Of a stretch of DNA of 64,000 nt, positions 1 through 64,000 are shown piece by piece. The notes under the pieces are model-generated. The model made no database searches. It was not told the origin of the DNA and saw nothing but the letters and a program-made list of their open reading frames with translations. The DNA is taken from positions 1 through 64,000 of the forward strand of contig CABYLY010000001.1 in the NCBI GenBank assembly GCA_902519945.1, given 5' to 3'. This DNA comes from an uncultured Pelagibacteraceae bacterium. GTDB taxonomy: Bacteria; Pseudomonadota; Alphaproteobacteria; Pelagibacterales; Pelagibacteraceae. A program made the translations under genes and the position numbers. Each line of letters starts with the position of its first letter. Positions within the stretch are counted from its first letter, which is position 1.

Positions 1-1280
1 TTTATGATTTTAATACTGGAAAAATAGTAGGTTCTCAAAAAAAATGGAATATTATAAATAAAAATGATAATCAAGGGGCTAAAATTAATAATCTAATTAT
101 TACTTATAGTTATTTGAAAAAAGTATTTCAATCCAAACTTCAAGGTAAAAATGTAAAGTCAAGTGATCAAACTTTTTTAAAAAGAATAAAATTTGCAATA
201 ATATTTTATTTTTTGAAAAAACAGGCAATAATAAAATTTTTTAGCTTTTTGATCGAAAAACTTCAGATTAAAAAGGACATTGGAATAGAAATTTTTAAAA
301 GTGATTTTCATCAAGAACTGGACAAATGTTTATTTTTTACCACAAGATCTTTAATTCATAGTGTAGGAAATTTTATAAATCAAAAAGAATATCCTAATGC
401 AAAAAAAGAAATTTTTAACAGAGATAATACACAAATTTTGTTTGTTAAATCCTCAGAACTAATAAGATTTACAAGAAAAGATTTAGTAAAAATCAAAGGA
501 AAATTTATTTTAATTTCTGGTGATAGCGATACAGAAATCTCAATTAAAGATAAAAATGACTCGACATTTAATGAGTCAATTTCAAAAATAATAAATAATA
601 AAAATTTAGTTCATTGGTATACTCAGAATTTGAATATTGATAATTTTAAAATTTCGGGTTTACCACACGGTTTAGATTATCATACAATTTTTGAAAGAAG
701 AAAAGGTTGGGCTAATTTTAAATGTTCACCTTCGTATCAAGAAAAACAATTAGTTCTTACATTAAACAATTCAAGTGTTTTTGATAAACGTAAAGAAAAA
801 ATTTTTAATAATTGGCATTTTTCTCTTAATCATGGAAATAGAAAAGAGTTATTTGATAAAATTAATAAGAAAGATAATTTTTTTTTAAATAAAAAAATTA
901 ATAGGTTTTTAAACTGGAAAGAGCAATCAGAATACAAATTTATATTTTGTCCTTCAGGAAAAGGAATTGATGATCCAAGAATTTATGAGTCAATTATATT
1001 AGGAAATGTCCCAATAAGGTTGAGAGACAATATTTTGAAATTCCATGAAGATATGCCTATTATTTATATTGATAAGATAGAGGATTTAAACTTAGAACTA
1101 GTTAATTCTAAATTTCATAATATTCAAAAAAATAAATTTAATTTTGAAAAACTGTTTTTAGATTATTGGAAAAATAAAATTAATATTGGCAGAAATCATG
1201 ATTCATCTATTTTTCAAAATTTAACTTTAGAAGATTTTAGATTTAAATTGATAGATCATTATTTAAAACATGATAGATAA
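1..1280 (+). CDS. Exostosin-like glycosyltransferase, 5' end missing
   Basis: The reading frame is open from base 3 without a stop, so the gene runs off the left edge. The first available start inside the window (TTG at 114) is not convincing. The C-terminal half carries a stretch resembling the exostosin-type glycosyltransferase signature (FCPSGKG, then DPRIYESI and GNVPIR), which in that family contributes to nucleotide-sugar binding. It probably adds a sugar to the surface glycan in the cytoplasm. It overlaps the next methyltransferase by 11 nt, which suggests co-translation. The acceptor and sugar cannot be told from sequence. Family assignment is moderate. Confidence 0.65.
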   Translation, partial: YDFNTGKIVGSQKKWNIINKNDNQGAKINNLIITYSYLKKVFQSKLQGKNVKSSDQTFLKRIKFAIIFYFLKKQAIIKFFSFLIEKLQIKKDIGIEIFKSDFHQELDKCLFFTTRSLIHSVGNFINQKEYPNAKKEIFNRDNTQILFVKSSELIRFTRKDLVKIKGKFILISGDSDTEISIKDKNDSTFNESISKIINNKNLVHWYTQNLNIDNFKISGLPHGLDYHTIFERRKGWANFKCSPSYQEKQLVLTLNNSSVFDKRKEKIFNNWHFSLNHGNRKELFDKINKKDNFFLNKKINRFLNWKEQSEYKFIFCPSGKGIDDPRIYESIILGNVPIRLRDNILKFHEDMPIIYIDKIEDLNLELVNSKFHNIQKNKFNFEKLFLDYWKNKINIGRNHDSSIFQNLTLEDFRFKLIDHYLKHDR

Positions 1281-2001
1281 AAAGAAAAAGAAAATTTACA
1301 AAAAATTTTTAAAAGTTGTTAATGATTTTTCCAATGATAACAAAAAAAATAGAAGTATTAAAATACTTGATTGGGGGTGTGGAAAAGGAGAATTAATTGA
1401 TTATTTAAATGAAAATAATTTTAATTGCGTTGGTGTTGAGATAAGTGAATTGAAAATACAGTCAAATATCCCATCAAAAAATAACAATATAAAAAAAATT
1501 TTTTTAATAAATAGTGATAATAAAACAGAATTTGAATCAAATTATTTTGATGTAATTATAACAAATCAAGTAATTGAACACATGAGTAACAAAAATAGTT
1601 TTTTGTTTGAGGTAAATAGAATTTTAAAAAAAGGTGGTATTTCGTATAATATTTTACCAGCCAAATATAGAATTAACGAGGTACATCTGAAAATGCCTTT
1701 TGTTCACTGGTTTCCAAAAAATAGATTGAGGAAATACTTAATCTTTTTTTTTAGTTTATTTAAGTTTAATCATTGGCCAGAGTGTTTAAATTTGGAATTT
1801 AAAGATAAAGTAAATTATTATTATAACTATAGTATAGATAAAACTTTTTATTTAGATGCACATCAATTATTTAATAAGTTCCAAAATTTTGGATTTTGTG
1901 TTATCGATCGTCCTATAAAAATAAAAATTTTGAATAATGTTTTTTTTAGATTTTTAAGAAATAAATTTGTTTCAATTGAGTTTTTAGCAATTAAGAAGTA
2001 G
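1270..2001 (+). CDS. Class I SAM-dependent methyltransferase
   Basis: A 243-aa protein with a Rossmann-type SAM site: motif I reads DWGCGKGELID near residues 34-44, and an acidic motif II follows (VGVEIS). The later DVIITNQVIEHM segment is typical of Methyltransf_11/23 proteins. The start overlaps the upstream glycosyltransferase by 11 nt. In this glycan cluster it probably methylates a sugar or a lipid-linked intermediate, but nothing in the sequence identifies the substrate. There are no membrane segments, so it should act in the cytosol. Confidence 0.75.
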   Translation: MIDKKKKKIYKKFLKVVNDFSNDNKKNRSIKILDWGCGKGELIDYLNENNFNCVGVEISELKIQSNIPSKNNNIKKIFLINSDNKTEFESNYFDVIITNQVIEHMSNKNSFLFEVNRILKKGGISYNILPAKYRINEVHLKMPFVHWFPKNRLRKYLIFFFSLFKFNHWPECLNLEFKDKVNYYYNYSIDKTFYLDAHQLFNKFQNFGFCVIDRPIKIKILNNVFFRFLRNKFVSIEFLAIKK

Positions 2002-2011
2002 GCAAATATAA

Positions 2012-3043
2012 ATGAAAATATTGTTAACTGGAGCAGCAGGCTTTATAGGTTTTCATCTTGCAAAAAAACTTCTTGAAGAAAATATTCAAATTTATGCAAT
2101 TGATAATTTAAATGACTATTATGACGTAAGAATAAAAAAACAAAGGATTAAAATTCTTAGAAAATTAGCTAAGAAAAAAAAAACTTTATTTAAATTTTAT
2201 AAATTTGATTTAAGTAAAAAAAAAAATTTCAAAAAATTAGAAAGGATAAAATTTAATATAATCGTAAATCTTGCAGCACAAGCCGGTGTACGTTACTCAC
2301 TAATAAACCCTCATTCCTATATTGATAGTAATATATTAGGTTTTTTGAACATTTTAGAATTAGCAAGAAAAAAGAAAAAAACTACTTTAATTTATGCAAG
2401 TACCAGCAGTGTATATGGAGGGTCAACAGCTATGCCTTTTAATGAGAGAAATACTGCTGTTCATCCTTTACAACTTTATGCTGCAACGAAAAGATCGAAT
2501 GAGTTAATGGCACATTCTTATAGTTATTTATATGGTATCAATACTATAGGATTAAGATTTTTTACTGTTTATGGACCATGGTCACGACCAGACATGTCTT
2601 TATATACTTTCGCCAAAAATATAATGCAAAACAGACCTATAAAGATTTTCAATAAAGGCGACCATATTAGAGACTTTACTTATGTAGATGATATTACTTT
2701 TTCAATATTTAGACTGATTAAAAATAATAAATTTAAAAGATATAAGTTTAACAAAACCATAAATACATCAAACCCATCAAGCAGCTCTGCGCCTTTTGAA
2801 ATTTATAATATTGGCAATAATAAACCTACAAAATTAATGTATTATATAAATTTAATTGAGAAGGGTTTAGGTAAAAAAGCAATTAAAAAATATGTTAGTT
2901 TTCAAAAAGGAGATATTAAAAATACACACGCAAATGTATACAAATTAATAAAAAAAATAAAATACAAACCATCAACAAGTATTGAATTAGGTGTTAAAAG
3001 CTTTTGTGAATGGTTTTTAGATCATTACAAAAAATTTAAGTAA
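2012..3043 (+). CDS. UDP-glucuronate 4-epimerase-like NAD-dependent epimerase
   Basis: An extended short-chain dehydrogenase/reductase of 343 aa. The NAD-binding GAAGFIG motif is at residues 7-13 and the catalytic YAATK at 156-160, with the TSS element just before. The DNLNDYYD segment near residue 31, followed by basic residues, is typical of UDP-glucuronate 4-epimerases (CapI/LspL type), which make UDP-galacturonate from UDP-glucuronate. The product would feed the glycosyltransferases of this island. Length fits the family. The next gene's ATG directly follows its stop codon, so the two are probably co-translated. Confidence 0.85.
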   Translation: MKILLTGAAGFIGFHLAKKLLEENIQIYAIDNLNDYYDVRIKKQRIKILRKLAKKKKTLFKFYKFDLSKKKNFKKLERIKFNIIVNLAAQAGVRYSLINPHSYIDSNILGFLNILELARKKKKTTLIYASTSSVYGGSTAMPFNERNTAVHPLQLYAATKRSNELMAHSYSYLYGINTIGLRFFTVYGPWSRPDMSLYTFAKNIMQNRPIKIFNKGDHIRDFTYVDDITFSIFRLIKNNKFKRYKFNKTINTSNPSSSSAPFEIYNIGNNKPTKLMYYINLIEKGLGKKAIKKYVSFQKGDIKNTHANVYKLIKKIKYKPSTSIELGVKSFCEWFLDHYKKFK

Positions 3044-4759
3044 ATGTTTAGTAATTTTAGGATTTTCTTTAATTTAATTAATAAAAAGCTAAAAACAGAT
3101 TTCTGTATTAACATATTCGGATCTTTTACAGTTATGTTGTTCGAGATTTTCTCGTTGGCATTAATTTTGCCAGCTATCGGTTTTTTGATTGAGGAAGATA
3201 TATCAGAGTCTAACCCGTTTATGAAAACTGATTTTGCTAGATTTATATTTGTAACTTTTAGGAACCTAGATTTAAAAATTTTAATAATTTACTTTCTGAT
3301 TTTTTTTGGGGCCATTTATCTTACAAAAGTTATTGTAAGTTTATTTTTTGGTTGGAGAAATTCTTTATTTGCTTATAATATTAGAAGTCATTTAGCTATT
3401 AGGATAAATCAACTTTATATAAATCAACCATTTAGTTTTCACATATCAAATAATTCATCAAAAATAATCCACAACCTAACACAAGAAATTAATATCATAG
3501 CTCAGGGATGCAACAGTTTATTAATTTTTATAACAGAATTCACAGTCTTATTAGGAATAATCACATTTTTTTTAATTTATAAACCCTTTATTACAATTAT
3601 TCTGTTTCTAATCTTATTGCCTTCTTTCTTTATCTTTAAATGGTTAAAAAAATATGTAGCAAAGTTAAGTTTAATTAGACAAAAACATGATAAAAATTCA
3701 ATCTTTTTGTTAACTCAAATATTTTCAGGAATAAAGGAACTTGCAATTGTTAATAAATCTAAAATTTTTTCTGATAAATTTGATTTTAATATAAAAAAAT
3801 CATCAGAGGCTAATACTAAAAATTCATTTATTGCCCATGTTCCAAGAAATGCATTAGAATTGTTTTTAATCTTCGGTATAATAATCATCTCACTTTTATT
3901 ACCTGTAGACGATACAAATTTTAAAAATGAAATTATAAAAGTTATGGCAGTGTTTGCTATAGCAGCATTTAGGATTATGCCAGCTATGACTAGAATTGTT
4001 GTTGCAATAAATGTAATGAGTTTTATGTCTCCAGTTCTTAAATCATTTTATAAATTATACGAATCTTTACAAAAAAAGGAAAAAAAGCAAAAAAATAGAA
4101 AAAAAATAGACTTCGAAAACATTCATATTGATAAATTATTTTTTAAATATGATAAAAAAAACATTTTTAAAAACCTATCAATTAAATTAAAAAAAAATCA
4201 GACATTTGGGATTATTGGAGACAGTGGATCAGGTAAAACTACTTTGATAAATATTTTTTTAGGTTTATTGAAACCAAAAAAAGGATCAATTATTTTAACT
4301 GACAAAAATGGGAAAAAGATAACTAATATTGATGAATTGAAAATGTCTCACGTGCCACAGGAAGTTTTTATGTTTGATGATACATTAATTAATAATATAT
4401 GCATACCTGGAAATAATAAGATTAATTATAAACTTTTAAATAAAGTAATTAGACAAGCTGATTTAATAGATGTGATTAAGAAATTTCCAAAAGGACTAAA
4501 ATCAAGAGTGGGCGAAAGGGGCTCTAAAATCTCAGGAGGTCAAAAACAAAGAATAGGAATAGCTAGAGCTCTTTATCACGAGACAGACTTACTTATATTT
4601 GATGAAATTACAAGCTCGCTAGACTCCAAATCAGAGGCAAATATTATTAACTTAATCTCTAAAATAAAAGATAAAACAATCATACTAATCACACACAAAA
4701 AAAAAAATTTAAGAGTGTGTGATTCAATTCTCAATTTAAACAATTTAAAGGTAAAATGA
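3044..4759 (+). CDS. ABC transporter, fused permease and ATPase (PglK/MsbA-type flippase candidate)
   Basis: A 571-aa half-transporter. The N-terminal ~330 residues hold several hydrophobic membrane segments. The C-terminal ATPase has Walker A GDSGSGKTT near 393-401, the SGGQKQR signature near 497, Walker B LLIFDE near 516-521 and an H-loop histidine (THKK). The architecture matches lipid-linked oligosaccharide flippases such as PglK and lipid exporters such as MsbA. No Wzx-type flippase gene is visible in the island, so this protein is the best candidate for moving the lipid-linked repeat unit across the inner membrane. ATG follows the previous stop codon directly; the end overlaps the next gene by 4 nt. 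Confidence 0.85.
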   Translation: MFSNFRIFFNLINKKLKTDFCINIFGSFTVMLFEIFSLALILPAIGFLIEEDISESNPFMKTDFARFIFVTFRNLDLKILIIYFLIFFGAIYLTKVIVSLFFGWRNSLFAYNIRSHLAIRINQLYINQPFSFHISNNSSKIIHNLTQEINIIAQGCNSLLIFITEFTVLLGIITFFLIYKPFITIILFLILLPSFFIFKWLKKYVAKLSLIRQKHDKNSIFLLTQIFSGIKELAIVNKSKIFSDKFDFNIKKSSEANTKNSFIAHVPRNALELFLIFGIIIISLLLPVDDTNFKNEIIKVMAVFAIAAFRIMPAMTRIVVAINVMSFMSPVLKSFYKLYESLQKKEKKQKNRKKIDFENIHIDKLFFKYDKKNIFKNLSIKLKKNQTFGIIGDSGSGKTTLINIFLGLLKPKKGSIILTDKNGKKITNIDELKMSHVPQEVFMFDDTLINNICIPGNNKINYKLLNKVIRQADLIDVIKKFPKGLKSRVGERGSKISGGQKQRIGIARALYHETDLLIFDEITSSLDSKSEANIINLISKIKDKTIILITHKKKNLRVCDSILNLNNLKVK

Positions 4760-5763
4760 AAATATTATTAAGTTGTAGCAAAACAGACTCACCATCATTT
4801 CAATTCTATAAAGAATCACTGACAAAATTAGTTAAAGAAAATAAAAAAATAAATTTTACTGCTAAAAAATTTGAACAAAAAATTTTGGAGAAAGATTATG
4901 ATGTTGTTTTATTTATGAGTGGTACAAAAAATTCCAATTTTATAAAAAAAAAGGGTGTTTTATATGGCATTGTAGACCCCCGCGCTGGAAATTATGATGA
5001 TTTTCGAAAATACGATTTCATTATAGCAAATGGTATTGAAGAAAAAATTTTTTTTAGTTTTACAAATTTACCAACTTTAATTTATCCAGTTTATCCATCA
5101 ATAAATTTAAAGAAGAAGAAAAAAAATAAAAATAAAACTGTCATTTCTTATCATGGTAATCGCGAACATTTAACCAATATGTACCCTCGAATTACAAATG
5201 CTTTTAAGAAATTAGCAACCGAACATCCAATCGAGTTAATTTTAATATATGATTATAAAAGAAAGGGCAAAATAAACATTTTTAAAACTAAACAAGCTCA
5301 TTTCAAAATAACACATAAACAGTATCATCTTAATTGTTATGATGAATATTTGCGGAACACAGATATAGGCATTGTTCCTCAATTAATTCCTTCAAAAGAC
5401 AAAAAAATTAAAAAAAACTTAAGTTATTATTTCTCTGAATACTTATTTAAAAAAAAATATTTTTTTTCAATCTTTTTTAAAGAGACTACTAATCTAGGAC
5501 GTCATTTAGTTTTTGCTCAATTAAAAATTCCAACAATATCAGATTATACATTCTCTTCTTCAAACTTTATAAATAATGGCATTAATGGTTATCTAGCCTA
5601 TGATACAATTGATTGGTATGAGAATTTGAAATATCTTATTGAAAATAAAAAAAAATCTAAAGAAATAGGATATAGATTTTATCAAGATTGGAAAAAAAAT
5701 TATACACACAACTTTTTAAATAAAAAATTATTAAAATTTTTAAAAAAATTAAATGATAAATAA
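4756..5763 (+). CDS. Putative GT-B glycosyltransferase, family unclear
   Basis: A 335-aa protein starting in an ATGA overlap with the ABC transporter gene. The C-terminal half resembles GT-B folds: a segment ending NTDIGIVPQLI, then a conserved-looking ATGNGxNGYLAY-type nucleotide-sugar stretch (here NNGINGYLAY), then a helical tail. The N-terminal half is not recognisable by eye. Its place among glycosyltransferases supports a role in building the repeat unit. Donor, acceptor and family number cannot be given. Treat it as a weakly assigned glycosyltransferase. Confidence 0.55.
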   Translation: MKILLSCSKTDSPSFQFYKESLTKLVKENKKINFTAKKFEQKILEKDYDVVLFMSGTKNSNFIKKKGVLYGIVDPRAGNYDDFRKYDFIIANGIEEKIFFSFTNLPTLIYPVYPSINLKKKKKNKNKTVISYHGNREHLTNMYPRITNAFKKLATEHPIELILIYDYKRKGKINIFKTKQAHFKITHKQYHLNCYDEYLRNTDIGIVPQLIPSKDKKIKKNLSYYFSEYLFKKKYFFSIFFKETTNLGRHLVFAQLKIPTISDYTFSSSNFINNGINGYLAYDTIDWYENLKYLIENKKKSKEIGYRFYQDWKKNYTHNFLNKKLLKFLKKLNDK

Positions 5764-6526
5764 TTTGTTTATTGGAAAAAATAGCTTTATTTGTAAATCA
5801 ATTTATCAATCAATTCGTGGTAAATATATATCTCATAAAGAAGTTGATAAAATTGATTTTAATAATTTTAAAAATATCTTTTTATTGAGCTCACCTGTAA
5901 TTTATAAAAAAAAAAAAATAAAAAATTTTTTATTTGAAAAAAAAATATTAAAAAGAATTTCAAGTCAAAGATTAATTTTTTTTTCAACTTCTAAAGTATA
6001 TCCAAATCTTATTAATTGTGATGAAAAAATTCATCCTTGTCCCCAAAGTTTTTATGCTGACAACAAACTTGGGGTTGAAAGAATATTTAAAAAAGAAATT
6101 GAAAAAATTTTGATTTTAAGGCTTTCAAATATTTTTGAAATTAAAAATCAAAATAAAAACACTTTTCTTGGTTTGATGCATAATAACTTTTTCAAAAAAC
6201 AAAAAATTGAATTTGATATTAGCACTAATAGCATAAGAGACTTTTTAAGCATAAAAAGTTTGATTACTATAATAAAAAAGATTGAAAAAAAAGAGATATT
6301 CGGAACATTTAATGTTGGTTCTCAAAAGGGTTACAAAATTAAAGATATTATAAAATTTTATTTTGGGGAAAAATTAATTTCTTCAAAAAAAATAATTGAG
6401 AAAAAAAAAATAAAGTCACAAACATTATGTATAAAAAAAATTAAAAAACTGATAGATTTATCAAATTATAATTTTCATAATGAAACAAAATTACAATTAA
6501 AAAAATGCAAAAAATACTTTTCTTAA
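5753..6526 (+). CDS. Divergent RmlD-like NAD(P)-dependent sugar reductase/epimerase
   Basis: A 257-aa SDR-like protein. The N-terminal nucleotide-binding turn is atypical (IGKNSFI rather than GxxGxxG), recalling the RmlD reductases. A STSKVYP segment and YADNK look like the catalytic Ser/Thr and YxxxK elements. A DFLS motif follows near the end of the Rossmann domain. It overlaps the following RmlB-like dehydratase by 22 nt, suggesting a dehydratase-reductase pair acting on one nucleotide sugar. A 13-A tract lies inside the gene (5906-5918). The exact reaction is unknown. Confidence 0.6.
   Translation: MINNLFIGKNSFICKSIYQSIRGKYISHKEVDKIDFNNFKNIFLLSSPVIYKKKKIKNFLFEKKILKRISSQRLIFFSTSKVYPNLINCDEKIHPCPQSFYADNKLGVERIFKKEIEKILILRLSNIFEIKNQNKNTFLGLMHNNFFKKQKIEFDISTNSIRDFLSIKSLITIIKKIEKKEIFGTFNVGSQKGYKIKDIIKFYFGEKLISSKKIIEKKKIKSQTLCIKKIKKLIDLSNYNFHNETKLQLKKCKKYFS
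5906..5918 (+). repeat. Run of 13 A inside coding sequence
   Basis: Thirteen consecutive A residues encode a lysine stretch in the RmlD-like gene. Runs of this length can slip in replication or transcription. The frame is intact as given. Confidence 0.9.
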
Positions 6527-7437
6527 CAGGTGGACTGGGTTTTGCAGGAAAACATTACTACAAAAACTTTAAAAACAATTGGGACAAAATTATTGTTTAT
6601 GATAAGTGTACATATGCATCAGATTTAAGTTTTTTCAAAAAATATAAGAGAGGCAAAGACAAACTTATTAAAGGTGATGTTTGTGATTATAAAAAATTAT
6701 TAAAATCAATTCCTGTAAAATCATATGTAATTCATTTTGCAGCAGAGTCACATGTAGATAACTCTTTTTTAACATCATTAATATTTACAAAAACGAACTC
6801 TCTAGGGACCCATACACTTTTGGAAGCCTGTAGGTTAAGAAAAAACAAAAAAATAACAATTATTAGTACCGATGAGGTTTATGGAGAAACTACAAATAGT
6901 ATAAAGAATGAAAAATCAATTCTTGAACCTACAAATCCATACTCAGCTAGCAAGACTAGTGCTGATATAATTTCTCAAACATATTTTAAATGTTATAAAA
7001 TGCCGATCAGTATTATAAGAGCTAATAATTTATATGGAGACTACCAATATGTTGAAAAAATTATACCCGCTACAATAAATGCAATTAATAATGGAAAAAA
7101 ACTGAGAATTCATGGAAAAGGAGGGAATTTTAGAAATTTTCTTCACGTCGATGATTTTGCATCAGCAGTTCATCTTATCACTTTCAAATCTAAAAATGGA
7201 GAGATATTTAATGTTAAAGGTAATTTTAGAATAAAGATAATTGATTTAATAAAAAAACTATCAAAAATTTCTAATAAAAAGGTTAATAAATTTTCGAGAT
7301 TTATAAAAGACAGACCATTTAATGATTTTATTTATAATATTTCTGATAAAAAAATAAAACTATTAGGATGGAAAGAAAAAAAAAATTTTAATAATGAGAT
7401 AATAAAGATTTTAAAAAAAAACTTAGTTTTAAAATAG
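6505..7437 (+). CDS. dTDP-glucose 4,6-dehydratase-like (RmlB family)
   Basis: A 310-aa extended SDR resembling RmlB: a glycine-rich GGLGFAG near the N-terminus, DKCTYASDL (compare DKLTYAGNL), HFAAESHVDNS, STDEVYGE supplying the Thr-Asp-Glu catalytic residues, and YSASK supplying Tyr-Lys. It should convert an NDP-hexose to the 4-keto-6-deoxy intermediate. It is somewhat shorter than standard RmlB (about 350 aa), and no rmlA or rmlC is in view, so the true donor may not be dTDP-glucose. It overlaps the upstream reductase-like gene, its likely partner. Confidence 0.75.
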   Translation: MQKILFLTGGLGFAGKHYYKNFKNNWDKIIVYDKCTYASDLSFFKKYKRGKDKLIKGDVCDYKKLLKSIPVKSYVIHFAAESHVDNSFLTSLIFTKTNSLGTHTLLEACRLRKNKKITIISTDEVYGETTNSIKNEKSILEPTNPYSASKTSADIISQTYFKCYKMPISIIRANNLYGDYQYVEKIIPATINAINNGKKLRIHGKGGNFRNFLHVDDFASAVHLITFKSKNGEIFNVKGNFRIKIIDLIKKLSKISNKKVNKFSRFIKDRPFNDFIYNISDKKIKLLGWKEKKNFNNEIIKILKKNLVLK

Positions 7438-7441
7438 AAAA

Positions 7442-8575
7442 TTGAAAGTTTTACACATAATAAGCGGGTTAAAAAGTGGTGGCGCAGAAGGAGTTCTGTA
7501 TAGACTTATATTAGGAGACAAAAATAACGAGCATTTTGTAATTTCTCTTACAAATGAGGGATTTTATGGTCATTTATTAAAAAAAAATAATATTTACATT
7601 CACTGTCTAAATATAAAAAAAAATTTAAGTTTAATATTCTATTTTTTTAAACTTGTTTTTTTAATAAAAAAAATTAATCCAAATATTGTTCAATGTTGGA
7701 TGTATCATGGAGATGTATTTGGAGGGCTTGCAGCAAAAGTAATAGGAAAAAAAAAAATTTTTTGGAATTTAAGAAACTCAGATTTAAATATTCAATGGTC
7801 AAATAAATTTACTATATTTCTTGCAAAATTTTCCTCATTTTTGTCATATTTAATTCCCTATAAAATAATTTCATGTTCCAACAATTCGACAGTAACCCAC
7901 AACCATATAGGATATTGTGGTAAAAAAATTTTATTAATTGACAATGGCTTTGATAAAGCAAAATTCAAATATTCGTTAAACCTTGCGAAATATTGGAAAT
8001 CTAAGATAAAAATTAAAAGTCAAAGTATTGTATTTGGATTTGCTGCTAGGTGGAGTGATCAAAAAGATTTTGAAACATTATTTAAAGCTTTTAGTTTTTT
8101 TAAAAAAAAAACTAGAAAATCTTATTCTTTGAAATTATTATTAATTGGAGAAAATATAAACAAAAAAAATAAAGAGCTTCAAAAAGAAATAAGTAAATAT
8201 GGTTTATACAATCACATAATACTTTTAGACGAGTCAAATTCTATTAATGAAATATTAAATGTTATTGATATTGGAATTTTTGCGAGCAAAGGAAATGAGG
8301 GATTTCCGAATGTGATAGCAGAAAAAATGTTAACTAGAATACCTTGCATTGTAGCTGATGTTGGGGATTCAAGAAGAATAATTGGAAAAAATGGTTATCT
8401 TTATAAAAAGAGAAGCTGGATTGACCTAAACAAAAAAATTGATCTTGCTTATAACAATTTTATTTTGAATAAATCAAATTGGATTGCAAAAAAAAATTTT
8501 TCGAGAAAAAGAATAGTCAATTTTTTTTCCCTCGAGCGTATGATAAATAAATATAATCGAGTTTGGATTAAATAA
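7442..8575 (+). CDS. Glycosyltransferase family 4 (GT-B)
   Basis: A 377-aa protein. The N-terminus (VLHIISGLKSGGAEGVLYRL) is typical of GT4 glycosyltransferases, and the C-terminal domain has the donor-binding EGFPNVIAEKML segment with the family's EX7E-type acidic residues. It transfers a sugar from a nucleotide donor to the growing glycan on the cytoplasmic face. The start codon is TTG, 4 nt after the previous stop, because no ATG precedes the conserved N-terminus. The following gene overlaps it by 1 nt. Confidence 0.85.
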   Translation: MKVLHIISGLKSGGAEGVLYRLILGDKNNEHFVISLTNEGFYGHLLKKNNIYIHCLNIKKNLSLIFYFFKLVFLIKKINPNIVQCWMYHGDVFGGLAAKVIGKKKIFWNLRNSDLNIQWSNKFTIFLAKFSSFLSYLIPYKIISCSNNSTVTHNHIGYCGKKILLIDNGFDKAKFKYSLNLAKYWKSKIKIKSQSIVFGFAARWSDQKDFETLFKAFSFFKKKTRKSYSLKLLLIGENINKKNKELQKEISKYGLYNHIILLDESNSINEILNVIDIGIFASKGNEGFPNVIAEKMLTRIPCIVADVGDSRRIIGKNGYLYKKRSWIDLNKKIDLAYNNFILNKSNWIAKKNFSRKRIVNFFSLERMINKYNRVWIK

Positions 8576-9699
8576 TGGAAGTCTTTAATATATTTTTATT
8601 AGTATTTTTATTTGTTACTGTGATTTATTTTACCGATGTTGTTTTTAACCAACGGTCTTTGACACAGAGATATAAATTTCAAATTTCATCTTTAATTTTT
8701 TTTATTTTGACTTTAATGATTGGTTTAAAAGGAACTATAGGTTCTGATTATGGTAGTTATTTTTTAGATTATATTTATGTAAAAGAATATTATGAGGAAA
8801 ATTTTGTATTTAGAACTCAATCACTAGATCTTGTATATGAATTTATAGTAAATTTAATCATCTCATCAGAGCTGTCATATAACTATATAGGTATGATAGT
8901 TGGTACAATACTAATTTGGTCCATTTTATTTTTTGCCGGCAAAGAAAAAGATTATTTATTAATTATATTAATATTTTTGTCTTACCATTATTTTATTTTA
9001 GGAATGGGATATATTAGACAGGGGCTAAGTATTGCATTTCTATTATTTTTCATAAATTTTTGGAGAAACGAAAAAATTATTTTATCTTTATTATTTTTTA
9101 TTTTAGCAGTTTTGAGCCATAAGTTTTCAATTTTATATGGTTTTTTAATTTTTTTAAGACCAAAAGGAAAATGGTTTTATCTTAATATTTATTTCTACTT
9201 AGTTTTATTAATAGGTATAGTTGCAATCTATTTTTATATTTTTTCTGTTAATGATTTAAAATATTATCTAGATGTTTACAAGATGGAAACTTCAAAAGGG
9301 GCATATTATCGTGTTTTAGCATTTTCAGTTTGCGCAATGATTTTTTTTTCAAAAAAATCTTTTTTTAAAAAAAGAGCTGATTATAGATATTTATATATAA
9401 GTGCAAATTTTTTAGTATTATTAGTACCTTTCTCGTTTTTTTTTTCAACAATAGCTGATAGAATTTCTACTTATTTTCTTCCTTTTGCATTTATAATTAT
9501 TGGAAATCTCTCTGAAATTTTAACTCAATCATACAAAAAAAAGATCAAATATTTTTTAGTTTTTATTCTTTTCACACATCTTTTTTTATGGACAAATTTT
9601 TCAAATCAATCAAAGTATTATGTGCCTTTTGAAATGCTTGATTTACCAAGCGATAAAATTAATCCCTATAAATACATGATAGGTCAATACTGTTGTTAA
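8575..9699 (+). CDS. EpsG-type polysaccharide polymerase (Wzy-like membrane protein)
   Basis: A 374-aa, highly hydrophobic protein with about ten predicted membrane segments. LKGTIGSDYGSYFLDY in the first loop and GYIRQGLSIAF in the middle fit the EpsG family, which joins lipid-linked repeat units at the periplasmic face. It sits between two glycosyltransferases, as polymerases often do. A second candidate polymerase or ligase lies at 12104. Which one links repeats and which might ligate glycan to lipid A cannot be settled here. Confidence 0.8.
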   Translation: MEVFNIFLLVFLFVTVIYFTDVVFNQRSLTQRYKFQISSLIFFILTLMIGLKGTIGSDYGSYFLDYIYVKEYYEENFVFRTQSLDLVYEFIVNLIISSELSYNYIGMIVGTILIWSILFFAGKEKDYLLIILIFLSYHYFILGMGYIRQGLSIAFLLFFINFWRNEKIILSLLFFILAVLSHKFSILYGFLIFLRPKGKWFYLNIYFYLVLLIGIVAIYFYIFSVNDLKYYLDVYKMETSKGAYYRVLAFSVCAMIFFSKKSFFKKRADYRYLYISANFLVLLVPFSFFFSTIADRISTYFLPFAFIIIGNLSEILTQSYKKKIKYFLVFILFTHLFLWTNFSNQSKYYVPFEMLDLPSDKINPYKYMIGQYCC

Positions 9700-9705
9700 A
9701 ATAAA

Positions 9706-10812
9706 ATGAAAAAGATAATTCTTTTTTCTAATACATGTTGGAGCTTATATAATTTTAGAGTTAACTTAATCCAAAAACTTATCAAAAAAAACTTTAAAGT
9801 TTATATTTTATCTAATAGAGACCAAACCTCAAAAAAATTGACTAAATTAGGTTGTATTTTTTACGAAATATCAATTGATAGAAGGGGAGTAGATTTTTTC
9901 AATGAAATTAGTTGCCTGTTAAAAATTTATCGAAAAATTAAAAAAATAAGTCCGGATTATTTGTTCAATTTTACAATTAAACCAATAATTTATGGAAGTC
10001 TTGTTTCCAGAATTTTAAAAATAAAAACACTTAATACATTGGATGGATTAGGAGCTACATTTGAAGTTAATTTTCTAAAAAGATGTATTATTAGTTATCT
10101 GATAAAATTATCGCAAAAAAAAGTAAATTTATTTTATTTCGTGAATTCAAGTGATCTCAATTTTTTTATTGAAAAAAGTTATATAAATAAAAAAAAAACA
10201 AAACTAATCAATGGAACAGGGATTGATCTGAAATTTTTTAAATATAAAGAAAATAAATTTTCTAAAAAAATCAAATTTCTTTTAATTTCAAGATTGCTAT
10301 ATTCCAAAGGTGTAATGAATTACCTTAAATCAGCTGAGGAAATTACAAAAAAATATAAAAATAAAAGTTCATTTTTTATAGCAGGCATTATAGATAAATC
10401 GGTGTCAGACCAAATACCCATAAATATTTTGGAAAATGAAGCAAAAAAATCTAAAACTAAAATATATTACAACGTTCAGAACATAAAAAAATTAATCAAT
10501 TATTCAAATTGTGTTGTTTTACCAACAAATTATAACGAGGGGTTTCCAAGGTCTCTTTTAGAGTCAGCCGCAATAGGAAGACCATTAATTACAACTAATG
10601 TGCCAGGCTGTTTAAGAATTGCAAAAAATAATATAAACGCATTTGTTTACAAAATGTCAAAAAATGACCAATTAACAAAAAATATAATGAAATTTATATT
10701 GCTAAAAAAAAATAAGAAAATATATATGTCTATAAAGTCAAATAACATTGCTAAAAGATTTAATGTTTCAAAAATAATTGAAAATTATATAAAATTTTTA
10801 GATGATAAATAA
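9706..10812 (+). CDS. Glycosyltransferase family 4, PglA/CapM-like
   Basis: A 368-aa GT-B protein. The N-terminus (LFSNTCWSLYNFRVNLI), the NFTIKPIIYGS segment and the LNTLDGLGATF stretch resemble PglA-type N-acetylhexosaminyltransferases. The donor-site motif NEGFPRSLLESAAIGRP is clear near residue 280. It likely adds the second sugar, on an undecaprenyl-diphosphate-linked first sugar; this follows from family resemblance, not direct evidence. It overlaps the next gene by 11 nt. Confidence 0.8.
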   Translation: MKKIILFSNTCWSLYNFRVNLIQKLIKKNFKVYILSNRDQTSKKLTKLGCIFYEISIDRRGVDFFNEISCLLKIYRKIKKISPDYLFNFTIKPIIYGSLVSRILKIKTLNTLDGLGATFEVNFLKRCIISYLIKLSQKKVNLFYFVNSSDLNFFIEKSYINKKKTKLINGTGIDLKFFKYKENKFSKKIKFLLISRLLYSKGVMNYLKSAEEITKKYKNKSSFFIAGIIDKSVSDQIPINILENEAKKSKTKIYYNVQNIKKLINYSNCVVLPTNYNEGFPRSLLESAAIGRPLITTNVPGCLRIAKNNINAFVYKMSKNDQLTKNIMKFILLKKNKKIYMSIKSNNIAKRFNVSKIIENYIKFLDDK

Positions 10813-12100
10813 ACCACTAATAGGAATTATTGGATTAGGATACGTCGGTTTACCACTTTTTTTAGAATTTTCAAAAAAATTTGAAGTAAAAGGTTTTGAT
10901 CTTTCAAAACAAAAAATTGATCTATTAAAAAAAAAAATTGATTATACAAATCAATATAAAAAAAAAGATTTAAAAAAAATATCAAATAAAAATATAGACT
11001 ATAAGAGTGATATTCTAAAAGATTGTAATTTTTTTATTGTCACAGTCCCGACACCAATAACCAAAAATAAACTACCTGACCTATCAGCTGTAGTTTCAGC
11101 AACAAAAATAATTTGTAAGTATTTAAAAAAAAATGATTACGTTATTTATGAGTCCACTTTCTACCCTGGGGTGACTGAGGATATTTGTATTAAAATTATT
11201 GAAAATGAGACTAAACTTATTGGTATAAATAATAAGAATAAAAATAAAAATATAGATGGGTTTTATTATGGTTATTCGCCAGAAAGAATTAATCCAGGTG
11301 ATTTAAAACATGGTATTAAAGATATCGTTAAAATAACTTCAGGATCAACGAATGCTTCTGCTAAATTCATTGACTCAATTTATAAAAGAATTTGTTTAGC
11401 AGGTACTCACAAAGCTCAGTCTATTAAAATAGCTGAAAGTGCTAAAGTAATAGAGAATACTCAAAGAGATATAAACATTGCATTAATTAATGAATTTGCT
11501 CAAATTTTTTCAAAAATGAATATAAATACTTATGATGTTCTTAGTGCAGCAAAAACAAAATGGAATTTTTTAGATTTTTCACCAGGTTTAGTCGGAGGTC
11601 ACTGTATAGGAGTTGATCCATATTATCTAACTTATAAAGCAAATAAAATTGGTTATGAATCAGTTCTAACTTTAGCAGGAAGAAGATTAAATGATAATAT
11701 GCATAATTTTATATTAAAAAAATTATATAAAAGCTTAAATAAAAATTTAAAAAAAAAAAAGTATAAGTTTCTTATAATTGGACTCACATTTAAAGAAAAT
11801 GTAAATGATTTTAGAAATTCTAGGTCTATTGTTTTAGCCAAGGAAATAAGTAAAAATGGCCATAATTTAGATGTATATGATAAAAATGTGTCTATTAAAG
11901 AATTTAAGAAAGAACATAGATTGAATATTATAAAAAAGCCAAAAAAAAAACATTATGATGCTATTTTAATTACTGTAGCGCATGATGATATAAAAAAATT
12001 CAAAATAGAATACCTATATTCATTGTTAAATGATAAAGAAAAAGGAAAAATTTTTGATGTTAAAAATGTGTTTAATCAAAAAAAATTTTTAACTATTTAA
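10802..12100 (+). CDS. tviB: UDP-N-acetylhexosamine 6-dehydrogenase (TviB-like)
   Basis: A 432-aa nucleotide-sugar dehydrogenase. The N-terminal NAD site reads GLGYVGLP (residues 10-17), followed by VTVPTPI and YESTFYPG. GYSPERINPG and the active-site segment GGHCIGVDPYY (Cys near 268) are strongly conserved. The pattern matches TviB/WbpO, which oxidise UDP-GlcNAc or UDP-GalNAc at C6 to the uronic acid. The product would make the surface glycan acidic. A run of 12 A (11749-11760) lies in the gene. Family assignment is firm; the exact hexosamine is inferred. Confidence 0.88.
   Translation: MINKPLIGIIGLGYVGLPLFLEFSKKFEVKGFDLSKQKIDLLKKKIDYTNQYKKKDLKKISNKNIDYKSDILKDCNFFIVTVPTPITKNKLPDLSAVVSATKIICKYLKKNDYVIYESTFYPGVTEDICIKIIENETKLIGINNKNKNKNIDGFYYGYSPERINPGDLKHGIKDIVKITSGSTNASAKFIDSIYKRICLAGTHKAQSIKIAESAKVIENTQRDINIALINEFAQIFSKMNINTYDVLSAAKTKWNFLDFSPGLVGGHCIGVDPYYLTYKANKIGYESVLTLAGRRLNDNMHNFILKKLYKSLNKNLKKKKYKFLIIGLTFKENVNDFRNSRSIVLAKEISKNGHNLDVYDKNVSIKEFKKEHRLNIIKKPKKKHYDAILITVAHDDIKKFKIEYLYSLLNDKEKGKIFDVKNVFNQKKFLTI
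11749..11760 (+). repeat. Run of 12 A inside tviB-like gene
   Basis: Twelve consecutive A residues encode a lysine run near the start of the C-terminal domain. It could be a slippage site; the frame is intact. Confidence 0.9.
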
Positions 12101-12103
12101 ACA

Positions 12104-13396
12104 ATGTTCTTATTAAAAAAAGATACTATAATCAAGTATCTTATAACTCTAATACCTTTTAGTTTAGTCTTTAGTATATTTATAACTGAAGTTTTTCTGA
12201 TTTTATTAATAATCTTTTATTTTTATGATGTAAGAAATGAGAATTTATTAAATTCAATTTTTTTAAATTTTTCCTTTTTAGGTTATTTTTTGGTTTCTTA
12301 TTTCTTATATGTATCATTAAATTCTATATTTTTAGAAAATGAACTTTTCTTTAGAAAAACAATATTTTACTTTAGGTTCTATTTTTATTTTTTATCTATT
12401 TTATACTTTATCAAAAAACTTGACCTCTATAATTTAGTTTTAAGGAATTTTTTCTTTATCTTTATTGTTTTAATATTAGATGCAATGATTCAATTTATTT
12501 TAGGATACAATATTATTGGAATGCCTATAGTAACTGAAAGTAGAGTTAGCAGTTTTTTTGGAGATGAATTAATTTTGGGGAGCTACATTACAAGATTGTT
12601 ACCCTTTTTTTTGATTTTTGTTTATGAGTTAAATCATAAAGTATTTTTTAAATTTATTTATCTTTTAGGCATAGTTTTAGTTATCATTCTATCTGGAGAA
12701 AGGACTGCATTATTTTTACTTTTATTAAGTATTTTTATTTTTTTTGTATCGTTAGAAAAATTGAGACTATATTTACTTTATATTTTTGCTCTTTTTATGA
12801 TTATTTTTGTATCATTGATAAATTTAAATAGCGATTATTATAAAAGATATTATCTCAATGTTGTAGATGGTTTTGGACTTATTAAGACCACAGGAATTAA
12901 GACCACAGGAAATTTTAAATTAAATAGTTTATCAATTTTTGATAGTAATAACAATTTAGATGTAAATATTTTCAGCAAACACTATCAAGATCATTATAAA
13001 TCTGCATATAAAATATTTAAAAATAATCCGGTAATAGGAGGTGGAACAAAAAGTTTTAGATACTTGTGTAAAAAGACTGAATATAAAGTGTCCAATATAT
13101 CTTGTTCAACACATCCCCATAATATACTAATGCAATTTTTATCAGAATTAGGCACAATTGGTTTCATTTTTTTAATCTGTTTTCATCTTTTAATAGGAAA
13201 AGATTTTATAAAAATCTTAAAATTTAAAAGAGATGAAAAATCTAAATTATATCTAGCTATTTCATTAACTGGATTGATAATTAATATCTTTCCTTTAATA
13301 CCATCTGGAAATTTTTTTAATAATTGGTTAAGTATAGTATTTGTTTTAAATTTAGTTAATTATATTTATTTAAGACAAAAATATTTGAATGATTGA
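12104..13396 (+). CDS. O-antigen polymerase/ligase-like membrane protein (Wzy/WaaL family)
   Basis: A 430-aa protein with about ten to twelve hydrophobic segments and one large central periplasmic loop. The loop ends in THPHNILMQFLSELG, the Wzy_C/WaaL signature in which the histidine and nearby residues act in glycosyl transfer from undecaprenyl diphosphate. Within the loop coding region lies a perfect tandem 15-bp duplication (12881-12910) giving a repeated IKTTG pentapeptide. With the EpsG-like protein at 8575, the island has two polymerase/ligase candidates. The next gene overlaps by 8 nt. Confidence 0.8.
   Translation: MFLLKKDTIIKYLITLIPFSLVFSIFITEVFLILLIIFYFYDVRNENLLNSIFLNFSFLGYFLVSYFLYVSLNSIFLENELFFRKTIFYFRFYFYFLSILYFIKKLDLYNLVLRNFFFIFIVLILDAMIQFILGYNIIGMPIVTESRVSSFFGDELILGSYITRLLPFFLIFVYELNHKVFFKFIYLLGIVLVIILSGERTALFLLLLSIFIFFVSLEKLRLYLLYIFALFMIIFVSLINLNSDYYKRYYLNVVDGFGLIKTTGIKTTGNFKLNSLSIFDSNNNLDVNIFSKHYQDHYKSAYKIFKNNPVIGGGTKSFRYLCKKTEYKVSNISCSTHPHNILMQFLSELGTIGFIFLICFHLLIGKDFIKILKFKRDEKSKLYLAISLTGLIINIFPLIPSGNFFNNWLSIVFVLNLVNYIYLRQKYLND
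12881..12910 (+). repeat. Perfect tandem duplication, 2 x 15 bp
   Basis: Bases 12881-12895 (ATTAAGACCACAGGA) are repeated exactly at 12896-12910. The unit is five codons long, so the frame is kept and IKTTG is doubled in the large periplasmic loop of the polymerase/ligase. Confidence 0.97.
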
Positions 13397-14417
13397 TTTA
13401 AAATATATTATATTTCTAATTTTAATAAATAGTTTAATTTTTATTAAAAACAAAAACATATCTGAATACTTCCAATTATTTGACCATCCAGATTTTCATA
13501 GGAAAATACATAAAAAAAAAGTTTCATGCATTGGTGGCTTTTATATATTCATAAATTTGAGTTTATTACTAATTTATGATTTTTATAGCTCAGAAAATCT
13601 TTTTCCTTTTCAATATTTTCAAAATGAAGCGACCAACTTATTTTTTTTTTTTATATCATTTTTAGTTATTTTTTTTATTGGGATATATGATGATAAATAT
13701 GGAATTAAACCAAATATAAAATTAACTTTATTTATTTTGATAATATTATTTTTGATTTTAGCTGATAGAGATTTAGCAATTCAAAGTTTAAGATTTTCTT
13801 TCACTGATAGTATCTATGATATTTCAGATTATTCAAAATTTTTTACTATATTTTGTATTATTGTTTTTATGAATGCTTTTAATATGTATGACGGGTCAAA
13901 TTTGCAAGTTTCAGCGATATCAATCATTATAATGAGTTATTTATTTTTTCTATCTAAAACTTTTGATTATTTTAGTATCACATTAATTATAAGTTTAATA
14001 TTTTTTTCAATATTAAACCTACAAAATAAGTTATTTTTAGGTGATAATGGCTCTCTACTTTTATCATTTATAATTTCGTACTCAGTAATAAAGTTCTATA
14101 ATCAGAATAGCATTACATATGCTGACGAAACTTGTTTATTGCTTTTAATGCCAGTAGTTGACTTACTTAGATTGTTCATTCTAAGAATTTTCTCTGGTCA
14201 AAGCCCTTTTTTATCTGACAAAAACCATATCCATCATTTATTATTAAAACGGTTTAGTTACAATAAAACCATAATTATACTTTTTTTAATTTATTTGATA
14301 CCAATAATTTTTGCTATTTTTACGAAGAAATATTTTTTATTTATTCTCATACAAATGTTTTTTTATTTGGTTATTATTTTTTCATTGAGTAAATTTAGAT
14401 CCTCAGATGCTAAATAA
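13389..14417 (+). CDS. MraY/WecA-type undecaprenyl-phosphate sugar-1-phosphate transferase
   Basis: A 342-aa membrane protein of the glycosyl-4-phosphotransferase family. Visible motifs are GIYDDKYG (the family's DD pair), NAFNMYDGSN, LFLGDNGS and DKNHIHHLLL (compare HxHH). These enzymes start glycan assembly by moving a hexosamine-1-phosphate onto undecaprenyl phosphate. It is likely the initiating transferase of this cluster. The NMYDG form differs slightly from the NxxDG usual in WecA. A run of 12 T at 13641-13652 encodes phenylalanines in a membrane segment. Confidence 0.85.
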   Translation: MIDLKYIIFLILINSLIFIKNKNISEYFQLFDHPDFHRKIHKKKVSCIGGFYIFINLSLLLIYDFYSSENLFPFQYFQNEATNLFFFFISFLVIFFIGIYDDKYGIKPNIKLTLFILIILFLILADRDLAIQSLRFSFTDSIYDISDYSKFFTIFCIIVFMNAFNMYDGSNLQVSAISIIIMSYLFFLSKTFDYFSITLIISLIFFSILNLQNKLFLGDNGSLLLSFIISYSVIKFYNQNSITYADETCLLLLMPVVDLLRLFILRIFSGQSPFLSDKNHIHHLLLKRFSYNKTIIILFLIYLIPIIFAIFTKKYFLFILIQMFFYLVIIFSLSKFRSSDAK

Positions 14418-15159
14418 ATTTAAAATTGTTTTTTGGATGATCAAACAAGGATATTTTTTACATTTGATTTATTCACTTATTTTTTTCTTTAATAAAACTT
14501 TAAATGGTAAGATTAAATTTTATGAAAGATTTTCATCAGAAGAAGCTGAAAATTTATGTAAAAATTTTTTAGTTAGAAATAAAGAAGTATATTTTTTTTT
14601 TTCAAAAAGTAAAAATTATAAAATTAAAAAATTACCTCAAATTCAATTTAGAAAAATAAACCAAAAATTAGGTGGCGGTTCAGATATTACTTTAATCTAT
14701 AACTTAATAATGATTTTAAAACCAAGAAAAATTGTTGAATTTGGTGTTGCAAATGGTTGGTCCACTTTATCTATTTTATTAGGATGTAAGAAAAATAAGT
14801 TTGGCGATTTGATTTCAATAGATATGCCTTATTATTTTAATAATGCAAAAAAATCTATTGGTAGTTTAATCGAAAAAGAGAAATTTCCGAATTGGACTCT
14901 TATGATAGGCCCACAAGTAAATTATATTAATAAAATTAATAATCAGAAATATGATTTTTGTCATTATGATAGTGATAAGAGCTATCAAGGTAGAATGATG
15001 ATTTATTCTCAAATTTGGGAAAGTTTAAATAAAAATGGAGTTTTGCTATCAGATGATGTTTCTGACAATTTAGCTTTTTTTCATTTTAGTAAAAAAAAGA
15101 AAAAAAAACCGTTTGTAATTCAATATAAAAAAAAATATTTAGGTATTTTAAGAAAGTGA
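14407..15159 (+). CDS. Class I SAM methyltransferase (Methyltransf_24-like)
   Basis: A 250-aa protein with a SAM-binding motif VEFGVANGWSTLSIL at about residues 112-126, an acidic ISIDMPYYF segment after it, and a HYDSDKSYQG stretch that resembles the metal/SAM site of the Methyltransf_24 group found in polysaccharide clusters. It overlaps the transferase gene upstream by 11 nt and the glycosyltransferase downstream by 4 nt (GTGA). Probable O-methylation of a glycan residue is inferred from context only. Confidence 0.7.
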   Translation: MLNKFKIVFWMIKQGYFLHLIYSLIFFFNKTLNGKIKFYERFSSEEAENLCKNFLVRNKEVYFFFSKSKNYKIKKLPQIQFRKINQKLGGGSDITLIYNLIMILKPRKIVEFGVANGWSTLSILLGCKKNKFGDLISIDMPYYFNNAKKSIGSLIEKEKFPNWTLMIGPQVNYINKINNQKYDFCHYDSDKSYQGRMMIYSQIWESLNKNGVLLSDDVSDNLAFFHFSKKKKKKPFVIQYKKKYLGILRK

Positions 15160-16253
15160 AAATTTTAATTATTTTACCTAGATTTCATACAAATTATGTT
15201 GGTTCGATAAAGGCATTAAAAAACCAAGGACACAAAGTAAAATTGTTAGTTTATAATTTTGGTTTCACAGAAAATTATGAAGACACTAAACCAGAGTTTT
15301 TAAAAGAAAATGTAATAACTAAGTTTATAAATTCTGTTTTTAATGTCAAATTGAATAGATATTACTTACCAAATTTTAACACCTTCAGAAAACTAATTAA
15401 TAGATTTAAACCAGATACAATAATTATAAGACCATATAATAAATTATTCTCAATTTATCTAATTTATTTACGATTATTTCATAAGTTTGGATTGATTTTT
15501 TATAATCAATCAAACGAAAAAAATTTATATAAATTTAATTTATCTTTAAAGTTCATTCAATTTTTCTTGATAAACTGTATTTTGAAAATAAAAATATATT
15601 CACCAATTATTAAACATGTAAAAAAATTATATTTTAAGAAAGTATTTTTCATACCTTTTGTATCAAAAATTTCATTCAAAAATAAAAAAAAAATTTCAAA
15701 GATTTACAATTTTTTAATGATTGGTAAATTTGTTAAAAAAAAAAATCATGAAATGTTTTTGAAATCTATCAAAAATTTAGATAGTAAATTTAATATTAAA
15801 GCAACTATAATTGGTGAGGTTTCAAATTTAGAGCAAAAAAACGAGTATTCTAGAATTAAAAGTTTAATTGTTAAATATAAATTAAAAAAAAATGTTAAAA
15901 TATTTATAAACGTTAATCATAAAAAAATTTCGGATTTCTATAAAAAAAATGATTTTTTTATTTTACCTACACATGGTGATTTAGCACCAATAACAATAAT
16001 CGAGGCTTTGGGACACGGCTGCATAGTATTATGTAGTAAATCTTGTGGTACAAAAAATTATATTAAGAAAGGCTTTAATGGATATATATTTCAAGATAAT
16101 AATCAAAAATCTCTTGATAAGTTTATGTTGAAACTCATTAAAAATAAAAAAAAATTTGATAAAAATTTTGATAATAATAAAACTTTAATAACTAACTTAA
16201 TTGGTGAAAAAAATTTTATAAAAAGATTTGACCAAATGATCATAAATAAATGA
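15156..16253 (+). CDS. Glycosyltransferase family 4 (GT-B)
   Basis: A 365-aa GT-B protein with a GTG start inside a 4-nt overlap with the methyltransferase. The N-terminus (ILIILPRFHTNYVGSIKAL) and the C-terminal donor site (PTHGDLAPITIIEALGHGC, with the acidic residue at the end of the loop) fit GT4. The C-terminal GFNGYIF segment is also typical. It acts in the cytoplasm on the lipid-linked glycan. The specific sugar is unknown. It overlaps the next gene by 4 nt. Confidence 0.8.
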   Translation: MKILIILPRFHTNYVGSIKALKNQGHKVKLLVYNFGFTENYEDTKPEFLKENVITKFINSVFNVKLNRYYLPNFNTFRKLINRFKPDTIIIRPYNKLFSIYLIYLRLFHKFGLIFYNQSNEKNLYKFNLSLKFIQFFLINCILKIKIYSPIIKHVKKLYFKKVFFIPFVSKISFKNKKKISKIYNFLMIGKFVKKKNHEMFLKSIKNLDSKFNIKATIIGEVSNLEQKNEYSRIKSLIVKYKLKKNVKIFINVNHKKISDFYKKNDFFILPTHGDLAPITIIEALGHGCIVLCSKSCGTKNYIKKGFNGYIFQDNNQKSLDKFMLKLIKNKKKFDKNFDNNKTLITNLIGEKNFIKRFDQMIINK

Positions 16254-18487
16254 AAATTCTATATATTTCACAATCTGAAATACCATCAGAATCTGCAAAT
16301 AGTATTCATGTTATGAAAATGTGTTGTTCTTTGTCAAAAATTAAAAATACAGAAGTTGATTTATTTTGCTTAAATTCATCTTCAAACAATCTCGATATAA
16401 AAAATGTTTATAATTTTTATTTGGTTGAAAAAAATTTCAATATTTTAAGACTGAGCGTATTTAATTTTTGGCTTTTCAGGGAAATACAAACACTATTTTA
16501 CATTATTTTTTGTCTACTTAAAAAGAATTATGATTTGATATATAGTAGAAGTATACATCTATCATGGTTTCTAGGATTTTTTGGTATAAGAACAATTTTA
16601 GAAATTCATTCGCCGCCTTCAAAAAAAACAATTTTTTTTCTTAAGGATCTACTCAAAAAAAATAAAGTTAAAAAATTTATTGTTATTAATAATGCTTTAA
16701 AAAATTACTTCATTAATAATTATAGTTTAAATAAAAGCTTAAAAATAGAAGTATGTCCAGACGCTTCCGACAAACTATATATTGATAAAAAAAAAATCAA
16801 AAAGTTTTTTATTAGAAAGAATTCTGTCGGATACTTAGGCCATTTATATCAAGGTAGGGGAATAGATTTGATTATAAAACTTGCACAAAACCTTCCTTTC
16901 AACAATTTTTATATTGTTGGTGGAAATAAGGCACACCTTGAGACGTGGAAAAGACAGGTTAAGAGTAAAAATATTTTTTTTTTAGGTTTTAGAGATCAAT
17001 CAGAATGTAATATCTTAAGAAAGAAATTTGACTATCTTATAGCACCTTACCAAAAAAAAGTTTATGTACACGGATCAATATTTCAGGAAACAAAGAAAAA
17101 TAAAACACTTGAAACCTCTAAATGGATGTCGCCATTAAAACTATTTGAATATATGTCTTCAAAAAAACCAATAATTACAAGTGATTTAAAATCTATAAAA
17201 GAAATTTTAACACACAATCATGATGCGATCTTATGTGACCCTGACAATTTTCAAGAATGGATAAGTGCAATTGAGAGACTAAATAATGATAAAGATTTAG
17301 TTAGCAAGATTTCTCATAATGCTTATAAAAGTTTTTTATTAAAATTTACTTGGGATATACGAGCTTTAAATATAATTAAAGAATATAAAAAATTAAAAAT
17401 AACTATCTTCAATTTTTCATTAAGTGGTGGTGGAACCGAGTATATGTTATCTGTTCTTTTTAACAAGTTAACCTTTTTAAAAAGATATAATGTTAATTTA
17501 CTTATTTGTCAAAGTGGTGGTCATTACGAAAGTAAAATTTTAAATAAGGAAAGATTATTTTTTTTGAATAAAGAAAGGGTCATTTTTTCATTGTTTAAAT
17601 TATATAAATTTATAAAAAATTCACAAACTCAAATTCTTTTAACATCGATGCTTCATACAAATGTAATATCAATTTTTTTGAAAATATATTTTTTACCACA
17701 TCTTAAAGTTATAATCAGAGAGTCAAATACAATTTCTATAAAATTTCTTTATGATAAATCATTAAAATCTAAATTTTTAAATTTTTTGGCAAAAAAAGTT
17801 TATAAAAAAGCTGATGCAATTATTGCACCGACAAATGTAATTAAAAATGATCTTATAAAAAATTATGACGTAAAGCCAAATTTAATTCATAAGATATCCA
17901 ACCCTTATGATTTTGATGAAATAGAAAAATTGTCAAATAAAACTCTTACCAAAAAAGAGAAAAAATTATTAGATAATGATTATTTTTTAAGTATAGGAAG
18001 ATTACATCCACAGAAAAACTTTTCTTTTTTAATTAAACTTTTTAAAAATATTACTTTAATTAAAAAATTTGAAAATTATAAACTTTACATTTTGGGTGAT
18101 GGAAGAGATAGATCAAAATTACAAAGGCAAATACATAGACTAAATCTTACAAAAAAAGTAAAATTATTAGGATTTAAGCCGAATCCATTTGTTTATATGA
18201 AAAAATGTAAAATATTTATTTTATCCTCAATTTATGAGGGACATTCCAATGTACTTGTTCATTCTCAATATTTTAATAATAGAATTTTTAGCTCGTCTGC
18301 AGGGGGGGCGAACAAAGAGGTATTAGATTCTAATGGTGTGATTTTCAATAGTTATGACCCTTTGAAAGTATCAGGTTTAATTAAACAAAATCTTAATTTC
18401 AAAAAAAAGAGGATATCAAGAAAAAAATTATTGAAAAAATTTAGTGATAAAAATATTACTTATAAAGTTGAAAAGTTATTTTATTAA
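16250..18487 (+). CDS. Fused double glycosyltransferase (GT4-GT4)
   Basis: A 745-aa protein made of two GT-B units in one frame. The first begins ILYISQSEIPSESANSIH and has its donor-site region near residues 295-320 (SPLKLFEYMSSKKPIITSD). A second complete N-terminal domain starts near residue 380 (FNFSLSGGGTEYMLSV) and ends in its own donor site (SSIYEGHSNVLVHSQYF). Normal GT4 enzymes are 350-400 aa, so two consecutive sugar transfers are probably coupled. No stop or frameshift separates the halves. The 3' end overlaps the convergent minus-strand gene by 12 nt. Confidence 0.85.
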   Translation: MKILYISQSEIPSESANSIHVMKMCCSLSKIKNTEVDLFCLNSSSNNLDIKNVYNFYLVEKNFNILRLSVFNFWLFREIQTLFYIIFCLLKKNYDLIYSRSIHLSWFLGFFGIRTILEIHSPPSKKTIFFLKDLLKKNKVKKFIVINNALKNYFINNYSLNKSLKIEVCPDASDKLYIDKKKIKKFFIRKNSVGYLGHLYQGRGIDLIIKLAQNLPFNNFYIVGGNKAHLETWKRQVKSKNIFFLGFRDQSECNILRKKFDYLIAPYQKKVYVHGSIFQETKKNKTLETSKWMSPLKLFEYMSSKKPIITSDLKSIKEILTHNHDAILCDPDNFQEWISAIERLNNDKDLVSKISHNAYKSFLLKFTWDIRALNIIKEYKKLKITIFNFSLSGGGTEYMLSVLFNKLTFLKRYNVNLLICQSGGHYESKILNKERLFFLNKERVIFSLFKLYKFIKNSQTQILLTSMLHTNVISIFLKIYFLPHLKVIIRESNTISIKFLYDKSLKSKFLNFLAKKVYKKADAIIAPTNVIKNDLIKNYDVKPNLIHKISNPYDFDEIEKLSNKTLTKKEKKLLDNDYFLSIGRLHPQKNFSFLIKLFKNITLIKKFENYKLYILGDGRDRSKLQRQIHRLNLTKKVKLLGFKPNPFVYMKKCKIFILSSIYEGHSNVLVHSQYFNNRIFSSSAGGANKEVLDSNGVIFNSYDPLKVSGLIKQNLNFKKKRISRKKLLKKFSDKNITYKVEKLFY

Positions 18488-19252
18488 TTCAAAAACGCAA
18501 GCACTTCTCGTTTGAGATTTAAAGATTAGTTTATATTTTTTGTCTTCAGAGAGAAATTTTAATATTTTTAGCCCCTTCGCTCCATTTGTGTCATCTAAAA
18601 ATATATATTTTTTAATTTTTGGATAAATCTTAAGAAATTCATCAAAGGTAGTCAATCCACCACCATCTATTAATAAAAGATCATAATAATCATTTAAAGA
18701 GTTAATAATTAATTCATTTTCTAGGGTAAAAATTAAATGCACTAAATGACCTAGCCACATATCTATGAGATTTCTTTCTTTATTAAATTCTTTAGACAAA
18801 AAACTTTCTTTTAAGTCAATCTTTACATTATCCAGATTTATAACCCTTCCTAAAAAAATTTTATTATTTTGACTTAAAGGTAAAAGATTTTTTTTTGCTA
18901 TTGCATAAACAAAAGGGTTAATCTCTAAACTGTGTGCTAATAATGAATTTTCAAAAATTATTTTTGTTGATCCTAACCCATTCCAGGTTCCAAATTCTAA
19001 AACTTTCAATTTTTCTCTTCTCAATGTTTCGTCTAAAAATTTTCCAAAATCTTCATTAGTTGAAATTTGGCCTTGATTTGTTTTATAAACAAAATCAAAA
19101 TAATCTTTAAAATATTCAAAAATAATTTCTTTTTCTGGTAAAACAATTTGATAAACTTTATTTATATCTACATAATCTGAATTTAAATCTTCAAATTTTT
19201 TTTTAAGACTTTTAATTATTCTCAAATATTTAATATGCTTTAAGAATTTCAA
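18476..19252 (-). CDS. Putative class I methyltransferase
   Basis: A 258-aa protein with a probable SAM site VLEFGTWNGLGSTKIIF near residues 89-105 and an acidic SLEINPF segment after it. LLLIDGGG near residue 189 may correspond to the metal/SAM motif of Methyltransf_24 proteins. It is the last gene of a four-gene minus-strand block and overlaps the convergent double glycosyltransferase gene by 12 nt, leaving no room for a terminator. The substrate cannot be inferred. The methyltransferase call rests mainly on the glycine-rich motif. Confidence 0.6.
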   Translation of the reverse strand: MKFLKHIKYLRIIKSLKKKFEDLNSDYVDINKVYQIVLPEKEIIFEYFKDYFDFVYKTNQGQISTNEDFGKFLDETLRREKLKVLEFGTWNGLGSTKIIFENSLLAHSLEINPFVYAIAKKNLLPLSQNNKIFLGRVINLDNVKIDLKESFLSKEFNKERNLIDMWLGHLVHLIFTLENELIINSLNDYYDLLLIDGGGLTTFDEFLKIYPKIKKYIFLDDTNGAKGLKILKFLSEDKKYKLIFKSQTRSACVFELIK

Positions 19253-19255
19253 TAT

Positions 19256-19906
19256 TTACATCCTTGCAAATTTACCTCCATTGAGTTGAATAACTGTATT
19301 TGTCAGGTAATCAAATTTTTTACTCATCATTAAATCAAATATTATTTCTGCTATCTCTTTTGAATATAATCCCCTGTTTTTTGGATTCGATTTAATAGAA
19401 TTTTTGACGTTAATCTGATCTATTCGTTTATTAGTGAAGTTGCTGTCAATGATAGTTGAAGGTGCAAGGCACAAAATTTTTTGATTTGGAAATAAAATTT
19501 TTCGTTCTTCAACATATTTGTGAACTGACGACTTCATAAGACCATAGATAATATCGTAAGATCCTTTCAATCCAGACTCAGATCCTGAAAAAAAAATTTT
19601 AGCATTTTTATGATTTTTTAAACAAACCTCTGAAATATATATCTGTGATAAAAGATTAATAGATATAGATCTATATATCTTTTCAAGGTTATCAAAATTC
19701 AATCTCACTGTACCAATTTCTGAATGAAAGAAAAAAATAGTATCAAATTGTTTGAAAAACTTGATGTTTTTTTTTATTTCTTCTAAATTTTCTAACTTAA
19801 AATTTTTAGAGTTAATTTTTTTTACTTTTATATTTTTAGGAATAAGTTTAACTAAATATTTGGCTATTTTAGAATTTGAACCAGTAATTAATATTTTTTT
19901 AGACAT
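19256..19906 (-). CDS. Short-chain dehydrogenase/reductase
   Basis: A 216-aa classical-size SDR. The N-terminal coenzyme motif is degenerate (ITGSNSKIAKYL), and the catalytic region reads FSGSESGLKG then YGLMK (YxxxK near residue 120). A proline-rich APSTI segment follows where SDRs have their PG motif. It overlaps the upstream FAD oxidoreductase by 19 nt and is 3 nt from the downstream methyltransferase-like gene, so the three form one transcription unit. A sugar oxidation or reduction is likely; the substrate is unknown. Confidence 0.7.
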   Translation of the reverse strand: MSKKILITGSNSKIAKYLVKLIPKNIKVKKINSKNFKLENLEEIKKNIKFFKQFDTIFFFHSEIGTVRLNFDNLEKIYRSISINLLSQIYISEVCLKNHKNAKIFFSGSESGLKGSYDIIYGLMKSSVHKYVEERKILFPNQKILCLAPSTIIDSNFTNKRIDQINVKNSIKSNPKNRGLYSKEIAEIIFDLMMSKKFDYLTNTVIQLNGGKFARM

Positions 19907-20946
19907 TTTTTTACTTCCTCAGAACTTTCAAAAATATGATCAATTTTTCCTGAAAGTAAATTAATAAATTTACCATTACAAAGCACTTTTGATGATCTTT
20001 CAGCATTAGCAGTATCCACAATTGTTCTATATGTAATTACTGGCTTATAATATTTAAATTTTTTATTAAAATCTGGGTAGTATCTTTTAATCTGTTCCTC
20101 ATGTTTGAATTTATATTTATTAATAATTTTTTTTTGTTTAATTTTTTTTAAGTAGCTTGAACAATTATCAAAATTTTTAAATTTTTTTAATCTTGTGTGT
20201 TTTACTGAATATAAAGTAAATATTTTTTTATCTTGAGGATACAAAGTGATAAAAGGACCATCCATTATAGTTATAGCTGGGTGGCTAATTTCTTTACAAG
20301 TATATAAAAAAAACAAGCAAGCCTCATATGTGTAATTGATTTTTTTGCTTGGGAAACTTGTTTGCCAACTACAATTAATGACAAAATCATACTTGTGCAA
20401 ATTATCTATAAAAAAACTATTTCTTTTTTTTATTATTTTTTTTACGTTAAAATTAAATTTAATATTATTCTTTATTTTATCGGAAAAAAAATCTATTGCT
20501 TTTTTTGTGTCAATTAGTTTCTCGTTACATGAAATAATTCCAGAATATTTTTTTAATCCATAATTTTTTTTTTCTACTTGGAATTTCAACTTATTAGATT
20601 TTAATATTTGTTTATAAATATCAAAATCAATTAAATTTTTTTTATCATCAGCAATAACATATAAATTTTTTTTTATTTTTTTTAATAATTTTGGAAAAGT
20701 TTTAACAAATTTTTTATAACCATTTTGAGATTCTTTTATTGTTTTGTAAGATCTAGGATAATGAAAGCCTTGATGTAGTCTATTTTGATTATATCCAGAT
20801 GCCCCTTTAAATATTTTCTTTTCTTTCTCAAAAATATCTACTTCGTAACCACAATTCATTAAATCTACAGCGATGTAACAACCAAACCAACCAGCACCTA
20901 TAATCGCAATTTTTTTTGATGAAATTTTTGAATTTGTTTTCAACAC
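19888..20946 (-). CDS. FAD-dependent oxidoreductase (DAO-type)
   Basis: A 352-aa protein opening with the dinucleotide motif IAIIGAGWFGCYIA and the FEKEKKIFKGAS segment typical of DAO-family flavoenzymes; QNRLHQGFHYPRS follows. The C-terminal part has no further motif I can name. Homologues in polysaccharide clusters are known but poorly characterised. Together with the SDR and methyltransferase-like gene downstream it may build an unusual sugar. It is the second gene of the minus-strand block, 9 nt after the Wzz-like gene. Confidence 0.75.
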   Translation of the reverse strand: MLKTNSKISSKKIAIIGAGWFGCYIAVDLMNCGYEVDIFEKEKKIFKGASGYNQNRLHQGFHYPRSYKTIKESQNGYKKFVKTFPKLLKKIKKNLYVIADDKKNLIDFDIYKQILKSNKLKFQVEKKNYGLKKYSGIISCNEKLIDTKKAIDFFSDKIKNNIKFNFNVKKIIKKRNSFFIDNLHKYDFVINCSWQTSFPSKKINYTYEACLFFLYTCKEISHPAITIMDGPFITLYPQDKKIFTLYSVKHTRLKKFKNFDNCSSYLKKIKQKKIINKYKFKHEEQIKRYYPDFNKKFKYYKPVITYRTIVDTANAERSSKVLCNGKFINLLSGKIDHIFESSEEVKKCLKKY

Positions 20947-20955
20947 TTTAAAAAA

Positions 20956-21654
20956 TTATAGATTCTTTTTAACTTCTCTAATAAATAATTTAATCCATAA
21001 AGATAAGATTATTAAAATAATTGATATCATCAGGGCTATGATTAAATTTTTAGTCAATTGTCGTTTTGCCTTTTTTTTATTGATTTTACCATCGTATATT
21101 ATATCAAAGATTTCTCCTTGATTTAAAAGTTCAATAAAAAATTCTTTTTTTGATAATAAGACTCCTAAATTTATATTAATGGATTTAATTTCTTCTTCAT
21201 TTTCGGATTCTGATTTGATTTTATTTATGTTTTTTATAAGTATCTCAGTATTTTGATTAACTCGATCCAAAAGCATTTTTTTGTAATCCTCCATAAATTC
21301 TATTAATTTTTGAAGATCTTTATTATTTTTATCATCTACAGATTTATGAGGAATCTCGATTTCTATAGCATTATTAGTATTAGGATTTAAAATTAATCTG
21401 ATATTTTTTATATTTTTGTTTTCCAAAAAATATAAAACATCATAAACTGGACTTACTGAATTCTCTAAATTCCATTTATAACTTTCATTAATTCTAATTA
21501 TTACCTTTGAAAAATATAATTCGTTATCTTTATAATATTTATGAGAAAGCAAACCAGTGCAAATAAGAGATATCAAAATAAATATAATCATTTTTATATA
21601 ATTATTTTTAAAATATTTGACTGCTGCTGATGTATTCGTGTCTTGAGAATTCAT
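20956..21654 (-). CDS. Wzz-like polysaccharide chain-length determinant
   Basis: A 232-aa protein with two membrane segments, about residues 19-38 and 205-225, flanking a charged, partly coiled-coil periplasmic region. This is the layout of polysaccharide co-polymerases (Wzz), which set the number of repeat units added by Wzy. It is shorter than most Wzz proteins (about 300 aa), and no proline-rich motif stands out before the second membrane segment. It is the first gene of the minus-strand block, divergent from fcl across a 69-bp gap. Confidence 0.65.
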   Translation of the reverse strand: MNSQDTNTSAAVKYFKNNYIKMIIFILISLICTGLLSHKYYKDNELYFSKVIIRINESYKWNLENSVSPVYDVLYFLENKNIKNIRLILNPNTNNAIEIEIPHKSVDDKNNKDLQKLIEFMEDYKKMLLDRVNQNTEILIKNINKIKSESENEEEIKSININLGVLLSKKEFFIELLNQGEIFDIIYDGKINKKKAKRQLTKNLIIALMISIILIILSLWIKLFIREVKKNL

Positions 21655-21697
21655 AGTAGATTATGTTTAGTTTATTAATTTAATTAATACAATAAAA

Positions 21698-21723
21698 ATT
21701 AAAATAATATATATTATTTTAAT
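21698..21723. repeat. 26-bp perfect palindrome touching the fcl start codon
   Basis: Two 13-bp arms (left arm ATTAAAATAATAT) meet without a spacer and end directly before the fcl ATG at 21724. The element is all A/T and lies in the divergent gap between the Wzz-like gene and fcl. It could be a dimeric operator or an mRNA hairpin covering the initiation site; its AT-only content makes chance formation possible. Confidence 0.9.
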
Positions 21724-22671
21724 ATGATAAACAAAAAATCTAAGATTTTTGTTACAGGTCACAAAGGTTTAGTTGGAAGTTCTATTGTTAAAAAATTAAA
21801 TGAATTAGGCTTTAAAAACATAATTACAAGAACAAAGACACAGTTAGATTTAAGAAATCAAATTAAAGTAGAAAATTTTTTTAAAAAAAATAGACCTCAA
21901 TATGTAATTAATTCAGCAGCAAAAGTTGGCGGTATTTTTGCTAATGAAAAATTTCCTGCAGATTTTTTATATGACAATTTACAAATTCAAAATAACATTA
22001 TTTATTGTTGTTATAAATTTAAAGTTAAAGATGTCATATTTTTAGGATCAAGTTGTATTTATCCAAAATTAGCTAAACAACCGATAAAAGAAAGATATTT
22101 ATTAACAAGTAAATTAGAGGAAACTAACGAAGCCTACGCAATCGCAAAGATTGCAGGAATAAAATTATGTGAAAGTTTTAACAGACAGTATAAAACAAAT
22201 TTCAAATGTTTAATGCCTTCAAATACTTATGGACCAGGAGATAATTATGATAAATTAAATTCTCATTTCCTACCAGCACTTATCAGAAAAGTTTATGAAG
22301 CTAGAAAAAAAAATAAAAAATATATAACTTTATGGGGTAGCGGCGAGGCAAAAAGAGAAATGATTTTTGTGGATGATATTGCTGAGGCATGCATATTTTT
22401 TTTAGGAAAAAAAACAAAAGATTTTTTGATTAATATTGGTTCTGGAAAAGATATGAAAATTATTGATTATGCAAAACTCATAATGAAAAAATTTAATTGT
22501 GATTTAAAAATTAAATTTGATAAGACAAAAAAAGATGGCACACCAAGAAAACTTTTGGAGGTTAAGATAGCTAAAAAATATGGTTGGAAACCTAAAATCC
22601 CTCTAAACGAGGGTTTAAAGATCACTATACAAGATTATATTGAAAATAATGATACATTATATGGAAAGTAG
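21724..22671 (+). CDS. fcl: GDP-L-fucose synthase
   Basis: A 315-aa extended SDR. The NADP motif is TGHKGLVGSS; AAKVGGIFAN and LGSSCIYPK are hallmark segments of GDP-L-fucose synthase, and the catalytic YAIAK is present. The enzyme epimerises and reduces GDP-4-keto-6-deoxymannose to GDP-L-fucose in the cytosol. gmd, which makes its substrate, follows 70 bp downstream on the same strand. Length is normal. A long AT palindrome abuts its start codon. Confidence 0.95.
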   Translation: MINKKSKIFVTGHKGLVGSSIVKKLNELGFKNIITRTKTQLDLRNQIKVENFFKKNRPQYVINSAAKVGGIFANEKFPADFLYDNLQIQNNIIYCCYKFKVKDVIFLGSSCIYPKLAKQPIKERYLLTSKLEETNEAYAIAKIAGIKLCESFNRQYKTNFKCLMPSNTYGPGDNYDKLNSHFLPALIRKVYEARKKNKKYITLWGSGEAKREMIFVDDIAEACIFFLGKKTKDFLINIGSGKDMKIIDYAKLIMKKFNCDLKIKFDKTKKDGTPRKLLEVKIAKKYGWKPKIPLNEGLKITIQDYIENNDTLYGK

Positions 22672-22741
22672 TTTTTTATTTAATTGCAAATCTTTTACAG
22701 ATATAAAAAAAATATATTAAATTTATTTACGTATAATAAAA

Positions 22742-23746
22742 ATGAAAAAAAAAGCGTTAATATTTGGAGTTACAGGACAAGATGGCTCATATCTATCAGA
22801 ATTTTTGTTAAAAAAAAATTATATAGTTCATGGTGTTAAAAGAAAAAGCTCAAGTTTTAACACAAAAAGAATAGACCATATATTTAATAACAAAAAATTT
22901 AAGTTGCATTATGGGGATATCACAGACGCATTAAATGTTTCAAATCTTATTAACAAAGTTAAACCAAATGAAATTTATAATCTAGCTGCCCAAAGTCATG
23001 TACAAGTTTCTTTTGAATTACCTCATTATACTTCACAAGTTAACGCCATTGGAGTTTTAAACATATTAGAAAGTATTAAAAATTCAAATTTAAAAGTAAA
23101 GTTTTATCAAGCATCAACATCTGAAATGTATGGCAATTCATCTTCAAAAATGCAAAATGAAATAACTGAATTTAAACCAAGATCAGTTTATGGTATCTCA
23201 AAACTTTTCGCACATCAATTAGTCAAAAATTATAGAGAAGCATATAATTTATTTTTATCAAATGGAATATTATTTAATCATGAGTCTCCTCGAAGAGGTG
23301 AAACATTTGTTACAAAGAAGATAATTGATTTTTTTAAAGATTATAAAAAAGATGGTAATTCAATTTTAGAACTTGGAAATATTTATGCAAAAAGGGATTG
23401 GGGTCATGCAAAAGATTATGTAGAGGGAATTTGGAAAATATTACAACATGATAAACCTGATGATTTTGTAATATCAACTGCAAAAATGCTTAGTGTAAAA
23501 AATTTTGTAAATAAGGTAGCTAAAAAATTTAGTTTAAATATTTATTGGAAAGGACGAGGTCTCAAAGAAAAGGCTTTTTTGAAAGATAATAATAAAGTTA
23601 TAATAAAAATTAACAAAAAATATTGTAGGTTAACAGAAGTTGATGCTTTGTGTGGAGATTTTAAGAAAGCCAATAAAATTTTGAAATGGAAACCCAAAAT
23701 ATCTATCGAAGAGTTAATTGATGATATGATCAATAATGATTCATAA
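22742..23746 (+). CDS. gmd: GDP-mannose 4,6-dehydratase
   Basis: A 334-aa SDR with the GMD-specific N-terminus ALIFGVTGQDGSYLSE (NADP motif), NLAAQSHVQVSFE, STSEMYGN and YGISK (catalytic Tyr-Lys), and the LFNHESPRRGETFVT segment typical of the family. It converts GDP-mannose to GDP-4-keto-6-deoxymannose, the first step to GDP-fucose. fcl is directly upstream. A TATAAT lies 5 bp before the ATG, but I could not match it to a good -35. Confidence 0.95.
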   Translation: MKKKALIFGVTGQDGSYLSEFLLKKNYIVHGVKRKSSSFNTKRIDHIFNNKKFKLHYGDITDALNVSNLINKVKPNEIYNLAAQSHVQVSFELPHYTSQVNAIGVLNILESIKNSNLKVKFYQASTSEMYGNSSSKMQNEITEFKPRSVYGISKLFAHQLVKNYREAYNLFLSNGILFNHESPRRGETFVTKKIIDFFKDYKKDGNSILELGNIYAKRDWGHAKDYVEGIWKILQHDKPDDFVISTAKMLSVKNFVNKVAKKFSLNIYWKGRGLKEKAFLKDNNKVIIKINKKYCRLTEVDALCGDFKKANKILKWKPKISIEELIDDMINNDS

Positions 23747-23751
23747 AAATT

Positions 23752-24642
23752 ATGCGAAAAAAAATTATCGTAGTAACTGGTGGAGCTGGTTTTGTAGGTT
23801 CAAATTTAATAGATTATCTCATCAAGAAAACTAAACATAAAATAATAAGTTTAGATAACTATAGTACAGGAAAAAAAATAAATCAAAATTCTAACAAAAG
23901 AGTAAAATATATCAAAGGTGATACAAATGATGTACAAAAATTACTTTACAAATATAAAAAAGATATAGATGTTATTTTTCATTTTGGTGAATACGCAAGA
24001 ATTCATCAGAGTTTTAGTGATGTAAATAAATGTTTCCAATCTAATATATCAGGTACTTCAAGAGTTTTTTCTTTTTGTTTAGAAAATAATATTAAAATAG
24101 TTTATTCAGCTACATCAGCAAGTTTAGGAAATAATGGATTAGACCAAGGCCTTTCTCCATATGCATTCACTAAGTCAAAAAATCTAAATTTATTGATGCA
24201 TTTAAAAAAATGGTATGGTTTCAAATATGAGGCATTATATTTTTATAATGTTTATGGAAAAAGACAAATTCAAAAAGGAAGAATGGCAACGGTCATTGGT
24301 ATTTTTGAAAACCAGTTGAAAAACAAAAAAAAATTAACAGTTGTGAGACCTGGATCGCAAAGTCGAAAATTCACACATATAGATGATACAATTAAAGGAT
24401 GCCTCTTCGCTTGGAAAAAAAATATGAATAGACATTATACTTTGTCTAATACTAAGTCTTATACAATACTACAGGTTGCTAAAATGTTTTCAAAAAATAT
24501 AAAATTTATTAAAAAAAGGCTGGGCGAAAGAAATAAGTCCTCTGTGGTAAAAAAGATAGGTAATGTAAAACTTTATAATATTGAGTGTAGAGCTAGTTTA
24601 AAAAGTTATATTGATGCATTTAAAGAAAATATTGACAAATAA
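23752..24642 (+). CDS. GalE-like NAD-dependent epimerase/dehydratase
   Basis: A 296-aa extended SDR. The N-terminus has VTGGAGFVGSNLIDYL (NAD motif at residues 8-15) and LDNYSTGK, as in UDP-glucose/UDP-GlcNAc 4-epimerases. The catalytic region reads SATSASLG then YAFTK. It is slightly shorter than usual (310-340 aa), and the end lacks an obvious conserved tail. It is the last gene of the glycan island, 5 nt after gmd; its stop lies about 40 bp from the 5S gene. Confidence 0.8.
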   Translation: MRKKIIVVTGGAGFVGSNLIDYLIKKTKHKIISLDNYSTGKKINQNSNKRVKYIKGDTNDVQKLLYKYKKDIDVIFHFGEYARIHQSFSDVNKCFQSNISGTSRVFSFCLENNIKIVYSATSASLGNNGLDQGLSPYAFTKSKNLNLLMHLKKWYGFKYEALYFYNVYGKRQIQKGRMATVIGIFENQLKNKKKLTVVRPGSQSRKFTHIDDTIKGCLFAWKKNMNRHYTLSNTKSYTILQVAKMFSKNIKFIKKRLGERNKSSVVKKIGNVKLYNIECRASLKSYIDAFKENIDK

Positions 24643-24647
24643 CGGCC

Positions 24648-24676
24648 TTTACATAATTAAAATTAGGGTTTATAAA
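24648..24676 (+). promoter_or_regulatory. Sigma70-like promoter for isolated 5S rRNA
   Basis: A TTTACA -35 (24648-24653) and a TATAAA -10 (24671-24676) are separated by exactly 17 bp. The predicted start, about 7 nt after the -10, falls on the 5S 5' end at 24683. The -10 lies inside a 12-bp palindrome (24667-24678). Assigned by motif and spacing only. Confidence 0.65.
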
Positions 24677-24682
24677 CCACCC

Positions 24683-24799
24683 GCCTGGTGATTATAGCGA
24701 AAGGGTCATACCCGATCCCATTCCGAACTCGGAAGTCAAGCCTTTCTGCGCCAATGGTACTTTGTCTTAAGACATGGAAGAGTAGGACTTTGCCAGGCT
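24683..24799 (+). rRNA. rrf: 5S ribosomal RNA
   Basis: About 117 nt. The internal block CCGATCCCATTCCGAACTC followed by GGAAGTCAAG is the conserved loop B/helix III region of bacterial 5S. The terminal stem pairs GCCTGG at the 5' end with CCAGGC at 24793-24798. There is no 16S, 23S or tRNA upstream; the preceding gene is a sugar epimerase. The gene is therefore detached from the rest of the rRNA operon, as is known in SAR11. rpmJ begins 24 nt downstream. The exact 3' end is uncertain by a base or two. Confidence 0.96.
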
Positions 24800-24823
24800 T
24801 AAAATTTAGAAAGTTTGTAACAG

Positions 24824-24949
24824 ATGAAAATTAAAAGTTCCCTCAAATCTATAAAAAAAAGAGATTTGAACTCCAAATTAGTAAGAAGAAGAGGCAGGGT
24901 TTACGTTATAAACAAAACAAACCCGAAATTTAAAGCAAGACAAAAGTAA
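24824..24949 (+). CDS. rpmJ: 50S ribosomal protein bL36
   Basis: A 41-aa basic protein (M-K-I-K-S-S-L at the start, [20 protein letters not shown] in the body), a clear bL36. The four zinc-binding positions of the classical Cys-containing form are not Cys/His here, so this is the zinc-independent type common in Alphaproteobacteria. It sits in the large subunit near helices of 23S. It lies just after 5S without a visible terminator between, so 5S-rpmJ co-transcription is possible. Confidence 0.93.
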
Positions 24950-24954
24950 TTTTT

Positions 24955-25065
24955 ATGGATAATGAGAACCATAAAAATACTTGGAATAATTTTACTAAAT
25001 TTGTGCTCTGGGGAACTGTTCTTGTAATAGTAGTTTTAGTTTTAATGGCATTGTTTTTACTTTAA
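24955..25065 (+). CDS. aa3-type cytochrome c oxidase subunit IV-like small membrane protein
   Basis: A 36-aa protein with a polar N-terminus (MDNENHKNTWNNFTKF), then one membrane helix (LWGTVLVIVVLVLMALFLL). The pattern W-x2-F-T-K-F-x-x-WGT and the single helix resemble the small alphaproteobacterial aa3 oxidase subunit IV (PF07835 type). In many alphaproteobacteria this gene lies next to the pnt operon, as it does here (pntAA starts 8 nt later). Such proteins may stabilise cytochrome oxidase; a functional link with transhydrogenase is not shown. Confidence 0.75.
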   Translation: MDNENHKNTWNNFTKFVLWGTVLVIVVLVLMALFLL

Positions 25066-25072
25066 ATATCAA

Positions 25073-26161
25073 ATGAAAATTGGATCTATTTTAGAAAATC
25101 AAAAATTAGAAAAAAGGATTGCAATTACACCAGAAATTGCCAAAAAATATATATCATTAGGTTTTGAAATTTATCTTTCTGAAAATTATGGTATTCATCT
25201 TGGCATTCTTGATGAAGAATATAAAAAATTAGGTGCCAAAATATTTAAAAATGAAAATGAAATTATTAATAATGTAAATATTATCGTTCAACTTGGATTA
25301 TTATCAAAAGAGAAAAGTTCTTTATTAAAAGAGAATCAAATATTAATAGGTGTTTTGAATCCTTACGATAATAAAGATGAATTGAATAAACTAGTTGAAA
25401 AAAAAATAAATGTTTTTTCACTAGAACTCTTACCAAGAATTACAAGAGCACAGTCTATGGACATTCTTTCTTCACAAGCCAATCTAGCTGGATATAAAGC
25501 TGTGATAGAGGCATTTGCTAATTTTGAAAAAGCAATACCTATGATGATGACTGCAGCTGGAACAGTTCCAGCGGCAAAGATTTTAGTTGTAGGTGCTGGT
25601 GTCGCTGGACTTCAGGCAATAGCTACAGCAAAAAGAATGGGAGGCATAGTTTTTGCTACTGATGTTAGAATGGCATCAAAAGAGCAAGTCGAAAGTTTAG
25701 GGGGAAAATTCCTAACAGTCGAAGGAGCAGAAAATTTAGAGACAGAGGGGGGTTATGCAAAAGAAGCTTCAGATGAATTTAAAAAGAAACAAGAAGATTT
25801 ACTTTCGGAAACCTTAAAAAAAATTGATATTGTGATCTGTACTGCTTTAATACCTGGAAAAAAAGCTCCAGTAATAATTAAAGAGAATATGATTTATAAT
25901 ATGCAAGCTGGTTCAGTTATTTATGATTTAGCAGCTATACAGGGTGGAAATACAGCATTGACAGAAGTAGATAAAATTGTTGAAAAAAATTCAATTAAAA
26001 TTATGGGAGAAGGAAATATTTTGAATAAGCTCCCTGTTTCTGCTTCTAGCTTATATTCAAAAAATATGTTTAATTTTATCGAAAATTTGTTCGATAAAGA
26101 AAATAAAAAGATTAATATTAATTTAGAAGATGAAATAATAGAAAAAACATTGATAAGGTAA
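25073..26161 (+). CDS. pntAA: NAD(P) transhydrogenase subunit alpha 1
   Basis: A 362-aa soluble NAD(H)-binding domain I. The Rossmann motif VVGAGVAGLQAIA and the ATDVR after it bind NAD. GILDEEY and the EKRIAITPE-like N-terminus (here LEKRIAITPEIA) are family marks shared with alanine dehydrogenase. With pntAB and pntB it forms the membrane pump that uses the proton gradient to move hydride from NADH to NADP+. The alpha subunit is split in two, as usual in Alphaproteobacteria. Confidence 0.96.
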   Translation: MKIGSILENQKLEKRIAITPEIAKKYISLGFEIYLSENYGIHLGILDEEYKKLGAKIFKNENEIINNVNIIVQLGLLSKEKSSLLKENQILIGVLNPYDNKDELNKLVEKKINVFSLELLPRITRAQSMDILSSQANLAGYKAVIEAFANFEKAIPMMMTAAGTVPAAKILVVGAGVAGLQAIATAKRMGGIVFATDVRMASKEQVESLGGKFLTVEGAENLETEGGYAKEASDEFKKKQEDLLSETLKKIDIVICTALIPGKKAPVIIKENMIYNMQAGSVIYDLAAIQGGNTALTEVDKIVEKNSIKIMGEGNILNKLPVSASSLYSKNMFNFIENLFDKENKKININLEDEIIEKTLIR

Positions 26162-26165
26162 AAAA

Positions 26166-26474
26166 ATGGAAATAGATCCTTTAATATTTAGATTAAGCAT
26201 ATTTATCCTTTCAATTTTTGTGGGATATTATGTCGTTTGGAGTGTAACTCCTTCACTACACACTCCATTAATGTCCGTGACTAATGCAATATCATCAGTA
26301 ATTATTGTGGGTGCAATAATTGCGGGATTATCTGGAAATTCAGACAGTATATTTAATACCTCAAGTATTTTTGGTTTTTTAGCCATCGCGTTAGCGGCAA
26401 TAAATATTTTTGGAGGATTTCTCGTAACTCAAAGAATGTTGGCAATGTATAAAAAAAAGAAAAAGAATAACTAA
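26166..26474 (+). CDS. pntAB: NAD(P) transhydrogenase subunit alpha 2
   Basis: A 102-aa membrane protein with three or four hydrophobic segments, corresponding to the C-terminal membrane part of PntA. VWSVTPSLHTPLMSVTNAIS is the conserved first-helix region; the tail FLVTQRMLAMYKKK is also typical. It contributes to the proton channel with PntB. It starts 4 nt after pntAA and ends at the base where pntB begins. Confidence 0.95.
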   Translation: MEIDPLIFRLSIFILSIFVGYYVVWSVTPSLHTPLMSVTNAISSVIIVGAIIAGLSGNSDSIFNTSSIFGFLAIALAAINIFGGFLVTQRMLAMYKKKKKNN

Positions 26475-27871
26475 TGATATCTTCCAATCTATCAGCAATT
26501 TTTTATTTAGTTTCAGGTGTGTTATTTATTTTAGCACTAAGGGGTCTTTCATCCCCAGAAACATCTAGACAAGGAAATTTTTTTGGAATTTTAGGAATGA
26601 TTATTGCTGTAACTGTAACATTCTTATCTATAGGTAATTTTTCTAGTGGTTTTATTTTTGTTTTATTGTTTATTTTAGTAGGAGGCTCAATAGGTGCATT
26701 TATTGCTTATAAAATACCTATGACTGCGATGCCTGAATTGGTAGCTGGTTTCCATAGCTTAGTTGGACTTGCGGCCGTGTTTGTTGCTATTTCTGCATTT
26801 TTAAATCCAGAGGCATTTAATCTTGGTTCACCAGGTAATATCAAACTTGGAAGTTTAATCGAAATGTCTATTGGAGCTGCAGTAGGAGCTATAACTTTTT
26901 CAGGTTCAGTAATTGCTTTTTTAAAATTACAGGGGATTATGTCTGGCTCACCAATTACATTTAAAGGTCAACATCCTCTTAATGCTATTATCTTAATCTC
27001 AATAATAGTAATAATTTATTTATTATGTTCAACACAATCATCTAACTTATTCTGGATACTATTAATAGTCTCTTTTTTAATTGGTTTTCTTTTAATCATT
27101 CCAATTGGTGGAGCAGATATGCCTGTAGTAATTTCTATGCTTAATTCTTATTCCGGTTGGGCAGCTGCAGGTATTGGATTTACATTAGAAAATACAGCAT
27201 TAATAATTACTGGAGCTTTAGTTGGATCATCTGGAGCAATTTTATCATATATAATGTGTAAGGGCATGAACCGTTCCTTCTTTAATGTCATTTTAGGTGG
27301 ATTTGGAGCAACAGATGACTCTTCCACTGGCTCTAAAAAAGAACAGAGGCCAGTTAAAAGTGGGAATGCAGATGATGCAGCATTCTTAATGAAAAATGCT
27401 TCATCAGTGATAATTGTTCCGGGTTACGGGATGGCAGTTGCCCAAGCTCAACACGCTCTTAGAGAAATGGTTGATACTTTAAAGAAAAATGACATCAAAG
27501 TTTCTTATGCAATTCATCCTGTTGCAGGTCGAATGCCTGGTCACATGAACGTTTTATTAGCAGAGGCAAATGTCCCATATGATGAGGTGTTTGAATTGGA
27601 AGAAATCAATAATGATTTTGCAAATGCAGATGTTGCTTTTGTAATTGGAGCAAATGATGTAACCAACCCAGTTGCAAAAACTGATCCACAGAGCCCAATC
27701 TATGGAATGCCAGTATTAGATGTAGAAAAATGTAAATCCGTATTATTCGTCAAAAGAAGTCTCTCACCAGGATATGCTGGAATAGATAATGATCTTTTTT
27801 ATCGAGAAAATACTTTAATGTTATTTGCCGATGCAAAAAAAATGACAGAAGATATAACCAAAAACTTATAG
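26474..27871 (+). CDS. pntB: NAD(P) transhydrogenase subunit beta
   Basis: A 465-aa protein: an N-terminal membrane domain of about nine helices, then the soluble NADP(H)-binding domain III. The latter carries IIVPGYGMAVAQAQHA (NADP motif), HPVAGRMPGHMNVLLAEA, and VIGANDVTNPVA, all standard for PntB. KRSLSPGYAGI near the end contacts the NADP 2'-phosphate. It completes the pnt operon and supplies NADPH from the proton gradient, useful in an organism with a reduced central metabolism. Confidence 0.97.
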   Translation: MISSNLSAIFYLVSGVLFILALRGLSSPETSRQGNFFGILGMIIAVTVTFLSIGNFSSGFIFVLLFILVGGSIGAFIAYKIPMTAMPELVAGFHSLVGLAAVFVAISAFLNPEAFNLGSPGNIKLGSLIEMSIGAAVGAITFSGSVIAFLKLQGIMSGSPITFKGQHPLNAIILISIIVIIYLLCSTQSSNLFWILLIVSFLIGFLLIIPIGGADMPVVISMLNSYSGWAAAGIGFTLENTALIITGALVGSSGAILSYIMCKGMNRSFFNVILGGFGATDDSSTGSKKEQRPVKSGNADDAAFLMKNASSVIIVPGYGMAVAQAQHALREMVDTLKKNDIKVSYAIHPVAGRMPGHMNVLLAEANVPYDEVFELEEINNDFANADVAFVIGANDVTNPVAKTDPQSPIYGMPVLDVEKCKSVLFVKRSLSPGYAGIDNDLFYRENTLMLFADAKKMTEDITKNL

Positions 27872-27876
27872 AATTA

Positions 27877-28578
27877 ATGACAATTAAAATTTTCTGTGAC
27901 ATTGCAGATTTAAATCAAATAAAAAAATTCAGTAAAAAAAAAATAGTCAAAGGGTTTACAACAAACCCAAGTTTGATGAGAAAAGCTGGAGCAAAAAATT
28001 ACAAAGTTTATTCAAAACAAATTTTAAAAAATTGTAAAAAAAAATCAATTTCTTTCGAAGTTTTTGCTGATAATTTTAATTCAATGATTGAACAAGGTAT
28101 TGAAATTAACTCTTGGGGGAAAAATGTTTACGTAAAAGTGCCTATTGTAAATTCAAAAAATCAATTTACTGGAAAGGTAATTAAAAATTTGAATAATAAA
28201 AATATAAAATTAAATATAACAGCTGTTTATTCAGCCAAACAAACAGCAAAAATTTTAAAAATGATTAATAAAAAAACTAGAGTTATAATTTCTATTTTTG
28301 CTGGTAGAGCCGGTGATACAGGCAAAGATCCAGTTCCCGAGATCATCAGAAGTATTAGAATTGCAAAACGTTTTAAAAATGTGGAAATTTTATGGGCTAG
28401 TGTGAGAGAACCTTATAATTACATTCAAGCAAAACAATTGGGCTGTCATATAATAACAATCCCTCCCTCAATAATTGATAAAATACAAAATTTTGGGAAA
28501 TCTTTTGACCAGTTGACTGTAGAGACTGTAAAAGGGTTTTTAATCGATAGTAGAAAGTCTAAATTTAAGATTAAATGA
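27877..28578 (+). CDS. tal: Transaldolase (small TalC-like type)
   Basis: A 233-aa protein. FCDIADLNQIKKF at the N-terminus and KGFTTNPSLM are class marks, and the Schiff-base lysine is in VYVKVPIV near residue 88. SIFAGRAGDTG follows, as in TalC/transaldolase sequences. It transfers a dihydroxyacetone unit in the non-oxidative pentose phosphate pathway, which fits with tkt nearby on the other strand. Length matches the short transaldolase group. It starts 5 nt after pntB and ends 2 nt from the convergent tRNA-fMet. Confidence 0.9.
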   Translation: MTIKIFCDIADLNQIKKFSKKKIVKGFTTNPSLMRKAGAKNYKVYSKQILKNCKKKSISFEVFADNFNSMIEQGIEINSWGKNVYVKVPIVNSKNQFTGKVIKNLNNKNIKLNITAVYSAKQTAKILKMINKKTRVIISIFAGRAGDTGKDPVPEIIRSIRIAKRFKNVEILWASVREPYNYIQAKQLGCHIITIPPSIIDKIQNFGKSFDQLTVETVKGFLIDSRKSKFKIK

Positions 28579-28580
28579 GT

Positions 28581-28657
<77 letters not shown>

Positions 28658-28661
28658 GTAT

Positions 28662-28856
28662 TTAAATTCTATTTTTAAGTTTGTTAAGTTTTTTTACTCG
28701 TTTAATATTTTCTTGGAGAATTCTTTTTTTTTTTTCTGATGGTTTTTCATAGGTATTTTTTAATTTTATAACTTTAAAAAAACCATCCCTCTGAAGTTTT
28801 CTCTTCAAAACTCTTAGAGCTTGTTCAACATTATTATCTTTTACTTCTATTTTAAT
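28662..28856 (-). CDS. rpsU: 30S ribosomal protein bS21, probable ATT start
   Basis: A bS21 protein of about 64 aa. KDNNVEQALRVLKRKLQRDG and YEKPSEKKKR match the alphaproteobacterial family. A gene caller would choose TTG at 28868, but a perfect GGAGG (28866-28862) lies inside the first codons of that frame, 5 nt before an in-frame ATT at 28856. Alphaproteobacterial bS21 usually begins M-x-V-x-V-R-D-N-N-V, which places the Met on this ATT. No ATG or GTG is available. A run of 12 A encodes part of the KKK stretch. tRNA-fMet follows 4 nt after the stop. Confidence 0.85.
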   Translation of the reverse strand: MKIEVKDNNVEQALRVLKRKLQRDGFFKVIKLKNTYEKPSEKKKRILQENIKRVKKLNKLKNRI

Positions 28857-28861
28857 AAAAA

Positions 28862-28866
28862 CCTCC
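28862..28866 (-). promoter_or_regulatory. Shine-Dalgarno GGAGG that decides the rpsU start
   Basis: A perfect GGAGG on the minus strand, 5 nt upstream of the ATT at 28856. It overlaps the first bases of the alternative TTG start (28868) and so cannot serve that codon. Confidence 0.75.
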
Positions 28867-28912
28867 AAAAAGACGATTAAGTAGCACTTTTATAAATTTA
28901 TGTCTATCACTT

Positions 28913-29491
28913 TTAATCACTTGATTTAATTTTTTCTTTTTTCTCTTTGTCTTTTTTTTCTCTTTTAATTCTTCTTTCTGCTTTTTCTATTGCATTAACC
29001 AAATCTTTTTGTGTAAATAAATTGAGCGCTACAGGATCTTTAGGATTTAAATTATTATAATTCCAGTAACTTTTATTCCTTATTGAGGTAACTGAATTTT
29101 TTGTTATTCCAACTAATCTTGCAATTTGAGAGTCTTTGAGAATATTGTGTTGTTTTATTAACCATAAAGCTGAATCTGGTTTATCTTGCCTTTTTGACAA
29201 AGGAATATATTTTTTAATTTTTTTCTCTGAATTAGATATTTCAATATCACTACTTTTAATTTCTAAAGGTCTGTTTTCATCTTTTGAGGAAAGTTCAATT
29301 TCTTCACGAGAAAGTTGGCCAGATATAATTGGATTATAAGCTTTTATACCTTTTGCAACTTCCCCGTCAGCAATACCTTGAACCTCCACTTCATGTAATT
29401 TGCAAAAATTAGCAATTTGTTTAAAAGTTAAAGTTGTATTTTCAACAAGCCATACAGCAGTAGCCATTGGCATTAAAGGCGCATTTGACAT
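28913..29491 (-). CDS. trcR: Cell-cycle transcriptional regulator TrcR (DUF1013)
   Basis: A 192-aa protein. The N-terminus, PLMPMATAVWLVENTTLTF then FCKLHEVEVQGIADGE, matches the DUF1013/TrcR family conserved in Alphaproteobacteria. A second part, ALWLIKQHNILKDSQIARLVGITKNSV, looks like a helix-turn-helix. In Caulobacter TrcR acts in cell-cycle transcription; in this organism the targets are unknown. The C-terminus is a basic/acidic lysine-rich tail. It begins at the base next to the rpmE stop. Confidence 0.88.
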   Translation of the reverse strand: MSNAPLMPMATAVWLVENTTLTFKQIANFCKLHEVEVQGIADGEVAKGIKAYNPIISGQLSREEIELSSKDENRPLEIKSSDIEISNSEKKIKKYIPLSKRQDKPDSALWLIKQHNILKDSQIARLVGITKNSVTSIRNKSYWNYNNLNPKDPVALNLFTQKDLVNAIEKAERRIKREKKDKEKKEKIKSSD

Positions 29492-29722
29492 TTAGGATTT
29501 TTTTTCTGATTTAAAGTTTTGAAATTTTTTATTAAATTTACTTATTCTACCTTTGTCCATCAACTTCTGTTTTCCACCAGTCCATGCCGAATGTGACTTA
29601 GGATCAATTTCTAATTTTAATACATCTCCCTCATTACCCCAAGTAGACTTTGTATCAAACTGTGTGCCATCTGTCATTTCCACTTTTATTTGATGGTACT
29701 TTGGATGAATATTTTTTTTCAT
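29492..29722 (-). CDS. rpmE: 50S ribosomal protein bL31
   Basis: A 76-aa protein beginning [19 protein letters not shown], the bL31 signature; STWG and [11 protein letters not shown] further on are also conserved. The zinc-binding Cys residues are absent, so it is the zinc-independent form, like bL36 in this window. It directly abuts trcR and follows suhB on the same strand. Confidence 0.93.
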
Positions 29723-29756
29723 TGGAGATTTATAACAAAAGTTTCTTTTAAAACAA

Positions 29757-30497
29757 TTAAAAGTTAATTAAATTTCCCTTAAATTTTGAGGCAATATTTG
29801 GACTCGACGCCAAGACTTTAGATATTTCAATATCATGCAAGCTTAAATCATTAATTATTCCTCCAGCTTCTTTTATAAGAATAATTCCTGCAGCTATGTC
29901 CCAAATTTTCATATTTTTTTGGCAATACCCATCATATCTACCAGCTGCAACATAGGCCATATCTAAGGCTGCACAACCTGATTTTCTATTCGGAAATTTT
30001 GGTTCGCTAATAATTTTACCTCCGATAGCAAAAAGACATTCATTAACATCTTTTTTATTAGAAACTCTTATTCTTTGATTATTAAAAAAAGCACCATTAT
30101 CTTTCTCAGCATAAAACATTTCATTTTTAATTGGATCGAAGACTAAACCAGAGATAATTTCATTTTTTGATCTTAAAGCTATTGAAATTGCAAAATGCGG
30201 TATTCCATGTGAGAAATTTATTGTCCCATCAATAGGATCTATAATCCACGTATTGTTTGTATCTTTATTCGTTTCAATACCCTTTTCCTCACTTATGAAT
30301 GAATAATTTGGCCTTGCTTTTTTTAATTCTTCAATAATTATTTTTTCAGCTCTAATATCAGAATTAGTTACAAAATCTGTTGGTCCTTTTTTTGAAACTT
30401 GTAAATTTTCGATTTCCCCAAAATCTCTTATTAGAATTTTAGAAGCTTTCTCACAAGCTTTAATCATCACATTTAAGTTTGCAGATATAGATTTCAT
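29757..30497 (-). CDS. suhB: Inositol monophosphatase family protein (SuhB-like)
   Basis: A 246-aa phosphatase. The metal-binding motifs are FISEEKGIE (motif with the acidic pair), [12 protein letters not shown] (DPxDGT) and WDIAAG (WDxAAG), in family order. It hydrolyses inositol-1-phosphate or related sugar phosphates; in E. coli SuhB also affects rRNA transcription through Nus factors. It lies between efp and rpmE in a string of translation genes. The true substrate here is not known. Confidence 0.9.
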
Positions 30498-30502
30498 CTA
30501 AA

Positions 30503-31063
30503 TTATATCTTTTTTATGTATTCTAGATTTCTTGTATCAATAACAACAACATCATCTGACTCTATAAAAGGTGGAACTTGTATATTAATCCCGTTATCTA
30601 GTGTTGCTGGTTTATAAGATGACGAAACAGTTTGACCTTTTAGGGCAACATCTGTTGATTTAACCTTACAAGTCACTTGATTGGGTAAACTGACTGAAAT
30701 TGGTTTTTCATTATGAAAACTTACCAATACTTTTAAATTTTCAGCCAGAAACTTTCCTTTTTCACCCACAACATCTTTTTTTATTTCTATCTGTTCAAAC
30801 GTATTAGGTTCCATAAAAAAATAATTATTTTCGTCCTCATATAAAAAATTATAACTTGTTTCCTCTAATGACGCTTTTTCAACTGTTTCACTTGACCTAA
30901 ATCGTTCATTGAGTTTAGTGTTTTTATTTACACTTTTCATTTCAACTTGAGCAAATGCACCACCTTTACCCGGTTTTACATGTTGAGTTTTAAGTACTTC
31001 CCATAAATCATCTTTGTAATCCAAAAGCATTCCAACTCTTATTTCACTAGCATTTATTTTCAT
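30503..31063 (-). CDS. efp: Translation elongation factor P
   Basis: A 186-aa protein with the three beta-barrel domains of EF-P. The tip loop KPGKGGAF near residue 34 contains the lysine that is modified in many bacteria. EF-P enters stalled ribosomes between the P and E sites and relieves pausing at polyproline. No epmA/epmB gene is in view, so the modification state is unknown. It overlaps thiE by 4 nt. Confidence 0.97.
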   Translation of the reverse strand: MKINASEIRVGMLLDYKDDLWEVLKTQHVKPGKGGAFAQVEMKSVNKNTKLNERFRSSETVEKASLEETSYNFLYEDENNYFFMEPNTFEQIEIKKDVVGEKGKFLAENLKVLVSFHNEKPISVSLPNQVTCKVKSTDVALKGQTVSSSYKPATLDNGINIQVPPFIESDDVVVIDTRNLEYIKKI

Positions 31064-31674
31064 TTTAAATTTTTTATAGCATCTATTGGTTTTAATTTTT
31101 TATTTTTCCAAATGTAGCCTGAAATAGCTAAAAAGTTAGCTTTATTCAATAAAAGTTTTTTATAATTTGTTGATGTGATACCTCCAATGGCAACAATAGG
31201 AGTTTTAGTAATCTTTCTGGCTTTTCTAAGAAAATTTGTTGAGGCTTTATATTTTACTTTTTTTGTTTTTGAATAATAAAAAGCTCCTAAAGCTAAATAG
31301 TCAGCTTTATTCTTAATCGCATTTTTTGCAAGTCTAATTGAATTATGGCATGTAATGCCTATTATTTTGTTACCAATAATTTTTCTTGCATCTAAAATAT
31401 TCATATCTTTTTGACCTAAATGACAGCCATCGGAGTCTAACCTTTTAGCAAGATAAACATCATCATTAATTAAAAACTTTACTTTAAACTTTTTACATAT
31501 TTTTTTTATTTTTCTTCCAAACATTAACTTTTTTTTGAAACTACCTTTTTTAAGTCTAAGTTGGAAAAAACTTACTTTTTTTTGTTTTAAAACTTGAGTT
31601 AAATCGTTAAAAAAAGATTTATTAATTTTGACTGGAGAGATCAGATATACAAATTTCTTTTTACTAAATTTCAA
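31060..31674 (-). CDS. thiE: Thiamine-phosphate synthase
   Basis: A 204-aa TIM-barrel protein. FFQLRLKKG (phosphate/pyrimidine site), LINDDVYLA, DGCHLGQKDM, GITCHNS, GAFYYSKTK and VAIGGIT correspond in order to ThiE motifs. It joins HMP-PP and thiazole phosphate to give thiamine phosphate. thiD, which makes HMP-PP, lies at 50469. SAR11 cells are known to lack de novo HMP synthesis and need the precursor from outside, which fits having these two genes. TenI, a related family, is less likely because the DGCHLGQ motif is intact. Confidence 0.82.
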   Translation of the reverse strand: MKFSKKKFVYLISPVKINKSFFNDLTQVLKQKKVSFFQLRLKKGSFKKKLMFGRKIKKICKKFKVKFLINDDVYLAKRLDSDGCHLGQKDMNILDARKIIGNKIIGITCHNSIRLAKNAIKNKADYLALGAFYYSKTKKVKYKASTNFLRKARKITKTPIVAIGGITSTNYKKLLLNKANFLAISGYIWKNKKLKPIDAIKNLK

Positions 31675-32671
31675 GATCTTTAGACCATTTTCCTTGTGCG
31701 GCTAAGGTATTCATTTTTGCCCGATGATTAAAAATTTTTTGAGTTCCCTCAATATCTTTAATGTCCTTTGACCAAAATTTTAAAGCACTTTGTTGTAAAG
31801 CTCTTCCGTAAGAATAACTCATTATAAAATTTGTATCATTATGCTTATTTATTAAATTTAAATTTTCTGTAGCCTCTATTTCAGTTTGTCCTCCAGACAA
31901 GAAGGCTATTCCAGGCACCTCCGAAGGAACAGAGTTTTTTAAACACTTTAATGTTAATTTTGCTACATCTTCGTTAGAAATTTTATCTTTAGATTTGTTT
32001 CCCGCTAGGATCATATTAGGTTTAAGTATAATCCCTGTTAAATCAACCTTATGCAAAATTAGTTCTTCAAAACATTTTTTGATTACTTCTGAGGTTTTTT
32101 CATAACATTCATTTGCAGAATGTTCACCATCCATAAGCACTTCAGGTTCAACTATTGGAACCATGTTGCATTCCTGAACTAGTGAAGAATATCTCGCTAA
32201 TGCATGTGCATTAGATTGTATTGCTAATTTACTTGGAAAATTTTTTGTTATATTGTAAACCCCCCTCCACTTTGTAAACTTTGCACCAAGTTTGAAATAT
32301 TCTTTAAGTCTTTCTCTAAGCCCATCTAAGCCTTCAGTAATTTTTTCATCTGGCGAGCCTGCCAAAACTTTAGCACCAGTATCAACCTTTATTCCTGGAG
32401 CAGCTCCCATTTCTGAAATTAATTCTGGAATTTTATTTTTTTTTGAGGTTTTTTGTTTTATTGTTTCATCATATAAAATTACTCCCCCAATACACCCAGT
32501 CATACATGATGAGCTAAATAATGTTTCTCTAAATAACAATCTATTTTCAGGAGTTGATGAAACATTGACGCTCTCTAATCTCTTGGTCATTGTTCCAGTG
32601 CTCTCATCAGCCGCTAAAATTCCTTTTCCATTCTGGAGAATTTCAAGCGCAATATTATTTAATTCAGACAT
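31664..32671 (-). CDS. fba: Fructose-bisphosphate aldolase, class I
   Basis: A 335-aa class I aldolase. GILAADESTGT near the N-terminus and ILYDETIKQ are family marks, and the Schiff-base lysine lies in GIILKPNMI. It cleaves or forms fructose 1,6-bisphosphate without metal. Its place after pgk, gap and tkt matches the alphaproteobacterial carbon cluster. It overlaps thiE by 11 nt at its 3' end and starts 1 nt after the pgk stop. Confidence 0.95.
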   Translation of the reverse strand: MSELNNIALEILQNGKGILAADESTGTMTKRLESVNVSSTPENRLLFRETLFSSSCMTGCIGGVILYDETIKQKTSKKNKIPELISEMGAAPGIKVDTGAKVLAGSPDEKITEGLDGLRERLKEYFKLGAKFTKWRGVYNITKNFPSKLAIQSNAHALARYSSLVQECNMVPIVEPEVLMDGEHSANECYEKTSEVIKKCFEELILHKVDLTGIILKPNMILAGNKSKDKISNEDVAKLTLKCLKNSVPSEVPGIAFLSGGQTEIEATENLNLINKHNDTNFIMSYSYGRALQQSALKFWSKDIKDIEGTQKIFNHRAKMNTLAAQGKWSKDLEI

Positions 32672-32672
32672 C

Positions 32673-33851
32673 CTATTTGAGAGCTTTTATACCAGGAAGT
32701 TCTTTTCCTTCAAGATATTCTAAAAATGCTCCACCAGCAGTTGAAACAAAGTTGAAATCTTTTATTGAGTCGATTTGATTTATTAAAGATATAGTATCTC
32801 CACCTCCTACAACAGAGTAAATTGATTTATCCTCTTTTTTTTTGATAATTGCCCTAGCTATTTCTTTACTTCCCTTTGCAAAATTTGGATTTTCAAAATA
32901 TCCCGCAGGACCATTCCATAAAACTGTTTTGCTTTTATCAATTACTTTTCTAATTGTATTAATTGTGTTTGGTCCTATGTCTAATATTAAATCATCATTT
33001 AAAATTTCATCAACCTCTTTAACACACGAAATATCATTTATATTTTTTCCAACCAAAACATCCTGTGGATAGATAATATTACATGAGTGATTTTTTGAAG
33101 TTTCAAAAATTTCATTAATTATACTCTCACAATTTTCTTCTATAATTGATTTTCCAATTTTATTTCCTCTAAAATGAAGAATATTATTGGCCATACCACC
33201 AACAATTACAATATTATCAAACTTTGGTATTAAATTTTTTATTATTCCAATTTTTGTTGAAACTTTCGACCCTCCAATAATACAAGTAACTGGTTTTTTA
33301 ATTTCTGTTGTAACTTTTTTTAACGCGTTAATTTCTGTACTTAGTTGCAATCCAGCAAAAGAAGGTAAAAATTCTGTGATTTTGCTCACCGAGGCATGAG
33401 CTCTATGCGAACAGGAAAACGCGTCATTAACGAATAAATCACCCAAGTTTGCCAACTGTTTTGCAAAAGAAGGGTCATTTTTCTCCTCATCCTCATAAAA
33501 TCTAATATTTTCTAAGAAAATTATTTGTTCATTAGAATCGTTAAACAAATTCTCTTTTTTTAAATTTAAAATGTTGTCATTTATAACTCTAACTTTTTTG
33601 TTTATTTTTTTTTCTAAATTTTCAGAAATAGGTTTAAGAGATAGGCTCTTAACCACTTTTCCTTTTGGACGGCCGACATGAGAAATTACAACTATTTTTG
33701 AGTTATTATCTATTAAAAATTTAACTACTGGTAATATTTTATTAATTCGTGTTTCATCAATTATTATCCCATCTTTTAATGGAACATTTAAATCAAGCCT
33801 TAATAAAACAATTTTTTTGTCAAGATTTCTGTGATCTTTAATATTATTCAT
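32673..33851 (-). CDS. pgk: Phosphoglycerate kinase
   Basis: A 392-aa two-domain kinase. LLRLDLNVPLKDG at the N-terminus is the substrate motif, SHVGRPKG and NDAFSCSHRAHAS follow, and the C-terminal VVGGGDTI binds ATP. It makes ATP from 1,3-bisphosphoglycerate, or runs backwards in gluconeogenesis. Its start overlaps the gap stop by 1 nt. Length is normal. Confidence 0.97.
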   Translation of the reverse strand: MNNIKDHRNLDKKIVLLRLDLNVPLKDGIIIDETRINKILPVVKFLIDNNSKIVVISHVGRPKGKVVKSLSLKPISENLEKKINKKVRVINDNILNLKKENLFNDSNEQIIFLENIRFYEDEEKNDPSFAKQLANLGDLFVNDAFSCSHRAHASVSKITEFLPSFAGLQLSTEINALKKVTTEIKKPVTCIIGGSKVSTKIGIIKNLIPKFDNIVIVGGMANNILHFRGNKIGKSIIEENCESIINEIFETSKNHSCNIIYPQDVLVGKNINDISCVKEVDEILNDDLILDIGPNTINTIRKVIDKSKTVLWNGPAGYFENPNFAKGSKEIARAIIKKKEDKSIYSVVGGGDTISLINQIDSIKDFNFVSTAGGAFLEYLEGKELPGIKALK

Positions 33852-34852
33852 TAAGAAATTTTATGAAGATAACCTGCTATATCGCACATTCTATTTGAAA
33901 AACCCCACTCATTGTCATACCAGGCTGAAATTTTACCCATGTTTTTTCCTATTACATTAGTTAAGTTTGCATCTATTATCGATGATGCAGGATTGTGATT
34001 AAAGTCTATAGATACGAGTTTTTCATAAGTTATTTCAAGTATCTTATTTTTTTTACTAAAATTTTTGAATGCAGAATTAATTTTTTCAACACTTAAATCT
34101 TTTTTTGTACAAAAAACGAGCTCAACTAATGAAACGTTCGGAGTAGGAACTCTCATCGCAACACCCTCTAGTTTTCCTTTGAGAGATGGAATAATTTCAC
34201 CAATTGCTTTAGACGCACCAGTCGAAGTTGGCACTATAGATTGGCTAGCAGAACGAGCCCTCCTTGGATCTTTATGAGAATTATCCAAAATTCTTTGATC
34301 ACTAGTAAATGCGTGGATCGTTGTCATAAAACCTCTTTCGATTTCGAAGTTTTTATTTAAAACATGAGCAACAGGAGCAAGACAATTTGTCGTGCATGAC
34401 GCTGCAGAAATAATCTTATCATTTTCTTTTAATTCTGACTCATTAACTCCAAAAACAATGGTCTTATCTGCATTTTTACATGGAGCGGAAACAATAACTT
34501 TCTTTGCCCCATTATTTAAATGAAGTTGTAATTTATCTTTAGTATTAAACTTACCAGTACATTCAAAAACATAGTCAACACCATATTTTTTCCAATCAAT
34601 ATTATTTAAATCTGTTTCTCGACTAAATGTAATTTTATTTTTGTTGATGATTAAATGTTTTTCATCAAAACCTAAATCTGCATTAAATCTTCCATGAATT
34701 GAGTCGTATTTTAAGAGAGCAAAACTACCCTCGGAATTTGTTTTATTGTTAATATGTTTTATTTCTATATCTTTAATATTGTTTTCTACGATAGAGCGAA
34801 TAACCATTCTTCCTATTCTGCCTAATCCATTTACCCCAACTTTTATTTTCAT
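33851..34852 (-). CDS. gap: Glyceraldehyde-3-phosphate dehydrogenase, type I
   Basis: A 333-aa protein with [10 protein letters not shown] (NAD motif), the catalytic segment SAASCTTNC with Cys153, the [11 protein letters not shown] stretch and the C-terminal [11 protein letters not shown]. It oxidises glyceraldehyde-3-phosphate with NAD(P) and phosphate. It sits between tkt and pgk in the carbon cluster and overlaps tkt by 4 nt. Cofactor preference cannot be read safely from the sequence. Confidence 0.97.
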
Positions 34853-36792
34853 AATTTTTCTTTAATTCTTCTAACAATACTTTTTTCATCTAATTTGAAG
34901 TGATTATAAATTTCTTTATAAGGTGCACTTTTTCCAAATTCATTTATCCCAAAGTTCAAACCATTAATCCCAGTATATTTTTTCCAAAAATTTGTTTCAG
35001 ATGCCTCTATTGATACAATAAGGCTTGTTTCTTTTAATATTTTATTTTTATAACCTTCACTTTGTTGATCAAATAATTCATGACAAGGCATTGATATAAT
35101 CTTGGAATAAATACCATCTGTGGCTAATTTATGACCTATATTGCTCGCTAAACTAGTTTCTGATCCAGTTGCTAAAATAGTAACACTTAAATTTTCTCCA
35201 GTTCTTAAAATTTCATAAGCGCCTGCAGAGCACTGATTTTTAGATGAACTAGTGAGCCTTAGTGGACTCACTCCCTGTCTAGTTAAAGCTATTACACTTG
35301 GAGTCTCTTTACTTTCAAGCGCTAATTGCCAACATTCAAAAGTTTCAATTGTGTCTGAGGGTCTAAAAACATTTAAATTTGGAATAGATCTCAAACTTGT
35401 TAATTGTTCAATTGGTTGATGTGTTGGACCGTCTTCACCCAATCCAATTGAATCATGTGTGAATACATATATAACTTTTTGCTTCATCATCGCTGCTAAT
35501 CTTATTGATGGCTTGCAATAGTCACTGAATATTAAAAATGTGCCACCATAAGGAATTAAATTACTATGCAAAGCAATACCATTCATTATCCCACACATTG
35601 CGTGTTCTCTAACTCCATAATGAATATAGTTTCCTGAAAAATCACCAGGTTTAATAATTTTATGATCTTTAGTTTTCGTGTTATTTGATCCTGCTAAATC
35701 AGCTGAACCACCAATTATATACGGAAGTTTTGCTATAATATTTAAAAATATTTCAGATGATTTTCTGGTTGCTATAGTTTTTGAATTTTTTAGATATTCA
35801 TTTTTTGTTTTTTCAACTAAATTTTTTAATGATTTAAAGTTTTTAAAATTTGATAAGATTTTTTTGTACTTAGTCTCATGCTTTTTTGCATTTTGAGAAG
35901 CATTTTTTCCGATTTTTTTCCATTCATTTAATAATTCATTTGGTAATTTAAAAGGCTCATAATTCCATTTGAGTTTTTTTCTCACCAGTTTTATCTCATC
36001 TTCACCCAAAGGACTTCCATGTGATGAGGATTTTCCACCTTTATTTGGAGATCCATAACCAATTGTTGTTTTACAAGAAATTGCTACAGGTCTACTTGAC
36101 TTCTGGGCTTTTTTTAATGCTTTTGAAATTTCTTTGTAATTATGACCATTTATTTTAAAATAATTCCAACCATAACTTTTAAATCTTTTTTCATGATTGT
36201 CAGAAACCGCCAAACTAGTTGGTCCATCAATAGATATAGAATTATTATCAAATAAAAGAATAAGATTTTTTAATTTTAAATGTCCAGCCAGGCTTAGCGC
36301 CTCATGACTTATTCCTTCCATCAGACAACCGTCACCAGCTAGAACGTAAGTTTTATGATTGATAATTTTTTTTCCAAGTTTTTTTTTCAAAATTTCTTCT
36401 GATAATGCAAAACCAACTGCATTAGATATTCCCTGACCCAAAGGTCCTGTAGTTGTTTCAATTCCAGAATTAGGATGGTACTCTGGATGACCAGCACAAA
36501 TTGAATTAAGTTGCCTAAAATTTTTTATATCATTTAAAGATACACTTTCATATCCAGTCAGATAAAGTAGAGAGTAGAGCAACATTGAACCATGACCCGC
36601 TGAAAGTACAAATCTATCTCTATTTATCCAATTAGGGTTATTAGGATTGAAACTTAAAAATTCTTTAAATAGAACAGTTGCAACATCTGCCATTCCCATT
36701 GGCATCCCAGGGTGACCGGAATTAGCTTTTTGTACAGCATCAATGGACAAAAATCTTATACAATTAGCTAATTCTTTATATTGTTTGCTCAA
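34849..36792 (-). CDS. tkt: Transketolase
   Basis: A 647-aa thiamine-diphosphate enzyme. [21 protein letters not shown] at the N-terminus, [13 protein letters not shown] (ThDP-binding), [17 protein letters not shown] (the transketolase segment) and the RPSD after it are standard. It moves two-carbon units in the pentose phosphate pathway with the transaldolase at 27877. It is the first gene of the minus-strand carbon cluster; its promoter should be in the 54-bp divergent gap to 36847. Length is typical. Confidence 0.97.
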
Positions 36793-36846
36793 AAATTATC
36801 CTGTCTAGACTAAGAAGAATCTATTTAATAATATAAATATATATAT

Positions 36847-37170
36847 ATGAATTCTCTGATTGAAAAAGAAAAAAAACTTAATTCAGCGTTAACAAAATTA
36901 AAAAATTTAAATCTTAAAAGCCCAGACATAAAAAATAACATTGATGATTTAAGTTCACAAAAAAATCAATTAGAAATTGAAAAACAAGAACTTGAAAAAA
37001 AATATAAAATTTTATCTGAAGACTATGATATCTTAAGTAAAAAATTAGATGATTTGCAAGCCCAAGAAAAAATTGAGAAAAAAAAACATTCAGAATTTTC
37101 AGAAAAAATAGATGAATTGAATCAAGAAACAGATATTTTATTAGATGAAATTGACAAATGGCAAATGTAA
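36847..37170 (+). CDS. Small coiled-coil protein (DUF4164-like), next to zapA
   Basis: A 107-aa protein rich in Glu, Lys, Asp and Leu with heptad spacing along nearly its whole length, thus one long coiled coil. There is no signal peptide or membrane segment. Proteins of this kind (DUF4164) precede zapA in Alphaproteobacteria, so a role near the divisome is suggested by position only. It overlaps zapA by 13 nt. Confidence 0.7.
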   Translation: MNSLIEKEKKLNSALTKLKNLNLKSPDIKNNIDDLSSQKNQLEIEKQELEKKYKILSEDYDILSKKLDDLQAQEKIEKKKHSEFSEKIDELNQETDILLDEIDKWQM

Positions 37171-37601
37171 CTATTAAATTTAATGGAAAAGAATTTCTAC
37201 TTTCTTGTGAGGATGGTCAAGAAGAACATTTGGAGGAATTATTAATTCAAATCAATCAAAAATTTAATAGTTTAAAAAACGATTTAGGAAATTTAGGAGA
37301 AAATAAGCTTTTATTAATTACTGCTGTAAAGGTGATGGATGAATATTATGAGACAAAAAAAAAGGTTGATCAAAAAAAAGATGAGTTAAAAATTTTATCT
37401 AATAAATTTAGAGAATTAAAGTCTTTGATTTATGAATATAAAGAAAAGAAAGAAAAAGAAATTAGTGAGCTCAATCAAAATCATTTTAAATTAAAAACCG
37501 AAATTATAGAAAATCAAAAAAATTATGAAAAACTAATAGAAGAGGCAGCTAATGAAATTTCTAATTTTGTTGATAAAGCAAATTTAGAAAACTTATCTTA
37601 G
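37158..37601 (+). CDS. zapA: Cell division protein ZapA
   Basis: A 147-aa protein. The N-terminal ANVTIKFNGKEFLLSCEDGQEE and the LLLITAVKVMDEYYE helix match ZapA, which cross-links FtsZ filaments. The C-terminal half is a long coiled coil, longer than in E. coli ZapA (109 aa). fau follows 9 nt later. In many bacteria the 6S RNA gene separates zapA and fau, but there is no room for it here. Confidence 0.88.
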   Translation: MANVTIKFNGKEFLLSCEDGQEEHLEELLIQINQKFNSLKNDLGNLGENKLLLITAVKVMDEYYETKKKVDQKKDELKILSNKFRELKSLIYEYKEKKEKEISELNQNHFKLKTEIIENQKNYEKLIEEAANEISNFVDKANLENLS

Positions 37602-37610
37602 CTAATCTCT

Positions 37611-38153
37611 GTGAATAAATCTCAAATAAGAAAAAAAATATTCAAAATAAGAAAACTAGCAAGTTCAAAAAAATTTAATTTAAATTTAAACTTTATTCTT
37701 AATATTTTAAAAAAAGAGAGAATAAAAGGAAAAATTATAGGTGGATACTATCCTTATAATTATGAAATAAATGCATTAAATCTTTTTAAAGATTTAGAAA
37801 AAAAAAATTATAAAATTACCCTTCCTAAAATTAATAATAAAGCTCAAATGAATTTTTTTCACTGGTCAACAAAAGATCCATTGCAAGTTAATAAATTTGG
37901 TATTCCAGAGCCAATATCAAATGTCAAGAAATATCCAGATATCATGTTAGTACCACTTGTTGCTTTTGATAAAGATTTAAATAGAATTGGTTACGGTGGG
38001 GGCTTTTACGATAGATATATTAGTAAAATAAAAAAAAGAAAAAAAATAATTTCAATTGGTTTAGCTTACTCTTCTCAAAAAGTTAAAAAAATACAAACTA
38101 ACAGATTTGATATGAAATTGGATTATGTTGTTACTGAAAAAAAAATGATGTAA
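37611..38153 (+). CDS. fau: 5-formyltetrahydrofolate cyclo-ligase
   Basis: A 180-aa protein starting with GTG. The GGYYPYNYEINA segment, KFGIPEP and VPLVAFDKDLNRIGYGGGFYDRYI near residues 112-134 are the family's conserved motifs; the last binds ATP and folate. It converts 5-formyl-THF to 5,10-methenyl-THF using ATP. Position after zapA is the classic one. The next gene's ATG directly follows its stop codon. Confidence 0.9.
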   Translation: MNKSQIRKKIFKIRKLASSKKFNLNLNFILNILKKERIKGKIIGGYYPYNYEINALNLFKDLEKKNYKITLPKINNKAQMNFFHWSTKDPLQVNKFGIPEPISNVKKYPDIMLVPLVAFDKDLNRIGYGGGFYDRYISKIKKRKKIISIGLAYSSQKVKKIQTNRFDMKLDYVVTEKKMM

Positions 38154-38957
38154 ATGAGAATATTATTTTTAGGAGATGTAGTTGGAAATTCAGGATGTTC
38201 AAAGATTACTAATAATCTATTGAGTCAAATAAAACTTAATAAAATTGATTTTGTAATTGTGAACGCAGAAAATTCAGACCAAAGTGGAGTTGGTTTAACA
38301 AAGGACATTTGTCAGGATTTTTTTAATTGTGGTGTAAATGTAATTACAACTGGTAATCATGTTTGGGATCAAAAAGATATAATGAATTTTATTGATAAAG
38401 AGAAAAGATTACTACGTCCAAAGAATCTATTTGAACCAGCACCAGGAAATGGTTTTGAAATATATACAACTTCGAAAAATTTTAAAATTGGTGTTCTTAA
38501 TTTAATGGGAAATGTATTTATGAAAAAATGCGATGATGTATTTCAAACTGCAAAAAAGTTTTTAAACAACTATAAGCTTAAGGAAGATTATGATTTTTTA
38601 GTAGTTGATTTTCATGGAGAAATTACAAGTGAGAAAAATGCTATTGGACATTATTTTGATGGAAAAGCAACACTTGTAATTGGAACACATACACATATTC
38701 CAACTAATGATGCTAGAATTTTAATAAACGGCACAGCTTATCAAACAGATGCAGGAATGTGTGGTGATTACAACTCTGTAATTGGAATGAACAAAGATAA
38801 TTCAATAAATAGATTCATGAAAGAAGACTCTATTAAACATTTTCCAGCAAAAGGTGAGGCTACTTTAAGTGGTGTGATAGTAGATTGTAATATAGAAACT
38901 GGACTCGCAAATAATATTCAAAGCTATATTTTTGGCGGTCACCTGGAAAAAAAATAG
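38154..38957 (+). CDS. ymdB: YmdB-like metallophosphoesterase (TIGR00282)
   Basis: A 267-aa protein. ILFLGDVVGNSG, VNAENSD, TTGNHVWDQ, DFHGEITSEK and GTHTHIPTND give the metal ligands of the YmdB family. Bacillus YmdB hydrolyses cyclic nucleotides (2',3'-cAMP and others); the role in this group is unknown. It starts right after the fau stop and ends 7 nt before yebC. Confidence 0.9.
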   Translation: MRILFLGDVVGNSGCSKITNNLLSQIKLNKIDFVIVNAENSDQSGVGLTKDICQDFFNCGVNVITTGNHVWDQKDIMNFIDKEKRLLRPKNLFEPAPGNGFEIYTTSKNFKIGVLNLMGNVFMKKCDDVFQTAKKFLNNYKLKEDYDFLVVDFHGEITSEKNAIGHYFDGKATLVIGTHTHIPTNDARILINGTAYQTDAGMCGDYNSVIGMNKDNSINRFMKEDSIKHFPAKGEATLSGVIVDCNIETGLANNIQSYIFGGHLEKK

Positions 38958-38964
38958 TTGGTTT

Positions 38965-39687
38965 ATGGCAGGACATTCCCATTGGGCAGGTATTAAACAT
39001 AAAAAAGGTAAAGCAGATAAGCAGAGATCGAAAATTTTCTCTAAATTATCTAAAGAAATAACTGTAGCAGCAAAGCTAGGTGACAAAGACCCTTCAATAA
39101 ACCCAAGATTAAGATCTGCAATTCAAGCTGCTAGATCTGCTAACATGCCCAAAGATAATATTGAAAGAGCTATCAATAAATCTAATGTAATCAATGAGGT
39201 AAATTTTGAGAGTCTTAGGTATGAGGGATTTGGCCCTGAAAAAGTAGCGGTTATTGTTGAAGCATTGACAGACAACAAAAACCGTACGGCTGCGAAAATA
39301 AGGACTATTTTTCAAAAAGCAGGGGGAAGTCTTGGAACTCTAGGTTCTGCCTCTCATAATTTTAATCAATTAGGAATAATTAAGATTGATAAAAATGAGG
39401 TTACAGATGAACAAATTTTTGAGCTTGCAATTGATGCTGGTGCTGATGAATGTCAATCAAATGAAGATTATCATGAGATACACTGTTCTATAAACGAAAT
39501 TTATAATGTAAAAAAGGAGCTTGAGAAAAAAATTAAAAACTTCATATCAACAGAGATAGAGTGGGTTCCGTTGAATAGAGTTATTGTGCCTAAAAACAAA
39601 ACTGATGATTTGATTAATTTTTTTGAAACACTGGAGGAAGATGATGATGTTCAAAATGTTTACTCAAATTTAGAATTTGCTAAATAA
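38965..39687 (+). CDS. yebC: YebC/PmpR family regulatory protein
   Basis: A 240-aa protein beginning MAGHSHWAGIKHKKGKAD, the exact family N-terminus, so I place the start at 38965 rather than an upstream in-frame ATG at 38932 that lies inside ymdB. The family binds DNA or ribosomes; recent work on homologues points to relief of proline-dependent stalling, similar to EF-P. In Alphaproteobacteria it precedes ruvC, and a RuvC-like gene follows here 3 nt later. Confidence 0.93.
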   Translation: MAGHSHWAGIKHKKGKADKQRSKIFSKLSKEITVAAKLGDKDPSINPRLRSAIQAARSANMPKDNIERAINKSNVINEVNFESLRYEGFGPEKVAVIVEALTDNKNRTAAKIRTIFQKAGGSLGTLGSASHNFNQLGIIKIDKNEVTDEQIFELAIDAGADECQSNEDYHEIHCSINEIYNVKKELEKKIKNFISTEIEWVPLNRVIVPKNKTDDLINFFETLEEDDDVQNVYSNLEFAK

Positions 39688-39690
39688 ATT

Positions 39691-40185
39691 ATGCTTATAA
39701 TAGGAATAGACCCTGGTATATCTGGTTCAATATGTTTTTTCGAAGATGGTAAAATTCTTGATGTTATAGAAATGCCGACAATGAACGAGGGGAAAAAAAA
39801 TAAAAGGCAAGTTAATGGAGCACAGATCTATAACGAAATAACTTATAGAATTAATAAATTGCAAAAACAAGATGTTAGGGTTGTGGTTGAACAAGTATCA
39901 GCTATGCCTGGCCAGGGTGTTACTAGTATGTTTAATTTTGGCCAGTCATTTGGAATAATAAAAGGGATCTGTTCAGCTATGCAATTACCTTTATATTTTG
40001 TTAGGCCTACGAAATGGAAAAAATATTTTAATCTTATTAAATCCGAAAAGGATGCAAGTAGAACAAGAGCGATAGAAATTTTTCCTTATTTTTCATCACA
40101 ATTATCAAAAAAAAAAGACTCTAATAAAGCAGACGCCATATTAATTGCTAGTTTTTATCACGAAACTTATAAAAAAGAGTATTAA
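39691..40185 (+). CDS. Phage-type RuvC-like Holliday junction nuclease
   Basis: A 164-aa RNase H-fold protein. GIDPGISGSI carries the first catalytic Asp, VVVEQVSAM the Glu, and DSNKADAILIA near residues 143-153 the last Asp residues. The QVSAMPGQGVTSMFNFGQSFG and VRPTKWKKYF stretches resemble RuvC-like resolvases from phages more than chromosomal RuvC. It sits in the place of ruvC after yebC, but ruvA, ruvB and ybgC are missing before tolQ. It probably cleaves branched DNA; whether it works with RuvAB is unknown. Confidence 0.78.
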   Translation: MLIIGIDPGISGSICFFEDGKILDVIEMPTMNEGKKNKRQVNGAQIYNEITYRINKLQKQDVRVVVEQVSAMPGQGVTSMFNFGQSFGIIKGICSAMQLPLYFVRPTKWKKYFNLIKSEKDASRTRAIEIFPYFSSQLSKKKDSNKADAILIASFYHETYKKEY

Positions 40186-40238
40186 TCAAGAGATTTTCAA
40201 AGACAAAATCATGACACAATTAAGTGTGAGAAGTTCCT

Positions 40239-40913
40239 ATGGAAGCTGATATTTCGACTCAAGCTGTTGGTCTTGCATCAAGTGCTGACTTTTCATTAAT
40301 GAATTTATTTTTACGGGCAGATATAATAGTTAAATCGGTAATCATAATACTGATTGCATGTTCAATTTACTCTTGGGCAGTAATAATTGATAAATTTAGA
40401 TTATTTAAAAAAATAAATCAATCAACTGAGGAATTTGAAACAAAATTTTGGAATTCAAAATCTGCTGAAACTTTTTATAATAATCTTCCATCAAATACAG
40501 AGGATCCAATGGCATTGGTTTTTAAAGAAGCAATGCAAAGTTTATTAAAAAAAAGATCAAGAACAGATATTAATAGTAGAATGACGACGATGTTAGAGAC
40601 AGGAATTGAAAAACAAATATCAAAAATTAGTAAGGGCTTTACTTTTCTAGCTACTGTTGGATCAACTGCTCCTTTTATAGGTTTATTTGGTACTGTTTGG
40701 GGTATTATGAACTCATTCCAATCAATTGCAATATCAAGAAACACTAGTTTAGCTATTGTTGCGCCTGGTATTGCTGAAGCTCTGTTTGCAACTGCTTTAG
40801 GGTTGTTGGCAGCCATTCCTGCTGTAATAGCTTATAATAAATTTAATAACGATACCATAAAATATACACAAAAGTTAGAGAATTTTTCTAAAAGATTTTT
40901 AACAATAATTTAA
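40239..40913 (+). CDS. tolQ: Tol-Pal system protein TolQ
   Basis: A 224-aa inner-membrane protein. SLMNLFLRADIIVKSVI marks the first helix; ATVGSTAPFIGLFGTVWGIM and IAEALFATALGLLAAIPAV are the conserved second and third helices. With TolR it forms the proton-driven motor that energises TolA. It is the first gene of tolQRAB-pal-cpoB. TolR starts 1 nt after its stop. Confidence 0.96.
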   Translation: MEADISTQAVGLASSADFSLMNLFLRADIIVKSVIIILIACSIYSWAVIIDKFRLFKKINQSTEEFETKFWNSKSAETFYNNLPSNTEDPMALVFKEAMQSLLKKRSRTDINSRMTTMLETGIEKQISKISKGFTFLATVGSTAPFIGLFGTVWGIMNSFQSIAISRNTSLAIVAPGIAEALFATALGLLAAIPAVIAYNKFNNDTIKYTQKLENFSKRFLTII

Positions 40914-40914
40914 G

Positions 40915-41331
40915 ATGGCTTTTAAATTTAACCGTTCGTCAAAAGAACCAATGAGTGAAATAAACGTCACTCCATTTGTTGATGTAATGTTAGTTCTTTT
41001 AATAATATTTATGGTGACAGCTCCGTTATTAACTGTTGGAGTACAAGTAGATCTTCCTGAAAGTTCGGCTGATTCTCTTCCGGAAGAGACTGAGCCCTTA
41101 ACTTTATCCATTAACTCAAAAGGGGAGATTTTTATACAAGAGTCTAAAGTTGAATACGATAAAATAATTGCAAAAGTTTTAGCGGTCTCAAAAAATAGAA
41201 CTGATACGAGAATTTATGTAAGAGGTGACAAAACTATTAATTATGGAAGAGTTTTAGAAATAATGGGACTGTTATCTGGGTCTGGTTTTACAAAAGTAGC
41301 ACTCATATCAGAACCTTACAAAGAAAGGTAA
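40915..41331 (+). CDS. tolR: Tol-Pal system protein TolR
   Basis: A 138-aa ExbD/TolR protein. After a short cytosolic tail, MSEINVTPFVDVMLVLLIIFMVTA forms the single membrane helix with its essential Asp. The periplasmic domain contains VYVRGDKTINYGRV-like sequence (here IYVRGDKTINYGRV), a common TolR segment. It couples proton flow to TolA. Confidence 0.95.
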   Translation: MAFKFNRSSKEPMSEINVTPFVDVMLVLLIIFMVTAPLLTVGVQVDLPESSADSLPEETEPLTLSINSKGEIFIQESKVEYDKIIAKVLAVSKNRTDTRIYVRGDKTINYGRVLEIMGLLSGSGFTKVALISEPYKER

Positions 41332-41337
41332 CAAGAG

Positions 41338-42147
41338 GTGAATAGAAGCTTACTCATATCTTCTGTTTTACACTTAATTTTAATTATGATTACTGCAATG
41401 AGCTTACCATTTTTGGCGAAAAAACCGATTGATCTGCCCCCAATCGTTTCTGTTGAATTAATTCAAATAACAGACAAAACCAATATTCCCTTTGCTCCGA
41501 AAGCAAAAAAAATAATTGATAAGATTAAGGAAAAAGAAAAAAAATTAGTATCCGAACAAGCACCACCAAAAAAAGTAAAAAAAATTAAACCAGACTCAGT
41601 TCCACTGCCTGACGAAAAACCAGAAAAACTTGAAAAAGTAAAAGAGGATAAACAAAATCCAGAAAAGGTTGATAATGAGGTAAAACAAGTTTCAGAGTTT
41701 GAAAAAGATGAACTTTTTGATCCAAATAATATAGCTGCTCTTATTGATAAATCTAAAGAGGAAAGTGCTGAAACAATAAATAAAACTGACAAAATAACTC
41801 AAGACCAACAAAAAAATCTTGAAAACATGGGTTTGTCACTTAGCGAGGAAGATGCGCTCAAAGCACAAATATTTGGATGTTGGAGTATACCATTAGGATT
41901 ACCTTATAATGAAAACCTGCTTGTAAGAATTAAATTACAATTAAATCCCGATGGAACAGTTTCACAATCAGAAATATTGGATCATGCCAGGATGAATAAA
42001 CCAGGTCAAGGATTCTATAAAGTTTTAGCTGAAAGTGCTTTAAGAGCAATTAAGTTATGTCAACCTCTAAGAGTTCCAACGACAGGTTATGAAAGGTGGA
42101 AAGAATTACAGTTAAATTTTGATGCAAGAGAGATGTTAGAAGGATAA
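41338..42147 (+). CDS. tolA: Tol-Pal system protein TolA
   Basis: A 269-aa protein with a GTG start 6 nt after tolR. Residues 6-26 form the N-terminal membrane anchor; residues 60-170 are Lys/Glu/Pro-rich, the long periplasmic stalk; the C-terminal part (IFGCWSIPLGLPYNEN then LNPDGTV) is the globular TonB-like domain III. It bridges the inner membrane to TolB/Pal. The stalk is shorter than in E. coli (421 aa in total). Confidence 0.88.
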   Translation: MNRSLLISSVLHLILIMITAMSLPFLAKKPIDLPPIVSVELIQITDKTNIPFAPKAKKIIDKIKEKEKKLVSEQAPPKKVKKIKPDSVPLPDEKPEKLEKVKEDKQNPEKVDNEVKQVSEFEKDELFDPNNIAALIDKSKEESAETINKTDKITQDQQKNLENMGLSLSEEDALKAQIFGCWSIPLGLPYNENLLVRIKLQLNPDGTVSQSEILDHARMNKPGQGFYKVLAESALRAIKLCQPLRVPTTGYERWKELQLNFDAREMLEG

Positions 42148-42156
42148 GATATTAAG

Positions 42157-43497
42157 ATGTTTAGAATATTTTTTTTCTTTTTTTTAATAATCTGCCCAAT
42201 TAAAGCAATTGCTTTAATTGAGGTTGATATTACACGAGGTAACTTAAATCCTCTGCCAATTGCAGTTTCTCCATTATCGATTGATGAGAAATCTAAAGAA
42301 AGTTTTAAAAAAATACTTAATAAAGAGAACATAGGTTTAGAAATCTCAAGTGTCGTTGAAAAGAATTTAAAAACTTCGGGACTTTTCAATCCTTTAAATA
42401 AAGATGCTTTTCTTCAAGCACCAGACATTGCTAACTTAAAGCCTCGTTTTGAAGATTGGAATTTAATTAAAGCTCAGGCGCTAATAACTGGAAAAGTAAA
42501 TTTTGATAAAGATAAATTAAGAGTAGAGTTCAGATTATGGGATGTTTTAGCTGGTAAAGAAATGATGGCTCTTGCTTTCACAACAGTGCCGAGCAACTGG
42601 AGAAGAGTTGGGCATATTATAACTGACAAAGTTTATGAGAGACTTACAGGTGAAAAAGGATACTTCGATACAAGAATTATTTATGTTGCAGAGGAAGGTC
42701 CTAAAACAAGAAGAATTAAAAAATTAGCTATCATGGACCAGGATGGTGCTAATAATAAATTTTTAACATTAGGCAATGAACTCGTGTTGACCCCAAGATT
42801 TAATCCAACAAGTCAAATGGTTACTTATCTGTCTTATTTTAGAAATTTACCAAGAGTGTACTTATTAGATATTGAGACTGGTATGCAAGAAGTAGTAGGA
42901 GATTTTCCAGGTATGACTTTTGCTCCAAGATTTTCACCTGATGGGAAAAAGATTATCATGAGTTTTGCAAAAGATGGTAACTCTGATATTTATACTATGG
43001 ATTTGGAAAATAGAATTGTCGAAAAAATAACAAATCATCCATCTATAGACACATCTCCCTCATACTCTCCTGATGGCAAATATATTTGCTTTAATTCAGA
43101 TAGAAGCGGATATCAGCAAATATATATTATGAAAAGTGATGGAAGTAATGTTAAAAGAATTTCTTTTGGGAAAGGTTTATATGGCACGCCTGTTTGGTCA
43201 CCTAGAGGAGATCTAATAGCATTCACAAAATTACACAAAGGTAAATTTTATATTGGAGTGATGAGAACTGATGGGAGTGGTGAAAGGTTATTGACTGAAA
43301 ACTTTTATCAAGAAGCTCCATCATGGTCCCCTAATGGGAGAGTTTTAATATTTTATAGAGAGACTAAAACTACGGATGATGGAAAGGGTTTTTCAGCAAA
43401 ATTATGGTCAATCGATTTAACAGGCTATAATGAGAGGCTAGTTAATACACCAACAGATGCATCAGACCCATCATGGTCATCATTATTAAGCAATTAA
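42157..43497 (+). CDS. tolB: Tol-Pal system protein TolB
   Basis: A 446-aa periplasmic protein. The first ~19 residues ([19 protein letters not shown]) are a signal peptide. An N-terminal alpha/beta domain is followed by a six-bladed beta-propeller, seen as repeated SPDGKK/SDRSG-type blade motifs ([34 protein letters not shown]). It binds Pal and TolA. 9 nt after tolA. Confidence 0.96.
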
Positions 43498-43582
43498 AGT
43501 AAAATATCTTGATTTTTTGTCTTGAAACATCTAATTAGTTGTGAAATGTTTAAGAATAAGAAATATTGATCAAGGAGCAATA

Positions 43583-44062
43583 ATGAAATTAAACAAGATT
43601 TTAAAAAACGCTTTTTTAATAACTTTTGCATGTCTTGCACTTTCAGCTTGTGCAACATCAAAAAAAACTTCAGGACAAATGCAAGGCGATGTTTACACTG
43701 GAACAGATACAGTTGAATATTTGGCATCTGGTGTTCCAGATAGAGTTTTCTTTGCTACTAATGAGTCAGTTTTAACAACAGCTTCAAGAGAAACTTTAAG
43801 AAAACAAGCTGCTTGGTTAAGAAAAAATTCTAAGATTACCATTGTATTAGAAGGTCATGCTGATGAAAGAGGTACTAGAGAGTATAACTTAGCACTTGGT
43901 GAAAGAAGAGCTAATGCGGCAAAAGACTATTTGATGACTTATGGAATTTCTTCAGATAGAATTTCAGTATTAAGCTATGGAAAAGAAAGACCAGTAGACT
44001 CTGGATCAAATCCTTTAGCTTGGTCTAAAAACAGAAGATCTGTTTCAGTAAAAGCTAACTAA
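43583..44062 (+). CDS. pal: Peptidoglycan-associated lipoprotein Pal
   Basis: A 159-aa lipoprotein. The start at 43583 is set by an AAGGAG ribosome site at 43572-43577 and by the signal sequence; an in-frame ATG at 43541 has no such site. The lipobox is LSAC, with the lipidated Cys near residue 22. The OmpA-like domain has VLEGHADERGTREYNLALGE and RRANAAKDYL, which bind diaminopimelate in peptidoglycan. It is followed by a strong terminator. Confidence 0.95.
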   Translation: MKLNKILKNAFLITFACLALSACATSKKTSGQMQGDVYTGTDTVEYLASGVPDRVFFATNESVLTTASRETLRKQAAWLRKNSKITIVLEGHADERGTREYNLALGERRANAAKDYLMTYGISSDRISVLSYGKERPVDSGSNPLAWSKNRRSVSVKAN

Positions 44063-44070
44063 AATTTTAA

Positions 44071-44114
44071 AAAAAAGACCCAATATCATCTATTGATATG
44101 AGGGTCTTTTTTTT
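44071..44114 (+). terminator. Rho-independent terminator after pal
   Basis: AAAAAAGACCC at 44071-44081 pairs with GGGTCTTTTTT at 44102 onward; inner bases ATATCA and TGATAT extend the stem around a short loop. A run of 8 T follows the GC part. It separates pal from cpoB. Confidence 0.9.
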
Positions 44115-44141
44115 GCCATTATTTTAATCATAACCTAAACA

Positions 44142-45122
44142 ATGAAATCAATTTTTAGGGTTTTATTTATTAAGTTAACATTGGTTGCAAGTTTTTTTTT
44201 AGTTACTCACTCATATTCAGACAACCATAATATTTATGATATAATAGAGGAATTACAAAAAGATATTAAAACTTTAGAGAAAGCAGTCTACTCGGGAACA
44301 TTAGAACTAAATAATAACTCCAATTCATCATCAAACTATATGATGAATGAAAGTTCTGAGGACGTGTTAACTAGACATTTATTAAAACTTTCAGAAATTG
44401 AGAATCAATTTCAAGAGTTAACAAATAAATTTGAGGAAATTAATTTTAAATTAGACAAGTTATCAAATCGAATGTCAAAAGCCCAAGCTGATAATCAGAT
44501 CAGATTTCAAGATTTGGAAAAATCAACACTTTCTGTAAACAATTCAAATGAAATAAAAGATAAAAACGATATTCTTCCAGGTAGTTCTCAACCGCAAGAC
44601 TTAGGTTCTGTTTCGTATAAAGATACGTCAACAAATGAGTTAACTCAAAAGACACAGTCAATTGATACAACATCATCAATTGTAACTGAAACTTTTGTCT
44701 CTGAAGAAAAAATATTACCAAACGACAGCCCTGATAAACAATACGAATTTGCAACAAGTTTTTTGAAAGTTGGAGATTATTCGACTGCCGAAAGAGCCTT
44801 TAGAGAGTTTGTTGTAAAAAATCCTGAACATAAATTAGCAGGTAATGCACAGTATTGGTATGCAGAAACATTTAGAATAAGACAGCTTTATACTGATGCT
44901 GCAACAGCTTATCTTGAAGGATATCAAAAATACCCAAAAGGTGAAAAAGCTCCTATAAATTTATTAAAGCTTGGTATATCAATGGTACAGATTGGAGAAA
45001 AGGATCAGGGTTGTAAAATGATTAATGGTGTTGAAAAACAATATCCTAAAGCTAAACAATCTGTAATCCAAAAAGCCAAATATGAGTCAAAAAAATTCGA
45101 ATGTAGCAATCAGAATTCCTAA
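44142..45122 (+). CDS. cpoB: Tol-Pal system protein CpoB/YbgF
   Basis: A 326-aa periplasmic protein. A signal peptide spans about residues 1-26. A coiled-coil stretch follows near 85-125, and a TPR-like C-terminal domain begins near residue 202 (PDKQYEFATSFLKVGDYSTAE, then AQYWYAETFRIRQLY). In E. coli CpoB links Tol with PBP1B to coordinate division. It lies after the pal terminator, so it needs read-through or its own promoter. tilS starts 41 nt before its end. Confidence 0.88.
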   Translation: MKSIFRVLFIKLTLVASFFLVTHSYSDNHNIYDIIEELQKDIKTLEKAVYSGTLELNNNSNSSSNYMMNESSEDVLTRHLLKLSEIENQFQELTNKFEEINFKLDKLSNRMSKAQADNQIRFQDLEKSTLSVNNSNEIKDKNDILPGSSQPQDLGSVSYKDTSTNELTQKTQSIDTTSSIVTETFVSEEKILPNDSPDKQYEFATSFLKVGDYSTAERAFREFVVKNPEHKLAGNAQYWYAETFRIRQLYTDAATAYLEGYQKYPKGEKAPINLLKLGISMVQIGEKDQGCKMINGVEKQYPKAKQSVIQKAKYESKKFECSNQNS

Positions 45123-46110
45123 AATTTTACAAAAACAACTTAATAATAAAAAAATTGGCAAAATTTACAAAAACTTTGAAAAAAATTTAAATTTAGATAA
45201 AAATTTTGCTGTCGCTGTCTCTGGAGGGCCTGATAGTTTGGCACTAGCTGTTTTAGCTAAAATTTACGCTTTTAAAAAAAGGTTAGTTTCAAAATTTCTT
45301 ATAGTTGATCATCAAATAAGAAAAGAGTCATCTGAAGAGGCAAAATTAACTAGGAAAAAACTAAGCTCTGTTGGCATTAATTCAGAAATTTTAATTTGGA
45401 AAGGAAAAAAGCCGACTAAAAATCTTCAGTCTATAGCAAGAAAAAAAAGATATGAATTATTGATTGCAAATTGTAATAAATCTAAAATTGAAAATATTTT
45501 ACTAGGTCACCATGAAGATGATGTACTTGAAAATTTTTTTATAAGAATTTTAAGAGGTAGTGGATTAAAAGGGCTTATTTCATTTGATAAAGAAGCTAGA
45601 ATTGATCAAATTAATTTATTGCGACCTTTATTAGATCAAAAAAAAGATGACCTAATATTTATAGCCAAGCATGTATTTAACTTTTATGTTAAAGATCCAT
45701 CAAATGAAAATGAGCTATTTCAAAGAGTAAAGGTTAGAAAACTTATAGATGAATTACAAAATAATGGTTTAGATAAAAAAAAATTTTTAAATACTATTAA
45801 AAATTTGAAGTATTCTGACAAAGCAATTAAATTTTATGTGAGCAAAAATTTAAAAGAAAATACTCATTATTCATCAAAAGAAAATAATTACACAATTAAT
45901 ATAGACTTTTTTAAACAACCTCACGAGATTGTATTTAGGTCTTTAACTTTTATTGTAAATGTAATTGGAGGGAAATATTATTCACCACGTGGAAAAAAAA
46001 TAGACATGATTATTAATAAAATTAATAATGAAGAGTTATCAAAGGTAACATTGGGAGGTTGTATTATTGAAATGCAGCATGAAACCGTAATTATTTCAAA
46101 AGAATACTGA
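45082..46110 (+). CDS. tilS: tRNA(Ile)-lysidine synthase
   Basis: A 342-aa PP-loop ATPase. AVAVSGGPDSLALAV near residues 43-57 is the ATP-binding loop, followed by VDHQIRKESSEEA and LLGHHEDDVLENFFIR, family marks. It changes C34 of tRNA-Ile(CAU) to lysidine so that AUA is read correctly, important where AUA is common as in this AT-rich genome. The only sensible start, ATG at 45082, overlaps cpoB by 41 nt. Confidence 0.93.
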   Translation: MSQKNSNVAIRIPKILQKQLNNKKIGKIYKNFEKNLNLDKNFAVAVSGGPDSLALAVLAKIYAFKKRLVSKFLIVDHQIRKESSEEAKLTRKKLSSVGINSEILIWKGKKPTKNLQSIARKKRYELLIANCNKSKIENILLGHHEDDVLENFFIRILRGSGLKGLISFDKEARIDQINLLRPLLDQKKDDLIFIAKHVFNFYVKDPSNENELFQRVKVRKLIDELQNNGLDKKKFLNTIKNLKYSDKAIKFYVSKNLKENTHYSSKENNYTINIDFFKQPHEIVFRSLTFIVNVIGGKYYSPRGKKIDMIINKINNEELSKVTLGGCIIEMQHETVIISKEY

Positions 46111-46138
46111 AATTTTCATTATTTTAACCAATTTGCCA

Positions 46139-46167
46139 CTTGTTAAATTAATAATAATTCTTATTTT
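46139..46167 (+). promoter_or_regulatory. Possible promoter upstream of ftsH
   Basis: CTTGTT (46139-46144) and TATTTT (46162-46167) are 17 bp apart in the tilS-ftsH gap. CTTGnn recalls alphaproteobacterial sigma32 -35 boxes, but the -10 does not fit well. A weak call. Confidence 0.3.
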
Positions 46168-46173
46168 AAGGTA

Positions 46174-48075
46174 ATGAATATGAAAAATATAGCCATGTGG
46201 GCAATCATAGTTTTCCTTACTATTGGCCTCTACAACATGTTTAAAAACCCACAGACCAACTTAAGAACTGGTAATAAAATTATTTTTTCTGAATTTTTAA
46301 CTTCAGTCGATAACGGCGAGGTTTTAAAAGTTGAGATCCAAGGAAATAATATTAAAGGAACATATTCCAATGGAAACAATTTTTCAACTTATGCACCAAA
46401 TGATCCTAATTTAATCGAGAAGCTTTCTGAAAAAGGAGTAAGTATTTCAGCAGCTCCTATTGAGGAAAAAATGCCATCTTTATTTGGTGTTCTACTTTCA
46501 TGGTTTCCAATGTTATTACTAATCGCAGTTTGGATATTTTTTATGAGACAGATGCAAGGTGGAAAAGGTGGAGCAATGGGGTTTGGAAGATCAAAAGCCA
46601 AAATGATGAATGAGCTTAAAGGTAAAGTAACATTCAATGACGTTGCTGGAGTCGAGGAGGCAAAAGAAGAGGTAGAGGAAATAGTAGAATTTTTAAAAGA
46701 CCCAAAAAAATTTAGCAGACTTGGAGGAAAAATTCCAAGAGGTGCATTATTAGTTGGCCCTCCAGGAACAGGTAAGACTTTACTCGCAAGAGCTATTGCT
46801 GGTGAGGCAGGTGTCCCATTTTTCACAATATCTGGTTCAGATTTCGTTGAAATGTTTGTTGGTGTTGGTGCATCAAGAGTTAGAGATATGTTTGAGCAAG
46901 GTAAGAAAAATTCCCCATGTATTATTTTTATAGATGAAATTGATGCTGTTGGAAGAAGTAGAGGTGCCGGTTTAGGTGGAGGAAATGATGAAAGAGAACA
47001 AACATTAAATCAGCTTTTAGTTGAGATGGACGGCTTTGACACGAATGAAGGCGTAATAATAATTGCAGCTACTAATAGACCAGATGTATTAGATCCAGCC
47101 TTATTAAGACCTGGTAGGTTTGATAGACAAGTCGTAGTTTCTAATCCAGATATAATTGGAAGAGAAAAGATTTTAAAAGTACATGTTAAAAAAATTAAAA
47201 TGGCTCCAGATGTTAATTTAAGAACTATCGCAAGAGGCACACCTGGTTTTTCAGGTGCAGATCTAGCAAATTTAGTAAATGAGTCCGCTTTATTGGCGGC
47301 AAGAAAAAACAAAAGAATTGTTACTGTAAACGAGTTTGAAGAAGCTAAAGATAAAGTAATGATGGGAGCCGAAAGACGTTCAATGGTTATGACAGAAGAT
47401 GAAAAAAAACTCACTGCATACCATGAAGGTGGACATGCTTTAGTATCTTTTAACATGCCGAGCTATGATCCTATTCATAAAGCGACTATTATCCCTAGAG
47501 GAAGAGCTTTAGGTATGGTTATGAATTTACCTGAGAGAGATAAACACGGACATTCTATTAAATATCTAAAAGCGAGATTGGCGGTTTGTTTTGGCGGAAG
47601 AGTTGCCGAAGAAGTAATATTTGGTAAAGATAATATTTCAACAGGAGCTGGAGGTGGTACTGGATCAGATATTAACCAAGCTACTCAACTTGCCAGAGCC
47701 ATGGTTACTAAATATGGAATGAGTGAAGAAATGGGACCTGTGGAGTATGGAGAAAACCAAGAAGAAGTTTTTTTGGGAAGATCTGTAACACAAACTCAGT
47801 CAGTTTCGGAAGAAGTTGCTCAAAAAATAGATAAAGAAATTAGAAAATTAGTAGATGAAGGTTATAATACTGCTAAGAAAATCCTAACTGAAAAAATTGA
47901 TGATTTACACAAAATTGCTAAAGCTCTCATTACCTATGAAACACTAACCGGTGAGGAAATAGAGAATATTATTAATAAAAATGTATACCCAGCAGATAAA
48001 GAAGATTTGAAAGTAGAGGATGACAAGGGGTCAGCAATGGGTGCTTTGGGCCTCAAACCTAAAATTGTTCATTAA
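46174..48075 (+). CDS. ftsH: ATP-dependent zinc metalloprotease FtsH
   Basis: A 633-aa membrane protease. Two N-terminal membrane segments (about residues 4-22 and 105-125) flank a periplasmic domain. The AAA module has Walker A GPPGTGKT near 195-202, FIDEIDAVG (Walker B) and the second region of homology around RPGRFDRQ. The zinc site is HEGGH near 417-421. It degrades membrane and regulatory proteins such as sigma32. ATG at 46180 has better ribosome-site spacing (AAGG 8 nt upstream) than 46174, so the protein may begin two residues later. Confidence 0.98.
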
Positions 48076-48080
48076 TTTTA

Positions 48081-49136
48081 ATGTCTAGATATTACACAAG
48101 AGTGTGTAATTTCTATTATGGAAATCATTCAAAAAAACTAGTTAATAAAAACAAATCAATACCATTAAATGGAATTAAAGAAATTTCATTTGACCAAATA
48201 GAGATATTAACAAGAAATTCAAAAAGAAAAATCTCCATAAATCAAATAAAATATTTGCCAAAAATACTTAGGGCAAAAATTAATTTAGATTTAAAAAAAA
48301 TTAAATTAAAAAAAAGAAATTTTTCAAATCTAAATTTTAAAACAATACCCAATATTTTGGGAGTATTAAATTTAACACCTGATAGTTTTTCAGATGGGGG
48401 AAAATTCAATTCAAAAAAAAAGGGAATTAATCATGCGATTGAATTATTAAATAGTGGTGCAAATTTAATTGATATTGGTGGTGAATCAACACGACCAGGA
48501 TCAAAACCAATTAAAGAAAATTTAGAATGGCAAAGGATAAATAAAATTTTAAAATTACTATTAAAAAAAAAAATACCAATATCCTTAGATACAAGAAAGT
48601 CTAAAATTATGGAGAAAGGAATAAATTTAGGTATAAATTTGATTAATGATGTTTCAGGATTAGATTTTGACACTGAAACTTTGAATGTGTTAAAAAAATA
48701 TAAAGTTCCATTTGTTATTCAGCACTCATTAGGCGCTCCAGAAAACATGCAAAAAAACCCCAGGTATAGGAATGAGTTATTAGACATATATGATTTTTTT
48801 GAAAAAAAAATAAAATTGATAAGATCGAGAGGTATTAATCATGATAAAATTATTTTAGATCCTGGTATAGGTTTTGGAAAAAATTTGAAACATAATATGA
48901 GTTTGATACGCAATATTTCCATTTTCCATTCTCTTGGTTTTCCGATACTTGTAGGCAATTCAAGAAAAAGATTTATTAAGGAGTTATCTGGAAAAAATGA
49001 TAGTAAATTTAGAAATGGCGGAACAATAGCATCATCAATATATCTTATGACGCAAGGTGTTCAGATTTTGAGAATTCATGATGTTAATGAGACAATACAA
49101 GGCATTAAGATCTTTAAGAATATAATAAATAATTAA
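48081..49136 (+). CDS. folP: Dihydropteroate synthase with N-terminal extension
   Basis: A 351-aa protein. The DHPS barrel starts near residue 93 with ILGVLNLTPDSFSDGG, then DIGGESTRPG, ISLDTRKSK, LINDVSG, LDPGIGFGK and GNSRKRF, all standard. It joins p-aminobenzoate to the pterin diphosphate. The first ~90 residues are an extra basic domain that is not part of the usual 270-280-aa enzyme; similar extensions occur in some alphaproteobacterial FolP proteins. It sits before glmM, which overlaps by 1 nt (TAATG). Confidence 0.93.
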   Translation: MSRYYTRVCNFYYGNHSKKLVNKNKSIPLNGIKEISFDQIEILTRNSKRKISINQIKYLPKILRAKINLDLKKIKLKKRNFSNLNFKTIPNILGVLNLTPDSFSDGGKFNSKKKGINHAIELLNSGANLIDIGGESTRPGSKPIKENLEWQRINKILKLLLKKKIPISLDTRKSKIMEKGINLGINLINDVSGLDFDTETLNVLKKYKVPFVIQHSLGAPENMQKNPRYRNELLDIYDFFEKKIKLIRSRGINHDKIILDPGIGFGKNLKHNMSLIRNISIFHSLGFPILVGNSRKRFIKELSGKNDSKFRNGGTIASSIYLMTQGVQILRIHDVNETIQGIKIFKNIINN

Positions 49137-50467
49137 TGACAAAAAAATATTTTGGTACTGATGGTATTAGAGGAGCTATAAATAGTGAAAATATTAATGG
49201 AGATATGTTTTTTAAATTTGGTTTAGCAAGTGGAACGTATTTTAAATCTCAAAAAAAAAAGAAACAAACTGCGATAATAGCAAAAGACACAAGATTATCT
49301 GGATACACTTTAGAGCCAGCACTCGTATCAGGATTGGCATCAGCCGGTATGCATGTATATACTTTAGGACCCTTACCAACAAATGGTTTAGCTATGCTCA
49401 CAAAAGCCATGAGGGCAAATATGGGAATTATGATTACAGCTTCTCACAATCCTCATAACGATAATGGATTAAAACTTTTTGGACCTGATGGTATGAAACT
49501 ATCAGATAAAATAGAAAAAAAAATTGAAAGTTTAATAGATAAAAAAATTATTAAAAATCTCTCGAAGCCTGAAAAACTTGGTAGAGTAAAAAGATTAGAG
49601 ACAGGAACAAATGATTATATCAAGATATTAAAAAAAAATTTTACCAAAGAATTCAATCTAAGAGGACTAAGAATTGTTATTGATTGTGCAAATGGAGCAG
49701 GGTACAAAGCCGGACCAGAATTATTAAAATCTTTAGGTGCTAAGGTGATTGCAATAGGAATTAATCCTAATGGACTAAATATTAACAAAAATTGTGGTTC
49801 TACATTTCCTGAAAAGATAAAATCTGCAGTTAAAAAGTATAAGGCCCATATAGGTATTTCACTAGATGGTGATGCAGATAGGATAATTATGTGTGACGAA
49901 AAAAGTAATATTATAGATGGTGACCAAATTATTGCTGCATTAGCAACAAGATGGCAAAATAAAAAAATGTTAAAAGGCGGGGTTGTTGGAACATTAATGT
50001 CCAATTATGGCCTTGAAAAATATTTCAAAAAAAAAGGTATTAAATTTATACGTGCTAATGTTGGTGACAGATATGTAAAAGAGGTAATGCAAAAAAATAA
50101 GTTTAATTTAGGTGGAGAGCAATCAGGACATATTATTCTAGGTAAATTTGCAACTACAGGAGATGGCTTACTTGTTGCTTTGGAGTCTTTATTTGCTCTT
50201 AGAAAGGGAAAAAGGGCCAGTGAATTTTTTGAAAAATTTAAAAAAACTCCACAATTACTTAAAAATATTGAAGTAAAAAATAAAAATATAATCAACAAAC
50301 CTGAAATTAAAAAATCTATTAGACTAGCTTCAAAATTAATAAAAGGTAGTGGCAGAATTCTTGTAAGAAAATCGGGGACAGAATCAAAAATAAGAATTAT
50401 GGGAGAAAGTGAAAATAAAAGACTTCTTGTAAAATGTGTTAATATAATTTTGAAAAAAATTAGATAA
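49136..50467 (+). CDS. glmM: Phosphoglucosamine mutase
   Basis: A 443-aa mutase. The phosphoserine loop is TASHNPHNDNG (Ser near 103), the metal site is SLDGDADR, and GGEQSGH and RKSGTESKIRIM are the sugar and phosphate sites. It interconverts glucosamine-6-phosphate and glucosamine-1-phosphate, feeding UDP-GlcNAc for peptidoglycan, LPS and the amino sugars of the glycan island. Confidence 0.97.
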   Translation: MTKKYFGTDGIRGAINSENINGDMFFKFGLASGTYFKSQKKKKQTAIIAKDTRLSGYTLEPALVSGLASAGMHVYTLGPLPTNGLAMLTKAMRANMGIMITASHNPHNDNGLKLFGPDGMKLSDKIEKKIESLIDKKIIKNLSKPEKLGRVKRLETGTNDYIKILKKNFTKEFNLRGLRIVIDCANGAGYKAGPELLKSLGAKVIAIGINPNGLNINKNCGSTFPEKIKSAVKKYKAHIGISLDGDADRIIMCDEKSNIIDGDQIIAALATRWQNKKMLKGGVVGTLMSNYGLEKYFKKKGIKFIRANVGDRYVKEVMQKNKFNLGGEQSGHIILGKFATTGDGLLVALESLFALRKGKRASEFFEKFKKTPQLLKNIEVKNKNIINKPEIKKSIRLASKLIKGSGRILVRKSGTESKIRIMGESENKRLLVKCVNIILKKIR

Positions 50468-50468
50468 T

Positions 50469-53469
<3,001 letters not shown>

Positions 53470-53503
53470 TTTATCTAATTAATAATAAAAATTTTTCAAT
53501 GTT

Positions 53504-54484
53504 TTATTTACCCATATTTCTGAGTGTTTTTAGTATTATTTCAAGTTCATTTGGTAAAATTGAGTTAAAAATCATTTGTTTATTTTTTTTTGGATGAATA
53601 AAGCCCAAGGTTTTAGCATGTAAAAATTGCCTATTTAATTTAATTAGAATTTTTTCTAATGAGGGCTCTATATCTTTAAACTTTTTAAATCTTTTTTTAT
53701 ATTTATCATCACCAACTATACTGTTTCCCAAATAATTCATATGAACTCTTATTTGGTGAGTTCGACCTGTTTCTAATTTACATTCTAACAAACTAAAAGT
53801 TGGTATATTTTTATTTTCAAAAATTTCTAAAGTTTTGTAATTTGTAATTGCTTTTTTTCCTTTGCTGTTACTAACCTCCATCATTTGCCTATTTTTTGAG
53901 CTTCTTGTAATAAAAGTTTCTATTTTACCTTTAGATGGTCTAACCTTGCCCCAGATAAGTAATTGGTAAACTCTTTGGATTGTGTGTTTATTAAATTGAT
54001 TAGAGAGGTGTTCATGAGTTTGATTATTTTTTGCAATTACAACCAATCCAGATGTATTTTTATCAATTCTATGTACTATTCCAGGTCTTAGTTCGCCCCC
54101 AATATTAGAGAAAGAATTTTTACTATAATTCATAAGTGCATTTACGATTGTATTATCAAAATTACCTGCACCAGGATGCATTACTATTCCAGAGGGTTTG
54201 TTTAAAACAATTAAATCTTTATCCTCAAATACTATATCCAAATTAAACTTGTAAAGTTTTAAGGAAGCTTTTTTTGGTTCAGGTATAACTAATTTTATTT
54301 CATCATTAAAAAAAATTTTTTTCGATGGATCGGTTATTACCTTGTTATTTATTCTTAACTTATTATCTAGAATGAGATTTTTTATTCTTGTTCGACTAAT
54401 AATATTCTCTCTCTTTTTAATGAAAATATCAACACGGAGTTCATTTTCGGTCTTATCAACTGTCAAATTTATTTTTTTTTCCAT
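53504..54484 (-). CDS. rluD: 23S rRNA pseudouridine synthase RluD-like
   Basis: A 326-aa protein: an N-terminal S4-like domain (RVDIFIKKRENIISRTRI), then the catalytic region PGIVHRIDKNTSGLVVIAKN with the Asp of HRIDK, and LECKLETGRTHQIRVHMNYL near the C-terminus. RluD modifies helix 69 of 23S rRNA. RluA/C paralogues share these motifs, so the exact target is inferred. rpoH follows on the same strand after 34 nt. Confidence 0.9.
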   Translation of the reverse strand: MEKKINLTVDKTENELRVDIFIKKRENIISRTRIKNLILDNKLRINNKVITDPSKKIFFNDEIKLVIPEPKKASLKLYKFNLDIVFEDKDLIVLNKPSGIVMHPGAGNFDNTIVNALMNYSKNSFSNIGGELRPGIVHRIDKNTSGLVVIAKNNQTHEHLSNQFNKHTIQRVYQLLIWGKVRPSKGKIETFITRSSKNRQMMEVSNSKGKKAITNYKTLEIFENKNIPTFSLLECKLETGRTHQIRVHMNYLGNSIVGDDKYKKRFKKFKDIEPSLEKILIKLNRQFLHAKTLGFIHPKKNKQMIFNSILPNELEIILKTLRNMGK

Positions 54485-54507
54485 AAAATGATATATTAAT
54501 ATGATAT

Positions 54508-54584
54508 GCGCTTGTAGCTCAACTGGATAGAGCGCCTGACTTCGGATCAGGAGGTTCTGGGTTCGACTCCTAGCAGGCGCACCA
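54508..54584 (+). tRNA. tRNA-Arg (TCG)
   Basis: A 77-nt cloverleaf with encoded CCA. The acceptor stem pairs GCGCTTG with CAGGCGC, the anticodon stem CCTGA with TCAGG, and the loop is CTTCGGA, giving anticodon TCG for CGN arginine codons. It is convergent with the ABC permease, whose stop is 1 nt away. Confidence 0.96.
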
Positions 54585-54585
54585 A

Positions 54586-55377
54586 TTATTCACCCATATT
54601 TATTAAAGTTCCTTTTATTCTTGCCCTTAAAAAAGATAGATAAAACAGTCCTATTCCAAAAATTAAATAAACTAAATTTAATAAATAAGCTTGTTTTATA
54701 TTTTCGTAATCTACAAGACCATTTATTAAAATATTTCTAGTTTCATCAAAAATGTAAACTAGTGGCAGTCCCTTTGCAATTACTTGGAAAAATTCAGGAA
54801 GGATTTCTATTGGATAGTAGATACAGCCTAATGGAGCAAGTAAAAATAATGATGACCAAGCTATATTTTCAAAGGATGGTCCGTATCTCATTAAACCTGA
54901 GCTCACAAATAAACCTAGTGTAATCCCAAATATGTATAAACTTAAAAATAATATAAAGAGTGGAAAACCTAATTTTAAAATTGAAACTCCAAACAATGGA
55001 GAAGTTAAAATAATTGCGGGTACTAGACCGATTAATGTTCTTATCAAAGCAGTAAATATTAAAGATATAATTATTTCTTTTAGCTTCAATGGAGCAATAA
55101 ATAAATTCGTAAAATTTCTACTCCAGATTTCCTCTAAAAAAAGCATATTAAAACTTATGCTAGATCTAAAAAGAATGTCGTAAAGAATTGCACATGTAAG
55201 AATTATTCCAAGTGTATTATTGTAATAATCACTATAAATTGAAAAAAATTTAGAAATAAATCCCCAAAGAATAATTTGTATTGTTGGCCAATAAATTAAA
55301 TCCAAAACTCTTGGTAAAGAACTTTTGATGAGATAAAAATGTCTCAAAAAAAGTCCATACATTTTATTTAGATTCAT
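54586..55377 (-). CDS. ABC-2 type transporter permease
   Basis: A 263-aa inner-membrane protein with six hydrophobic segments and the GCIYYPIEILPEFFQVIAKGLPLVY stretch near residue 185, typical of ABC-2 permeases. It overlaps by 4 nt the ATPase gene upstream on the same strand, so the two form an exporter. Relatives export glycans, drugs or lipids; the cargo cannot be told from sequence. The pair lies far from the glycan island, so a link to it is not assumed. Confidence 0.88.
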   Translation of the reverse strand: MNLNKMYGLFLRHFYLIKSSLPRVLDLIYWPTIQIILWGFISKFFSIYSDYYNNTLGIILTCAILYDILFRSSISFNMLFLEEIWSRNFTNLFIAPLKLKEIIISLIFTALIRTLIGLVPAIILTSPLFGVSILKLGFPLFILFLSLYIFGITLGLFVSSGLMRYGPSFENIAWSSLFLLAPLGCIYYPIEILPEFFQVIAKGLPLVYIFDETRNILINGLVDYENIKQAYLLNLVYLIFGIGLFYLSFLRARIKGTLINMGE

Positions 55378-56102
55378 ATTAAATCTCTTGTAAGTTTTAA
55401 AAAAACTTCCTCCATGTTTCTCCTTCCATGTTTTTTAATTAATTCGCCAGGATTTCCTTGATCAATAATTGATCCTTTATTCATCATTAGAACTGAAGAA
55501 CATAATCTCTCAACTTCTGCCATGTTATGCGAAGCAAGCAGAATAGAAGTTTTTTTTTCTTTTTGGTATTCCTCTAAAAAACTTCTAACAAAATCTCCTG
55601 TTTCAGGATCTAGAGATGCAGTTGGTTCATCAAGAAGAAGAACTGATGGATCATTAATTATAGATTTAGCTAAACTGACTCTATTTTTTTGACCAGAGGA
55701 AAGTTCTCCTGTTATTTTATTAATAAATTCATTAAGTCTTAATTTTTCACAAAGATAATCAATTTTAATTCCAAGTTTTTTTACATCATAAAGTCTTCCA
55801 TAAACTTCAAGATTTTGCTTTACAGTTAATTTTTTTGGTAACTCAATATATGGTGAAATAAAATTTAATTCATTTAATAATTCAACTCTTTGTTTTTCAA
55901 TTTCAATACCATTTATAAGAACTTTCCCTTTAGTAGGCTTTAGTAAACCAAGTATCATACCTATTGTTGTAGTTTTACCACATCCGTTAGGTCCAAGAAT
56001 TCCAATGATTTCATTTTCATTTACTTTAAAAGAAATATTTCGAACAGCTTCTTTTGAGTCATAAGTTTTTGATAAATCAATTATTTCAAGAGGAATGGTC
56101 AT
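55374..56102 (-). CDS. ABC transporter ATP-binding protein
   Basis: A 242-aa ATPase: Walker A GPNGCGKTT near residues 36-44, Q-loop region FISPYIELP, signature LSSGQKNR, Walker B LLLDEPTASLD, and H-loop ASHNMAE. The arrangement, with the ABC-2 permease translated next, fits a drug- or polysaccharide-type exporter. Its start overlaps the tsaC stop by 1 nt. Confidence 0.93.
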   Translation of the reverse strand: MTIPLEIIDLSKTYDSKEAVRNISFKVNENEIIGILGPNGCGKTTTIGMILGLLKPTKGKVLINGIEIEKQRVELLNELNFISPYIELPKKLTVKQNLEVYGRLYDVKKLGIKIDYLCEKLRLNEFINKITGELSSGQKNRVSLAKSIINDPSVLLLDEPTASLDPETGDFVRSFLEEYQKEKKTSILLASHNMAEVERLCSSVLMMNKGSIIDQGNPGELIKKHGRRNMEEVFLKLTRDLI

Positions 56103-57034
56103 TAAAATTTTGAAGCCCTTAATAATCTATCGTTAATAGTTTTGCCGATTCCTATATTCGGGATTTTGTCTACAGCTATAGATTTGTAATTATCTTTTTT
56201 TATCTTTCTTAAAATAGTGTAGAGGTTTTTTGCAGCTTCTTTTAAATCGCCCTTTTTTGATAAAAAGTAATAGTTTGTTTTTTTAATCTTATTTTTCTTA
56301 ATTAGTAAAAAAGCCTCATCTTTTTTTATTTTTTTAACATTAAGTCTGATTGGGATTCCAGGTGAATAATGAATTCTTAATTGTCCAGGAGCTGAAATCT
56401 TGGAAGGATTTGTATTTATTAAAATTTTTTTCTTTAATATTTTTTGGAGAGTTTCAACTTCTACACTACCTAATCTTAAAATTTTGGGTTTTTTTCTTAG
56501 ATCAATAATTGTAGACTCAACTCCAACCGAAGATCTTCCACCTTCAAGTATATACTTAATTTTTTTTCCAAAATCGTCCTTTACATCTGAAGAAGTTACC
56601 GCACTAACTCTTGAAGAAATATTAGCACTAGGTGCTGCGATAGGAAATTTCAAATGTTTTAACAGAATTCTTGCCACTGGATGTTTTGGAAATCTCACAG
56701 CAAGAGTATTCTTTTTATTAGTTGCAATTTTCGAAATTTTTGATTTTTTCTTTTGATTTAAGATGAATGTTATTGGCCCAGGACAAAATCTTTTATATAA
56801 TTTTAAAAAATCAACATTTAGATCGCAATCATCTTTTAATTTTTTTAAATCATAATAATGAATAATCAAAGGGTTATTCATTGGTCTTTTTTTTAATCTA
56901 AATATTTTTTTACACGCTGTATCAGAATATGCATTCCCAGCTATTCCATAAACAGTTTCGGTTGGTATAGCAACACACTCTCTTTTATTTAAGAGTTTCT
57001 TTGCTTTTTTAATATTTGCAAGATTAATTTTCAT
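56102..57034 (-). CDS. tsaC: Threonylcarbamoyl-AMP synthase (Sua5/TsaC)
   Basis: A 310-aa long-form Sua5. The YrdC domain has CVAIPTETVYGIAGNAYSD, FRLKKRPMNNPLI, and HPVARILLKHLKFPIAAPSANISS; the extra C-terminal domain with ISAPGQLRIHYSPGIP (linker) is typical of Sua5. It makes threonylcarbamoyl-AMP for the t6A37 modification of tRNAs that read ANN codons. Divergent from xseB across about 20 nt. Confidence 0.93.
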   Translation of the reverse strand: MKINLANIKKAKKLLNKRECVAIPTETVYGIAGNAYSDTACKKIFRLKKRPMNNPLIIHYYDLKKLKDDCDLNVDFLKLYKRFCPGPITFILNQKKKSKISKIATNKKNTLAVRFPKHPVARILLKHLKFPIAAPSANISSRVSAVTSSDVKDDFGKKIKYILEGGRSSVGVESTIIDLRKKPKILRLGSVEVETLQKILKKKILINTNPSKISAPGQLRIHYSPGIPIRLNVKKIKKDEAFLLIKKNKIKKTNYYFLSKKGDLKEAAKNLYTILRKIKKDNYKSIAVDKIPNIGIGKTINDRLLRASKF

Positions 57035-57054
57035 GTATTATCTGAGAGTATTAT

Positions 57055-57294
57055 ATGAAAGATAAAAATTTACCAAATGATTATAATTCTTTATCTCTTG
57101 AGGAATTGACAACTGAGGCAAACAAGATAATTGAAGAATTAGAAAATCAAAAGGATTTAAGAAATTCTTTAGATAAATATCAAAATTTAATTAAATTAAA
57201 CAATTTAATTGAGAAAAAATTTCAAATGAACATTAGAGAAATAAATGAGAAAACAAAAGAAAAATTATCCAAAATTAATCACAAAAAATCATGA
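57055..57294 (+). CDS. xseB: Exodeoxyribonuclease VII small subunit
   Basis: A 79-aa alpha-helical protein. SLSLEELTTEANKIIEELEN and the KYQNLIKLNNLIEKKF stretch match XseB. It binds the large subunit XseA, not in this window, to degrade single-stranded DNA. The order xseB-ispA-dxs is classic. It overlaps ispA by 4 nt. Confidence 0.85.
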   Translation: MKDKNLPNDYNSLSLEELTTEANKIIEELENQKDLRNSLDKYQNLIKLNNLIEKKFQMNIREINEKTKEKLSKINHKKS

Positions 57295-58163
57295 AAAAAA
57301 AATTAAATAAAATTGCAAAAGACACAAATTTGTTTCTAAAAAGATTTATTGCCAAACAAAAAAAAACAAATTTGATAGTTGCAATGAAATACGGTCTATT
57401 TTCTGGAGGAAAAAAAATAAGATCAAAAATTTTGATTGATGTTGGATCTCTATTTAAATTAGATTATAAAACACTTATCATTATAGGTGCTGCAGTTGAA
57501 TGTATTCACGCGTATTCATTAATACATGATGATTTACCTTGTATGGACGATGACTCTATAAGAAGAGGCAAACCATCAGCACATATTAAATTTGGAGAAG
57601 CTACTGCAGTTTTAGCTGGAAATTCACTTTTAACAATGGCTTTTGAAATTTTAAGCCATAAAGAACTTAAAATTAATGAAAAAACTAAGATTGATTTAAT
57701 AAACAAGATTTCTGAAAGTTCAGGCCATCTTGGAATAGCAGGGGGACAATATTTAGATCTAAATTATGAACGTAAGAAAATTTCTCAAAAAAAGATTGAA
57801 GATATGGAAATTAAAAAAACTGGAAAACTTTTTAGTTTTTGTTGTGTGGCACCGTTAATTATTAAGAAAAAAAATAAAAAAGATATCAAAAAATTTGAAA
57901 ATATTGGTTCTGATATAGGTTTGTTGTTTCAAGTTGCTGATGATCTAATTGATTATAAAGGAAGTTTGCTTGTTGCCGGAAAAAAAACAGGTAAGGATAA
58001 AAAAAAAGGAAAAGCTACTCTAATTAGTTTACTAGGATACAAAAATACTATTAAATATGGTAATAATTTAATTTTAAAAATAAATAGTAAATTAAAAAAA
58101 TATGGATCTAAATCAAGAAATTTGTCTGAAACATTAAACTATATTTTGAATAGAAATAAATGA
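57291..58163 (+). CDS. ispA: Farnesyl diphosphate synthase (IspA-type)
   Basis: A 290-aa polyprenyl synthase. The first aspartate-rich motif is DDLPCMDDD near residues 80-88 (the DDx4D form of bacterial farnesyl synthases), the second [20 protein letters not shown] precedes them. It makes farnesyl diphosphate for undecaprenyl and quinone chains, and so ultimately for the lipid carrier of the glycan island. Overlaps dxs by 4 nt. Confidence 0.94.
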
Positions 58164-60073
58164 AAAAAAATTATGAATTATTAGATAAGATTAATTTTCC
58201 ATCAGATTTGAAAAAAATACCTGAGTCTAAATTACAAAAAGTTGCTGATGAATTAAGAGAGGAAGTGATTGATGTTGTGTCAGTGACTGGCGGTCATCTT
58301 GGGGCAAGTCTTGGGGTCGTAGAATTAACTGTTGCTTTACATTATATTTTTAATACACCTAATGATAAATTAATTTGGGACGTAGGGCACCAATGTTACC
58401 CACATAAAATTTTAACTGGCAGAAAAGAAAGAATTAGAACTCTAAGACAAGGAAATGGTCTTTCCGGTTTCACAAAAAGATCTGAGAGTGAATATGATCC
58501 CTTTGGAGCTGCTCATAGTTCAACTTCAATTTCATCAGCACTAGGTATAGCAGAGGCGAATAAACTCTCTAATAAAACAGATAATGTAATTGCAGTTATT
58601 GGTGATGGAGCCATAAGCGCTGGTATGGCTTATGAAGCTATGAACAATGCGGGTGCCTCAAAAACTAAGATGATCGTAATTCTAAATGATAATGATATGT
58701 CAATCGCTCGACCAGTAGGGGCGATGAGCACTTATTTGGCAAAAATTTTTTCAGGAAAGATTTACTTTAGTTTAAGAGAGACTGTTAAATTAATTATGTC
58801 AGCTTTTTCAAAAAGATTTAGCGCAAAGGCTGGTAAAGCAGAAGATTTACTTAGATCAGCTGTGACAGGTGGAACTTTGTTTAGTTCACTTGGATTTTAT
58901 TACATTGGTCCAATAGATGGTCACGATCTAAATTCATTAATTCCCATTTTAAAAAATGCTAGGGACTCTAAGCATGAAGGACCAATTTTAATTCATATTA
59001 AATCAAAAAAAGGAAAAGGATATGCTTTCGCCGAAGAGGCAAAGGACCATTATCATGGAGTATCTAAATTTAATGTTAAAACTGGTGAACAACTTAAAAG
59101 TGCTACTAAATCACCATCATATACAAAAGTTTTTGCTAATACTTTAATTCAACATGCTAAGAAGGATAGTAAAATCGTAGCGATTACAGCTGCAATGCCT
59201 GATGGAACTGGTCTTGATAATTTTCGCAAAGAATTTCCAGATAGAACATTTGATGTTGGGATTGCAGAACAACATGCAGTTACATTTGCTGCAGGCTTAG
59301 CTACCGAAAACTTCAAACCCTATGCTGCAATTTATTCCACTTTTCTTCAAAGAGCTTATGATCAAGTAGTCCATGACGTAGCAATTCAAAGTCTGCCTGT
59401 TAGATTTGCAATTGATAGGGCAGGACTTGTTGGAGCTGATGGACCAACACACGCTGGAAGCTTCGATACGACATATTTATCCACTCTACCAAATTTTATT
59501 GTTATGGCAGCAAGTGATGAAGCTGAGCTTGTAAGAATGATAAATACTTCGACCGAGATTAATGATAGACCTTGTGCATTCAGGTATCCAAGAGGAACAG
59601 GATTAGGTTCTATTTTGCCTTCAATAAATGAAAAAATTGAGATAGGGAAATCAAAAATTATTAAAGAAGGAAAAAAATTAGCGATTCTAAATTTTGGAGC
59701 AAGATTAAATGAGACATTGAAAGCTGCAGATAATTTATCAAAAAAAGGTATACCAATAACTGTTGTGGATGCGAGATTTGCAAAACCTTTAGATGAAAAC
59801 CTAATTTGGCAATTAGCCACAACTCATGAAGCAATAATGACCATTGAAGAGGGTTCAATTGGTGGTTTTGGATCTCATGTGGTAGATTTCTTGACAAAAA
59901 AAGGTTTAATGGATTCTAATCTAAAATTTAGATCATTAACATTACCAGATATTTTTATTGATCAAGATACTCCGGAACAAATGTATAAAACAGCAAATCT
60001 TGATTCAGTATCAATTGAAGAAAAAGTTTTAGATTTACTAAATTCTAACATAGTTCTAAAAAAACAAAATTAA
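58160..60073 (+). CDS. dxs: 1-deoxy-D-xylulose-5-phosphate synthase
   Basis: A 637-aa thiamine-diphosphate enzyme. [56 protein letters not shown] (ThDP site) and the C-terminal [15 protein letters not shown] and [15 protein letters not shown] are the DXS marks. It forms DXP from pyruvate and glyceraldehyde-3-phosphate, the first step of the MEP isoprenoid route, whose product IspA uses. ThDP demand links it to thiE and thiD. Confidence 0.98.
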
Positions 60074-60077
60074 ACAA

Positions 60078-61160
60078 TTAACCACATTGAGCTTTATGTA
60101 GAAGATAATGATCTAACAAAACACACGATAGCATTGCTTCACCTACTGGCACAGCTCTAATACCAACACATGGATCATGTCTACCTTTTACTGATATACT
60201 TGTATTCTTTCCAAACTTATTAATTGTTTTTCTACTTTTCAAAATTGAAGAAGTCGGCTTTACGGCAAAAGAAACAATTATTTCTTGACCTGAAGAAATA
60301 CCTCCCAGAATACCTCCTGCATTATTAGACTTAAATTTTGTTTTTTTTCTATTTTGAGAAATCTCATCTGAATTTTCTTCACCTGACAATTGAGCTGAGT
60401 TCATTCCTGAGCCAATATTAACTCCTTTTACAGCATTTATACTCATCATAGCTGAAGCTATGTCAGAATCTAATTTTGAGTATATAGGTGCACCTAACCC
60501 TGCAGGAACACCATTAGCTCTTACCTCGATTATTGCCCCACATGACGAGCCTGCTTTTCTAATACTTAATAAGTATTTTTCCCAAATTTTTAACATTGAT
60601 TTATCTGGGCAAAAAAATGGGTTTTTAGAAATTATCTTATCATCCCATTTATTTGTATCACATCCTAGTATTCCAAGCTGGGTCACTGCTCCAGAGATTT
60701 TAAATTTTTTTCCTAATTTATTTTCTAAAACTTTTTTTGCCACAGCGCCAGCTGCAACTCTTGCGGCTGTTTCTCTGGCAGACGATCTACCACCACCTCT
60801 GTAGTCTCTTATTCCATATTTCTTAAAATATGTGAAATCAGCATGTCCCGGTCTAAATTTATCTTTAATATCATTATAATCCTTTGAACGCATATCTTCA
60901 TTGTAAATTATTAATGATATTGGGGTCCCTGTCGTTTTTCCTTCAAAAACTCCTGAAAGAATTTGAACCTTATCACTCTCCTTTCTTTGAGTGGTAAATT
61001 TAGATTGGCCAGGTTTTCGTTTATTTAATTCTTTTTGAATATCGGCTTCTTTTAATGATATTAATGGTGGACAACCGTCAATAATACACCCAATAGCTGG
61101 ACCATGGGACTCTCCCCAAGTTGTGAAGCGAAAAGTCTTTCCAAAAGTATTAAATGACAT
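60078..61160 (-). CDS. aroC: Chorismate synthase
   Basis: A 360-aa enzyme. [17 protein letters not shown] at the N-terminus, [29 protein letters not shown], and [17 protein letters not shown] correspond to the FMN and substrate sites. It makes chorismate from EPSP. It is convergent with dxs (4 nt between stops) and divergent from pdxH with only 33 nt between starts. Confidence 0.97.
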
Positions 61161-61193
61161 TATTTATATTGTATAGATTATTTTGTTTAAATT

Positions 61194-61820
61194 ATGAATC
61201 AAAAAAATTCACTAGGGCTAAATAAATGCTTTTTAGATCTAGATAACCCTTTTGAACTATTTAAAAAATGGTTTGAGGAGGCAAAAAAAAAAGAAATTAA
61301 CGATCCAAATGCTTTAGCACTTGGTACCGCAAATAAAGAGGGCATTCCCTCAGTACGAATGGTTTTATTAAAAGGTCATAGTGAAAATGGATTTGTTTTT
61401 TATACAAATTTAAATAGTCAGAAAGGAAATGAAATTAAAGAAAACCCAAATGCTACGATGTGCTTTCACTGGAAAAGTCTACTAAGACAAATTAGAATAG
61501 TTGGAAAATTGAAACAAGTAGACGATCAAACCGCTGATGAGTATTATAATTCAAGAGCATATGATAGCAGAATAGGTGCTTGGGCTTCAAAACAAAGTAG
61601 CATTCTACAAAATAGAGATGAACTTTTAAATGCATTAGAGAACTATAAAAAAAAATATAATGACAAGGATAATGTACCTAGGCCACGTCACTGGTCAGGC
61701 TGGAATTTGGCACCATCCACAATTGAATTTTGGTTAGATGGAGATAATAGAATTCATGAGAGGCTAAAGTATTCTTTAGATAAAGATGGTCGTTGGACAA
61801 AAAATCTTCTAAGTCCCTAA
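61194..61820 (+). CDS. pdxH: Pyridoxamine 5'-phosphate oxidase
   Basis: A 208-aa flavoenzyme. NALALGTANKEGIPSVRMVLLKGH binds FMN, GFVFYTNLNSQKGNEI follows, and the C-terminal PRPRHWSGWNLAPSTIEFW carries substrate-binding residues. It makes pyridoxal 5'-phosphate using oxygen. Length is normal. Its end overlaps the convergent polyprenyl synthase by 4 nt. Confidence 0.96.
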   Translation: MNQKNSLGLNKCFLDLDNPFELFKKWFEEAKKKEINDPNALALGTANKEGIPSVRMVLLKGHSENGFVFYTNLNSQKGNEIKENPNATMCFHWKSLLRQIRIVGKLKQVDDQTADEYYNSRAYDSRIGAWASKQSSILQNRDELLNALENYKKKYNDKDNVPRPRHWSGWNLAPSTIEFWLDGDNRIHERLKYSLDKDGRWTKNLLSP

Positions 61821-62830
61821 AAGTCTCTAGACAAGCTAAATGAAGTTAAATTTTCTAAAATATTTCTTTCATTACAATCTTTAAAGATTGATAATGAATT
61901 TGATGCTAAATTTATATAATGATTTGCTTTTTGATAACATCCCTTAATAATTTCATACTGTTTTATTAAAGACAATGTATAATTAAAATCATTTTCATCT
62001 CTACTATCTTTTAAAAAAATATTTTTTAGTTTTTCTTTTTCTTTTAAGTTTGCTTTTTGAAATAACAAGATTATCGGCAGAGTGATTTTCCCTTCATAAA
62101 AATCTTTCCCAATTTTTTTTCCAAAAAATTTTGTTCCAGAGTTATAATCTAAAGTATCATCAGCTATTTGGAACGTTAAACCCAAATTCCTTCCATAAAA
62201 TTCTAAAGCTTCCTTTTTCTTTGTTGTCATGTCTGACAAAATTGCACCAACTTTGGTAGCTGCAGCAAATAATTCAGCAGTTTTTGCAGAGATTATTCTT
62301 AAATAAGTTTCCTCTAACATATCTACCTCACCTCTATGCTGTAATTGTAGAACTTCACCTTGGACAATTTTAGAGGAAGTTGAAGATAATAATTTTAAGA
62401 CCTCAATATTTCCATCATCTACCATCATTTCAAAACATCTACTAAGCAAATAATCGCCAACTAAAACAGAGGAATGGTTATCCCAAACTTTATTTAAAGT
62501 TTTTCTTCCCCTTCTGATAGATCCATTATCAATTACATCATCATGCATCAAAGTTGCTGAGTGAATAAGTTCTACACAAGCAGCTAAATTTATATCTCTG
62601 GTTCCTTTTGCATATCCACATAATTTTGAAGAACCTAGAGTTAGTAAAGCTCTCAATCTTTTTCCACCAGTACCAAGGTGATAATTTGTCATTTTCTGAA
62701 CTAAGTCTACATTGCTCTCTAATTTAGAGTTTATTTTTTCTTCAACTAAAATTAATCTATCTTCAACAGAATTTTTAAGTTGAAAATACGAATTGTTAAT
62801 TTTATTTTTTAACTGAATTACACTTCCCAT
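61817..62830 (-). CDS. ispB: Long-chain polyprenyl diphosphate synthase (quinone side chain)
   Basis: A 337-aa protein with YHLGTGGKRLRALLTL, the first aspartate motif HDDVIDNGSIRRG (DDxxD) and the second ADDTLDY. The DDxxD form without the two extra residues is that of long-chain synthases such as octaprenyl or decaprenyl synthase. It uses farnesyl diphosphate from IspA to build the ubiquinone tail. Chain length cannot be read from sequence with certainty. Confidence 0.92.
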   Translation of the reverse strand: MGSVIQLKNKINNSYFQLKNSVEDRLILVEEKINSKLESNVDLVQKMTNYHLGTGGKRLRALLTLGSSKLCGYAKGTRDINLAACVELIHSATLMHDDVIDNGSIRRGRKTLNKVWDNHSSVLVGDYLLSRCFEMMVDDGNIEVLKLLSSTSSKIVQGEVLQLQHRGEVDMLEETYLRIISAKTAELFAAATKVGAILSDMTTKKKEALEFYGRNLGLTFQIADDTLDYNSGTKFFGKKIGKDFYEGKITLPIILLFQKANLKEKEKLKNIFLKDSRDENDFNYTLSLIKQYEIIKGCYQKANHYINLASNSLSIFKDCNERNILENLTSFSLSRDF

Positions 62831-62875
62831 TTAAAGTGCAAATTAGTATAAAAAGTTTCTTTTGACACTTATCAA

Positions 62876-62903
62876 TTGACGCACCTAAATCTTCAATTAT
62901 AAG
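62876..62903 (+). promoter_or_regulatory. Sigma70-like promoter for the S49 peptidase gene
   Basis: TTGACG (62876-62881) and TATAAG (62898-62903) with a 16-bp spacer lie in the 113-bp divergent gap between ispB and the peptidase gene, about 40 nt upstream of its ATG. A second TTGACA lies at 62862-62867. Motif call only. Confidence 0.45.
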
Positions 62904-62943
62904 GTGTCTTTATATTCATATAAAAATTCTGTAAAGATTTAGT

Positions 62944-63750
62944 ATGTTCTCTTTTTTAAAAAAGAAAAAAATAGTTCCCCATATTAAGTTAAGTGGCATC
63001 ATTGGCAATGTAGGGAAATTTAAACAAGGCTTAGATTTGTCTAGTCAAGAGGAGATTATCTCTAAAGCTTTTTTGGTAAAAAAAGCTCCATGTGTGGCAA
63101 TAACGATAAATTCACCAGGAGGATCACCAGTTCAATCACATTTAATTCATGATTTTATAAAACAACAAGCAAAAAAAAATAAGAAAAAAGTGATAGTTTT
63201 TGCAGAAGATGTAGCAGCGTCTGGAGGTTATTTAATTGCATGTGCGGGAGATGAAATATTTGCAAATTCTAGCTCAATTATAGGATCAATAGGTGTAATT
63301 TATTCTTCATTTGGTTTTACAGAATTGATAAAAAAAATTGGGGTTGAAAGAAGAATTCATACAGCTGGAAAAAACAAAAGTACTCTAGATCCTTTTCAAG
63401 AGGAAAAAAAAGAAGATATCGAAAGATTAAAAAGTATTCAGCTAGACTTACATAAAAACTTTATAGATGTTGTTGAAAAAAGCAGAGGTTCAAAATTAAA
63501 GAAATCGGAAATAGAATTATTTTCTGGTGAGTTTTGGTCTGGTACTAAAGCTATGGATCTTGGTTTGATTGATGGAATAGGTAACGCAAATCAAATTTTG
63601 AGAGAAAAATTTGGAGAGGATATAGTTATCAAAAAATTTGAAAAAGCTAAAAGTTGGTTAAGTAGAAAACTATCATCGTCAACTGAACAAATCGATCAAT
63701 TTGCAAATATATTAGATGAAAAATCTGTTTGGCAGAAATATGGTCTCTAA
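62944..63750 (+). CDS. S49 family serine peptidase (SppA/SohB-like)
   Basis: A 268-aa protein of the short S49 type. [11 protein letters not shown] and [19 protein letters not shown] surround the nucleophile Ser93; the general base is likely Lys145 in [11 protein letters not shown]. The family cuts signal-peptide remnants or other membrane peptides. No clear N-terminal membrane anchor is present, so it may be peripheral to the inner membrane. The glyQ ATG lies 11 nt before its end. Confidence 0.9.
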
Positions 63751-64000
63751 AAAAATTCAAAAAAAACCTAAATTTCAAACTTTTCAAGATACAATTTTAA
63801 ATTTACAAAAGTTCTGGAGTAAACATGGTTGTGTTATTTTACAGCCTTATGATATGGAGGTTGGAGCTGGAACATTTCACCCAGCTACTACTCTGAGATC
63901 TCTTGGACCTAAACCATGGAAAGCAGCTTACGTTCAACCTTCCAGAAGACCAACAGATGGTAGGTATGGTGATAATCCGAATAGACTTCAGCATTATTAT
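63740..64000 (+). CDS. glyQ: Glycyl-tRNA synthetase alpha subunit, 3' end missing
   Basis: The first 87 codons are visible and run off the right edge. [42 protein letters not shown] and [19 protein letters not shown] are the invariant N-terminal blocks of the alpha subunit of the alpha2-beta2 enzyme. It charges tRNA-Gly. The ATG overlaps the peptidase gene by 11 nt, which supports a single transcript. Confidence 0.97.

Follow-up and report, generated by a model that had tools for sequence, protein, structure and literature searches.

A phage-derived Holliday-junction resolvase has probably replaced ruvC-ruvA-ruvB in the ancestor of the Pelagibacteraceae

RuvABC is the three-protein machine that finishes DNA recombination, and the SAR11 bacteria are a very abundant, strongly recombining marine group. 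RuvC normally acts inside the RuvAB complex, and the loss of any part of the complex has an equal effect (PMC3864405). RuvAB together with a RuvC or RecU resolvase belong to the near-universal core of recombination genes and show little horizontal transfer (PMC1193525). It is known already that RuvC can be replaced by another resolvase, namely by RecU or, as a suppressor, by RusA. RecU is a non-homologous replacement of RuvC across a whole bacterial group, the Firmicutes and Mollicutes (PMC1193525), while RusA substitutes for RuvABC in E. coli provided that RecG is present (PMC5055574). An E. coli ruvABC deletion becomes UV resistant again when it is given the RuvC of phage bIL67 (PMC3864405), and prophage resolvases have been suggested as replacements of RuvC (PMC1193525). 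In plants, the Holliday-junction resolvase MOC1, which cuts in a sequence-selective manner (PMC7078210), is encoded by a nuclear gene and targeted to the plastid. A recent study of the SAR11 recombination gene set covers RecBCD, RecF and MutSL and not RuvABC; it published the absence of RecBCD and RecF, and ruv is unmentioned there (PMC12374537). A search of the openly readable literature found no report of a loss of RuvABC in SAR11.

The window, i.e. the whole stretch of 64,000 nucleotides of Pelagibacteraceae DNA that was analyzed, contains the site at which the ruv genes are expected. Alphaproteobacteria that keep the old state have the order yebC-ruvC-ruvA-ruvB-tolQ (L356) or yebC-ruvC-ruvA-ruvB-ybgC-tolQ (L358), in agreement with the order assumed in the preliminary description of this DNA. 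In the window the ruvC-ruvA-ruvB slot is filled by one open reading frame on the forward strand (39691-40185; ATG start, 164 aa), which is predicted to encode a phage-derived resolvase with a RuvC fold of the MOC1 type. Its start lies 3 bases behind the stop of yebC (38966-39687, forward strand; Pfam PF01709/PF20772 and synteny), the upstream marker of the slot; a gap of 53 bases separates its end from tolQ (40239-40913, forward strand; Pfam MotA_ExbB 3.4e-36 and synteny), the downstream boundary. Coordinates and synteny thus place the nuclease directly between yebC and tolQ, as had been described. The span first given for it, 39691-40238, includes the gene; the remainder, 40186-40238, is intergenic. 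Upstream of yebC lies a gene for a ymdB-type phosphodiesterase (38154-38957, forward strand; tblastn synteny), and the same search finds a ymdB-type gene as the upstream neighbour of yebC in most of the lineages in which the ruv genes have been swapped.

Sequence and predicted fold assign the 164-aa protein to the phage-type Holliday-junction resolvases, outside the RuvC family. It matches PHROG 1770, a family of phage Holliday-junction resolvases, with an E value of 2.4e-36 (residues 1-160 of 164 to profile positions 4-151 of 158). No Pfam family matched the protein above the cut-off, and PF02075 (RuvC) was found neither in the protein nor in the genome; the NCBI RuvC model NF000711 gave 17.8 bits against a cut-off of 163. 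A sequence search of the PDB returned the plant chloroplast MOC1 resolvases as the best solved relatives (E 7.5e-13). The AlphaFold2 model of the monomer (pLDDT 90.8, pTM 0.88) also has MOC1 as its top fold match (Foldseek 8.8e-14; Z 22.5, rmsd 1.9 over 159 residues), with RuvC second at a Z of about 17 (E. coli RuvC 1hjr, Z 17.1 over 149 residues). The model therefore has the RuvC/RNase-H fold, while the sequence stays below the cut-off of the RuvC family. The motifs cited earlier for a phage-like RuvC-fold nuclease, including VRPTKWKKYF, are present in the open reading frame, and the PHROG match, the fold and the grouping with phage resolvases (see below) all speak for that first assessment.

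At least 588 viral relatives were found; those from phages are 40-49% identical, and none of the 80 viral relatives that were kept has Tol, YebC or Ruv neighbours. The PHROG 1770 resolvases, such as the epsilon15 ORF and that of Planktothrix phage PaV-LD, have the signature PGQGV..F.FG in common with SAR11, but they sit in phage genomes, whereas in SAR11 the gene is fixed between yebC and tolQ as part of the housekeeping set. MOC1 (PDB 6kvo, 6jrf) shares the fold, three catalytic acids and the domain size, yet is only 23-29% identical to the bacterial protein, which is encoded on the chromosome. RuvC of E. coli and Deinococcus has in common with it the RNase-H fold, the role slot in the genome and the place after yebC; RuvC, however, works within RuvABC of the same genome, whereas for the SAR11 protein, which scores below the RuvC model cut-offs, no RuvA or RuvB-type partner was found. 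In two phages the PHROG 1770 gene is followed by a gene for an SNF2-type ATPase (Podoviridae ct8d5349, L146 1369-3277; Microcystis phage Mae-Yong1326-1, L147 1390-3378), a possible branch-migration partner of the phage resolvase.

Next to the site we examined the gene content of the order. PF02075 RuvC is present in 369 of 389 sampled Alphaproteobacteria, most small genomes included, and was found in none of 61 Pelagibacterales relatives, the source genome among them. RuvA_N likewise was found in 0 of these 61 and in 0 of 10 further complete Pelagibacteraceae. RuvB_N produced only weak matches, and no real RuvB was seen in the Pelagibacterales searched; in the complete chromosome G012 (1,343,202 bases, 5 kb masked) the matching frames turned out to be DnaX, ClpX, Lon, FtsH and a small AAA protein, and frames of the same lengths recur in other genomes. 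Searches of G012 with RuvA and RuvC of E. coli found nothing. Since the source assembly (1.01 Mb, 36 contigs) is 78% complete, these absences rest on the relatives, chiefly the complete ones: ruvA is missing from 11 complete genomes (G012, G061-G065, G066-G068, G070 and G162), and an assembly gap was rejected as the cause because the complete single-contig genomes G012 and G061-G065 are without ruvC. The earlier statement that ruvA and ruvB are gone from the site is therefore correct, and the profile searches detected neither gene elsewhere in the genome or in the complete relatives. For ybgC the same statement is valid for the site only; the gene was not lost from the genome but has moved, as relatives retain it. 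The deeper Pelagibacteraceae genera g5-g7 have the order yebC-NUC-ybgC-tolQ, where NUC is the nuclease gene; in genus g1, which holds the window, ybgC has moved out of the tol operon, and in G012 it lies away from that operon at G012:C1:482264-482656.

RecG, for which a search had been recommended, is present. It was full length, with wedge and helicase domains, in 25 of 25 genomes tested, including the source genome (G000:C5:39339-41195, L279); most SAR11 copies score just under the strict NCBI cut-off (e.g. 642 vs 659 bits). The scores of the wedge domain in SAR11 RecG are weak, and this domain may be diverged. Chromosome G012 also encodes RecA, RecR and YqgF, and a search of it for RecBCD and RadA gave no true homologue. 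YqgF/RuvX might be a second resolvase.

The alignment with MOC1 allows a prediction of the active site. In MOC1, mutation of D116, E175 or E258 abolishes cleavage (D116A is inactive), D253 is dispensable, and Asp183 in the base-recognition loop reads cytosine (PMC7078210). Three of the four catalytic acids of MOC1 (D116, D118, E175, E258) are matched in the SAR11 protein by D7, E67 and D148, which are all invariant in 27 genus members. The predicted catalytic Asp7 (codon 39709-39711, forward strand) aligns with MOC1 D116 and with RuvC Asp7 and is invariant in 50 sequences; the likewise predicted and invariant Glu67 (39889-39891, forward strand) aligns with E175. In the stretch from Asp143 to Asp148 (40117-40134, forward strand) the second residue aligns with catalytic E258 and the first with D253; Asp143 may be catalytic as well. 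The place of MOC1 Asp118 is taken by Gly9, as it is in RuvC. Alignment and conservation put loop A71-G84 (AMPGQGVTSMFNFG; 39901-39942, forward strand) in the place of the base-recognition loop of MOC1. Its segment AMPGQGV is near-invariant, phage relatives included, and the position of the cytosine-reading Asp183 of MOC1 is occupied by Gln75.

This difference at the base-recognition position and the fact that phage resolvases cut many branched DNAs (PMC3864405) would fit an enzyme with a changed main substrate, whose chief task would be the debranching of stalled forks or flaps and which would play only a minor role at Holliday junctions. We regard this as unlikely, although it is the best of the alternatives: the closest solved relative, MOC1, is selective for sequence at Holliday junctions (PMC7078210), and, with the whole of RuvABC lost, SAR11 genomes have no further resolvase that is proven to act on junctions.

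The slot between yebC and tolQ also has other occupants in the Alphaproteobacteria. In the sister family f2 (L239-L245) it holds a PD-(D/E)XK protein of ~125 aa (PDDEXK_15, weak Hjc, PHROG 244 with E 3e-21). Its sequence retrieved only designed helical proteins from the PDB, which we took as noise. The fold model of a viral relative had archaeal Hjc as its top match, which was weak (Foldseek E 0.04, Z 7.6), so the Hjc type is assigned on the basis of Pfam PDDEXK_15/Hjc and PHROG 244. Family f36 has a 168-aa PDDEXK_15/PHROG 244 protein in the slot, for which BLAST detects no similarity to its f2 counterpart. Families f23 and f108 have PHROG 2002 resolvases there (L263 1134-1478 and L266 2022-2312), which are 68% identical to each other. 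In family f55 a further PHROG 1770 protein lies between yebC and ybgC-tolQ in a single genome, G496; the other members of the family retain ruvCAB, and G280 has ruvC-ruvA-ruvB-ybgC at the slot. Neither RuvC nor RuvA was found in f2, f36, f23, f108 or G496, and the search for RecG was positive in every one of these swapped lineages. Wherever the slot of a lineage without RuvC and RuvA was readable across, a phage resolvase was there (6 of 6).

The best identity of the slot proteins to viral contigs is 49% for SAR11, 55% for f2, 63% for f36, 76% for f23/f108 and 46% for G496; the viral stretches that were fetched with these relatives contain no yebC, tol or ruv genes. The PHROG 2002 relatives of f23/f108, with up to 76% identity, lie on viral contigs, several of which are ~37 kb long; going by this similarity, f23/f108 is apparently the most recent capture. 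As a separate observation, two complete genomes of 1.5 Mb from family f80, genus g147 (G384 and G449; L268, L269), are without RuvC and RuvA and have no open reading frame of at least 95 aa behind yebC.

In the Pelagibacterales the resolvase was found in 164 of 198 genomes (drawn at at least 80% completeness, plus the source genome). It is present in all 11 complete single-contig Pelagibacteraceae and spans six genera of the family; the genomes without it are those of the sister family and assemblies that, where checked, also lack tolQ. In complete genome G012 no second copy of the slot-type resolvase families was found. All five nuclease-less Pelagibacteraceae genomes checked were without tolQ, which indicates that their locus fell in an assembly gap. 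Relatives of the resolvase occur in 11 of 389 genomes of the class and are scattered outside the Pelagibacteraceae. The order (ymdB-)yebC-NUC-tolQ-tolR is kept in the 27 genus neighbourhoods that were read (a few neighbouring genes were unread, partly because of contig ends), and YebC identity among the genus neighbours compared is 74-86%. The GC content of the gene, 0.307, is close to that of its neighbours (0.33 and 0.30); this composition has no foreign signal, recent foreign DNA was rejected on this ground, and the capture is therefore taken to be old.

The presence of YqgF in G012 could suggest that YqgF/RuvX, or RecG alone, resolves the junctions, and that the slot protein is a nuclease of a resident prophage or of a defence system and takes no part in recombination of the chromosome. 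We consider this very improbable. The gene is single copy in almost all genomes and stands in one operon in 27 of 27 neighbourhoods. No phage genes adjoin it in SAR11, a PADLOC search gave no match to a defence system, and the median dN/dS of 0.06 indicates strong purifying selection. Furthermore, YqgF coexists with RuvC or RecU in most bacteria (PMC1193525), and a phage resolvase occupies the slot in all six readable lineages without RuvC and RuvA.

Phylogenetic analysis confirmed the viral affinity of the protein. In the maximum-likelihood tree (INDEPENDENCE) the 14 SAR11 sequences form one clade (100/99), which is nested among phage (and MOC1) sequences (95/93). RuvC is far from SAR11, on a branch that is ~5 changes per column long (support 100/100). 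Descent in the chromosome from a highly divergent alphaproteobacterial RuvC that was freed from RuvAB, with no phage gene involved, is in spite of the RuvC fold (Z about 17), the place after yebC and the weak NF000711 match hardly credible, given this tree, the failure of Pfam RuvC to match, the distance from the 163-bit cut-off and the case of G496, which shows that a PHROG 1770 phage gene can land at the slot. The position in the slot is by itself no proof of descent, because in the sister family a PD-(D/E)XK nuclease that is unrelated to the SAR11 protein stands there. Neither of the two observations that the preliminary description had named as contrary to a replacement, ruvAB elsewhere and a grouping with chromosomal RuvC, was made; the absence of RuvABC, the slot position and the grouping with phages support the replacement that it had suggested.

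The same analysis bears on the number of captures. G496 falls in a separate viral clade (100/98), and its joining with SAR11 is rejected (AU p 3.4e-7; an earlier tree without the viral relatives of G496 gave 0.03). According to these sequences, G496 is an independent capture of a PHROG 1770 gene. With distinct families elsewhere, there are thus at least four captures (SAR11, f2, G496 and f23/f108); f36 is probably a fifth, and f23 and f108 may represent one or two. We think it likely that yebC-tolQ is a site of resolvase exchange in streamlined Alphaproteobacteria, with four to six swaps in place by at least three families (PHROG 1770, 244 and 2002), with RuvA lost, RecG kept, and recombination by RecG and a phage resolvase. 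In the tree, plant MOC1, on a very long branch, is joined with cyanophage-type resolvases (93/87; L140 PaV-LD, L102) close to the SAR11 clade, a hint from the sequences that the plastid resolvase may be of phage origin too.

Together, we conclude that a phage-captured Holliday-junction resolvase very probably replaced ruvC-ruvA-ruvB in an ancestor of the Pelagibacteraceae and acts without RuvAB. The ancestor would have captured the phage gene into the ruv slot between yebC and ybgC/tolQ; the motor may have been lost first, or the phage resolvase gained first. Because phage resolvases need no RuvAB, and in SAR11 RuvABC is gone and RecG is kept, we propose the following pathway. RecA would form the joint molecule, and RecG, the presumed partner, together with spontaneous migration would move the junction. 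The enzyme, putatively a homodimeric, metal-dependent protein of RNase-H fold, would bind the open junction as a dimer and nick two opposed strands by means of Asp7, Glu67 and Asp148, and probably also Asp143. The analysis shows the gene content and the position of the gene, its kinship to phage genes, the fold, the conservation, the purifying selection and the retention of RecG; beyond this, we infer that the 164-aa protein is the main cellular resolvase.

The fold of RusA differs from that of the SAR11 resolvase. Like the SAR11 enzyme, the RusA of E. coli, from a prophage-type gene, is a phage resolvase that is able to replace RuvABC with RecG; unlike it, RusA is not normally expressed in E. 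coli (PMC5055574) and is not known as the fixed and sole resolvase of any clade. RecU retains RuvAB as a partner and seldom adjoins the RuvAB genes, whereas in SAR11 RuvAB is lost and the replacement sits in the ruv locus. As judged from the open papers, the new elements are a phage resolvase that serves SAR11, which has lost RuvAB, as a fixed housekeeping enzyme, its membership in the MOC1 type, and repeated swaps at one locus by different families.

The swap trades three genes for one in streamlined genomes. If our interpretation is true, a whole abundant clade completes recombination by a phage enzyme and without a RuvAB motor. Swaps that recur at a single locus amount to a series of natural experiments on the need of a resolvase for its motor, and in family f55 the genomes G280, with ruvCAB, and G496, with the phage resolvase, form a before-and-after pair. 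The swaps also make it testable that phages supply housekeeping DNA-repair genes to shrinking genomes.
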